Origin: Lentisphaeria bacterium | GTDB taxonomy: Bacteria > Verrucomicrobiota > Lentisphaeria > Victivallales > Victivallaceae | Reading direction: 5' to 3' | DNA length: 41,064 bases | NCBI GenBank assembly: GCA_022768375.1 | Contig: JALEMG010000024.1 | Location: forward strand, 1-41,064 | Shown: positions 1-41,064 of the stretch, in pieces | How the letters are laid out: every line of letters starts with the position of its first letter | Position numbering within the stretch: the first letter of the stretch is position 1 | Position numbers and translations under genes: made by a program | The notes under the pieces: generated by a model | Told to the model about the DNA's origin: nothing | The model's database searches: none | Seen by the model: only the letters and a program-made list of their open reading frames with translations

Positions 1-84
1 ACATCAGGTTCTGGCGGCTGTCAAACGGCAAACGGAATAAAAGCGACCAACGGGAGCGGTTATGCCGGATTGCCGCTTGACTGA
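1..84 (+). CDS. 3' end of an unidentified gene (partial)
   Basis: Frame 1 is open from the first base of the window to a TGA at 82-84. It encodes 27 residues rich in Gly, Ser, Thr and Asn, ending in GYAGLPLD. The base composition matches the coding parts of the window and differs sharply from the AT-rich sequence that follows. The rest of the gene lies outside the window, so no function can be assigned. It could also be chance reading of non-coding DNA. Confidence 0.3.
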   Translation, partial: TSGSGGCQTANGIKATNGSGYAGLPLD

Positions 85-152
85 CGACGGGTTCTGATGT
101 ATCTCGCTCTGATTTACCCACAAATTCCCGTGAAGACCCAAATTTTTTTAAA

Positions 153-167
153 TGTACCGTTGGTACA
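153..167. promoter_or_regulatory. Operator-like perfect inverted repeat
   Basis: TGTACC-GTT-GGTACA forms two perfect 6-base arms around a 3-base centre, in AT-rich intergenic DNA. Its size fits a dimeric repressor site, but no target gene is visible in the window and it could be chance. Confidence 0.25.
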
Positions 168-449
168 ATTGATGTTTTTGGAACCCCAAATTCCTTTGAC
201 TAAAACAAAACAAAACAAAAAATTTATAGACAAACTAAGGATAAGAAATAACAAATATATTTTTTTCATTTTTTATTCTCCATTCCTTTTTCTTTTTTTG
301 CGACCTACCATATCCTGCCGTTGAGTTCGCTCGTCATCTTCCGGCATCCCTCTTTGCCTATGTGATCAGGATGGCATTAAAAAAAATCAATCCGGCAGAT
401 CGCGGCAGAATATAGCCCCCGAGAACCATATTTCGACCAAAACGGGGGA

Positions 450-474
450 AAAACGGGGAAGAACGGGCCGTTTT
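450..474 (-). terminator. Possible terminator after tRNA-Arg
   Basis: AAAACGG at 450-456 pairs with CCGTTTT at 468-474. On the minus strand this lies about 12 bases past the tRNA 3' end and the descending arm ends in a short T run. The stem is only 7 base pairs with an 11-base loop, so the call is weak. Confidence 0.3.
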
Positions 475-485
475 CAGGGTAAAAA

Positions 486-561
<76 letters not shown>

Positions 562-580
562 ACATCCGAAACCGTCCTAT

Positions 581-609
581 AATATGCTACCGCGAAACGT
601 TTTTTTCAA
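581..609 (-). promoter_or_regulatory. Sigma70-type promoter for tRNA-Arg
   Basis: On the minus strand, TTGAAA (complement 604-609), a 17-base spacer and CATATT (complement 581-586), about 20 bases before the tRNA 5' end. It matches the promoter pattern recurring in this window. Confidence 0.55.
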
Positions 610-625
610 GCGAGAGGAATAACTT

Positions 626-1438
626 TCAGCGTCCGGGACGCACCGGAGGGACCCCGGGAGCCGCCAACTGCGGCTTCGGCTGCAACTCCAGCAACGCAGT
701 GTGGTCGAAATGCATATTCACGCTGTCCCGGTTGAAGTAGGATACCACCAGAATCACCAGAAACGCCACAATCCCGATCACCACGACCGCCGCCGCCGCC
801 GGCAGACATATCTCAAGCCATCCCCGGCGGTTCACCGTTTCCGGTTCGTCGTCCGCGATCATCGCGCCCGGAAGATTCTCCGGCACCTCCCGGCGCAGCG
901 CACGCCACGGACGCACCAACTCCTCCTCCTCCTCCGACGAAATATGGTAGAGCGCACACAATTTCCGCAGATAGGCCAAAACGTACACCTGCTGCGGCAG
1001 ACTGGATAAATCCCCGTGCTCCAGCGCGTTCAGATACCGTTTCCGAATCTGAGTCTCCCGCTCCACATCCTCCAGCGTCAAATTCGCGTGCAGCCGCGCT
1101 TCCTTCAGGATATCCGCGGTCTCCTGCCGATCGACGGCCGCCAGCGGGTCTTCTCCGCGTTTCCGACGGAACGACAGGAAGTGGCGAAGCGGACTCCCCC
1201 CCCCTGCCTCGGGTGATTCCTCCCCGGAATCGTCCGTCTCGGATGATCCGTCCGCGGCCGAGAGCGCCTCCAACTCCCCGTCCCGCGAAATTTCGTCCGC
1301 AACGGCGGAAACAGCCTCCTCCGGTCGGCCCGGATCGGCCGAAACGTCCGCCGCCCGTCCCCGATCGGAAAGTTCGGCAAAGAGATCGTCTTCCCGATCC
1401 GAAGCTGCCTCCGACATCCGGGTCCCGAAATCCAACAT
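626..1438 (-). CDS. RodZ-like membrane protein with N-terminal HTH domain
   Basis: About 270 residues. An acidic, low-complexity N-terminus precedes a helix-turn-helix domain of the RodZ/HTH_25 type at about residues 105-165 (LTLEDVERETQIRKRYLNAL), then a charged linker and one strongly hydrophobic transmembrane helix near 204-232. Only about 35 residues follow, so the periplasmic domain of classical RodZ is missing or very short. Family members link MreB or other cytoskeletal partners to the membrane; that role here is inferred. The chosen ATG at 1438 has AGGAG upstream. A TTG at 1471 would overlap the ftsK stop but has no ribosome binding site. The gene follows ftsK closely and is probably cotranscribed. 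Confidence 0.75.
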   Translation of the reverse strand: MLDFGTRMSEAASDREDDLFAELSDRGRAADVSADPGRPEEAVSAVADEISRDGELEALSAADGSSETDDSGEESPEAGGGSPLRHFLSFRRKRGEDPLAAVDRQETADILKEARLHANLTLEDVERETQIRKRYLNALEHGDLSSLPQQVYVLAYLRKLCALYHISSEEEEELVRPWRALRREVPENLPGAMIADDEPETVNRRGWLEICLPAAAAVVVIGIVAFLVILVVSYFNRDSVNMHFDHTALLELQPKPQLAAPGVPPVRPGR

Positions 1439-1467
1439 ATCCTGCTTTGCTCCTATGATTGATTTTT

Positions 1468-3963
1468 TCAACCGATATCCACGCCGTCAAAGACCAGAAT
1501 GTCCCGCTTGCTGCCGCTGCCCGACGGCGGTCCGACAATCCCGCGCTCCTCCATCTGGTCGATCAGTTCGGCGGCCCGGTTGTAACCGATCTTCAGCCGC
1601 CGCTGGAAATAACTGGTGCTGGCCTTGCGGTCGAGAATCACCACCTCCAGCGCCCGGCGCATGGTGTCGTCGTCGCCCGGACGCAGATATTTTTTCAGAA
1701 TCGGCGCGATATCCGCCCGGTCCTCGTCGTCGATCGGCACATAATCCTCCTCGTCCTCCGCCTCGCCGTCATCGGGTTCGATCAGCACGCTGTCGTTGAA
1801 ACGCTGCGGGGCCTGATCGGAGACGAACTTGACCACGTTCTTGATATCCTCGTCCTTGACCCATGCGCCCTGCACCCGTTCCAGTTCCATGCTGGAGGTG
1901 GTCATGACCAGCATGTCGCCGGTACCCAGCAGCCGTTCCGCGCCGGGGGTGTCCAGCACCACCTGGCTGTCCACCCGGCTGCGCACCTGAAAGCAGAGGC
2001 GGGTCGGCAGATTGGCCTTGATGACGCCGGTGATGATGTTGGTGCTGGGCCGCTGAGTGGCCACGATGATATGGATTCCGGCCGCCCTGCCCTTCTGGGC
2101 GATGCGGGTGATATTGCTCTCCACATCCTTTTTCGCCTCGGTCATCATCAGATCGGCCAACTCGTCCAGAATGATGACCAGAAGCGGCATTTTCGCCGGG
2201 ATCGGTTTGCCCTCATGATCCAATTCCGGTTCCTCCGGGATGGGACGGCGGTTGAATTCGGAAAGTTTCTTCACTCCGACTTTGGCCAGCACATGGTAAC
2301 GGCGGTCCATCTCGTTGGCCGCCCAGCGCAGCGCGATGGGAACTTTGGCCGAATCGTTGATGATCGGGGTGAGCAGATGCGGCAGGGTCTTGTAGGCGTC
2401 GAATTCCACGATCTTGGGATCGACCATGATCAGCCGCAACTCCTCCGGACTGAATTTGAACAGCAGACTGGTAATGATGGAGTTGGAGCAGACGCTCTTG
2501 CCGGTGCCGGTGGCGCCGGCGACCAGCATGTGCGGCGCTTTGGCCAAATCGAGGATCACCGGTTTGCCGGCGACGTTCTTGCCCAGTGCCAGCGGGATCT
2601 CCGCCTTGCTGTTGCGCCACTCCTCGCTCTCCATCACCGAACGCATGAACACCGCTTCCGGTTTGGAGTTGGAGACCTCGACGCCCACCACCGAACGTCC
2701 GGGGATCGGCGCCAGCACCCGAATGCTGGTGGCCGCAAGATCCATGCGGATGTTATCCTGTATCTGTTCCACTTTCTTGACACTGATGCCGGGGTCGAGC
2801 GTGATCTCATACCGGGTGACCCGCGGCCCGGAAACGTAGCCCGTCACCCGTCCGGCAATGGCGAAATCGTCCAGCGTCTGCTGGATCCGGCTCTTGGCCA
2901 GTTCGATCGCGTCCATGCTTTCGCCGTTGACATCCTTGCCCTGCGCCAGCATACTCACCAGCGGCAGAACGAATTCACCGTACTCGCCCTGAAGTTTCTC
3001 TCCGGCCTTGACCACCTGTTTGCCCACTTCCGGAGTCTCCAGCATTACCGGTTTGGCAGCGGCAGTCGAGGCGGCGGCCGCCGGTTCCGGCGCGGCTTCC
3101 GGCTCGTTGAGCAAGGGAAGATCATCCGCGCCGCGCGTCGATTCCGCCGAGGGCGCCGGATCGGGTTCATCCGGAGAACCCGAAATATTCAGCAGTTCCG
3201 CCAAACGGGACCGTTTTTTCACCGGCGCGGGTTCGTACGGTTCGTCATCCTCCTCCGGCTCGTCACCCTCCCGCTCGAATTCTGTCTGCCGACGGCGCTC
3301 CTGATACTCACGAAGCGAACGGGAGGCGCCCTCCATCATCTCCCCGCCCGGCGCGAACACATACCGGCGCATCAATTCATGCCAGTCGGACGCGTACATC
3401 ATCACGCCGCCCGCACCGACCATGACCCAGCCCACGATCAGCGTGCCGACCGCGCCGATGAGATTGCGCAGACATCCCGGCGGCAGATCGCCGTACGGCG
3501 GCGCGGCGAAAAACTGTCCGATGACGCCGCCGGACAGCACCAGCAGCGGTTCCTCCTGCCGTCCCAGCCCCAAATTGCGGGCGATCCCGGCGAACGGCTC
3601 GGGGGAGATGGCGAACAGCAGCATCGCCCCCGCCGTGACCAGCGCGGAGCCGCTGAGAAAAATCCCCGTCCGTCCGGCATCCGGCAGCAGCATCCGCAGC
3701 GCCCGGAGCATGTAGATCAGCACCACGATGTATCCGGCAAATCCGCAGTACACCAGCAGAATGTGGGAGAACCGCGCCCCCAGCACCCCGATCCAGTTCT
3801 CCGGGACCGCCGCAACTCCGCCGCTGAACGCGTTCCAGTCCCGGGGGGAATAGGAGATCAGCGACAGCATGGCCAGCACCATGACGATGCAGAAAAACAC
3901 ATCCCGCAGCCGCAAGCCGTGCGACTCGCCGCCGGAACCGGATTTTTCGACTTCCCGGATCAA
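1468..3963 (-). CDS. ftsK: DNA translocase FtsK/SpoIIIE
   Basis: An 831-residue septal DNA pump that moves chromosome termini through the closing division septum. Four hydrophobic segments lie in the first ~190 residues, followed by an acidic/proline-rich linker (~200-350). The RecA-like motor has a Walker A motif GATGTGKS near residue 482 and Walker B LLVIILDELADL near 595. The C-terminus carries the winged-helix gamma domain (about 760-831, e.g. STSYFQRRLKIGYNRA), which in this family reads KOPS/SRS-type orientation sequences. Start: TTG at 3963, because AAGGAG sits 7 bases upstream; a longer TTG start at 4032 has no binding site and lies inside the promoter. Usual length and domain order for the family. 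Confidence 0.95.
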   Translation of the reverse strand: MIREVEKSGSGGESHGLRLRDVFFCIVMVLAMLSLISYSPRDWNAFSGGVAAVPENWIGVLGARFSHILLVYCGFAGYIVVLIYMLRALRMLLPDAGRTGIFLSGSALVTAGAMLLFAISPEPFAGIARNLGLGRQEEPLLVLSGGVIGQFFAAPPYGDLPPGCLRNLIGAVGTLIVGWVMVGAGGVMMYASDWHELMRRYVFAPGGEMMEGASRSLREYQERRRQTEFEREGDEPEEDDEPYEPAPVKKRSRLAELLNISGSPDEPDPAPSAESTRGADDLPLLNEPEAAPEPAAAASTAAAKPVMLETPEVGKQVVKAGEKLQGEYGEFVLPLVSMLAQGKDVNGESMDAIELAKSRIQQTLDDFAIAGRVTGYVSGPRVTRYEITLDPGISVKKVEQIQDNIRMDLAATSIRVLAPIPGRSVVGVEVSNSKPEAVFMRSVMESEEWRNSKAEIPLALGKNVAGKPVILDLAKAPHMLVAGATGTGKSVCSNSIITSLLFKFSPEELRLIMVDPKIVEFDAYKTLPHLLTPIINDSAKVPIALRWAANEMDRRYHVLAKVGVKKLSEFNRRPIPEEPELDHEGKPIPAKMPLLVIILDELADLMMTEAKKDVESNITRIAQKGRAAGIHIIVATQRPSTNIITGVIKANLPTRLCFQVRSRVDSQVVLDTPGAERLLGTGDMLVMTTSSMELERVQGAWVKDEDIKNVVKFVSDQAPQRFNDSVLIEPDDGEAEDEEDYVPIDDEDRADIAPILKKYLRPGDDDTMRRALEVVILDRKASTSYFQRRLKIGYNRAAELIDQMEERGIVGPPSGSGSKRDILVFDGVDIG

Positions 3964-4004
3964 AACGATTCTCCTTGACTTATCTGCCAATATTCCGCAA
4001 CGGT

Positions 4005-4032
4005 AATATAGTCCATCTGCCGTCGATTGCAA
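4005..4032 (-). promoter_or_regulatory. Promoter of ftsK
   Basis: On the minus strand, TTGCAA (4027-4032), a 16-base spacer and TATATT (complement 4005-4010), about 40 bases before the TTG start of ftsK. Confidence 0.55.
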
Positions 4033-4114
4033 GAAAAAACTTCACTTTTTCCGAACTTTCGATCTCCGGCGCGGGGATGTTTCCGACTTGGCGGCCTTGC
4101 CGCGGACGGGGGTG

Positions 4115-4142
4115 TTGATTTTTCGGCCCATCGACGTATATT
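4115..4142 (+). promoter_or_regulatory. Promoter of the thioredoxin gene
   Basis: TTGATT (4115-4120), a 16-base spacer and TATATT (4137-4142), about 40 bases before the thioredoxin start codon. It is divergent from the ftsK promoter. Confidence 0.5.
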
Positions 4143-4182
4143 GAAAAACGCGGAGCAAATCATCATTCACAGGGAGGAAATC

Positions 4183-4497
4183 ATGGCGGTCACCGAAATC
4201 ACTCCGGCGCAATTCGCGGCTCTCACCGCGCGCAAAGATCACACTGTACTGGTCAAATTTTATGCCGACTGGTGCGGCCCGTGCCGGCAGTTCGCCCCGA
4301 TTCTGAGCGAATTCGCCGCCGCCCACCCGGAGATCACCGTGGCGGAAATGAACATCGAGACCCCGGAGAACGTGCCGCTCGTCGCGGAACTCCACATCGG
4401 TACCATCCCCACCGTCATGCTGTTCCGCGCCGGACAGCCGGTCAAGCGGATCAGCGGCTTTTTAAGCAAAAGGGACCTCGACGGACTCGGGCTGTAA
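4183..4497 (+). CDS. trxA: Thioredoxin
   Basis: A 104-residue single-domain thioredoxin, the usual length for the family, with no signal peptide and so probably cytoplasmic. The active site WCGPC is at residues 30-34 and the cis-proline loop is GTIPTVMLF. It reduces disulfides in client proteins at the expense of thioredoxin reductase. Start: ATG at 4183, preceded by GGGAGGAAATC. An upstream in-frame extension to 4027 is excluded because it would cover the promoter and has no thioredoxin homology. Transcribed alone, convergent with the LpoB cluster. Confidence 0.92.
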   Translation: MAVTEITPAQFAALTARKDHTVLVKFYADWCGPCRQFAPILSEFAAAHPEITVAEMNIETPENVPLVAELHIGTIPTVMLFRAGQPVKRISGFLSKRDLDGLGL

Positions 4498-4520
4498 ACG
4501 GGGATGCCGCATCACCAAAA

Positions 4521-4548
4521 ACCGGGAGCGCGACTGCCGCCTCCCGGT
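4521..4548. terminator. Bidirectional hairpin between convergent genes
   Basis: ACCGGGAG (4521-4528) pairs perfectly with CTCCCGGT (4541-4548) across a 12-base loop, between the 3' ends of the convergent thioredoxin and lpoB-like genes. There is an A run on the left and no T run on the right, so it may work best for the minus-strand operon. Confidence 0.55.
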
Positions 4549-4566
4549 CCGCGGATCGCGGTGCGA

Positions 4567-5208
4567 TCACCAGCCGAATGTGCCGCGCTCCTTCATGTAG
4601 CCCAACTGCTTGGTGAACTTCCAGATGATTCGGCCGGTTTTGATATCGGCCATCTCCATCACGAACGTGCGGACCACGGCTTTCTTGCTGCCGTCGAGCA
4701 CCGTATTGGAGATCACTTTGGGACGAAGCACCAGCCGGGCGGCCTGCAAAGTCCCGCGCTTGGCCACGGTGCGCTGATCGAAATTGTCGTCGTTCTCCAG
4801 TTCCCGGGAGGCGGCGATCGCACCGGTTCGTCCGGCGCCCTCCGCCATCGTCACATCGACTTTGCCGGCGTTGAGCAGTTCCTCGTTGAGCATGTCGGTC
4901 AATTCCGAAACGTTGAGGTCCGGATCGTCGGTATCGTTGATCACCCGGTCCAGTTTCAGCACCGGAATGGCGTCCGCGTCGTTCATCTCCTGCTTGTACT
5001 GCCGCAGAAAGGTGTTGAACTTCACGTTGGTCATGGCGCCTTTCACCGCCACCGCCGCGACTTCGCGGTACTCCTCGCTGGAAACCGCCCGATCCTGCCG
5101 GATGCCCGTTTTGACGCTGGCCGGATCGTAGATCGTCGTGGTGGTGCTGCATCCGCTCCACAGAGCCGCCGCGGCGGCAACACCGCCGAGAAAAGTGCAC
5201 TTGCGCAT
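4567..5208 (-). CDS. lpoB: Penicillin-binding protein activator LpoB-like lipoprotein
   Basis: 213 residues. A short lipoprotein signal ends in LWSGC, with the lipidated Cys at 20. The mature part contains features of the LpoB family: AVAVKGAMTNVKFNTF near the start, a repeated SELTDMLNEELL-type helix, and the closing strand pattern MADIKTGRIIWKFTKQLGY. LpoB is an outer-membrane lipoprotein that stimulates PBP1b during peptidoglycan synthesis in E. coli. AAAGGAG lies 10 bases upstream of the ATG. Last gene of a three-lipoprotein operon, 22 bases after the YcfL-like gene; that neighbourhood supports the assignment. The PBP partner is not in this window. Confidence 0.82.
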   Translation of the reverse strand: MRKCTFLGGVAAAAALWSGCSTTTTIYDPASVKTGIRQDRAVSSEEYREVAAVAVKGAMTNVKFNTFLRQYKQEMNDADAIPVLKLDRVINDTDDPDLNVSELTDMLNEELLNAGKVDVTMAEGAGRTGAIAASRELENDDNFDQRTVAKRGTLQAARLVLRPKVISNTVLDGSKKAVVRTFVMEMADIKTGRIIWKFTKQLGYMKERGTFGW

Positions 5209-5230
5209 GATTGGGAATCTCCTTTGATGA

Positions 5231-5686
5231 TTAGTTGGATTCTTTCAGACTGACCTTGAAATCGTTGCAGGATTTGTCCGGAGCCACCGACTGCAGATAC
5301 AGCGTTTCCCCGGGCATGACCGTGGCATCCTGCCAATCGGACAGCACACTGTCCACCGCCATGCCGTCGCTGTTGAACCAGACGAACTTATACCGGATCT
5401 TGTACGGATTTTCGCCGGTGATTCCGCTCCACAATTCGGAGAAGAAACCGGTCCGGGCGTTCTCCGCCGCCACCTGGACCCGCAGAAATCCGTCCGCGGT
5501 CCGCGATGTGTTGACCAGTCGGATCACCAGCCGGTCCCGGAGAAAGCGGTCCGTAATGAACCGGGATTCTCCCACCGCGTGGACACGCATGGACTTGTCG
5601 GCATTTTCGGTCGTGTTGACCGTGTCCTGACAACCGGCGAAAATCAGCATCGCCGCCATGCCGCCGAATAAAATCGCGTTTTTCAC
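5231..5686 (-). CDS. YcfL-like (DUF1425) lipoprotein
   Basis: 151 residues. A GTG start at 5686 is chosen because AAAGGAGG (5693-5700) lies just upstream; the longer reading frame to 5761 runs into the preceding gene. The signal peptide ends in LIFAGC with Cys19 as lipidation site. The mature domain (VRLVNTSRTADGFLRVQVAAEN ... YKFVWFNSDGMAVDSVLSDWQDATVMPGE, residue stretches shown in part) has the beta-sandwich pattern of YcfL/DUF1425, which sits beside lpoB in enterobacteria too. Function is unknown; the context suggests a role with LpoB in cell-wall synthesis. 13 bases separate it from the COG3014 gene. Confidence 0.75.
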   Translation of the reverse strand: MKNAILFGGMAAMLIFAGCQDTVNTTENADKSMRVHAVGESRFITDRFLRDRLVIRLVNTSRTADGFLRVQVAAENARTGFFSELWSGITGENPYKIRYKFVWFNSDGMAVDSVLSDWQDATVMPGETLYLQSVAPDKSCNDFKVSLKESN

Positions 5687-5699
5687 CTCGCACCTCCTT

Positions 5700-7202
5700 T
5701 TACTTGGATGAAAACGGCAAAATTTGAACCGCCACATTGTGCGGACTTGGCGCATTGACAAAAAGAATCGCGGACCGACAGCGGTCGGGCAGCGTCACGG
5801 TCCGCTCCAAATTCCCCCGCGGCCCCGTCAGCGCAATGACGACGCGCCGGTCCGCCGGCATGGGGAACTGAGTCAGCAGAAACTCCTTGGGCAGACTCTC
5901 CCAGCACCGGGTGTCCGCCGTATTCACGGCCGCGGTGTACAGCGACGCGGCGAGAAAAACGCCGGCGCCGAGCAGTTCATTCTCCTGAGCCGCCGCATAC
6001 GTCGCCGCATACTTGGCGGCCTCCTTGAGCGCCGTGCCCACGGCGATGCGGACGATCATCATCGGCAGACGCTCCTCGAACTCCTGAGCCAGTATCCCGT
6101 CCATGTCCGAAATGGGCAATGTTTCGTACTCCGCGCCCCCGGCGGCCGCGGAGATCCGAGTGAACGGCGCGTCGTAGAATTCGCACATCGGCCACGCCGT
6201 CATGATGGGGAAATAAACGGATATTTGCCTCAGAGCGGCTCCGCGGCCGTGAGCGGCGATCACATACACGCAGTCCCGGTCCAGTGGAAAGGGGAACGGC
6301 GTTTCATTCTGCAGTCCCGCCGGAAACGGACGACCGGACCGGGCCAGCGCGGAAACGTAGTATTTGCGGACCATCGGATTACCCGGCATCGCCGCGTACA
6401 GCCGCCGGAAGTCGATCCGGGCGTTGTCGAAGTTCCCGTCCCGGACCGAGCCCAGCCCGGAGAGAAAGATCGCCAGCGGGTTGAGAAATCCGCCGTACCC
6501 CTTGTGGGCGATGCGGCGCACGTCCTGCAGGCCGGAAGCGAACTCGGTGTTGCGGTCGTCCCCGATCATCTTGTCTTCCGTCGCCGACTTCTCCGCCCGC
6601 TCCACCGTGCTCCGGTCCTGCCGCTTCGCCGCGGCGAGTTCCGCTTTCTGCTGCTCGAAAAATTCCCGATACTCGTCCTGAACCTTTTTCTGTTCGGCGC
6701 GAAGTCGGCGCAACTGAGCCCGAAACGCATCCTCTTTGCCCATGCCGAGATAAGCCAGCGACTTGTAGACGGCCAGCGCCATCCGGTCCCGGCACCACCC
6801 GCGATACGGCAGGGCGTTGGGATTGGTCAGCGCCGAACCGGTCTCCGCGCCGACGTCCCGGAGGCTGATCCGGGCCCGCTCATCGTAACCGGTGATCAGT
6901 GTTTCCGCCAGTCGGAACTGCTCCAGACTCTCCCGCCAGCGGCCCATGACGAAGTTGAGGCTTCCGGCTTCCAGACGCCAGACCAGTTCGTCGCCGGTAC
7001 CGACGACGGAGGTGTCGAACCACGAGGAGTCATCCAGACGCTCCTCGACCACCTGCAGCGCCTCCCCGCCCCGGCCACCGCAGTACGCCGCCATCACCGG
7101 CTCCTTCTGCAAATGGGAATTGACCACGGTCGAGCAACCCGTGGACAGCAGCACGAGCCAGATCACGGCCGAGATTCCGCAAACGTCGATCAGCGGCTTC
7201 AT
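5700..7202 (-). CDS. COG3014-family lipoprotein
   Basis: 500 residues. The lipoprotein signal ends in VLLSTGC with Cys23. The mature protein has TPR-like helical stretches (about 60-300, including a Lys/Glu-rich coiled coil near 175-235) and a conserved central block with NPLAIFLSGL, typical of COG3014 proteins encoded next to LpoB and YcfL. Molecular function is unknown; a role in organising the LpoB/YcfL system at the outer membrane is inferred from synteny. ATG at 7202 is preceded by GGGAG, while upstream in-frame codons lie in the promoter region. First gene of the operon, with a promoter at 7268-7296. Confidence 0.75.
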   Translation of the reverse strand: MKPLIDVCGISAVIWLVLLSTGCSTVVNSHLQKEPVMAAYCGGRGGEALQVVEERLDDSSWFDTSVVGTGDELVWRLEAGSLNFVMGRWRESLEQFRLAETLITGYDERARISLRDVGAETGSALTNPNALPYRGWCRDRMALAVYKSLAYLGMGKEDAFRAQLRRLRAEQKKVQDEYREFFEQQKAELAAAKRQDRSTVERAEKSATEDKMIGDDRNTEFASGLQDVRRIAHKGYGGFLNPLAIFLSGLGSVRDGNFDNARIDFRRLYAAMPGNPMVRKYYVSALARSGRPFPAGLQNETPFPFPLDRDCVYVIAAHGRGAALRQISVYFPIMTAWPMCEFYDAPFTRISAAAGGAEYETLPISDMDGILAQEFEERLPMMIVRIAVGTALKEAAKYAATYAAAQENELLGAGVFLAASLYTAAVNTADTRCWESLPKEFLLTQFPMPADRRVVIALTGPRGNLERTVTLPDRCRSAILFVNAPSPHNVAVQILPFSSK

Positions 7203-7267
7203 TTCAACTCCCGAACAGACGGGGCGGAACCATCTTCCTCCCCGGACCAAACACAAACACGGCGTGT

Positions 7268-7296
7268 AACGTATCACGGCTTCCCCGGGATTGCAA
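7268..7296 (-). promoter_or_regulatory. Promoter of the COG3014-ycfL-lpoB operon
   Basis: On the minus strand, TTGCAA (7291-7296), a 17-base spacer and TACGTT (complement 7268-7273), about 65 bases before the operon's first start codon. Confidence 0.5.
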
Positions 7297-7356
7297 GTCC
7301 GACGGAGAAAAAAATCGCGTCTTGACCGCGCGCGGAAGAACTGGGAAACGGTCCCG

Positions 7357-8139
7357 TCAACGACACCGCAGCGCGCGGGAGAACTTCCACGGATTGTCGG
7401 TGCGGACTTCGTACGCCACCGGGAAGTCGCAGACTTTCCGATACTCCGCCGCCAGTTGGTCCAGTTCCGGCTGCGTCAGTTCAAACTTCTCGGTCAGATC
7501 GGTCAGATCGGTCAGAACATACTTCCAGTTCGGACGGCGGACGGAAATGGCACGTACCGTGGCCAGATCGATCCAGATGGAGTCCGCTCCGCCGTCCCCG
7601 GATTCCCGCCAGAGCACATTGCGCGGATGCATGCCGCCGTGAATATATCCTGCCGCATGGAGTTGCCCCAAACGGACGATATTTTCCTTCAGCAGAGCGA
7701 GCAAGGTGCCGCGCTGTTCCGGATGCTCGTGAAAATATTCCAGCGTCCGCGTCCCCTCCGCGAATGCGGTCACGAAATACGCTTCAAGCAGATTCAGACG
7801 GCGGCGCCGCTCCCCGCATGCCAGGATCTCGACCAGAGGGATGCCCAGTTTCGCAGCCGCGGCGAATCCCCGCGCCTCCCGCGCCGCCAGCGACGGACGG
7901 AACAAATAGCGCCAGAACCGCTTCTCGCGGTACACTTTGAACGCAACCCGGATATCCCCGTTTCCCCCCGGGACCGCCAGCGCCCGCACCTCTTTGAATC
8001 GGGTCCGGGACAGCATGTCCCCGATTCCGGCATCCCACTGCCCGCGGACGAACCGCCATTGCGCATCGAAGTCCCCTCGATTCCAGTGCCATGAGTGAAG
8101 CGTTGACATCACCTCGTCCGGCACGCCCGCCATTTCCAT
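7357..8139 (-). CDS. Kdo/WaaP-family lipopolysaccharide kinase-like protein
   Basis: 260 residues of a protein-kinase-like fold of the lipopolysaccharide kinase (Kdo/WaaP, PF06293) type: an N-lobe with AFKVYREKRFWRYLF (probable ATP-binding Lys), an alpha-C region rich in Arg/Glu, and the catalytic-loop equivalent YIHGGMHPRNVLW, then WIDLATVRA in the DFG position. Such enzymes phosphorylate Kdo or heptose in the LPS inner core. The catalytic-loop Asp is replaced by Gly (HGG rather than HxD), as in some InaA-like relatives, so activity is uncertain. The ATG at 8139 is preferred (GGAGG five bases upstream) over the ATG at 8190, whose binding site is too close. Divergent from the GT39 gene. Confidence 0.72.
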   Translation of the reverse strand: MEMAGVPDEVMSTLHSWHWNRGDFDAQWRFVRGQWDAGIGDMLSRTRFKEVRALAVPGGNGDIRVAFKVYREKRFWRYLFRPSLAAREARGFAAAAKLGIPLVEILACGERRRRLNLLEAYFVTAFAEGTRTLEYFHEHPEQRGTLLALLKENIVRLGQLHAAGYIHGGMHPRNVLWRESGDGGADSIWIDLATVRAISVRRPNWKYVLTDLTDLTEKFELTQPELDQLAAEYRKVCDFPVAYEVRTDNPWKFSRALRCR

Positions 8140-8214
8140 AATTTCCTCCGTAATATCCGCATGCTCTGCCGCGCCGCCGCCGGCATCCATACCTCCGGCG
8201 AACGCGCGTCCTTA

Positions 8215-8243
8215 AAGATAACTCCCCTCCGGGGCATTGTCAA
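8215..8243 (-). promoter_or_regulatory. Promoter of the LPS-kinase-like gene
   Basis: On the minus strand, TTGACA (complement 8238-8243), a 17-base spacer and TATCTT (complement 8215-8220). The -35 box is a perfect consensus match. Confidence 0.6.
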
Positions 8244-8315
8244 GCATTTTTCATTCCGCATCGCCGGAAAAACGCGCCGCGAGCGAAAAAGATGCCGCCG
8301 GAGAACAACAACGGC

Positions 8316-8344
8316 TTGACTTTTCCCCGCGACATGTGTATTTT
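8316..8344 (+). promoter_or_regulatory. Promoter of the GT39-type gene
   Basis: TTGACT (8316-8321), a 17-base spacer and TATTTT (8339-8344), about 55 bases before the ATG at 8400. Divergent from the kinase promoter. Confidence 0.6.
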
Positions 8345-8399
8345 ATCTGCGATTCAGGCGCACCGTGCGCCGAAACCGCCGCAGAGGAGACCGGAGACA

Positions 8400-10025
8400 A
8401 TGGGAAAGAACTTTGCCGCCCTTTTTCGGGGCCGCCCGGAACGGGTGCTGGGCATGTTCATCGCCGGGTCCATGATCATCTGGACGCTGCAGTGCTCCCT
8501 GCTCCAGAACATCCTCGGCATCGACATTCTGGAAACCGTTCTCTGGGGCAGTCAGCCGCAATGGGGGTACAGCAAACATCCTCCGCTGTCCGGCTGGATC
8601 GGAGGTTTTTTCGCCCGCGTAACCGGGCATTCGGACTGGGGATTGTACCTTGCGGCGCAAATCGGCATCGCCGCGGGGGTATGGTTCACCTACCTGCTGG
8701 CCCGGCAGTTTTTCTGCCGTTCCCGGGCGGCGACCGCGGCGCTGCTGCTGTATTTCCTGTTTTACTATACTCCGTCGGAGATGAAGTTCAGCACCTATTT
8801 CGTGGAAATGGCCATCGCTCCGGCGGCATCGTATTTTCTGCTGAAAGCCCTGCGGGGCAACCGGATCCGGCACTGGCTGATCCTGGGAGTGCTGTGCGGT
8901 CTGGGCATCCTGAACAAATACTCCTTCGCGCTGGTGATGCTGGGCTTTGCCGTGATCGTCCTCACCCGCCGGGAGTACCGCGTCCGCCTCAAGTCCGCCG
9001 GTCCCTTCCTGAGCGCGTTGACATTTCTGCTGATCATCATGCCGCACCTGCTCTGGCTTGCCGCCCACGATTTCATCTGTCTGAATCATGTGGACGCGCG
9101 GCTGGGAGAAGACCACAGCGCGCTGATGCCGCTTTTCGTGCTGGCGACCGCGCTGTATCCGCCGGTCAACGGCGCGCTGGTCCTGCTGGCCTCCCGGGGC
9201 CTCGGCCGATTGTTGGGGGACGGCGGCGGGCAGGCGGCGAAATTCCGCCGGGACGTCCGGCCCCGCTCCTGCGGGATCGACCGGGATGCCATGCACTTCG
9301 CGACGATCCTGACTCTGCTGCCGGGCGCGGTGTACTTTCTGCTGGCGCTGACCGGCACGGACATCATCCTGATGTGGATGTGTTCCGTGGCGTCATGGAG
9401 CGGTATCATGGTCGTATCCGCGTGTCCGGCGGCGGTCAACGCCAAATGCTTCCGCCGAGTCGCTCTCCTGCTGGCGATCGGCATCGCGGCGGTATTCACG
9501 GGGACGACGATCCACCTGCTCTGCCGTACCTCCTCCGGCATCCATCCGGACCCGCACGCAATCGTTTCCGCGGCGGAACGATTCTGGCACCGGCACTCCG
9601 CCGGACCGATCCCTCTCGCGGTGGGAAATCTTCGCTACGCCGCGCTGATCCATCATTACGCGCCCGACCATCCCCCCGCGTGCGAATGCGGCGACGAGAT
9701 CATGGTCGGATTGAACCGCGCGCGTCTGGAACGGCACGGAGCGCTGCTCATCGCCGGAAACGAGAATCATCTCGCCGATTTTCTGCCGCGCCTTGACGCG
9801 GACATCAAACTGGAATCCGTCCAAATCCCGTTCCGCGCCCGGTTCGGACGGACCCGTCTGCGGAGATTCGTCCTCGGATTCATCCCGCCGGGAACCGCGC
9901 TCGGACCGGCCGCGGACGCCCCCGCCGGAGCCCCGTCCGGGAGCGGAACGCGGCATATGGGAGAAAAAGGCGTCCTTTCGCCACCGAAATCTTTGCAAAA
10001 GTGCCGATCCGGGGTTAGATTATAA
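8400..10025 (+). CDS. GT39/ArnT-type membrane glycosyltransferase
   Basis: 541 residues with about ten hydrophobic helices in the first ~410 residues and a soluble C-terminal part. The first loop holds the acidic pair typical of the GT39/ArnT/PMT superfamily (D42, E45 in GIDILETVLWG) followed by GYSKHPPL, a signature of this dolichyl/undecaprenyl-phosphate-sugar-using group. These enzymes transfer a sugar from a polyprenyl phosphate carrier to lipid A, protein or another acceptor on the outer face of the inner membrane; the acceptor here is unknown. Proximity to an LPS-kinase-like gene makes an LPS role plausible. ATG at 8400 follows GGAG; codons upstream lie in the promoter. The Pro/Gly-rich tail after about residue 500 looks unstructured. 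Confidence 0.8.
   Translation: MGKNFAALFRGRPERVLGMFIAGSMIIWTLQCSLLQNILGIDILETVLWGSQPQWGYSKHPPLSGWIGGFFARVTGHSDWGLYLAAQIGIAAGVWFTYLLARQFFCRSRAATAALLLYFLFYYTPSEMKFSTYFVEMAIAPAASYFLLKALRGNRIRHWLILGVLCGLGILNKYSFALVMLGFAVIVLTRREYRVRLKSAGPFLSALTFLLIIMPHLLWLAAHDFICLNHVDARLGEDHSALMPLFVLATALYPPVNGALVLLASRGLGRLLGDGGGQAAKFRRDVRPRSCGIDRDAMHFATILTLLPGAVYFLLALTGTDIILMWMCSVASWSGIMVVSACPAAVNAKCFRRVALLLAIGIAAVFTGTTIHLLCRTSSGIHPDPHAIVSAAERFWHRHSAGPIPLAVGNLRYAALIHHYAPDHPPACECGDEIMVGLNRARLERHGALLIAGNENHLADFLPRLDADIKLESVQIPFRARFGRTRLRRFVLGFIPPGTALGPAADAPAGAPSGSGTRHMGEKGVLSPPKSLQKCRSGVRL
9993..10021 (+). promoter_or_regulatory. Promoter of the nitroreductase gene
   Basis: TTGCAA (9993-9998), a 17-base spacer and TAGATT (10016-10021), lying inside the last codons of the upstream glycosyltransferase gene and about 70 bases before the nitroreductase start. 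Confidence 0.5.
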
Positions 10026-10090
10026 ACCGGCGTGACCGGCGCCGCACCATGCCCCGCCGCCGCGCGTAATTTAAGGAAAGGGAAACGATT

Positions 10091-10615
10091 GTGAACGATA
10101 TCATCAACGCCATGATCTCCCGCCGCAGTGTGCGGCAGTTCTCCGCCGAACCGGTCCCGGAGGAGTTGCTCAAAGAGGTGATCGAAGCCGGACTTTACGC
10201 CGCGAGCGCCATGGGGCGGCAGGTTCCGGTCATTCTCAACGTGACCGATCCCCGGTGGCAGGCGCGCATTCGCAAAGTGAACTGCGAGATCGGCGGCTGG
10301 CAGCCGGATTTCGACCCCTTCTACGGCGCACCGGCCATGCTGATCGTGCTGGCCCCCAAAACGTGGCCGAACCGGGTCTACGACGGTTCGCTGGTGATGG
10401 GCAATCTCATGCTGGCCGCCCATGCGCTGGGATTGGGAGCCATCTGGATCCACCGGGCCAAAGAGGAGTTCGAGCGGCCGGACTTTCAGGAACTGCTGCG
10501 CCGGGCCGGTCTGGAGGGGGAGTGGGAAGGCATCGGGCACTGCGCCGTCGGGTATGCCGCCGGTCCCCTGCCCCCGCCGCCGCCGCGCAAGCCGCGCCGG
10601 GCGTTCCGGATCTGA
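10091..10615 (+). CDS. Nitroreductase family FMN oxidoreductase
   Basis: 174 residues, GTG start with a purine-rich AAGGAAAGGG upstream. The N-terminal SRRSVRQF motif is the FMN phosphate-binding signature of the nitroreductase fold, and GNLMLAAHALGLGAIWIH matches the dimer-interface helix of the family. Members are flavin-dependent NAD(P)H oxidoreductases acting on quinones, nitro compounds or other electrophiles; the substrate is not evident. The C-terminus is an unusual run of prolines followed by basic residues (PPPPPPRKPRRAF). Upstream of the ceramidase-like gene (66-base gap) and possibly cotranscribed with it. Confidence 0.85.
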   Translation: MNDIINAMISRRSVRQFSAEPVPEELLKEVIEAGLYAASAMGRQVPVILNVTDPRWQARIRKVNCEIGGWQPDFDPFYGAPAMLIVLAPKTWPNRVYDGSLVMGNLMLAAHALGLGAIWIHRAKEEFERPDFQELLRRAGLEGEWEGIGHCAVGYAAGPLPPPPPRKPRRAFRI

Positions 10616-10681
10616 GGTTCGCGGGGCTCCCTCCCCGATCATATCACGACAACCCCAAAATCAGCAAAGGACATTTCACTC

Positions 10682-12037
10682 ATGAAAATCCGATTCGGCA
10701 CCGGAAGACGGTGCATCAACCCCGAACTGCCGATCTCGCTGGCCGGGTACTTCAACCGCCGCGAGTGGAATCACGTCAAAGACGACATCGAAGTCCGGGC
10801 CATCGTCTTCCGAAGCGGGGCGGACGTCGCCGCGCTCATCAACTTTGACCTGCTCTGCGTGACCGGCGAACTTTACGACGAGGTGCTGGACGGCATCCGG
10901 CGGGCGGGATTCTCCGAAATCACCCCGGACAATCTGCTGGTCTGCGCCATTCACACCCACACCGCGCCGGATGTTCGCAACGACCCCAACAGCGCGGCCT
11001 ACCGCCGTTTCGCGGCGGCGAAAGCGCTGGAAGCGCTGGGCGACGCCGTCGCCGCGGAAAATTCCGGCGAACTGCTCGGCGGCATGGCGGCGGACCCCCG
11101 GTTCCTTTTCAACCGGCGGTACTGGATGAAGGACGGCACCGTGGTGACCAATCCGGGCAAACTCAATCCGGATATCATGCGTCCCGAAGGTGAGATCGAC
11201 CCGCAGATCCCCATGCTGGCGGTCCGGACCGACGCCGGACTGCAACTGCTCATCACCAGCATCGTCAACCACACCGACACCATCGGCGGCTGCGGCGTTT
11301 CGGCGGACTGGGCGGGATTTCTGCGGCGCGCTCTGGAGGCGGAAATGGCCCCCGGCGCCATGGTGGCGCAGTTGATCGGCGCATCCGGCAACATCAATCA
11401 CTTCGATGTCGCCACCGACATGGACCAGACCTGCTATGCCGAACCGGAACGCATCGGGTCCGGTTACGCCGACACCATTCGGAAAATGCTGCATACCCTG
11501 GCGCCGGTGACCGGGAACGGTCTTCGGGCCCTTTCCGCCGTGGTGAAAGCCGGGACGAGGGAACTTGCGGCGGAGGAGATCGCCGCCGCCCGGGAAACAG
11601 TGAAGCGGTTCGCGGATGTGGACACCTCGAAAGTCGGTTCCGAGGTCAACATGACCAGCGAAGACCTGGCCAAAGGCGCGCCGTTCGCGCTCAAGTATTT
11701 CGCGGAACAACTCCTGCGTCTGGCCGACGGGACCCCCGCCCCCGAATTCCGGCTGAGTTGTCTGAGGTTCGGGGATTCGGCGGTCATCGCCTCGCTGCCC
11801 AGCGAACCCTTTGTGGAAATCGGGCTGGAACTACGCCGGGCGATCTTTCACGACAAACTCTGTCTGGTGGCCTCTCACGGCAACAGCAACGGCGGCCCGG
11901 GCTACGGCGGCGGATACATCCCCAATCCGTGGAACTACGGGCGGGGCGGATACGAGACCACGCCGCGCAGCAGCGGGTACTCCGTCCGCACGTCGGAAAT
12001 CCTGCTGGCGGCATGGCGGGACCTGGCCGCGAAATAA
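10682..12037 (+). CDS. Neutral/alkaline ceramidase-like protein (N-terminal domain type)
   Basis: 451 residues, no signal peptide. The start GTGRRCINPELPISLAGY and the motif CAIHTHTAPD match the N-terminal domain of neutral/alkaline non-lysosomal ceramidases (PF04734), where the equivalent SHTHSGPG segment supplies zinc ligands. A second His-rich site is IVNHTDTIGG and a likely nucleophile/oxyanion region is LIGASGNINHFD. True ceramidases hydrolyse the N-acyl bond of ceramide and are exported and about 650-750 residues long. This shorter, apparently cytoplasmic version lacks the C-terminal domain and may act on another amide or ester. AAAGGA precedes the ATG. A strong terminator follows. Confidence 0.75.
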   Translation: MKIRFGTGRRCINPELPISLAGYFNRREWNHVKDDIEVRAIVFRSGADVAALINFDLLCVTGELYDEVLDGIRRAGFSEITPDNLLVCAIHTHTAPDVRNDPNSAAYRRFAAAKALEALGDAVAAENSGELLGGMAADPRFLFNRRYWMKDGTVVTNPGKLNPDIMRPEGEIDPQIPMLAVRTDAGLQLLITSIVNHTDTIGGCGVSADWAGFLRRALEAEMAPGAMVAQLIGASGNINHFDVATDMDQTCYAEPERIGSGYADTIRKMLHTLAPVTGNGLRALSAVVKAGTRELAAEEIAAARETVKRFADVDTSKVGSEVNMTSEDLAKGAPFALKYFAEQLLRLADGTPAPEFRLSCLRFGDSAVIASLPSEPFVEIGLELRRAIFHDKLCLVASHGNSNGGPGYGGGYIPNPWNYGRGGYETTPRSSGYSVRTSEILLAAWRDLAAK

Positions 12038-12055
12038 CGGATTTGCGGCGCATTC

Positions 12056-12098
12056 ATTCCCGTCGGCACCGGAGAGCGGCGCCGACGGGAATTTTTTC
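12056..12098 (+). terminator. Rho-independent terminator
   Basis: ATTCCCGTCGGC (12056-12067) pairs over 12 bases with GCCGACGGGAAT (12081-12092), loop 13 bases, and runs straight into a T6 tract. It ends the nitroreductase/ceramidase-like unit; the convergent glycosidase gene's stop codon overlaps its last bases. Confidence 0.88.
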
Positions 12099-15000
12099 TA
12101 CGGAAGCGGGACCACGCTGCGTCCGGCGGGCAGTTGCAGTTCCCGTCCGCAAAGCCGGAGCGTGAATGCTTCGGGCGCGATGATCTCCGCCTCGCGGCGT
12201 CCCGGGTCGGCGATCAAAGTGTAAGATCTGCCGCCCATTTTCAAATCGCGGATACCGCTGCGCTTCGCCGAACACGGTTCCCAGACGATGCGGCGTTCCG
12301 GCGCGTTGACCTCCCGCACGCCCAGGATATTCTCGATGAAAAGCGAGATCGGCCCCAGCGCCGACCAGCCGCAGAAATCCGGTCTCGAGTAGCGGTTCAC
12401 CTTGTTGGTGGACGGTTTGTCCTCGGTGGGCGAATAGCACTCCCAGATCGTGTGGGGGTCAAAATCCCGCCACGTCCGGTACTGCAGGGAAATCATCTTG
12501 CAAGCGATCTCGTCCGCGAGTGACTGCCGGCCGTATTTTTCCAGCCCCTTGACCGTCATGTAGACTTTGGGCATCCAGATCCCGCCGCGCCAGTATTCTC
12601 CGACGGGCGAGAAGCGCGGATCGTCCCGGCTGACGCTGGGGAGCGGCCGTTCGCCGCCCAGTTTCGTCGGGTCGCACAGCACCGCGGCCAGCGCGTCCGC
12701 CTGTCCGGAGTCCGCGATCTCCGCCAGCATGGGCCACATGGAAGCCGGAGTCAGGACTTTGCAGAATCCGCTCTCGTCCACCTTGCGGTCAAGGTACATC
12801 CGGTCGGACTCCGACCAGAACCGTTCGTTGACCAGCGCTTTCTGCGTTTCATACTCGGCGAACCACGTCCGGGCCAACGCCGTTTCGCCGACGGCCTCGG
12901 CAAGACGGGCGATGTAGAGCGCGCTCAACGCCTGCTGGCAGGAAAGGTCGAGATAATAGATCGAATCGTAGTCGTCATCGCCCCGCGGCGTATTGTCCAT
13001 CCCGGCCTTGCCGCCCTCCCACCGGAATCCCTTGCCGGGGACGAATTCGGCCGCAATCGGACTGGAGGCGTAGTCGAACAGCACCCCCGATTTCACCTCG
13101 TTGAGCCACTGATAGTGCCGCTGGAGATAACGCTTTTCCAGCAGGACCTTGCGGATGCGTTCCGTATCCCCGGTATGTTGGAAATACTCGTACTCGGTCC
13201 ACGCGAAAAGCGGCGGATTGTCCGGAATGCACACTTTCAACCCGGTATTCTCCCCGTCGTGCATGACCCGGTAAAAATTGTCCAGGCTCTGGATCCCCGG
13301 GAAAACATCCGCGGCATACCGGCAGAAATGCACCATGAAGCAGGTGTCCCAGATCCAGATTTTGTGAATCCGGATCCCCTCGTTCATATACAGGGGGACC
13401 GGGGCTTTCCGGCAGGAGAAAATATGCGTCCACGCCGACTGCCACGCCGCGTAATAAAGGTCGATCCATCCCGGTTCCTCTTCGTACACCGGAGCGGGAA
13501 CCAGTTCCCGGGGCATGATGGTGTCCCGTGAAGTGAAAAGCGGAAGCCGGGGTTTGCTTTCCCAGCCCTTGTTCCGAGTCAGGACCGCGTAGAAACGGGG
13601 GTAGACCGCGCCGTCTTTTTCCAGCCGGACGGAAACTTTTTTCTTCGACGGCGGCAGGGGCATGGCAAACACGCCGTCGGCGTCGAACTCCGCCGCCATG
13701 CGTTTGCCGTCACAGGTCAGAATGAACCGGCGGGTCTCCTCCGCCGCGCCGCAGATGAGCAATTCGTCCCCCCGGTCCAGTTCCACTTCAAAGAATCCGT
13801 TGGGAAAAACCCGGTTGCCCGCCCAGCGGGAGGGCAGACCGCGATGCAGCGCCGCGTGGGAAGCGTGCATATAGCGGACGATCCGCCAGTCGTCGGTGAT
13901 CCCGCCGGTGATGACGCCGTCTTCGCAGCCGGTAAGAAACTTCTCCTTTGCGGCGTACTCGGCGGGAAATTCCGCCAGCAGTTCGCTGCAGATGGCCGCC
14001 AGCGGTTCCAGCACCAACTCCTCAAGGGTGCGATGGGCCTCCTTCAGACGATGTTCCAGCCCGTTGACGACTTCCCGTTTGACGACTTCCACATGGTGTC
14101 CGGCGAGCCGGTCGAACTCTGCCAGCGAAGATGCGACCTGCGCTTTCAAGTGCGGGAAATCCGGCTTTTCCCACTCCATGTCGTCGAAGTACGCCACGAT
14201 GCAACTGGCCAGTTCCCGGACCGCGCGGGTGATGACCACCGCGTTCCGCCAAAGCCGCCAGCGGTAATCGTCCGGCGGCGGATTGATGCGCTTCAGCAGC
14301 GCCATCCCCTTGTCCGCCAACACCACGGCACGGTTTTTCTCAATCATGATCGCCGCCCGTCCCACGGTTTCCCGGTCGGTCAGGATCGACCAGATTCCTT
14401 TGCCGTTGGCGAGTGTGCGGCGGCCTTCGGCGAAAAGGGCGAAAATGAAACCGGCTTTCAGATACTTCATGGAGTAGTTGCCGTGAAACAGCACCTGATG
14501 ATCAATGAAGTAGGTCTTGGTGACCATCTCCCAGCCCATCTTGTCCAGTTCGATGAACCCCTGCCGATACTCCGGCGGATAATGTTTTTCGTACCACTCC
14601 CGCCGGATCTCGTCGGCGGTGATGTCGGGATCGGCGATGGCCCGGTCATATGCGTAGTAGTTCAATTCGTAGAGGTCGAAAATGCAGTACCCCCTGCGGT
14701 CAATGCGGATCGAGAAGCGGTCCACCCCGGCGGCCTGCCCCTCCCGGACGTAGCGCACCAAGTTGTCCACATTCTCGAACGGCATGTACCCCTGCCCCAT
14801 GAATTCCCCTACGCACTCGCACTCCGACGACAGCGTGAAATTCGGGCTCCGGCGCAGAAACGGATTGGGCGGCAGAAAGGGATCGAAGTCATAGGGAGTG
14901 CACTTGGTCTCGATCTCAAACTCGTACTTCCCGGCCAGTTGCTCCGCGCCCGCCAGAATATCCTCGTAATCCTGCGCGATGGAACCGAATGAGCGCATGA

Positions 15001-15571
15001 TGAAGCGTTTTCCCCGCTTCCGCAGTTCCGAAGCGAAAATCTCGATGATGAACCGCACCACCTCCACCGGCGGATACTTCACGGTATTGGAGTTGTGAAT
15101 GGCCGAAAAATCCGCCTCCGTCAGCGTCAGCACCAGCCCGTCCAGTTCCGGCGCCGCCGCCAGCGCCCGGTCGATCTTGAACCGGATCAGCGCCGCAAAC
15201 GCCGCGCCCAGCAGGTCGAATTCTCCGTTTCCATCCAGCAGTTCGGGAATCTCCTCCAGCAGTCCCGGGGGGATCATGACTTCCCGATGCCAGAGATACA
15301 CCGCCTTGCCCGCCGCGTGGGAAACCGCCAGTATCTCATTCAGACTCCGCCGATTTTCCGCGACCCTATCCTGATCCCACCGGGCGAAGGCGCGGGGATA
15401 CTCCGCGTAGTCGATCAATCCGTCCAAACCGCCGTAGGGTGTATGGCACTGAGCGCATATTTCAAAACTGTCCACGTGGTATTCCGCGGACTTCCGGACC
15501 AGTTTCCGCACATAATCCGCATCCAGCGGGGTCGGGTGCATCAGACTCCACGTGATCTCCGGCTTTTTCAT
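12098..15571 (-). CDS. Two-domain glycosidase-like protein (TIM-barrel plus MGH1/trehalase-like barrel)
   Basis: 1157 residues, no signal peptide. The first ~450 residues look like a glycosidase TIM barrel: a conserved start ITWSLMHPTPLDADYV, strands such as DGLVLTLTEAD and KRFIMRSFG, and SSECECVGEFMGQG near residue 250. A middle helical region (~450-560) and a beta-rich region (~570-680) follow. Residues ~720-1100 resemble the alpha/alpha six-barrel of MGH1/GH63/trehalase-type enzymes: HKIWIWDTCFM, DNTPRGDDDYDSIYYLDLS, and SPVGEYWRGGIWMPKVYM. The closing ~60 residues look like a small beta domain. Joint occurrence suggests one protein processing a branched or uronic-acid-containing glycan, but the substrate is not predictable. 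ATG at 15571 has GGGAGG upstream; the longer GTG start at 15610 has none. Confidence 0.75.
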   Translation of the reverse strand: MKKPEITWSLMHPTPLDADYVRKLVRKSAEYHVDSFEICAQCHTPYGGLDGLIDYAEYPRAFARWDQDRVAENRRSLNEILAVSHAAGKAVYLWHREVMIPPGLLEEIPELLDGNGEFDLLGAAFAALIRFKIDRALAAAPELDGLVLTLTEADFSAIHNSNTVKYPPVEVVRFIIEIFASELRKRGKRFIMRSFGSIAQDYEDILAGAEQLAGKYEFEIETKCTPYDFDPFLPPNPFLRRSPNFTLSSECECVGEFMGQGYMPFENVDNLVRYVREGQAAGVDRFSIRIDRRGYCIFDLYELNYYAYDRAIADPDITADEIRREWYEKHYPPEYRQGFIELDKMGWEMVTKTYFIDHQVLFHGNYSMKYLKAGFIFALFAEGRRTLANGKGIWSILTDRETVGRAAIMIEKNRAVVLADKGMALLKRINPPPDDYRWRLWRNAVVITRAVRELASCIVAYFDDMEWEKPDFPHLKAQVASSLAEFDRLAGHHVEVVKREVVNGLEHRLKEAHRTLEELVLEPLAAICSELLAEFPAEYAAKEKFLTGCEDGVITGGITDDWRIVRYMHASHAALHRGLPSRWAGNRVFPNGFFEVELDRGDELLICGAAEETRRFILTCDGKRMAAEFDADGVFAMPLPPSKKKVSVRLEKDGAVYPRFYAVLTRNKGWESKPRLPLFTSRDTIMPRELVPAPVYEEEPGWIDLYYAAWQSAWTHIFSCRKAPVPLYMNEGIRIHKIWIWDTCFMVHFCRYAADVFPGIQSLDNFYRVMHDGENTGLKVCIPDNPPLFAWTEYEYFQHTGDTERIRKVLLEKRYLQRHYQWLNEVKSGVLFDYASSPIAAEFVPGKGFRWEGGKAGMDNTPRGDDDYDSIYYLDLSCQQALSALYIARLAEAVGETALARTWFAEYETQKALVNERFWSESDRMYLDRKVDESGFCKVLTPASMWPMLAEIADSGQADALAAVLCDPTKLGGERPLPSVSRDDPRFSPVGEYWRGGIWMPKVYMTVKGLEKYGRQSLADEIACKMISLQYRTWRDFDPHTIWECYSPTEDKPSTNKVNRYSRPDFCGWSALGPISLFIENILGVREVNAPERRIVWEPCSAKRSGIRDLKMGGRSYTLIADPGRREAEIIAPEAFTLRLCGRELQLPAGRSVVPLP

Positions 15572-15618
15572 GAATCCTCCCAATTCCCCTGATAACTGTC
15601 TTCGTTTCACAGTTGCAT

Positions 15619-15647
15619 AATATAAGTTCTCTCCCCTCCGATGTCAA
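15619..15647 (-). promoter_or_regulatory. Promoter of the two-domain glycosidase-like gene
   Basis: On the minus strand, TTGACA (complement 15642-15647), a 17-base spacer and TATATT (complement 15619-15624), about 48 bases before the ATG. Confidence 0.65.
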
Positions 15648-15724
15648 GCAGAATTCGGGGCAAAGCACTCGGAAATCCATCGTCTATTTGAAAAAAAGCA
15701 TAACGTGAAGTACGGGGACGTGAT

Positions 15725-15868
15725 ATGATTGCGACGACGGTCGCCTGGATTTTGACACGGCTTTTCGCGTGGATGTTTCTCCGCGTGATCCGGTCGGTGA
15801 TCAGGGCGGTATGGCAACTGTTGGGGCTCATGGGACCGACACCGCCGAAAACGCGGCGCGGGAGTTGA
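15725..15868 (+). CDS. Possible small membrane protein (47 residues)
   Basis: A 47-codon frame starts with MIATTVAWILTRLFAWMFLR and continues with an alternating Val/Ile/Arg helix (VIRSVIRAVWQLLGLMG), ending in a basic tail. The first 35 residues would form one hydrophobic, Arg-dotted helix, which fits a small membrane or membrane-surface peptide. The upstream ribosome binding site is weak (ACGGGGACGTGAT), and two tight hairpins begin three bases past the stop. No family is recognised. It may be chance reading of an intergenic region. Confidence 0.3.
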   Translation: MIATTVAWILTRLFAWMFLRVIRSVIRAVWQLLGLMGPTPPKTRRGS

Positions 15869-15871
15869 CAA

Positions 15872-15886
15872 GGCGGCACGGCCGCC
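15872..15886. repeat. Perfect hairpin with 3-base loop
   Basis: GGCGGC-ACG-GCCGCC, a 6-bp all-GC stem directly after the stop codon of the mini-ORF. First of three stem-loops in 105 bases. Confidence 0.5.
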
Positions 15887-15891
15887 GCAGA

Positions 15892-15910
15892 GCCGCACCA
15901 GAGGTGCGGC
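15892..15910. terminator. Perfect 8-bp hairpin with 3-base loop
   Basis: GCCGCACC-AGA-GGTGCGGC pairs perfectly. There is no T run on either side, so it is either a factor-dependent terminator, part of a structured RNA, or a protein binding site. Confidence 0.4.
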
Positions 15911-15947
15911 AACCCTCAACTCATCCAATCCGCAACGCGGAACAGAG

Positions 15948-15976
15948 CCCCGAAAACAGAACATCTGTTTGCGGGG
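15948..15976 (-). terminator. Stem-loop just past tRNA-Leu
   Basis: On the minus strand, three bases after the tRNA CCA, CCCCG-C-AAACAGA pairs with TCTGTTT-T-CGGGG around a TGT loop (12 pairs, one mismatch). It may stop transcription of the tsaD-gph-tRNA unit or guide 3' processing. No T run follows. Confidence 0.45.
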
Positions 15977-15979
15977 AAA

Positions 15980-16063
15980 TGGTACGCGGCGCGGGAGTTG
16001 AACCCGCATGCCTTTCGGCGGCAGGACCTAAACCTGCTGTGTCTGCCATTCCACCAGCCGCGC
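15980..16063 (-). tRNA. tRNA-Leu (UAG anticodon)
   Basis: 84 bases with a long variable arm, as expected of a class II tRNA. The acceptor stem is GCGCGGC against GCCGCGT (first pair G-U), with discriminator A and encoded CCA (complement 15980-15982). The anticodon stem GCAGG/CCTGC encloses TTTAGGT, giving anticodon TAG, which reads CUA/CUG leucine codons. T arm GCGGG-TTCAACT-CCCGC. It begins only two bases after the stop codon of the gph-like gene, so it is probably released from that transcript. Confidence 0.96.
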
Positions 16064-16065
16064 AA

Positions 16066-16704
16066 TCAATGATCCAGGATCGTTTCCGCGATCTCCGGGA
16101 AGGAATTGACCGTAAAGTCCGGCGTTTCGCCCCGGAGTTCTCCAAAACCGTAGGCGCAGAAAATCCGCCGGAATCCGGCCCTGCGTCCCGCTTCCATATC
16201 CGTAAAATGATCTCCGACCATCCAGCAGTCGCGGGGCGAAACCGAATACTTCGCCCGCAGGCTCAGCAGCGCATCCGGCGCCGGTTTCAGCGCGTATCCC
16301 GAATCGCCGCCGACAAGATCGGAAAAATACTCCAGCGCCCCATTCCGATCGAGAATAGTCCGGGACTCCCGGGAGTCCTTATTGCTCACCAGCGCCAAAA
16401 TCACCCCCGCATCGCGCAGCCGCACCAATCCCTCCTCCCCTCCGGGAAAAAGCCGGGTATGGTCGGTCAGGTGTTCGCCGTAGACTGCTTTCATCCGCGC
16501 CACGGCCGACTCCCAATCGTACCGGTTGCCCGCAAGGGCCTTTTCCACCAACTTGCGCAAGCCGTCACCGATGCACCCCCGCACCGCATCCGAACTCAGC
16601 GGCGGCAGTCCGAACGAGCCGCGCACGAGATTGATGGAATCGGCCAGATCCCGCAGGGAATTGACCAGCGTCCCGTCCAAATCGAAAACCGCAAGGCGCG
16701 CCAT
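16066..16704 (-). CDS. gph: HAD-family phosphatase, phosphoglycolate phosphatase-like
   Basis: 212 residues, the usual size. Motif I FDLDGTLVNS holds the nucleophile and acid/base aspartates (D8, D10). Motif II is LALVSNKD, the conserved Lys is in YALKPAPDALL, and motif IV is MVGDHFTDMEAGRRAG. Gph hydrolyses 2-phosphoglycolate from DNA repair or other phosphate esters; family specificity is broad, so the exact substrate is a guess. ATG at 16704 is used, with GGAGGAG upstream inside the 3' end of tsaD. It follows tsaD by 7 bases and precedes tRNA-Leu by 2. Confidence 0.82.
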   Translation of the reverse strand: MARLAVFDLDGTLVNSLRDLADSINLVRGSFGLPPLSSDAVRGCIGDGLRKLVEKALAGNRYDWESAVARMKAVYGEHLTDHTRLFPGGEEGLVRLRDAGVILALVSNKDSRESRTILDRNGALEYFSDLVGGDSGYALKPAPDALLSLRAKYSVSPRDCWMVGDHFTDMEAGRRAGFRRIFCAYGFGELRGETPDFTVNSFPEIAETILDH

Positions 16705-16711
16705 GACCGGC

Positions 16712-17803
16712 CTACTCCTCCCCAGCCCCGCCGACGACGAACGGCACCGACACGATTTGCGGCAGACGGGCGAACGCATCCATATTCAACGGCGCGAAAT
16801 CCCGCCGCTTCCATGCGTGATACGCGATCCCGCCGACCATGGCGGCGTTATCGGTGCAGTATTTCGGCGGCGCGAGCCGGAGTTTGACCCGATCGGGCAA
16901 CTTCTCGGCCATCATCCGCCGCAGTTCCGCGTTGCAGGCGACGCCGCCGGCGACCACGACGGTGCGCACCGCGTGATTTTTGACCGCGGTCAGTGTTTTG
17001 CGCACCAGCACGTCCACCACCGCCCGCTGGAAGCCCGCCGCCGTGTCGCGCAGCCAGGCTTCGTCACACACCCCGGCGGCCTCGGCCTTGCGGACATGAT
17101 AGAGCAGTGCGGTTTTGATCCCGCTGAAACTGAAGTTATAGAGATTCTCCGGGGCCAGCGCCCGTCCGGCGCCGCCGGTGAGCGGCCGGGGAAACTCGAA
17201 GCGTTCCGCGTTCCCGCCTTCCGCGGTGCGCTGCATGACCGGTCCGCCGGGATATCCCAGACCCAACAGTTTCGCGCCCTTGTCCAGGGCCTCGCCCGCG
17301 GCGTCATCCAGTGTGCACCCCAACTGCCGCGCCGCGCCGTTCCGGTCGACGAGCAGAAGCGAAGTATGTCCGCCGGAGACCACCAGCGCCAGCAGCGGGT
17401 AAGTTTCCCGGGCGCCGAGTACCGCGAGGTCCCCGTCCAGAAACGCCCCGTAAATGTGAGCGAGGAAGTGGTTCACTCCGATAAGCGGCAACGCGTTGGC
17501 CTGCGCCACGCCTTTGGCGAAGTTGATCCCCACCAGCAGAGCCGGGATCAGTCCCGGCCCCTGCGTCACCGCCACCGCGTCGATCTCGCGCAACGTGACC
17601 CCGGCGGTACGCAATGCCTGTTCCGTCACCGGGAGCATCGCCTTGAGGTGTTCGCGGGCGGCAAGTTCCGGCACCACGCCGCCATGGGGAGCATGCCGGG
17701 CGATCTGGGAAGCCACTTCGCTGGCCAGCACGGTGCATCCGTCGCGCACCACCGCCGCCGCGCTTTCGTCGCAACTGCTTTCCAAACTGAGAATCAGAGC
17801 CAT
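16712..17803 (-). CDS. tsaD: tRNA N6-threonylcarbamoyladenosine transferase TsaD
   Basis: 363 residues. TsaD transfers threonylcarbamoyl from TC-AMP to A37 of tRNAs reading ANN codons, working with TsaB, TsaE and TsaC, none of which are in this window. Signatures: the start ILSLESSCDESAAAVV, metal-binding H112 and H116 in NHFLAHIYG, the ATPase-type SGGHTSLL loop, and VVAGGVACNAELR near the C-terminus. ATG at 17803 gives the standard N-terminus; a TTG four codons upstream is possible because AAGGA precedes it. Divergent from the L,D-transpeptidase gene; head of the tsaD-gph-tRNA-Leu unit. Confidence 0.95.
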   Translation of the reverse strand: MALILSLESSCDESAAAVVRDGCTVLASEVASQIARHAPHGGVVPELAAREHLKAMLPVTEQALRTAGVTLREIDAVAVTQGPGLIPALLVGINFAKGVAQANALPLIGVNHFLAHIYGAFLDGDLAVLGARETYPLLALVVSGGHTSLLLVDRNGAARQLGCTLDDAAGEALDKGAKLLGLGYPGGPVMQRTAEGGNAERFEFPRPLTGGAGRALAPENLYNFSFSGIKTALLYHVRKAEAAGVCDEAWLRDTAAGFQRAVVDVLVRKTLTAVKNHAVRTVVVAGGVACNAELRRMMAEKLPDRVKLRLAPPKYCTDNAAMVGGIAYHAWKRRDFAPLNMDAFARLPQIVSVPFVVGGAGEE

Positions 17804-17844
17804 GATGTGATCCAAAAATCCTTCCGATTGTCGTGCATCGCCCT

Positions 17845-17873
17845 AATATACCATTGTTTCCGGAGTAATTCCA
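17845..17873 (-). promoter_or_regulatory. Promoter of tsaD
   Basis: On the minus strand, TGGAAT (complement 17868-17873), 17-base spacer and TATATT (complement 17845-17850). The same TGGAAT-type -35 occurs at 24954-24982. Confidence 0.45.
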
Positions 17874-17882
17874 CTTACCGGC

Positions 17883-17911
17883 TTGAAAAAAAACGCCCGC
17901 GGCAATATATT
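17883..17911 (+). promoter_or_regulatory. Promoter of the L,D-transpeptidase gene and operon
   Basis: TTGAAA (17883-17888), a 17-base spacer and TATATT (17906-17911), 30 bases before the ATG. It may drive the whole plus-strand chain to 24141, since no other clear promoter was seen in it. Confidence 0.6.
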
Positions 17912-17941
17912 ATTGGCCTGACAGGATACGGTTAAGTTCTT

Positions 17942-19120
17942 ATGGATAAATTTCATTACGATTTCGACCCTGATCCGCGCCGAACCAGACGACAGGGAGA
18001 CTTGTGGGGGCGGCGAATGCGCATCGTGCTGCTTTTCTGCACGGTGGCGGCGATCACCGCGGCGGTGGTGTACGCGCTGATCCCTTCCCGAGCGGCAAAG
18101 CTGGTGAACGAACCGATGCCGGAGACGCGGGGAGGCGCCGAAGTTGTGACTTCGCAGGGCGGAGGATCCGCCGAAGCGCCGAAAACGACCGGAGAAACGG
18201 CATCCCGGAGCGATTCGGGAGAAAACGGAAGTGCGGCGGCCGCATCCGCGGATGCGCCGTCCGGTTCCTCCGCTTCGGCGGGAGTAGCCGGGAACGCGGC
18301 AGCCTCCCCGCCGATAAAAGGACATCCCGCCCCCGGCGATCCGGCGCCCGACCGCGATGTGCCGCAGCGTTCCGGCAGCCGGGATGCGGCTTTGGAGCAC
18401 GAATTGCGCAAAATGCTCAACGACGGCGATTTTGCGAAGTTCTTTCCCGCCGCGGAAAAGGCGGTGGCCGCCGCTCCGCCGGATTCGGAGGCCCGCGCTC
18501 ATCTTGGCCAGATCCTGACCGACGGCCGCAACTTGGCCTGGCTCCGCGGTAAATGGCGGCGGCTGGAACCCGTTCACAGGGTCGTCAACGGTGACAACCT
18601 CTCCTCCCTGGCCCGCCGCCATCACACCACGGTGTACTGCATCAAAGCCGGCAACAAACTCAAAAGTTCCTCCATCATGATCGGCCAGAAGTTGACACTG
18701 GTCCCCGGACCGTGGCGGGTGACGGTGGCGAAAAAAGCCCGTCTGCTCACGTTGTACCGCCGCCGCGAGGGAGGGGAAACGATTTTCGCGGTGTTTTCCA
18801 TCGGCATCGGCAGAAACGACTCCACTCCGACCGGGAAATTCGTACTCAGTCACCGCCGACTGCATCCGGTTTACCGCGATCCGCAGGGCCGCGTATTCGC
18901 CTGCGGCGACGCCCGGAACCCGCTGGGCGAAGCGTTTCTGGCGCTGGCCCTTCCGGAAAATCCCGCCAAACCGTACCGGGGATACGGCATTCACGGCACG
19001 ACGGACAACGCATCCGTGGGCCGTTCGGTCTCCCACGGGTGCGTACGGATGCGCAACGAGGACGTGAAAATGCTGTACAGTCTGCTGCCGCCCGCGACGC
19101 CGGTGGAAATCACGGATTGA
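17942..19120 (+). CDS. LysM and YkuD-type L,D-transpeptidase
   Basis: 392 residues. A short basic cytoplasmic end (RRTRRQ) is followed by one membrane anchor at about 27-46, an Ala/Ser/Gly/Pro-rich linker to about 145, a helical segment, a LysM peptidoglycan-binding domain at about 211-255 (HRVVNGDNLSSLARRHHTT), and a YkuD catalytic domain from about 257 to the end. The catalytic signature is complete: YGIHGTTDNASVGRSV and SHGCVRM with the nucleophilic Cys near 365. It forms 3-3 crosslinks or attaches proteins to peptidoglycan in the periplasm. The ribosome binding site is weak. accA starts 30 bases downstream. Confidence 0.92.
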   Translation: MDKFHYDFDPDPRRTRRQGDLWGRRMRIVLLFCTVAAITAAVVYALIPSRAAKLVNEPMPETRGGAEVVTSQGGGSAEAPKTTGETASRSDSGENGSAAAASADAPSGSSASAGVAGNAAASPPIKGHPAPGDPAPDRDVPQRSGSRDAALEHELRKMLNDGDFAKFFPAAEKAVAAAPPDSEARAHLGQILTDGRNLAWLRGKWRRLEPVHRVVNGDNLSSLARRHHTTVYCIKAGNKLKSSSIMIGQKLTLVPGPWRVTVAKKARLLTLYRRREGGETIFAVFSIGIGRNDSTPTGKFVLSHRRLHPVYRDPQGRVFACGDARNPLGEAFLALALPENPAKPYRGYGIHGTTDNASVGRSVSHGCVRMRNEDVKMLYSLLPPATPVEITD

Positions 19121-19150
19121 CAAAAACTCTCAACATGAAGGTCTTGAGAC

Positions 19151-20152
19151 ATGTTTGAAAATTACCTTGAATTTGAAACTCCGCTGGCGGAACTGCAGAA
19201 CAAGATCGCGGAACTGGAGAAGTTCTCCGCGACCAGCGGAATCGACGTTTCCAGTGAGATCAAGGCCCTGAGTGCCAAACTGAAAAACATGACGTGCGAG
19301 ATCTACTCCAATCTGACGCCGTGGCAGAAGGTGCTGTTGTCCCGGCATCCGGCCCGTCCGTATACGCTGGATTACGTCGCCAGGCTCTGTCCCGACTTCA
19401 TGGAGTTGTCGGGCGACCGCCGATACAGCGATGACAAGGCGATCGTCGGCGGGCCGGCGACCTTCCGCGGCCGCAAAGTCATGGTCATCGGCACCCAGAA
19501 GGGGCGGGACATGAAGGAGAACGTCTACCGCAACTTCGGCTGGCCCCAGCCGGAGGGATACCGCAAGGCCCTGCGTCTGATGCGTCTGGCCAATCAGGCG
19601 GGGATCCCCCTGCTGACTTTCATCGACACCCCGGGAGCCTACCCCGGCATCGGCAGCGAGGAACGGCATATCGCGGAGGCGATCGCGGTGAATCTGAGGG
19701 AGATGTTCAATCTGAACGTTCCGGTCATCGCCTCCATCATCGGGGAAGGCGGTTCCGGCGGTGCCATCGGACTGGGAGTGGGCAACCGCATTCTCATCAT
19801 GGAGAACGCCTACTACTCGGTCATCACGCCGGAGGGGTGCGCGGCGATCCTCTGGAAGGACCGCAAGTTCGCGCCGCAGGCCGCGGACGCGCTGCAGTTG
19901 ACCGCGGCCAAACTCAAGGAACTGGGCATCGCCGACGCGGTGGTCCCGGAACCGGAAGGCGGCGCCCATCGCAACTGCGACGAAGCCGCAAAAAAACTCG
20001 GAGACGCGATCGCGGCGCAACTGGAAGTTCTGTGCGGCAAGGACGGCGAAACACTGAAAGCCGAACGTTACGAAAAATTCCGGGCCATCGGCTGTTTCGA
20101 AACGGTTCCCGTGCAGCAGGAACTTCCCGAACCGGCGGCGGAGTCAAAGTGA
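19151..20152 (+). CDS. accA: Acetyl-CoA carboxylase carboxyltransferase subunit alpha
   Basis: 333 residues, close to the usual ~320. The coiled N-terminal helix (LAELQNKIAELEKFS), the LYxNLTPWQ-like start of the core, GRKVMVIGTQKGRDMKENV, FIDTPGAYPGIGSEER and GEGGSGGAIGLGVGN are all hallmark AccA segments. With AccD it transfers the carboxyl group from biotin to acetyl-CoA to make malonyl-CoA for fatty acid synthesis; accD is not in this window. The last ~15 residues (Pro/Glu-rich) are a variable tail. The stop overlaps the GTG start of the next gene by 4 bases, indicating translational coupling. Confidence 0.97.
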   Translation: MFENYLEFETPLAELQNKIAELEKFSATSGIDVSSEIKALSAKLKNMTCEIYSNLTPWQKVLLSRHPARPYTLDYVARLCPDFMELSGDRRYSDDKAIVGGPATFRGRKVMVIGTQKGRDMKENVYRNFGWPQPEGYRKALRLMRLANQAGIPLLTFIDTPGAYPGIGSEERHIAEAIAVNLREMFNLNVPVIASIIGEGGSGGAIGLGVGNRILIMENAYYSVITPEGCAAILWKDRKFAPQAADALQLTAAKLKELGIADAVVPEPEGGAHRNCDEAAKKLGDAIAAQLEVLCGKDGETLKAERYEKFRAIGCFETVPVQQELPEPAAESK

Positions 20153-20643
20153 AGGAGTCGATCTCGGTCAGAGCGGCGACGCCGGAGGACATCGACGCGA
20201 TCTTTCACCTGCTGGAGAAGTTTTCCGGTTCCGGGGTGTTGCTGCCCCGTTCCCGGGAGGACATCGCATTCTATCTCGGCAACTTCCAGATCGCGGAGCG
20301 CGGCGGAGAGATCGTCGGGTGCGCCGCGGTGCGCGATTTCGGCAACGAGTTGCTTGAAGTTCGTTCGCTGGCGGTGCGGCCGGACGTGCATGGCCAGGGC
20401 GTGGGCAAGGCGATGATCCGCGCCATCATCGACCGGCTGCGGCGGACGCGGGACAACTGGCGGCTGTTCGCGCTGACCATGCGTCCGGATTTCTTCCGCA
20501 GCCGGGGCTTCCGGGAAGTGCCGAAGGCGCTGTTCCCGGAGAAAATCTGGAGCGATTGCGCAAAGTGCGCCAAGCGTCACCGCTGTGACGAAGTCGCCAT
20601 GCTGCTGGATTCCTCGGAGGTGACGGATGGGCAGGGAAATTGA
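20149..20643 (+). CDS. GNAT acetyltransferase, short N-acetylglutamate synthase (ArgA)-like
   Basis: 164 residues. GTG at 20149 overlaps the accA stop in a GTGA junction. The GNAT fold is clear: acetyl-CoA binding motif VRPDVHGQGVGKAMIRAI, and RPDFFRSRGFREV at the end of the fold. The C-terminal DCAKCAKRHRCDEVAMLL, with three closely spaced cysteines, matches the short ArgA-type enzymes that make N-acetylglutamate for arginine biosynthesis, where the Cys-containing tail is common. Specificity for glutamate is therefore likely but not proven. No other arginine genes are nearby. The 3' end overlaps the CYTH gene by 17 bases. Confidence 0.75.
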   Translation: MKESISVRAATPEDIDAIFHLLEKFSGSGVLLPRSREDIAFYLGNFQIAERGGEIVGCAAVRDFGNELLEVRSLAVRPDVHGQGVGKAMIRAIIDRLRRTRDNWRLFALTMRPDFFRSRGFREVPKALFPEKIWSDCAKCAKRHRCDEVAMLLDSSEVTDGQGN

Positions 20644-21106
20644 ACGCAAGTTCCTTCTGGCGTCCGAGGCGTGGCGCGCTCAGGTCATCGGCAAGCGCTA
20701 TATCAAGCAGGGATATCTGGCCGCGACCGGCGCCACCGTCCGGGTGCGTCTGCAGGAGGATGAGGCGTTCCTGACGATCAAAGGCCGCCCCTCCGGTCTG
20801 GTCCGCAGTGAATACGAGTACCCGATCCCGGTGGCGGACGCAAGGGAAATGCTCTCCTCGCTGGCGGTCTATCCCCCGGTGGAGAAGTTCCGCCACCTCG
20901 TGCCCGCGGGCGACGGCCTGATGTGGGAGATCGACGAATACCTCGGCGACAACGCGCCGCTCTTCACGGCGGAAATCGAACTGCCGGAACCCGACGCGCA
21001 GTTCGACATCCCGGAGTGGCTGGGCGAGGAAATTTCCGGTGACGGCAGGTACACCAACCGGGCGCTGAGCCGGTTCCCCTACTCCCTTTGGCAGCAGGAG
21101 GATTGA
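20627..21106 (+). CDS. CYTH-domain (triphosphate tunnel) protein
   Basis: 159 residues. It begins with the CYTH signature EIERKF (ExExK) and has the alternating charged strands of the family: TVRVRLQEDEAFLTIKG, YEYPIPVADA, WEIDEYLGDNAPLFTAEIEL, with a closing Arg-rich TNRALSRFPY. These form an eight-stranded tunnel that binds metal ions and triphosphates. Bacterial members are mostly inorganic triphosphatases, and some are adenylate cyclases (CyaB). The compact size and motif set favour triphosphatase activity. ATG overlaps the end of the GNAT gene; rarA follows after 4 bases. Confidence 0.85.
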   Translation: MGREIERKFLLASEAWRAQVIGKRYIKQGYLAATGATVRVRLQEDEAFLTIKGRPSGLVRSEYEYPIPVADAREMLSSLAVYPPVEKFRHLVPAGDGLMWEIDEYLGDNAPLFTAEIELPEPDAQFDIPEWLGEEISGDGRYTNRALSRFPYSLWQQED

Positions 21107-21110
21107 GTTG

Positions 21111-22436
21111 ATGGAACAGCAGTCGCTTTTTGCCGACAACGTCAGCCGGCCGCTGGCCGACCGGATGCGGCCCACCCGGATCGAGGAGATCGCCGGACAG
21201 AGCGAACTGCTGGGCGAAGGCGCCCCCCTGCGCCGAATGATCGACTCCGGCAAGTTGTCCAGTTTCATCCTCTGGGGGCCGCCGGGATGCGGCAAAACCA
21301 CGCTGGCCCGGATCCTGGCCGGCCGGACCAGCATGCGTTTCGTCGCACTGTCCGCGGTATTCTCCGGGGTGGCCGATCTGCGCAAGGCGTTTGAAGAAGC
21401 GGAGAAACACCGCGCCTACGGCGAAGGGACACTGCTTTTCATCGACGAGATCCACCGCTTCAACCGCGCCCAGCAGGACGGTTTTCTTCCCTATGTGGAA
21501 AACGGCACCGTAGTGCTGGTCGGCGCGACCACGGAAAACCCATCCTTTGAACTGAACAGCGCGTTGTTGAGCCGGTGCAAGGTGTTCACGCTGAAGCCGC
21601 TGGATGCGGAGGCGCTGGCGCTGCTGATCGACCGGGCGGAAAAACTCCAGCACCGCCCCCTGCCCGTCACTCCCGAAGCCCGGCAGACCCTCATGGATAT
21701 GGCCGACGGCGACGGCAGGTACTTCATCAACCTGATGGAGACCGTGTACGATCTCACCGCGATGAATGAAACGCTGGATGCGGAAGCCCTGCGCAAAGTG
21801 GTGCAGAAACGCGCCCCGATCTACGACAAGGACCGCGAAGGCCACTACAACCTCATCAGCGCCTTGCATAAATCCCTGCGCGGTTCCGACACCGACGCCG
21901 CGCTCTACTGGGCGGCGCGGATGATCGACGGCGGCGAAGACCCCAAGTATCTGCTCCGGCGGCTGACCCGGTTCGCTTCCGAGGACATCGGACTGGCCGA
22001 TCCGCAGGCACTGCAACTGGCGCTGGCGGCGTGGGACAGTTACGACCGGCTCGGTTCCCCGGAGGGCGAACTGGCCATCGCCGAACTGATCATCTACCTC
22101 GGGACCGCCCCCAAGTCCAATGCCGCGTACACCGCATGGTCGGCCGCCCGCCGGAGCGCCCGGGAATTCTCGTCGCTGACGCCGCCGTCCCATATTCTCA
22201 ACGCCCCGACCCGGCTGATGAAGGACCTCGGCTACGGCAAAGATTACGTTTACGACCATGATACTCCGGAGGGATTCTCCGGTCAGGACTATTTCCCGGA
22301 GGCCATGGGCCGCAGAACCTTTTACCGTCCGGTGGAGCGGGGCTTCGAGCGGGAGATCCGCCGTCGGCTGGAGTACTGGGACAAACTGCGCCGACAGAAA
22401 AACCGAATCCAAAACGAGGAATCATCTCATGAATGA
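21111..22436 (+). CDS. rarA: Replication-associated recombination protein A (RarA/MgsA)
   Basis: 441 residues, typical length. AAA+ ATPase of the clamp-loader clade: Walker A GPPGCGKTT, Walker B LLFIDEIHRFN, sensor 1 VLVGATTENPSFE, and the RarA-specific C-terminal tetramerisation region (DALYWAARMIDGGEDPKYLLRR-like segment, then DIGLADPQALQLA). RarA acts at stalled replication forks with SSB and RecA. ATG at 21111 is preceded by AGGAGG; a TTG one codon earlier is an alternative. Its stop overlaps the CocE-like start by 8 bases (ATGAATGA). Confidence 0.95.
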   Translation: MEQQSLFADNVSRPLADRMRPTRIEEIAGQSELLGEGAPLRRMIDSGKLSSFILWGPPGCGKTTLARILAGRTSMRFVALSAVFSGVADLRKAFEEAEKHRAYGEGTLLFIDEIHRFNRAQQDGFLPYVENGTVVLVGATTENPSFELNSALLSRCKVFTLKPLDAEALALLIDRAEKLQHRPLPVTPEARQTLMDMADGDGRYFINLMETVYDLTAMNETLDAEALRKVVQKRAPIYDKDREGHYNLISALHKSLRGSDTDAALYWAARMIDGGEDPKYLLRRLTRFASEDIGLADPQALQLALAAWDSYDRLGSPEGELAIAELIIYLGTAPKSNAAYTAWSAARRSAREFSSLTPPSHILNAPTRLMKDLGYGKDYVYDHDTPEGFSGQDYFPEAMGRRTFYRPVERGFEREIRRRLEYWDKLRRQKNRIQNEESSHE

Positions 22437-24141
22437 CGACCGCTACAACGTCACCGATCTCGCCGCCCCGTTCGACATCAGTTGCGACATGAAGATCCTC
22501 ATGCTGCCGATGCGGGACGGTGTAAAACTGCATACCACGATCTATTTTCCGCCGGGACTGCCGGAGAAAGCCCCGGCGGTGCTCATCCGTTCCCCTTACT
22601 CCCGCACCACGTGGTTCGATCTGCCGTGCGCGTCGGCGTTCGCCCACGGGTGCGTCTACATCCATCAGGCGTGCCGGGGGACCGGATGGAGCGAAGGTGG
22701 AGTATTCCACCCCTCCGACGTCGATGTGGAAAAGAACGATGCGGAAGACCTTTTCCGGTGGCTGGCGCGGCAGACGTGGTTCAACGGCCGGTGCGCCATG
22801 CTCGGGGCCAGTTATCCGGGCTGGACGCAGTGGTGCGCCGCCCGTTGCGGAAACAACCCCCTGGCGGCCATCTCCCCCCGGGTCGCGCCCCTGCACAGTT
22901 GCTGCGGAGCAGCCCAAAAAGGCGGCGGCGCGCGGCTGGAATTCCCGATCAACTGGCCGCTTTCCATGTACCATCGGCGGACTTACGGCTACGCCGGGGT
23001 GCCGGACTACAACGCAATGCGGGTGTACCGGCACCTGCCGGTCCGGGAGTGCGACCGTTTCGCCGGATACGGCAAACCGCTCGGGATATTTCAGGATTTC
23101 CTTGATGCCGCGGCTACCCCGCCCGGAGAGTTTCTGCGCCGACATGAGACGTGGTTCGCCGGCATGCGGACTCCGGCCTTCATTCAGGGAGGCTGGTTCG
23201 ACGGCTTCAAGCAGGAATCCATCGAAAGTTTCCAGCGGATGAAGCGGGATTCCGCCACGGAGAGATCACGGAATTTCACCCGATTGACCATGGGACCGTG
23301 GGGACATGCCGGACTGCTCAACGAGGACCTTTTCGGCAAGGAAAACAACCTTGAACCCATGCAGGCGCGGCTGGAAAAGTTTGTTTTCGGACTGCTGAAG
23401 GACCCGGACCGGGACCCGCTGGCCGGGGAAGCGGCGGTGCGGTACTTCATGCTGGGCGAAAACCGCTGGCACGACAGCGCCGACTGGCCGCCGCCGGGTA
23501 CCGGAACGGCGACGTTCTACCTCCACTCCGGCGGCAACGCCAATACCCGGCGCGGCGACGGTACGCTCTCCCGGAAGCCCCCGGAGACGGAACTGCCGGA
23601 CCACTATGTGAGCGACCCCGACACCCCGGTGATGCCGACGGACGGAAGCGACGAGCAGGGATGCTGTGACCGGAGCCGGATGGAAGACCGCGGCGACGTG
23701 CTGGTCTACACCACGGAGAAATTCACCGAACCTCTGACCGTGACCGGCAATATCCGGCTGCGGTTCCACGCCGCGGCCACCACGCCGGATACGGATTTCT
23801 TCGCCACGCTCACCGACGTGACATCCGAGGGCAAAAGCATGCTGCTCAGCACCGGAATGATCCGGGCCCGCTACCGCAACTCTCCGGACAGAGAGGAACT
23901 GCTTACCCCCGGAGAGATCTGCGCCTACGAGATCGACCTCGGCGACACGGCGGTGAAGTTCCTGCCCGGACACGCCATGCGGCTGGAAATCTGCGGACAG
24001 GAGTTTCCCGCCTGGGACCGCAACGCCAACACCGGAAATACGCCTTTCACCGACACGGTGCTGCGCACCAGCATCCACACCGTGTATCATGACGCGGACC
24101 ATCCGGCGGAACTGCTTCTGCCGGTCCGCCCGGAACCTTAA
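22429..24141 (+). CDS. CocE/NonD family hydrolase (X-Pro dipeptidyl-peptidase type)
   Basis: 570 residues. The N-terminal part is an alpha/beta hydrolase of the PF02129 family: MRDGVKLHTTIYFPP, the disorder-to-core strand APAVLIRSPYSR, and the nucleophile elbow GASYPG with Ser128. From about residue 330 the jelly-roll PepX_C domain follows (YFMLGENRWHDSADWPP is its entry motif). Relatives hydrolyse cocaine, beta-lactam esters (glutaryl-7-ACA) or X-Pro peptides; the substrate here is unknown and there is no signal peptide. ATG at 22429 has GAGGA upstream. Cysteine is unusually frequent around residues 70-170. Last gene of the chain; its 3' end overlaps the convergent amidohydrolase gene by 4 bases. 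Confidence 0.85.
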   Translation: MNDDRYNVTDLAAPFDISCDMKILMLPMRDGVKLHTTIYFPPGLPEKAPAVLIRSPYSRTTWFDLPCASAFAHGCVYIHQACRGTGWSEGGVFHPSDVDVEKNDAEDLFRWLARQTWFNGRCAMLGASYPGWTQWCAARCGNNPLAAISPRVAPLHSCCGAAQKGGGARLEFPINWPLSMYHRRTYGYAGVPDYNAMRVYRHLPVRECDRFAGYGKPLGIFQDFLDAAATPPGEFLRRHETWFAGMRTPAFIQGGWFDGFKQESIESFQRMKRDSATERSRNFTRLTMGPWGHAGLLNEDLFGKENNLEPMQARLEKFVFGLLKDPDRDPLAGEAAVRYFMLGENRWHDSADWPPPGTGTATFYLHSGGNANTRRGDGTLSRKPPETELPDHYVSDPDTPVMPTDGSDEQGCCDRSRMEDRGDVLVYTTEKFTEPLTVTGNIRLRFHAAATTPDTDFFATLTDVTSEGKSMLLSTGMIRARYRNSPDREELLTPGEICAYEIDLGDTAVKFLPGHAMRLEICGQEFPAWDRNANTGNTPFTDTVLRTSIHTVYHDADHPAELLLPVRPEP

Positions 24142-24917
24142 AGATCCAGCAGACGCCGGAAGTTGTCGCCGAGGACCAGGTTGAACTCCTCGAACGAGAG
24201 GTTCTCCGACAGCGCGCCGAAAAGATTCATGCCGGGACTGCACACCGGCATGTCCGAACCGAAAAGAATCTTTTCCGCGCCGCAGACATCCACCCCGTAC
24301 CGCAGCATCCCCCAGCGGAAAAGTCCGGTCCCGGAGATGTCGATGTAGAGGTTCTTGTAGCGGGATACGAAGTCGAACCGCGTTTTGCAGGAATCCCCGT
24401 CCCCGGGGTGCGCGAGGATGATGTTCAGACGCGGACAGGCGGTCAGCACCGGAGCGAGTTCCTCTTCGGTACCGCCGTGCAGATTAAGGGTCATGCCGAG
24501 ATGCTCCGCCTCTTTGCACATCGTCATCATGCCGGGCTCTCCGTACCCCCACGGACCGAGGAAGTACGGGACCAGTTCGCCGACCAGTTTGACGCCCTCC
24601 GCGTGCATATTTTGCAGTTCCTCGCAGGATTCCTGCACATACGCGCCGTGGATGTGTACGCCGGGAGTGTAGATGTCGGGATAGGCGTCCCGGAGACGCA
24701 GCGCCTCGCGGTTCAGCATGCGGATGGTGTCGAAGTCGACGCCGTCACGACAGACCTGGACCACAGACCCCGCGAATTTGTAAATGCCGACCTTGTTCAT
24801 CTCGCGGATGAATTCCTCCATGTCGCGGGGAGTGCCGAACCGGGCGATACTCATTTCCGGCGCGATGAATGGATGGGTATGCATGTCGATGATGTCAAAA
24901 TCTTCCGGTTTGAACAT
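24138..24917 (-). CDS. Amidohydrolase-2 family metal-dependent hydrolase
   Basis: 259 residues forming a TIM-barrel hydrolase of the PF04909 type (ACMSD-like). Metal ligands are visible: HTH at residues 13-15 (DIIDMHTHPF), His in MTLNLHGG, His in IILAHPGDGD, and Asp in ILFGSDMPV. These enzymes decarboxylate or hydrolyse small carboxylates and lactones; no substrate can be named. Its position between a CocE-like hydrolase and an epimerase-like gene suggests small-molecule or sugar-derivative catabolism. The promoter lies at 24954-24982. Confidence 0.85.
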   Translation of the reverse strand: MFKPEDFDIIDMHTHPFIAPEMSIARFGTPRDMEEFIREMNKVGIYKFAGSVVQVCRDGVDFDTIRMLNREALRLRDAYPDIYTPGVHIHGAYVQESCEELQNMHAEGVKLVGELVPYFLGPWGYGEPGMMTMCKEAEHLGMTLNLHGGTEEELAPVLTACPRLNIILAHPGDGDSCKTRFDFVSRYKNLYIDISGTGLFRWGMLRYGVDVCGAEKILFGSDMPVCSPGMNLFGALSENLSFEEFNLVLGDNFRRLLDL

Positions 24918-24953
24918 TTTTCCTTCCTCTCCCGATTTTCAGACTGGTCCCAT

Positions 24954-24982
24954 AATGTATCATTCGCCCGGAAAAAATTCCA
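24954..24982 (-). promoter_or_regulatory. Promoter of the amidohydrolase gene
   Basis: On the minus strand, TGGAAT (complement 24977-24982), a 17-base spacer and TACATT (complement 24954-24959), about 35 bases before the start codon. Confidence 0.5.
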
Positions 24983-25033
24983 CAGCGGGGTAAAAAAAAA
25001 TCCCCTTTCCATGCGATTTCCCCCGAAATTCAT

Positions 25034-25062
25034 TTGACAAAAGGGAAAAGATGCGCCATATT
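25034..25062 (+). promoter_or_regulatory. Promoter of the epimerase-like gene
   Basis: TTGACA (25034-25039), a 17-base spacer and CATATT (25057-25062), about 45 bases before the ATG at 25109. Confidence 0.65.
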
Positions 25063-25108
25063 GTGCGTCGGGAGATTTTCACCAAATGTCAAAGGAAAGG
25101 TTGTTGGG

Positions 25109-26065
25109 ATGAAAGCACTGGTTTTCGGCGGCACCGGCTGGGTGGGACATCACATCGTGCTGGAGTTTTTCAAACACGGGTACGACGTCACCGTCGCCTC
25201 CCGGGGGACCCGGTCGGAGGCCAGTTACGCCGAACCGATCCCGTCCGAGGTCCGGCGGGTCGTGGTCAACAAAAGCGATGCGGCGGAGATGAAGGCGCTG
25301 CTGGCGGAGAAGTTTGAAATCATCATCGACTCCGTGCCGTCGCCGGATTCGATCCGCAACGTCTTTCAGTACGCCCGCGGTCTGCGGCACTATCTGCACT
25401 GTTCCAGCACCGGCGGCTATGCGCCGCTTCCTTTCATCCCCTGCAATGAGACCGCCCGCTATCGCGGCGCGGCCGAGGGCGACAATGTGGCCGACGCCAT
25501 CGGGGTCGGCTGGAAAACCAAGGCGCTCTGCGACGCCGAAGTCATGTCGCTTTTTCATACCCACGGCTTCCCGGCCACGGTGATCCGGCCCTGCTACATC
25601 ACCGGAGGCGGCGACAAACTCCCGCTGGACAACCTCGGCGGACGGCGGGAGACCTTTCTGCCGGATATTCTCGGCGGCAAAGTTCTGGAAGTCCCGGACA
25701 ACGGTCTGGCACTGCTGCAGCCCGTCCATGTCAAGGATCTGGCGAGAAGTTTCCGCCTGGCGGTCGAAAACCGCCGAAGCATCGGGGAACGCTACAATAT
25801 CTGCCTCTCCCACGCCCTGCCGCTGAAAGAGTATCTGGCGCTCAACGCCGCCGCGCTGGACCGGAAAGCGGTGCTGGAATTCGTGCCGCTGGCGGAACTG
25901 CTCCAGCGCCACCCCGAAGACCCCATCGGTCTGCGGTTCGTGGCCACGCACATGTGCTTCTCCATCGCCAAAGCCCGGTGCGAGATCGGCTATGAACCGG
26001 AACACACGCCGGAGGACACCATCGTCGAGACCGCCCGGCTCTGCGCGGCAAAACTGGGACGGTAG
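25109..26065 (+). CDS. NAD-dependent epimerase/dehydratase family protein
   Basis: 318 residues with an extended short-chain dehydrogenase fold. The N-terminal nucleotide-binding motif is ALVFGGTGWVGHHIV (GGTGxxG). The usual catalytic YxxxK is not obvious: the expected position carries GVGWKTKALCDAEV, with Lys but no Tyr, as in atypical members such as isoflavone-reductase or CSP41-like proteins. Later RPCYITGGGDKLPL and QPVHVKDLARSF match the epimerase core. It probably binds NAD(P) and a nucleotide sugar or similar ligand, but the reaction is uncertain. ATG at 25109 is preferred over an upstream TTG that lies in the promoter; AAAGGAAAGG precedes it. Confidence 0.8.
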   Translation: MKALVFGGTGWVGHHIVLEFFKHGYDVTVASRGTRSEASYAEPIPSEVRRVVVNKSDAAEMKALLAEKFEIIIDSVPSPDSIRNVFQYARGLRHYLHCSSTGGYAPLPFIPCNETARYRGAAEGDNVADAIGVGWKTKALCDAEVMSLFHTHGFPATVIRPCYITGGGDKLPLDNLGGRRETFLPDILGGKVLEVPDNGLALLQPVHVKDLARSFRLAVENRRSIGERYNICLSHALPLKEYLALNAAALDRKAVLEFVPLAELLQRHPEDPIGLRFVATHMCFSIAKARCEIGYEPEHTPEDTIVETARLCAAKLGR

Positions 26066-26145
26066 TCGCAACTTCCCCCGAGAGGGAGACAGCGGCGTCA
26101 CCGCGCCCGCCGGTCGAAAAAAACGCATCGGCGCCGAACGGGGAC

Positions 26146-26174
26146 TTGATTTTTTTCTTCGCACGGGTTACATT
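26146..26174 (+). promoter_or_regulatory. Promoter of the thioesterase gene
   Basis: TTGATT (26146-26151), a 17-base spacer and TACATT (26169-26174), about 40 bases before the ATG at 26214. Confidence 0.6.
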
Positions 26175-26213
26175 ATCGGCGTCGCGCCCGCAGCGCGGGC
26201 AGGAGATGGGATC

Positions 26214-26993
26214 ATGGAAGAACACAAACCGTTTGTCGCCGACTATCCGCTGATGCTCAACGATCTGGCCCCGGACGCCAAGATCCGCGGCTGTATGCTT
26301 TTCAACTATTTGCAGGACGCCGCCGGCCGCCATGCCGACCGTCTGGGGCTGGGACTGCGGCAACTCCGGGGCAATCATCTGATCTGGGTGCTGTCGCGCA
26401 TCCGGCTGCAAATGGAGGATTTCCCGGAATACGGCGACGTACTGCGCGTCATCACCTACCCCAGCGGATACGACCGGCTGTTCGCGTTTCGGCAGTTCCG
26501 ACTGGAATCGGCCCTCACGGGGCGGCACTTCGGAGTGGCGGGGAGCGCATGGCTGACGCTGAACCCGGAGACCTACCGTCCGGCGTCGCCGGAGCAATAT
26601 CTGCGCGACCTTCCCCACTGGACCGGTCGCGGCGAGGTGTTCTTTCAGGGGGATTCGCTGGGCAAACTCCGCCCGCCGGCCGACGCGGAACCGGAACTGC
26701 CGCTGACACACCGGATATCCGCCACCCAGATCGACTACAACCGGCATCTGAACAACGCCTATTACGCCATGTTCACCGAGGACTGGCTGGGCGAATACGC
26801 CCGTTTGCTGGTCCGGGTGCGGGAAATTCAGGTGAACTTCAACCACTCCACCGCCTTCCGGGAACATCTGGTCTGCCGGGGAAGACTGGAGGAGGAGTCC
26901 GGGGCGTTCTACGTCGAAGGGACGCTTCAGGAAAGCGGCAGGAATGCGTTTCAGGCGCAGGGAACAACGGAACTGCTTCACCTGTCGGAGTGA
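26214..26993 (+). CDS. Acyl-ACP thioesterase (FatA/FatB-like)
   Basis: 259 residues, a tandem double hot-dog protein of the PF01643 type. The first hot-dog starts at FVADYPLMLNDLAPDAKIR, with the hot-dog helix LFNYLQDAAGRHADRLGLG and WVLSRIRLQMEDFPEYGD. The second carries the catalytic signature TQIDYNRHLNNAYYAMF, where the Asn and His of the DxNxHxNN motif lie. It releases free fatty acids from acyl-ACP and so sets chain length. ATG at 26214 follows AGGAG. The 3' end overlaps the convergent araC gene by 16 bases. Confidence 0.85.
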   Translation: MEEHKPFVADYPLMLNDLAPDAKIRGCMLFNYLQDAAGRHADRLGLGLRQLRGNHLIWVLSRIRLQMEDFPEYGDVLRVITYPSGYDRLFAFRQFRLESALTGRHFGVAGSAWLTLNPETYRPASPEQYLRDLPHWTGRGEVFFQGDSLGKLRPPADAEPELPLTHRISATQIDYNRHLNNAYYAMFTEDWLGEYARLLVRVREIQVNFNHSTAFREHLVCRGRLEEESGAFYVEGTLQESGRNAFQAQGTTELLHLSE

Positions 26994-27859
26994 GACCTGC
27001 CCCGGGACCGCCGCGGACGCGAACCGGGAGCCCCCCCGCCGGAACCGATCAGCATGTTGCGGAATTCACTGGGCGTCTTGCCGAAACTCTCGCGGAAAAC
27101 CTTGTCAAAGTAATGTTGGGCGTTGAAACCGCAGTGGTCCGCCACTTCCTTGATGTTCATGTCGGAGGCCAGCAGTTCCAATGCCTGCTGCATCCGGTAA
27201 CTGCACAGGTACTCCTGCGGCGACACTCCGCATTTGGCGGTAAACACCCGGTGCAGAGTCGAACGGTGTACTCCAAGTATGTTCGCAGCCTCCTGCAGAG
27301 AAAAATCGCCGTTGGCGAAATTCTGGGCGACAACCATCCGGAACCGCTCCTCCAGATCGTGACTGCCGGTATCGCCGGAGAGGGGATTGACCGCCCGGGT
27401 GAAAATCTCGTAGGCCGCGATGGAGGCCGTGATCGCCCCCTCCGCGTCGATTTTCATGATGGCGTCGATCGCGGAATTGAAAAGTTTCTCCGGCGGGGGA
27501 CCGAGATGCAGTAATTCCTGCCGGAATCCGAACGTCCGGATCACCGCCTCCATGTCCGGCCCGTCGCAGGTCAGCCAGTAGTAATCCCAGCGGGACTTGT
27601 CACTGTAGATCACGTGTGTGCTGCCGGGCATGTAGCAGAAGAAGTCTCCGGACGACATTTTCATCTCTTTGCCGTAACTGTGCAGATACCCTTCCCCGCC
27701 GCAGCACCAGAGAATTTCCAAAAAATCCTTCTTTCCCCCGGCGTCCCGAAAATCACGGTACGTTATGTAATGTCCGGCGGAACGGACATTTATGAAACTG
27801 CGAACAGGGCTTGACTTTCCCACCCGAAACGCGACCCGCTGAAAATACGACCCCGGCAT
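26978..27859 (-). CDS. AraC-family transcriptional regulator
   Basis: 293 residues. The N-terminal ~150 residues form a cupin-like ligand domain (GYLHSYGKEMKMSSGDFFCYMPGSTHVIY is the typical sugar-binding beta-barrel region). Residues ~180-275 hold two HTH motifs: FSLQEAANILGVHRSTLHRVF and MNIKEVADHCGFNAQHYFDKVF, with the family closing KTPSEFR. A 26-residue Gly/Arg-rich tail follows, encoded in the overlap with the thioesterase gene. It is divergent from the GH2 gene and likely controls it in response to a sugar. Its own promoter overlaps the proposed operator, suggesting autorepression. Confidence 0.93.
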   Translation of the reverse strand: MPGSYFQRVAFRVGKSSPVRSFINVRSAGHYITYRDFRDAGGKKDFLEILWCCGGEGYLHSYGKEMKMSSGDFFCYMPGSTHVIYSDKSRWDYYWLTCDGPDMEAVIRTFGFRQELLHLGPPPEKLFNSAIDAIMKIDAEGAITASIAAYEIFTRAVNPLSGDTGSHDLEERFRMVVAQNFANGDFSLQEAANILGVHRSTLHRVFTAKCGVSPQEYLCSYRMQQALELLASDMNIKEVADHCGFNAQHYFDKVFRESFGKTPSEFRNMLIGSGGGAPGSRPRRSRGRSHSDR

Positions 27860-27876
27860 ATCCCCATCTCCCCTGG

Positions 27877-27904
27877 TGCGACAAATTTGCTATTAAAAAT
27901 ACAT
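27877..27904. promoter_or_regulatory. Proposed AraC operator in the araC/GH2 intergenic region
   Basis: TGCGACA (27877-27883) and a degenerate second half-site AAATACAT (27897-27904), 20 bases apart start to start. The second site ends 8 bases before the GH2 -35 box. The same pair, with identical spacing to the -35, precedes the Pmp-like gene (36477-36504). AraC proteins bind such directly repeated half-sites about two helical turns apart. Inferred from two instances only. Confidence 0.5.
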
Positions 27905-27924
27905 CCATGTTATTGTAAAATCAA
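27896..27924 (-). promoter_or_regulatory. Promoter of the araC gene
   Basis: On the minus strand, TTGATT (complement 27919-27924), a 17-base spacer and TATTTT (complement 27896-27901), about 37 bases before the araC start. Its -10 box coincides with the second operator half-site. Confidence 0.55.
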
Positions 27925-27941
27925 GTTCTCTCAGGTATATT
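27913..27941 (+). promoter_or_regulatory. Promoter of the GH2 operon
   Basis: TTGTAA (27913-27918), a 17-base spacer and TATATT (27936-27941), about 38 bases before the ATG. The weak -35 next to an operator is typical of an activator-dependent promoter. Confidence 0.6.
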
Positions 27942-27979
27942 TGTGGCAGTTCATGAAAAATTGAGGTGCGACGGAGAGC

Positions 27980-30811
27980 ATGATTCACACGATTGATCTT
28001 AACGGCGAGTGGGATTTTTTCTATTCGCCCCAAGGGTTTGTCCCCGGAGAAACTCCGCTGCCGGACACGGGAGATTTCACCGGCAGAATGGTCACTCCGG
28101 GCTACTGGGACGACCACTGGGAATTATTCAGTGAGGAAGACTTCTTCGGCCTCACCGCCCGATTCAATCCCGACTACCGGCCGGTGGTATTTCCCATGGC
28201 GCGGTCGCTGACGCCGCACGCGGCCAGCAGTTTCCTGATCGGGACCGGTTTTTACCGCCGGACCATCGCGTTTGAATCCGGAGTCGATCTCGCGGTGCTG
28301 AACATCGGTCCGGCCATGTGGGGCTGTTCGGTTTTCTGCAACCGGAAACTCTGCGGCGTGCAGACCGGATATTCCACGGCGACGGATTTCGACCTGACGC
28401 CGCATCTGCGCGCCGGAACGGACAACGAGATCATCCTCGTCGTCTGCAACCGGCACGACGACGGAGGCGCCTACTGCCGGTTGGACGGCACCCATGCGGG
28501 CATGAATTTCGGCACCCGTCCGGGCCAGCACCGGGGACTGGCGGCGCAGGGCTTTCAATCCGAACGCGGCGGGATCTGCGGCGGCGTCTCGCTGAAACTC
28601 TCCGACCGGGCCCGCATCGCGGACTGGTTCGTCTCCTTTGAAAACGAAGTACCCCACTGGCATGTGGAGTTGCAGCACGGCAAAAACCGGCGTCTGCAAT
28701 GGCGGATCCGCGCCGCCGGACAGGAGATGTGCGCCGGAGAAGTGCGGTGCAGTTCCGATCGGGCGGATTTCCTCACCCCGGAATTCTCCGGCAAACGCTG
28801 GAGCGACCACGACCCGGCGCTTTACGATCTGGAACTCCAACTCCGGGACGACGGGGGACTGTGCGACACGGTCTGTCGGCGCTGGGGCGCGGTCAAAGCC
28901 TCGGTCAGGGACATGGCGATCCTGATCAACGGAAAACCGACCTTTCTTCGCGGAGTGACCGAACACTGCTATTTTCCGGAAACGACCGATCCGCACGCCG
29001 ATTTCGGCAAATACATGCACGATCTCGGCGTCCTCAAGGCCGCGGGGTTCAATTTCATCCGCTGTCACACCTGGTGCCCGCCGGACGAATTTTACCGCGC
29101 CTGCGACGAATTGGGGATCATGGTCCAGACGGAACTGCCGTCGGTCTACACGTTCCCGGAAGCGGAAGCGGTGATCCGGCAGATTCGCCGCCATCCCTGC
29201 GCGGTCATTTTCTGCGAAGGCAACGAAAAAATGCTGGATGCCGACGTCATCGCCCGCATTCGGAAACTGGCCGCGCGGCTCCGCGAACTGGCACCGGGCA
29301 TCCTGTTCAATCCGCAGGAGGCCATGCGCGGCGTCGAATGCGCCCTGTCCGAAAACCAGCCGGTGCGGGAGAATCCGTTCCCCCACGACCCGGTCCGGCT
29401 GGCGGAACTGACGGAATTTTCCGACGTTTTCGGCGCCCATGCCCGGGGCTGGTGCAGTTACGGGCACGACCTGTTCCCCGGGGTGGAGGAAATGCGCCGG
29501 AGTTTCACCGTCTACCATCGGCCGTGTCTGGTGCATGAAGCGGGCATCATGGGCGGGTACATCGATTTTTCGCTGGAGCCGCGGTACGAAAACACCTACA
29601 TCGGCACCGCGATCTTCCGGGCCGCCCGGGACAATATGCGGCGGCACGGCGTGTGGGAGAATGCGGAACGGTATTACCGTCTGAATACGCGGATGGTTTC
29701 CGCCATGCGCAAGCAGTTGATGGAGAATATGCGATCCTGCGATTTTCTGGCCGGATTCGATTTCCTCGGCGGCATCGACACCCACTGGCATCTCAACGGT
29801 TATCCCTGCGGCGTATTCAACGAGTTCTACGAGGAGAAGTACGGCGAGACCATCGCGGACATTCGCCGTTACAACGGCGAGACCATCCTCATCTGCGGCG
29901 CGGGCAAATGGAGAAACCGGACGGCGGGGACCCGCTTCAGTGAAAACATCGTCGTCTCCCACTTCGGCCCGGAGGACCTGCGCGGTGCGGTGCTGCGATG
30001 GCGGGCGGCGGCGGCGGACGGACGGACGCTGGGTTCCGGCAGGAAAGCGCTTTCCGAGATTCCCGCGGGCTGTGTGCGCACCATCGGCCGGATCGATTTC
30101 GCCCTGCCCGCCGCGCCCCGGGCCGAAAAATTCATTTTGACGGCGGAGTTGCGGAATGACCTCGGGAAATGGGACAATCAGTGGGAGTTCTGGACTTATC
30201 CGTCCGCGCCGGAATCCCCGGAGCATCCCGGAGTGCGGGAATTGCCCCGCCTCACTCCGGCGGATGTGGACGCATTGCGGCACGGGGAGAGTATCCTGCT
30301 GACCGGGGGCTTTCCCGGAGAGATTTTCACCGAGGCGTACCGGCCCTGCCCCAGCGGACGCGCCATCGGTCACTGCGGGACGGTGATCCACGACCATCCG
30401 ATCTGGGAGCATTTCCCCCATGCCGAATTCGCGGAATGGAATTTTTTCCCGCTGATGACCGATTCCACTTCGCTGACCACGGACGCGGAGATGCCGGCAT
30501 TCACACCGATCCTGGAGTTGATCCCGTCTTTCAAACTGATCCGCCGCAAATCTCTGCTGAGCGAATACCGCGTCGGCGCCGGGCATCTGCTGATCTGCGG
30601 GCTCCGACTGGATGCGCCGGACCCGGCGGCGCCGTGGATGCGGCATGTACTGCTGGAATATCTTCGCGGCGGTCGTTTCGCTCCCGCGCCGGAATGGTTC
30701 CCGACCGACCTGCTCAAGCGCGTCATTGCGCCGGTCCGACGGGGCAACACCGGGTTGAAGATCGATTCCGGCGGACGGCCGATTTTCGGAACGGGCAATT
30801 CCCGGCGATGA
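27980..30811 (+). CDS. Glycoside hydrolase family 2-like protein
   Basis: 943 residues, no clear signal peptide. The N-terminal jelly roll starts with IDLNGEWDFFYSP and holds the sugar-binding-domain pattern GTGFYRRTIAF. A beta-sandwich follows, then the TIM barrel from about residue 305 (ILINGKPTFLRGVTEH). The catalytic acid/base is Glu416 in FCEGNEKML; a likely nucleophile is Glu520 in LVHEAGIMGGY. After the barrel a ~270-residue region of beta type is of unknown role. GH2 includes beta-galactosidases, mannosidases and glucuronidases; specificity cannot be read. GGAG is close to the ATG. Head of an operon with the pseudopilin and two LamG genes, controlled by the divergent AraC gene. Confidence 0.85.
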   Translation: MIHTIDLNGEWDFFYSPQGFVPGETPLPDTGDFTGRMVTPGYWDDHWELFSEEDFFGLTARFNPDYRPVVFPMARSLTPHAASSFLIGTGFYRRTIAFESGVDLAVLNIGPAMWGCSVFCNRKLCGVQTGYSTATDFDLTPHLRAGTDNEIILVVCNRHDDGGAYCRLDGTHAGMNFGTRPGQHRGLAAQGFQSERGGICGGVSLKLSDRARIADWFVSFENEVPHWHVELQHGKNRRLQWRIRAAGQEMCAGEVRCSSDRADFLTPEFSGKRWSDHDPALYDLELQLRDDGGLCDTVCRRWGAVKASVRDMAILINGKPTFLRGVTEHCYFPETTDPHADFGKYMHDLGVLKAAGFNFIRCHTWCPPDEFYRACDELGIMVQTELPSVYTFPEAEAVIRQIRRHPCAVIFCEGNEKMLDADVIARIRKLAARLRELAPGILFNPQEAMRGVECALSENQPVRENPFPHDPVRLAELTEFSDVFGAHARGWCSYGHDLFPGVEEMRRSFTVYHRPCLVHEAGIMGGYIDFSLEPRYENTYIGTAIFRAARDNMRRHGVWENAERYYRLNTRMVSAMRKQLMENMRSCDFLAGFDFLGGIDTHWHLNGYPCGVFNEFYEEKYGETIADIRRYNGETILICGAGKWRNRTAGTRFSENIVVSHFGPEDLRGAVLRWRAAAADGRTLGSGRKALSEIPAGCVRTIGRIDFALPAAPRAEKFILTAELRNDLGKWDNQWEFWTYPSAPESPEHPGVRELPRLTPADVDALRHGESILLTGGFPGEIFTEAYRPCPSGRAIGHCGTVIHDHPIWEHFPHAEFAEWNFFPLMTDSTSLTTDAEMPAFTPILELIPSFKLIRRKSLLSEYRVGAGHLLICGLRLDAPDPAAPWMRHVLLEYLRGGRFAPAPEWFPTDLLKRVIAPVRRGNTGLKIDSGGRPIFGTGNSRR

Positions 30812-30843
30812 AAAGATCAACCCCAACCAACGGGAGGTAAAAT

Positions 30844-31641
30844 ATGATGTTGCGAAAAGGATTCGACGGGCATTCAAGGTGCGGTTTCACCTTGATCGAA
30901 CTGCTGGTGGTCATCGCCATCATCGCGATTCTGGCGGCCATGCTGCTGCCCGCGCTTCAGGGCGCGCGCAACCGGGGCAAGGCCGCGAACTGTCTTGGGA
31001 ATATGAGCAATGTCGGGAAGTGGTCGCAGTTCTACATCGACGACTTCGGCGGTTTCGTCTGCCGGGCCAGACTGATCTCCGACGACCACTCGGAGACGGA
31101 AATCACCTTTCAGAGCAAATTGACCCGGCTCTACTGCAATATCCCCTACAAGACCGGGGCATTCACGGATTCGGACCCCGATATCAGTCTGCGGAAACAG
31201 GAACGGCTGCCGTGGCGGTGTCCGGCCAACGGGGTGATCTGGCAGCATCGCGGAGCGAGTTCCACCGAATGTCTGGGCAATTATGCTGTCAACCGCTCCG
31301 CCGCCGGCAGCGCCAGCGCTTCCGGGGGCAGCGTGACCGGAACATTCCGCAGGGTCTCCGTCTTCCGCAAACCGTCGCGCACCGCGCTGATGCTGGACGG
31401 TCGGCCGGAAGGCACCGGCAGCGGGATCACTCCGTGGCCGGGGACCTATCTGGAGTTCACCTACCATCAAAGCCGGGAAAAATACGCCGACGGCCAGACT
31501 TACGGCTCGGTCGGTTATCCGCACAACGACCGGACCAATGCGATGTTCGTCGACGGTCATGTGGCGGTGACGATCCACCTCGGGGAAGGCCGGCAGTTGC
31601 CGGACATCGCCTATCAGGGGGGGAACGACTTTTACGAGTAA
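30844..31641 (+). CDS. Pseudopilin-like protein with H-X9-DG motif
   Basis: 265 residues. A 14-residue basic leader is followed by a type IV prepilin signal: cleavage after Gly14, then [20 protein letters not shown] with Glu at mature position 5. The C-terminal [14 protein letters not shown] fits the H-X9-DG motif of the large prepilin families in Planctomycetes and Lentisphaerae. Processing by a prepilin peptidase and membrane anchoring are expected; a link to type II secretion or glycan capture is inferred. GGGAGG is 6 bases upstream of the ATG. It sits 32 bases after the GH2 gene and 125 bases before the LamG gene; a small 6-bp hairpin lies in that gap (31700-31714). Confidence 0.88.
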
Positions 31642-31766
31642 GCAAAATCCGTCCCGGACGCCGGAAACATCGGGAGGAGGAAGAAACCGCGCCGGGGAAG
31701 CGGAACTTTTCCGCAAAGAGAATCGGAATGACGACCATCAACCCTAAACAATGAAAGGTTTGTAAA

Positions 31767-32555
31767 ATGAAAAAGACTCTGTTTCTGCTGGGCGGCCTCT
31801 GCGCCGCGATGATGCTGACGGCTCAGGACGATCCCGATCTGCTGTTCGAGGCGAATTTCGACAATTTCAGCGTCAATGCCGACATCGCTGCCGGAGACGC
31901 GAAATGCAAATCCTTCGCCGATCCGTCGCTGGAAGCGCGCAAGGCCCCCGGCGTCAACGGCAAAGGCAACGCGGTGATCCTGACCGCTCCGGAGGGGTGC
32001 GATTACGCCGTCGACGGCAACTTCGACGCGACACAGGGCACGGTCACGGTGTACGTCGCGGCGCAGAACTGGAAACCGTCGGCCAAGACAGTCCAGATAT
32101 TCTTTGACGCGGCGTTGAGCGACGAGTTCCGGCTGCTGCTCTACAAGAACCCGTATGCGAACTGCTTCTATGCCCTGCTCTCCGCTCCGGATGCGGACGG
32201 CAAACGGCAGAATTTTCAGGCGACCAGTTTTCTGACCGACGATCTGTGGCCGGCCGGCAAGTGGCACCGGCTGGATGTCACTTGGGATTCCCGGTATCTG
32301 AAACTCTACGTGGACGGGGTGCAGACGCCCCGCAAAAGTTGGCATGTTTCCACCCGCAAATTCCCGCAGGTGATGACCTTCTCCAACCAGAGCAGCGCCA
32401 GCGGTTACCTCAGCATCGGGACCTCCCCGGGGTGGCGCAGCAGCAGCAGCGTGAAGCACGGCGACGCCACCGCGTTTGATCTGGTCCGGGTCTGGAAACG
32501 TCCGCTCACGGCGGAGGAGATCAAGAACGATCACGACAAGTATATCGCCCGCTGA
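31767..32555 (+). CDS. Secreted LamG/concanavalin-like domain protein
   Basis: 262 residues. A signal peptide (MKKTLFLLGGLCAAMMLTA) is followed by one LamG-type beta-sandwich: DLLFEANFDNFSVNAD at the start, GTVTVYVAAQNWKPS, KWHRLDVTWDSRYLKLYVDG in the core and FDLVRVWKRPLTAEEIKND at the end, the typical LamG closing pattern. It closely resembles the first ~250 residues of the next gene. LamG domains bind glycans or hold domains together; a glycan-binding role is inferred. It has no catalytic domain of its own. AAAGG lies upstream of the ATG. Confidence 0.82.
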   Translation: MKKTLFLLGGLCAAMMLTAQDDPDLLFEANFDNFSVNADIAAGDAKCKSFADPSLEARKAPGVNGKGNAVILTAPEGCDYAVDGNFDATQGTVTVYVAAQNWKPSAKTVQIFFDAALSDEFRLLLYKNPYANCFYALLSAPDADGKRQNFQATSFLTDDLWPAGKWHRLDVTWDSRYLKLYVDGVQTPRKSWHVSTRKFPQVMTFSNQSSASGYLSIGTSPGWRSSSSVKHGDATAFDLVRVWKRPLTAEEIKNDHDKYIAR

Positions 32556-32578
32556 AACAGAAAAGAAAGGATGCCGCA

Positions 32579-35500
32579 ATGAAACACTCTTTGACATGGT
32601 TGTGCCTTTTTTTCGGGATGCTCCTCTCTCTTTGCGGAGCGGAACCGGGGGTACTGTTCGAGGCGAATTTCGATCAGTTCAGCGCCAACGCCGCGTTCGG
32701 CAAAGGGGGAGTGACGTGCCGTTCGTTCGCCAACCCCGACCTGCAGTTGCGGATGTTTCCGGGGGTCGGCGGCAAGGGCAACGCCATCAATCTGGAAAAC
32801 TCCGAATTCTGTGAATACCCGGCCATCGGCAACTTCAATTCCAAACAGGGGACCGTGACCATCTGGCTGGCGCCGCAGAACTGGAAGCCGTCGGAGAAAA
32901 AAGTGCAGGTGTTTTTCGACGCGGTGATCCATTCCGGCTTCCGGCTGATCGTCTACAAGAATCAGTACGCCAACTGCTTTTACGCGCTCATCATGTTCCC
33001 CGGAGCGCCGGGAACGGAAAAGAACTTTCAGGCCACCAGTTTCCTGCCGGACGCCGACTGGCCGGCGGGCAAGTGGCATCGGCTGGACGTCACCTGGGAT
33101 TCCGAAACGCTGAAACTCTACGTCGACGGATTGCAGACGCGCCGGGAACGCTGGCACATCTCCACGAAGAAATTCCCGGCGCGGATGGACTTCCCGATGC
33201 CGGACGACGAGCGGGACTTCATCGCCGTCGGCACCTCGAAAAGTTGGAACGGCAGCGCCGATGTCGACCGGCATCACCGGACCGCGTTTGATCTGGTCCG
33301 GGTCTGGGACCGGCCGCTTTCCGCCGCGGAGATCAAGGCCGACTACGAAAGGACCGTGCCTTCGCAGTTCGGCAAGGTCCGGCGGAAAAACCGCCTGACC
33401 ATCCCCCTGACCGCCGATCCCGCTCGCGCCACCGTCGTGCCGATCAACAATCTGATGGAGGGCAGCGAAGCCAAATGCGCTCCGGCCGACGCCAAAGCCG
33501 CGCTGTACTGCGACGAAAATTACCTTCATCTCGATGCCGATATCGCCTATTCGCCCCGCCCGGCGCGGATCGCCGCGCGCGACGGGGAACTCTGGCTGGA
33601 CGACGTGCTGGAGTTTCATCTGGTCAGCACCGCCGGGACCGTCTATCAATTCATCGTCAACGGCAAAGGCGCCGTCTACGATGCCAAAAACGGCAATCCG
33701 GCGTGGAACCCGGCAATCAAGTGTCAAGCCGATGTCAGGGACGGAATGTGGCAAATCCGCCTCGCCATTCCCCGCAAAGACCTGGACGAAATAACCCCGA
33801 ACGCGGTGTGGCAGGGCGGAATATTCCTGTCGCTGATGACCCCGCGCGGCGCGTACTGCCGTCAGGCGTGGTTCGACGGCGGAGCCAAAATGTTCGCCGA
33901 ACCGGTCAACCGGGGCGAATTCATTTTCGGCGACGAGGCATTTCAACTGGCCATGCCGGGCGACCTGGGAAACGGGGACTTCGTCTTTGAACTGAAGCGC
34001 ACGGGGAGCGAACCGGTGAAAACCCACGCCTATATCCTTGCGGAAAACGGCGTGCGGACCGACTTCGCCGGAGATCTTTTCAAGACCGGATGGGCGACTC
34101 CCCTGCCCGCCGGCAAGTATCAGTTGGCGGTCACGGTCTCCCGGGGCGGAAACAAACTTTTCCTCTACGAGAAGTTTTTCACCGTCAACAAGCCGCTGGA
34201 ACTCAAATTCACCTCCTATCCCTCACGCAAGTTCGTGGAAGTTTCCGTGGATTTCAGCAACGCCGGAGCGGACAATTTGAAAAAACTCGGCGGCGCGGGC
34301 ATCGAAGGCTCCGTCAAACTCATGCGCGACGGCAAGACCATCTCCGAAGTCCCGATCACGGCTAAAGCGCTGAAAACCATCGTCAAACTCCCGCTGCCGA
34401 ACGCTCCGGAAGCCGGGACCTGCGTCATCGCCGGGGAATTCGGCAGTCTGCGGAACTCCGTCAACTTCCGGGTGCCGGACATGACCCCGTACCGGTTGAA
34501 GATCGCGGACGATCACACCGTGCCCCGGCCGTGGGTCCCGATCCGCGACAAAGGGGACTTGAGTTTCGATCTGCTCGACCGGACTTATGTTTTCGGCAAC
34601 TCTCCGGCTCCGGTGCAAGTTGTCTCCCGGAGCGAAAACATGCTGATCTCTCCCCCCGTCTGGGCGGTCAACGGTCAGGCGGTGCAATGGAGCAAGGTCG
34701 AAATTGCGGCAAAGCATCCCGATGTGGTGAAACTGACCGGCACCGGTCACGCTCCGGGCCTGAAATTCACCTGGCGGGGCGAACTGAACTTCGACGGCGT
34801 ATACAAACTCACGCTGGACATGACGCCGGAAGCCGGACGGACCCGGATCGACTCCTTCCGAATGAGTTATCAGGTCCCGGCGGCTCACGCCCGTTATTTC
34901 CTCTCGCCCACGCTGCTGCCGTGGCGGGACGACCGCATCGACGTCCGGTATGAAATCCTCCACGCCAACAGCAACCGGGACTTTTTCCTGTGGAATACCG
35001 GAATCGAAAAAGGCTTCCTCTGGTGGCCGAAAAGCAACGCGAATTTCGTCAACGCCCCCGGCGAAAAGCAGATCTCCGTCGTCCGGCGCAAAGAAACGGT
35101 CACAGTCGATGTCCGGTTCATCAGCCAGTCGGCGGAACTGACCAAAACCGCGCAGTACGTCAGCGCCTTTCTGGGCACCCCGGTCAAACCGCTGCCGCTC
35201 AAATCCCGGGCGGAGAACATCAGCGGCTGGGGCCGGACCGCGCACCAGACGTTGCAGCCGATGGGGTGGGGAGTTTTCGAGCCCGGCGAACACGCGGAAG
35301 ACTGCACCAGCGCCGCTGGCATGAAACTGGCGCACCCGGACCGATTCCAGAGCGCGCTGGACCGCTGGCACAAGGTCAACGTCCGTCCGTTCCTCTACGG
35401 AATGCCGGCGCAGATCGCCACCAACGACCCGGAATACGACTACTTCTACGCCGAATGGGCCAAGACGCCGACCTACACCCACAGCGTCACCAAGCGGGGG

Positions 35501-36448
35501 GTCAAGATCATCAACGAGCCGATGTGCGGCCACACAAAGGTGGCGGACCTGGGCGCGTACCGGGCGGATCAACTTTTCCGGCAGTTCAAAGACCTGTCGG
35601 GGCTGTATTTCGACCTCTCCGACGTGCGCTTCTGCGAAAATCCGCTCCACGGCTGCGGCGGCATCGACGCATTCGGCAGGCCGTATCTGAGCAGTATCGC
35701 GCTGAATCTGCGGGAATTCATGAAGCGTATCTACAAGGTCTCGCGCCGGTATGACCGGGAGATCATCATGCACGCGCACAACCTTTTCAACCCCATCGCC
35801 CACTCCTTCAACGACTACTGGTACCCCGGCGAGCAGACGTTCGCGCCGCTGGCCCGGAATATCGAACACTACTACTGCGAAGGGATTTCGCCGGAGGAAT
35901 TTCAGTCCGAATACAGTTCCGAAATCAAGGGCATTCCGGTGGTGTTCCTGCCCCAGTACGCCCGGGTCTCCCACCGCGGCATCGGCTTCCCGCATCTGAA
36001 GTCCCGCCACGCGGAACTCTACGGGCCGGAATACGCCATCCGCACCATCACGCCGATGATCGTCCACGACGTCAACGTCGCCGCCGAACAGATCCACTGG
36101 GGGACCACCGGCAAACTCTGGACCATCCGGCACGATCTCGACCTCGGCGCGGCGGAATTCCGGGGTTACTGGTTCGATGACGCCGTGAAGACCTCCGACC
36201 CGCGGGTGTACGCCTCGTACTACATCCTCAAGGGAAAAACGCCGTACAAGCGGTTCATCATCGTCTCCAATTTCGCCCGGGGACCGAAGCCCGCCGGATT
36301 GAAGATCGACTGGGACAAATTCGGCCTCGGACCGGATGCGGAATTCGTCGGTCTGTGGGATCAAAAACCGCTCACTGCGGAGGAGTTGCAGACCAAAACG
36401 ATCCCGGGCAATCACTTCCTGCTCATCGGCGTCAAACCGGGGAAATGA
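32579..36448 (+). CDS. Multidomain LamG / CBM9-like / glycosidase-like secreted protein
   Basis: 1289 residues. A signal peptide (~1-20) is followed by LamG (~23-255), then a CBM9/DOMON-like beta-sandwich (~275-450: LYCDENYLHLDADI, LWLDDVLEFHL), an Ig-like stretch (~450-640), a region with MRI-type beta structure (~640-870), and a C-terminal TIM-barrel glycosidase-like domain (~880-1289). The latter begins with GWGRTAHQTLQPMGWG and includes YFDLSDVRFCENPLHGCGG and DREIIMHAHNLFNPI; it resembles GH123-like/DUF6067 proteins, but catalytic residues cannot be fixed. It probably attacks a polymeric glycan outside the cytoplasm. The stop codon lies in a perfect 10-bp hairpin. 23 bases after the LamG gene. 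Confidence 0.8.
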   Translation: MKHSLTWLCLFFGMLLSLCGAEPGVLFEANFDQFSANAAFGKGGVTCRSFANPDLQLRMFPGVGGKGNAINLENSEFCEYPAIGNFNSKQGTVTIWLAPQNWKPSEKKVQVFFDAVIHSGFRLIVYKNQYANCFYALIMFPGAPGTEKNFQATSFLPDADWPAGKWHRLDVTWDSETLKLYVDGLQTRRERWHISTKKFPARMDFPMPDDERDFIAVGTSKSWNGSADVDRHHRTAFDLVRVWDRPLSAAEIKADYERTVPSQFGKVRRKNRLTIPLTADPARATVVPINNLMEGSEAKCAPADAKAALYCDENYLHLDADIAYSPRPARIAARDGELWLDDVLEFHLVSTAGTVYQFIVNGKGAVYDAKNGNPAWNPAIKCQADVRDGMWQIRLAIPRKDLDEITPNAVWQGGIFLSLMTPRGAYCRQAWFDGGAKMFAEPVNRGEFIFGDEAFQLAMPGDLGNGDFVFELKRTGSEPVKTHAYILAENGVRTDFAGDLFKTGWATPLPAGKYQLAVTVSRGGNKLFLYEKFFTVNKPLELKFTSYPSRKFVEVSVDFSNAGADNLKKLGGAGIEGSVKLMRDGKTISEVPITAKALKTIVKLPLPNAPEAGTCVIAGEFGSLRNSVNFRVPDMTPYRLKIADDHTVPRPWVPIRDKGDLSFDLLDRTYVFGNSPAPVQVVSRSENMLISPPVWAVNGQAVQWSKVEIAAKHPDVVKLTGTGHAPGLKFTWRGELNFDGVYKLTLDMTPEAGRTRIDSFRMSYQVPAAHARYFLSPTLLPWRDDRIDVRYEILHANSNRDFFLWNTGIEKGFLWWPKSNANFVNAPGEKQISVVRRKETVTVDVRFISQSAELTKTAQYVSAFLGTPVKPLPLKSRAENISGWGRTAHQTLQPMGWGVFEPGEHAEDCTSAAGMKLAHPDRFQSALDRWHKVNVRPFLYGMPAQIATNDPEYDYFYAEWAKTPTYTHSVTKRGVKIINEPMCGHTKVADLGAYRADQLFRQFKDLSGLYFDLSDVRFCENPLHGCGGIDAFGRPYLSSIALNLREFMKRIYKVSRRYDREIIMHAHNLFNPIAHSFNDYWYPGEQTFAPLARNIEHYYCEGISPEEFQSEYSSEIKGIPVVFLPQYARVSHRGIGFPHLKSRHAELYGPEYAIRTITPMIVHDVNVAAEQIHWGTTGKLWTIRHDLDLGAAEFRGYWFDDAVKTSDPRVYASYYILKGKTPYKRFIIVSNFARGPKPAGLKIDWDKFGLGPDAEFVGLWDQKPLTAEELQTKTIPGNHFLLIGVKPGK

Positions 36449-36463
36449 ACGCATTTCCCCGGC
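36438..36463 (+). terminator. Terminator-like hairpin overlapping the stop codon
   Basis: CCGGGGAAAT (36438-36447) pairs perfectly with ATTTCCCCGG (36454-36463) around GAACGC. The TGA stop (36446-36448) lies at the stem top. Only a short CCTTT follows, so termination may not rely on a T run. Confidence 0.6.
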
Positions 36464-36476
36464 CTTTGCCGCCGGG

Positions 36477-36504
36477 TGCGACATCGTTGTTAGAGATACG
36501 ACAT
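36477..36504 (+). promoter_or_regulatory. Proposed AraC operator upstream of the Pmp-like gene
   Basis: Direct repeat TGCGACAT (36477-36484) and TACGACAT (36497-36504), 20 bases apart. The first box starts exactly 36 bases before the -35 box, as in the GH2 promoter. A TTATTGT block overlapping the -35 is shared as well. Confidence 0.5.
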
Positions 36505-36512
36505 TTTTGTTA

Positions 36513-36541
36513 TTGTTTTTATGCAATATTCAGAATATAAT
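36513..36541 (+). promoter_or_regulatory. Promoter of the Pmp-like gene
   Basis: TTGTTT (36513-36518), a 17-base spacer and the perfect consensus -10 TATAAT (36536-36541). About 70 bases of leader precede the start codon. Confidence 0.65.
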
Positions 36542-36613
36542 AAGGTACTGACAAGTAGGCTCATATCGGGCGACAAAGAATTGAAGGAATCGTAAAACGG
36601 GGAGGAACATACG

Positions 36614-39600
36614 ATGGCGACATTCACATTGACAAGCGACGGGGTAGCATATCCCACGCTGCAGGATGCACTCAGCCATGCCACGAACAGGGATTTTGTG
36701 ACCATCGCCATCTCGGACGACGAGGTGTTGACCGGTTACGTCAATGTCTACACGACGTATTACAACTACGTGAGCGGCGGACTGCTGGGCTGGGACATAA
36801 CCGGGGGAACCATCGCCGGCAACACCTCCGACGGCAACGGCCTTATCAACGGCAAACGCAGCACTACCGTCACCAATGTGACGATGGACCGCAACTACGG
36901 CGCCACCGGAGGTGCCGTCATGCTCAGCGGGACCGCCCCGCTTAACGTCTCCCACAGCACATTCACCGGAAACACGGCCAACAGCGGCGGCGCGATCGGC
37001 GCGCCTTACGGACAGACCGTATCCGTTTTCGACAGCACTTTCTCCCAAAACGTGGCACTGAGCGGCTCCAACGGCGGGGGCGCCATCTACACCTGCCGCG
37101 GCCTGACGATCGGCCGGACGGCTTTCTCCGACAATCGCGTCACCACCAACGGCGGTGCGATTTACGTAGAGAGAGACGGAGGCTACGCCACGTCGGTCTT
37201 CGATTCGATGTTCACCGACAACACCGCTGCCGGCTACGGCGGCGCGGTCTACCTCTCCGGGGCGAGCAGTGCGGTCGAATTTTCCGGAACCACATTCAGC
37301 GGCAACTCGGCCAACAAAGGCGGCGCGTTTTACACCAAGTGCTCCGTCGCCCTGCAGCCGCAGACCGGCGGGACCCGGACCGTGTTTGCCGACAACCGGA
37401 GCCGGGACGACGGCGGCGCGATCTACGTTGAGTCCGGAACCGTCGAAATCACCGACGTCGTGCTGGCCAGCAACTATGCCGCCGGAGCGGGCGGCGCGAT
37501 CTTCGTCGTCAGTTCCGGAACGGCGGATATTTCCGGCGCCACCTTTGCCGGAAACACCACCGCCGCCCACGGCGGCGCGGTCTACGCGGCGGACGGGATC
37601 ACCGTAACGGACAGCCTGTTTCTCAACAATCAGGCACCCAACAGCAACCGTGACGCCGGAGCGCTGTATCTGGCCGCCGGAACTTCGACCGTCTCCGGAT
37701 CGACCTTCACCGGCAATATCGCAGGCAATTTCGCCGGGGCAATCTACTTCACCGGTTCCGGGGCGACGGTATCCCGCTCCGTATTCGATCGGAATGCCGG
37801 TCTTTACGGCGGTGCGATCGCCATCAGCGCGGACTCCTTCGTCGCCCATATCGTCGGCAGCACTTTTGCGGGAAATGCCGCGACCGGACACAGCGGCGCG
37901 ATCTTCGTCAATGTCGGCACGGCCGATATCTCCGGGAGCACCTTCGGCGGAAACTTCGTGTCCGGCAACGGCGGCGCGCTCACGACCGGCGCCAGATACA
38001 ACAGCAATACCGGTTTTTTCACCATCACCGCGAACGGCGCCGACCGCACGGTGTTTGACGGCAATACCAGTACGGCAAGCGGCGGCGCGATCTACCAGGC
38101 CTACAATGGCGGGACAAACTCCATCAGCGGCGCGGATTTCACCAGCAATTCCGCGGCGACGGGCGGCGCGATCTACCTCCTCAACGGAGCGCTGAGCATC
38201 AGCGATGCCGCATTTTGCAGCAACACCGCCGACAACGGCGGCGCGATCTGGTCCAAGCAGAATATCGAAATCGACAACAGCACATTTTCCGGCAATGCCG
38301 CCGCCGCTCGCGGCGCGGCGCTGTACCTGTACGAAAACACCGCCGCCATCACCGACAGCATTTTCTCCGGCAATTCCGCGGCAACGGGCGGCGGTGCGAT
38401 CTACGTCAACGGAGGCAGGATCACACTCTCCGACAGCGTCGTGTTTGCCGACAACCGGAGCGGAGACGACGGCGGCGCGGTCTTCGTCAACAGTTCCGGG
38501 ACGGCGGAGATCACCGACGTCGTGCTGTCCCGCAACTACTCCGCCGGAGCGGGCGGCGCGGTCTTCGTCAACAGTTCCGGGACGGCGGAGATCACCGGCG
38601 CCACGTTGACCGGGAATACTTCCAATGCCAACGGCGGCGCGATCTACGCGGCATCCGGGGTCACCGTAACGGACAGCCTGTTCCTCAACAATCAATCGCC
38701 CAACAGCACCCGTGATGCCGGAGCGCTGTATCTGAGTGCCGGAGATTCGACGGTTTCCGGCACGACCTTCACCGGCAATATCGCGGGCAGTTATGCCGGG
38801 GCGCTCTACCTCGGCGGTTCCGGAGCGACGGTATCCCGTTCCGTATTCGACCGGAATATCAGCACCTCCGGCGGCGCGATCGCCATCAGCGCGAATTCCC
38901 TCGTCGCCCACATCGTCGGCAGCACTTTCGCGGGGAATATCTCGACCGAGCACAGCGGCGCGGTCTTCATCAATGTCGGCACGGCCGATATCTCCGGGAG
39001 CACCCTCGGCGGGAATTTCGCCTCCGGCGACGGCGGCGCGCTCACGACCGGTTCCAGAAGCATCAGCAACGCCGGATATTTCACCATCACCGCCAACGGC
39101 GCCGACCGCACGGTGTTTGACGGAAATACCAGCACGGCAACCGGCGGCGCGATCTATCAGGGTTATACCGGCGGAACCAACTCCATCTGCGGCGCGGATT
39201 TCATCGGCAATAACGCCGTCAGCGGCGGCGCGATCTCCCTTCGCAACGGAGCGCTGAGCATCAGCAACGCTTCGTTCCGCGACAACACCGCCACCAACGG
39301 CGGCGCGATCTATTCCCGCATGGATTTGACAATCAGCAACAGCGTTTTCTCCGAAAACTCCGCTAATTACGGCGCGGCACTGTACCTGTACGGCGGTACC
39401 GCGGAGATCACCGACTGCGTCATCTTCGGTAATACCGCTCGCAACGGAGCGGTTTTCCAGTCCGCGGCAACGGGGAAAGCGTACATTTCCGGCACCACCT
39501 TTACCGGCAACACCGGCAATGCGGTCTTCAACCATACGGGTTACCTCTCCGTTTCCGGAAGCCTTTTCCTCGGCGGCGAAGACAGCGGGGACGCGATCGA

Positions 39601-40747
39601 CAACCGGGGAACCGCCGGCATCACCGGTTCGACCTTCGCCACGGCGAAGGACACCGTCGCCAATACCGGAACGCTGACGTTCACCGGGACAAATCACCTC
39701 AATGCTTCCGTCACCGGCACGGGCACCTTCAATGTCACCGACGGCACACTGATCTTCGGCAACGCGGCGGCGATCGACGTGGCGGGGTTGACCCTGAGCG
39801 GAAACAATGCCGTGACCTTCGGCGGAACGGGGACGGTGAACTTCACCAGCCAGAGTCTGGCCAACGTAAGCATCACCGTGAGTTCCGCCGTTCTCCCGGC
39901 GGAGGGCGAGAGTTTCACCATCGCCACCGGCATTGCCAGCCTGACCGATGCGGTCATCACCATCGACGGCACGACCCCGGTGAACCTGAACGGGACCACC
40001 GAGTTCGGCGGCGGGACGTACACATTCACCTACGAGGACAGCAGCCTTGCGGTCAGTCAGCAATTCAACACCTACGATACGGTTTACGCGGTCCTCAACG
40101 GCGCAACCGAGGTCGTCATCGACGGCGAGACCGTCAGCCTCACCGGAAACAACGCCTACGACTCCGTCGCCACGGCGAAAAGCCACCTCAACCCGGGCGG
40201 GCAACTGGTCATCGTCGGTGCGGAGATTGTCAGCGGGGTGGACGGCACCCGGACGATGCTCGTGGACGGTACCTTCAATGGGAACGTCTATCTGACCAAC
40301 GGGGCGACGTTCTCCGACCGTACCGACCTGAACGTGAAGATGGAACGGGTGACGATGCCCACCGCGGGCAAGAACATGTACGTGATTTACACGAACAATA
40401 TCCCCGGCGGAAATGTGGATCTGACCATCACGGACTCGGATTTCGTCGGCGATATTTCGCTTACCAGTGCCAATACGGGAGTGACGCTCTGCAACGACGT
40501 GACCTATGTCATCACCGACACTCATGTCGCGGGCGGTGTCTACGGCGGCGGGTCCGATGCAAATCCGATCATCGCCGGAGACGTGAACATCACGCTGACC
40601 GGTTCCACGGCGGGCAAGATCATCGGTGACCGGGCCAACCGGATGGAAGCCACGCAGAGCATCACCGTGACGCTTGCCGGTTCGACGGTGGGCAGTGTGG
40701 CGAAGTTTGATTACGGCGAGGATTATCAGTATGTGCTGGCGGCATGA
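36614..40747 (+). CDS. Pmp-like right-handed beta-helix repeat protein
   Basis: 1377 residues up to a TGA that is probably caused by a frameshift. From about residue 60 to 970 the sequence is made of short repeats alternating FxxN (e.g. FTGNTANSGGAI) and GGA(I/V/L), about 30 of the latter type, which is the hallmark of chlamydial polymorphic membrane proteins (PF02415) and forms a right-handed beta-helix. A less regular Thr/Gly/Val-rich beta region follows. No signal peptide is visible at the N-terminus (MATFTLTSDGVAYPTLQDAL), which is odd for a presumed surface protein. ATG at 36614 has GGGAGG upstream. It shares a proposed AraC operator with the GH2 operon, suggesting a role in binding or presenting the same glycan. 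The C-terminal domain lies beyond the window. Confidence 0.85.
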   Translation: MATFTLTSDGVAYPTLQDALSHATNRDFVTIAISDDEVLTGYVNVYTTYYNYVSGGLLGWDITGGTIAGNTSDGNGLINGKRSTTVTNVTMDRNYGATGGAVMLSGTAPLNVSHSTFTGNTANSGGAIGAPYGQTVSVFDSTFSQNVALSGSNGGGAIYTCRGLTIGRTAFSDNRVTTNGGAIYVERDGGYATSVFDSMFTDNTAAGYGGAVYLSGASSAVEFSGTTFSGNSANKGGAFYTKCSVALQPQTGGTRTVFADNRSRDDGGAIYVESGTVEITDVVLASNYAAGAGGAIFVVSSGTADISGATFAGNTTAAHGGAVYAADGITVTDSLFLNNQAPNSNRDAGALYLAAGTSTVSGSTFTGNIAGNFAGAIYFTGSGATVSRSVFDRNAGLYGGAIAISADSFVAHIVGSTFAGNAATGHSGAIFVNVGTADISGSTFGGNFVSGNGGALTTGARYNSNTGFFTITANGADRTVFDGNTSTASGGAIYQAYNGGTNSISGADFTSNSAATGGAIYLLNGALSISDAAFCSNTADNGGAIWSKQNIEIDNSTFSGNAAAARGAALYLYENTAAITDSIFSGNSAATGGGAIYVNGGRITLSDSVVFADNRSGDDGGAVFVNSSGTAEITDVVLSRNYSAGAGGAVFVNSSGTAEITGATLTGNTSNANGGAIYAASGVTVTDSLFLNNQSPNSTRDAGALYLSAGDSTVSGTTFTGNIAGSYAGALYLGGSGATVSRSVFDRNISTSGGAIAISANSLVAHIVGSTFAGNISTEHSGAVFINVGTADISGSTLGGNFASGDGGALTTGSRSISNAGYFTITANGADRTVFDGNTSTATGGAIYQGYTGGTNSICGADFIGNNAVSGGAISLRNGALSISNASFRDNTATNGGAIYSRMDLTISNSVFSENSANYGAALYLYGGTAEITDCVIFGNTARNGAVFQSAATGKAYISGTTFTGNTGNAVFNHTGYLSVSGSLFLGGEDSGDAIDNRGTAGITGSTFATAKDTVANTGTLTFTGTNHLNASVTGTGTFNVTDGTLIFGNAAAIDVAGLTLSGNNAVTFGGTGTVNFTSQSLANVSITVSSAVLPAEGESFTIATGIASLTDAVITIDGTTPVNLNGTTEFGGGTYTFTYEDSSLAVSQQFNTYDTVYAVLNGATEVVIDGETVSLTGNNAYDSVATAKSHLNPGGQLVIVGAEIVSGVDGTRTMLVDGTFNGNVYLTNGATFSDRTDLNVKMERVTMPTAGKNMYVIYTNNIPGGNVDLTITDSDFVGDISLTSANTGVTLCNDVTYVITDTHVAGGVYGGGSDANPIIAGDVNITLTGSTAGKIIGDRANRMEATQSITVTLAGSTVGSVAKFDYGEDYQYVLAA
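37382..38440 (+). repeat. Copy 1 of a ~1.06-kb in-frame tandem duplication
   Basis: Begins at GTGTTTGCCGACAACC and encodes about 353 residues whose order of motifs is repeated in copy 2 (e.g. ITVTDSLFLNNQAPN, then ATVSRSVFDRN, VAHIVGSTFAGN, ITANGADRTVFDGNTST). Boundaries are approximate. Confidence 0.75.
38441..39499 (+). repeat. Copy 2 of the ~1.06-kb tandem duplication
   Basis: Begins with the same GTGTTTGCCGACAACC 1059 bases after copy 1. Offsets of matching points vary only between 1059 and 1062 because of one-codon indels, so the duplication is in frame. Similarity fades towards 39450-39500. Confidence 0.75.
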
Positions 40748-41064
40748 CGGTGAATATCACCGGCGGAACCGGCAGCGTCATCGGCAGTCTCACCGACGTG
40801 GACAAACTTTCGATCGACGCGGGCGCGTCCGTCACATTCGACACTGCGCAGGACCTCTCCGGCATCGCGCTGACGGTGAATGGTTCCCTCGGCGTGGGCA
40901 CCGTGGCCACCGGCGTGACCGGTATCGGCGGTTACGACGTGATCGGCGATGCCTCGCTGTTCCTGAAACTGGACGGCACCGACCTCGTGATGTACGAGAG
41001 AGCCGCCGACCTCAAGGACGGCGACGCTCCCGTCGGCAATTACAAGGGGACCGGCGACAGCAAT
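40744..41064 (+). CDS. Continuation of the Pmp-like protein in the -1 frame (partial, frameshifted)
   Basis: From ATG at 40744, overlapping the TGA of the preceding frame as ATGA, a frame stays open for 107 codons to the window end. Its sequence (MTVNITGGTGSVIGSL, then KLSIDAGASVTF) has the same Thr/Gly/Val-rich beta style as the end of the preceding protein, so it most likely is the same protein after loss of one base in GGCGGC near 40738-40743. No ribosome binding site precedes the ATG, which argues against a separate gene. Sequencing error, phase variation or true decay cannot be told apart here. Confidence 0.6.
   Translation, partial: MTVNITGGTGSVIGSLTDVDKLSIDAGASVTFDTAQDLSGIALTVNGSLGVGTVATGVTGIGGYDVIGDASLFLKLDGTDLVMYERAADLKDGDAPVGNYKGTGDSN

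Follow-up and report, generated by a model that had tools for sequence, protein, structure and literature searches.

The stretch at positions 36,477 to 36,541 is best read as an AraC-type class II operator-promoter of a design that a glycan operon and a Pmp-like gene have in common, a reading to which we give a probability of about 0.82 on sequence comparison. This operator design is real and conserved, and its anatomy, spacing, conservation, and co-occurrence with AraC proteins of this type are demonstrated; binding, activation, autorepression, and an inducer at these promoters are what we infer from it. An earlier note on this DNA had proposed that two AraC half-sites, two turns apart and beside the -35 box, link the GH2 operon with the Pmp-like gene. 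This proposal is supported and is the best reading of the two promoters in the window (the whole stretch of 41,064 nucleotides that was analyzed).

Both promoters carry TGCGACA exactly 36 bases before the -35 box (27877 to 27913 and 36477 to 36513), and the second box that had been placed at +20 is found as AAATACAT at 27897 in the GH2 promoter and as TACGACAT at 36497 in the Pmp promoter. The GH2 promoter reads in full TGCGACAAATTTGCTA-TTAA-AAATACATCCATGTTA-TTGTAA-N17-TATATT and the Pmp promoter TGCGACATCGTTGTTA-GAGA-TACGACATTTTTGTTA-TTGTTT-N17-TATAAT; in both, 16-bp units with starts 20 bp apart are followed by a -35 box at +36 and a -10 box after a further 17 bp. The earlier note had also claimed a shared TTATTGT block. 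It is present at 27910 and 36510, but is not conserved as a unit: the same place reads CATTGAC at a third promoter (contig C26 of the window genome), TCTTGTT on contig C7, and GCTTGTT in a second species, G020. As these other sites keep only the TTG, TTATTGT is rejected as a functional block. The TTG of the -35 box stands at +36 in the GH2, Pmp, C26, C7-Pmp, and G020-Pmp sites and in 14 of the 16 tabulated sites overall, the G073 and G067 sites having no TTG exactly there. Identity between the half-sites peaks at a lag of 20 (8.27 of 16 positions identical, against 2.53-6.27 at other lags from 8 to 39; 15 sites). The layout has two marks of a class II AraC-type activator promoter, with two direct half-sites about two turns apart and a -35 box that is abutted or overlapped by the proximal half-site. 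A consensus promoter scan did not list the Pmp promoter, whose -35 box matches at only three of six positions.

Table 1. Features of the window, with half-sites and promoters as predicted
Feature	Position	Strand	Remarks
AraC-family regulator P0001, 293 aa	26978..27859	-	Pfam AraC_binding (N-terminal) and HTH_18 (C-terminal)
Distal half-site, GH2 operator	27877..27892	+	TGCGACA-N3-TTGCTA; retained beside close AraC relatives elsewhere
Predicted araC promoter	27896..27924	-	-35 TTGATT (27924-27919), 17 bp, -10 TATTTT (27901-27896)
Proximal half-site, GH2 operator	27897..27912	+	AAATACATCCATGTTA, degenerate; lag-20 repeat; overlaps minus-strand araC -10
GH2 promoter	27913..27941	+	-35 TTGTAA (27913-27918), 17 bp, -10 TATATT (27936-27941)
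GH2-family glycoside hydrolase P0002	27980..30811	+	Pfam Glyco_hydro_2_C, E 3.3e-8
Prepilin-like N_methyl protein	30844..31641	+	TIGR02532
Laminin-G-like lectin-domain protein	31767..32555	+	Laminin_G_3; N-terminus hydrophobic (by eye)
Laminin-G domain with partial GH123-N match, 1289 aa	32579..36448	+	Last gene before Pmp operator
Distal half-site, Pmp operator	36477..36492	+	TGCGACATCGTTGTTA
Proximal half-site, Pmp operator	36497..36512	+	TACGACATTTTTGTTA; 13/16 identical to distal half-site
Pmp promoter	36513..36541	+	Weak -35 TTGTTT (36513-36518), 17 bp, -10 TATAAT (36536-36541)
Pmp-like beta-helix repeat protein P0006, 1377 aa	36614..40747	+	Chlam_PMP E 6.3e-44; POMP_repeat E 3.4e-30

The genes that the two promoters precede are listed in Table 1. 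The hydrolase P0002 is distant to the NCBIfam exo-beta-1,4-galactosidase BT4151 (193.9 bits, cut-off 1500). P0006 is a Pmp repeat protein by its Chlam_PMP and POMP_repeat matches; Pfam gives repeats only. A signal peptide is not apparent by eye at the N-terminus and the gene reaches nearly to the edge of the contig, so the surface location named in the earlier note is putative. A second open frame at 40744-41064 overlaps its stop by four bases (ATGA) and continues with similar-looking sequence to the contig end, and is either a coupled gene or a frame change. The prepilin-like gene (FTLIELLVV) recurs in other cassettes (L042:8331-9098 and L136:10657-11463 in addition to the copy in the window), often as the first or second gene after the regulator. 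The window also holds a tRNA gene (Rfam RF00005) at 489-561 on the minus strand.

The Pmp operator has counterparts in another species and at a paralogous locus. In G020, the GH2 operon is likewise followed by a Pmp-like gene in the same place, and the operator of this gene has the identical 20/36/17 spacing, TGCGACAAAAGTAGTG-CTGT-TGCGACAAAAATACGC-TTGTTA-N17-TATAAT. The operon in that species consists of AraC, GH2, prepilin-like, laminin-G/GH123-like, and AXE1-type esterase genes followed by the Pmp-like gene, and lacks the small, separate laminin-G gene seen in the window; its Pmp-like protein has an N-terminus similar to that of P0006 and is 28-34% identical to it over long stretches. When the Pmp promoters of the window (contig C25) and G020 are compared, 22 of 23 box positions, chosen once the sites were known, are identical, against 11 of 42 (26%) between the boxes and 37 of 120 (31%) in the flanks. 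Contig C7 of the window genome carries an AraC paralog and a GH2 paralog (46.7% identical) and then a Pmp-like gene with the promoter TGCGACATTTGTTGTC-ACAA-TGCGACATATCAACTC-TTGTTC-N17-TAAGTT, in which the -10 box TAAGTT is weak. In the operon of the third paralog, on contig C58, the Pmp-like gene begins 3 bp after the preceding gene, and no separate operator copy lies between them.

Taken alone, the window gives weak evidence and no statistical signal. TGCGACA is not enriched in it (4 occurrences, 5.75 expected), and TGCGACA-N26-TTATTGT has two matches, both exact, where 1.59 are expected at up to three mismatches. The single half-site TGYGACANNNTTGTTA, with up to two mismatches, matches 20 times genome-wide, compared with 30 times for its reversed-pattern control, and an exact scan of the genome contigs with a long pattern gave no match. 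The half-site scan did expose the third promoter, on C26, which has identical spacings and precedes an alpha/beta-hydrolase gene whose product has a hydrophobic N-terminus (by eye). A composite pattern built from the GH2, Pmp, and C26 sites (TGCGACA-N3-TTGNTA-N6-CGACAT-N3-TGNYA-TTG, up to three mismatches) retrieves these same three sites, from which it was made, in the 2.25 Mb window genome and none in 33 other genomes of the genus, with no control match in all 34. The looser TGCRACA-N13-TRCRACA-N9-TTG, with up to one mismatch, is found at 11 sites in 8 of the 34 genomes, also with no control match, although four of the 11 were known beforehand (the Pmp genes of C25, C7, and G020, and the C26 hydrolase). 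Five of the 11 are at AraC genes, two of these flanking one gene in G017. Two others lack an AraC relative in the 1.5 kb around them, and the contig of one of these (G025) carries an AraC gene at a distance of about 8 kb. A clear TATA-type -10 box follows at 16-17 bp in seven of the 11 sites, is weak in C7, and could not be trusted in three. What is rare is the pair at fixed spacing, which has no control matches, and not the single half-site.

The regulator of both promoters is most likely P0001, the AraC-family protein encoded divergently from GH2, because its close relatives in other genomes bear the operator beside their own genes. P0001 has an AraC/XylS helix-turn-helix pair (HTH_18, residues 192-268, 81.8 bits, cut-off 33.6) and an AraC_binding sensor domain (residues 32-150, 40.2 bits, cut-off 21.1). 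It scores far below the cut-offs of the equivalog model for the arabinose regulator AraC (NCBIfam NF007860, 51.1 bits against 208) and of NCBIfam RhaS (50.9 bits against 288). The AAATACAT box of the GH2 promoter is also the -10 box of the araC promoter predicted on the opposite strand. An opposite-strand TTGNNN-17-TA[TG][TA][TA]T stands at a fixed place in all 13 tabulated operators with a divergent AraC gene, while an opposite-strand TTG -35 box is found in none of the three tabulated operators without one; the second G020 site has no divergent AraC gene, yet keeps TATTTT. Since the araC -10 box coincides with the conserved AATACAT block, a bound regulator would cover its own promoter. This overlap would also explain why the proximal unit is degenerate at AraC-divergent operators and good at the Pmp and C26 sites.

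Among six relatives of P0001, five share the operator element in their upstream regions: two paralogs in the same genome (77% and 51-52% identical) and the proteins of G020 (67%), G022 (56%), and G010 (36%). The G026 relative (36%) has TGCATC where the others read TGCGAC. No operator was found in the upstream region of the G008 relative (34%), which also has the HRSTL recognition helix considered below. A sequence-only model trained on 10 operator sites finds eight places outside its training set at E <= 4.4e-4, three in the 34 genomes and five elsewhere, and each of these five, in other genera of the family, lies beside a divergent AraC relative that is 33-38% identical. In all eight, the 3-kb locus that was fetched includes a relative of the AraC protein P0001, against one of the 22 fetched loci with weaker matches (E of 8.8e-4 and above; Fisher 1.5e-6); the AraC gene is adjacent and divergent in five of the eight, and L054, L055, and L056 have a partial match further away. 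In its search of the 34 genomes, the model missed the Pmp operators of C7 and G020; counts of regulon members are therefore lower bounds, and the silence of the model elsewhere is not counted as evidence. The operator tracks the AraC gene rather than GH2: among 26 GH2-homolog loci from named genomes, mostly of herbivore-gut Lentisphaeria, the two with an AraC relative are the same two with the operator, one of which (L105, the G020 locus) was in the model and the other (L089, yak rectum) independent of it. Several of these loci include little sequence before GH2 (for example L094, L109, and L110), and for them the absence of AraC is weak evidence.

The half-site letters also appear to follow the regulator. 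The HRSTL-type letters, by our reading of the AraC-type motif, would belong to the first recognition helix. Among 70 AraC loci collected by protein similarity, TGCRACA is upstream in 7 of 8 with HRSTL and 8 of 62 others (Fisher 3.8e-5, a value that ignores the relatedness of the loci). The 70 comprise 30 in which the pattern was first noticed and 40 fetched later, the latter with a single HRSTL locus, which is positive; four of the seven positives (the window gene, G020, G022, and G010) are also model sites. A third set of eight loci, all HRSTL and seven of them positive, was left out of the count; two are paralogs from the window genome, five came from the operator model, and one came from the GH2 search. 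SRVTL goes with TGAAACA in 3 of 3 loci and HPTTL with TGCATTT in 3 of 3, one of each from the later set, while the fits of TGTTACA upstream of HRVTL proteins (3 of 7) and TGCATC upstream of HRTTL proteins (2 of 8) are weaker. The correspondence across these loci (L012-L041 and L144-L183) is offered as a lead to a possible helix code. On contig C241 of G017 (L205/L211), an HRSTL-type AraC gene is flanked by operator-like pairs, one of them divergent and the second at the end of the AraC gene, facing the next gene.

If the operator works as its layout suggests, then an AraC-family dimer, most likely of the 26978-27859 product, would bind the two direct 16-bp half-sites (TGCRACA-N9), which start 20 bp apart and would therefore share one face of the helix. 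As the proximal half-site runs up to the -35 box, the regulator would be set against RNA polymerase. Activator-dependent promoters need a weak -35 box and a strong -10 box, and AraC-type activators of class II have this layout, with a proximal unit that ends at a weak -35 box; the predicted Pmp promoter combines a poor -35 box (TTGTTT) with a good -10 box (TATAAT). At the GH2 operator, the same regulator would activate GH2 and cover its own divergent -10 box (autorepression). The inducer is probably a sugar freed from the glycan that is attacked by the GH2 operon and, as the Pmp-like gene follows this operon on the same strand with a second copy of the operator, both units would answer one signal.

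Several other explanations have to be weighed against this mechanism. The Pmp operator may be genuine and yet be served by one of the paralogs AraC2 (C58) or AraC3 (C7), or by all three regulators with cross-talk, which is unlikely though by no means far-fetched, given that all three share the HRSTL letters and that the operators of the paralogs carry TGCRACA. The distal box B speaks to this question in two ways. In the window genome it reads TTGNTA at GH2, Pmp, and C26, TTGTC at both C7 sites, and CTATCA at C58, a grouping by locus that favors P0001 for Pmp, as does the position of the Pmp gene in one cluster with P0001; in G020 it differs between Pmp (GTAGTG) and AraC/GH2 (TTTGTC), which makes box B unreliable as a label of the regulator. 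Assignment of Pmp to P0001 is likely rather than proved, because the same genome has two more AraC paralogs with similar operators. Transcription of Pmp mainly by read-through from the GH2 promoter, with the second operator as a relic or a copy for fine tuning, is quite unlikely. The Pmp gene shares the strand of the GH2 operon and begins 165 bp behind the gene before it, a search of the interval between operon and gene gave no terminator-like hairpin with a T run, and the C58 Pmp gene directly follows its neighbor, so part of Pmp expression may indeed come from read-through; however, the G020 Pmp gene keeps its operator boxes and -10 box while the bases between them drift, and the operator recurs at C7.

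It is improbable that a regulator from a different family recognizes the site, or that the AraC protein represses rather than activates. A half-site beside the -35 box could also block polymerase, but the combination of a weak -35 and a strong -10 box suits an activator-dependent promoter, and the operators that the model found in other genomes adjoin AraC relatives, and half-site letters track the AraC recognition helix. Chance similarity, or a recent duplication of one promoter inside the cluster, has hardly any probability left. At relaxed settings, chance alone would produce such a resemblance within the window, and the genome shows no excess of single half-sites, but the spaced pair is rare and absent from the controls. 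In the 10 pairs among five promoters, the boxes agree at 17-22 of 23 positions, against 24-45% identity between boxes and 23-38% in the flanks, and it is because these last values are near background that the Pmp promoter is not taken for a recent duplicate.

Among its Pmp matches, the window genome has 12 Pmp-like genes, nine of which follow a same-strand gene that ends within 165 bp (the start of the gene on C51 is uncertain) and six of which have an AraC gene within the fetched stretch; the functions of the neighbors were mostly judged by eye. Pmp-like genes directly behind metabolic operons are seen on C38, C2, C51, C57, C58, C22, and C7 (L135-L143 and L042), and many run into contig ends, as expected from their repeats. 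G020 gives a mixed picture, with several stand-alone Pmp genes. In the genus, 11 of 34 genomes have a Pmp match (E <= 0.001), and four of these are rich in matches. On C7 (L043:2-4555), a Pmp-like frame continues into a sequence that resembles, by eye, a bifunctional aldehyde-alcohol dehydrogenase, and is either a gene fusion or a chimeric assembly. The leader of another Pmp gene (L142, about 5500-5720) resembles a cobalamin riboswitch by our judgment; this candidate was rejected, with no Rfam match at the gathering threshold.

The type of regulator and of switch looks ordinary and known, while the pairing with a Pmp target and its recurrence look unusual. As in the araC-araBAD and rhaS-type class II promoters of E. 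coli, the regulator is divergent from its target with an overlapping divergent promoter, and two direct half-sites lie two turns apart with the proximal one against the -35 box; the spacing is about 21 bp in E. coli and 20 bp here, and here, unlike in E. coli, one of the targets is a Pmp-like gene that carries an operator copy of its own. Pmp-like proteins have been known chiefly as adhesins of chlamydiae. The repeats of P0006 likewise match Chlam_PMP and TIGR01376; a difference from the chlamydial proteins is the attachment of several Pmp-like genes to metabolic operons, and another may be the signal peptide, which is not seen by eye in P0006. In the polysaccharide utilization loci of Bacteroides, polysaccharide genes are also under regulators with an AraC-type DNA-binding domain, in hybrid two-component systems (PMC11253607), whereas the cassette considered here has a one-component regulator with an AraC_binding sensor and an additional Pmp-like gene. 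The titles and beginnings of abstracts searched, mostly of non-subscription literature, describe no AraC regulon or Pmp-linked glycan loci for Lentisphaerae.

A broader and tentative reading, with the odds somewhat against it, is that, within a subgroup of the gut Lentisphaeria, glycan-catabolic cassettes include a Pmp-like beta-helix protein as a standard part specific to the locus. Each cassette would have its own regulator, often of the AraC family, and a final Pmp-like gene either in the operon or behind a second operator. The helix code of these regulators may pair HRSTL with TGCRACA, SRVTL with TGAAACA, and HPTTL with TGCATTT, and the Pmp-like protein may be a substrate-specific component for glycan binding or fiber adhesion, SusD-like by function but unrelated. 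The operator motif is usable for regulon mapping in a group for which the titles and abstract beginnings searched describe no sugar regulon. The presence of a Pmp-like gene and a glycan operon under one operator, in two species and at two paralogous loci, leads to a testable idea of the role of Pmp-like proteins in free-living gut relatives, namely that they may bind the substrate that their locus degrades.
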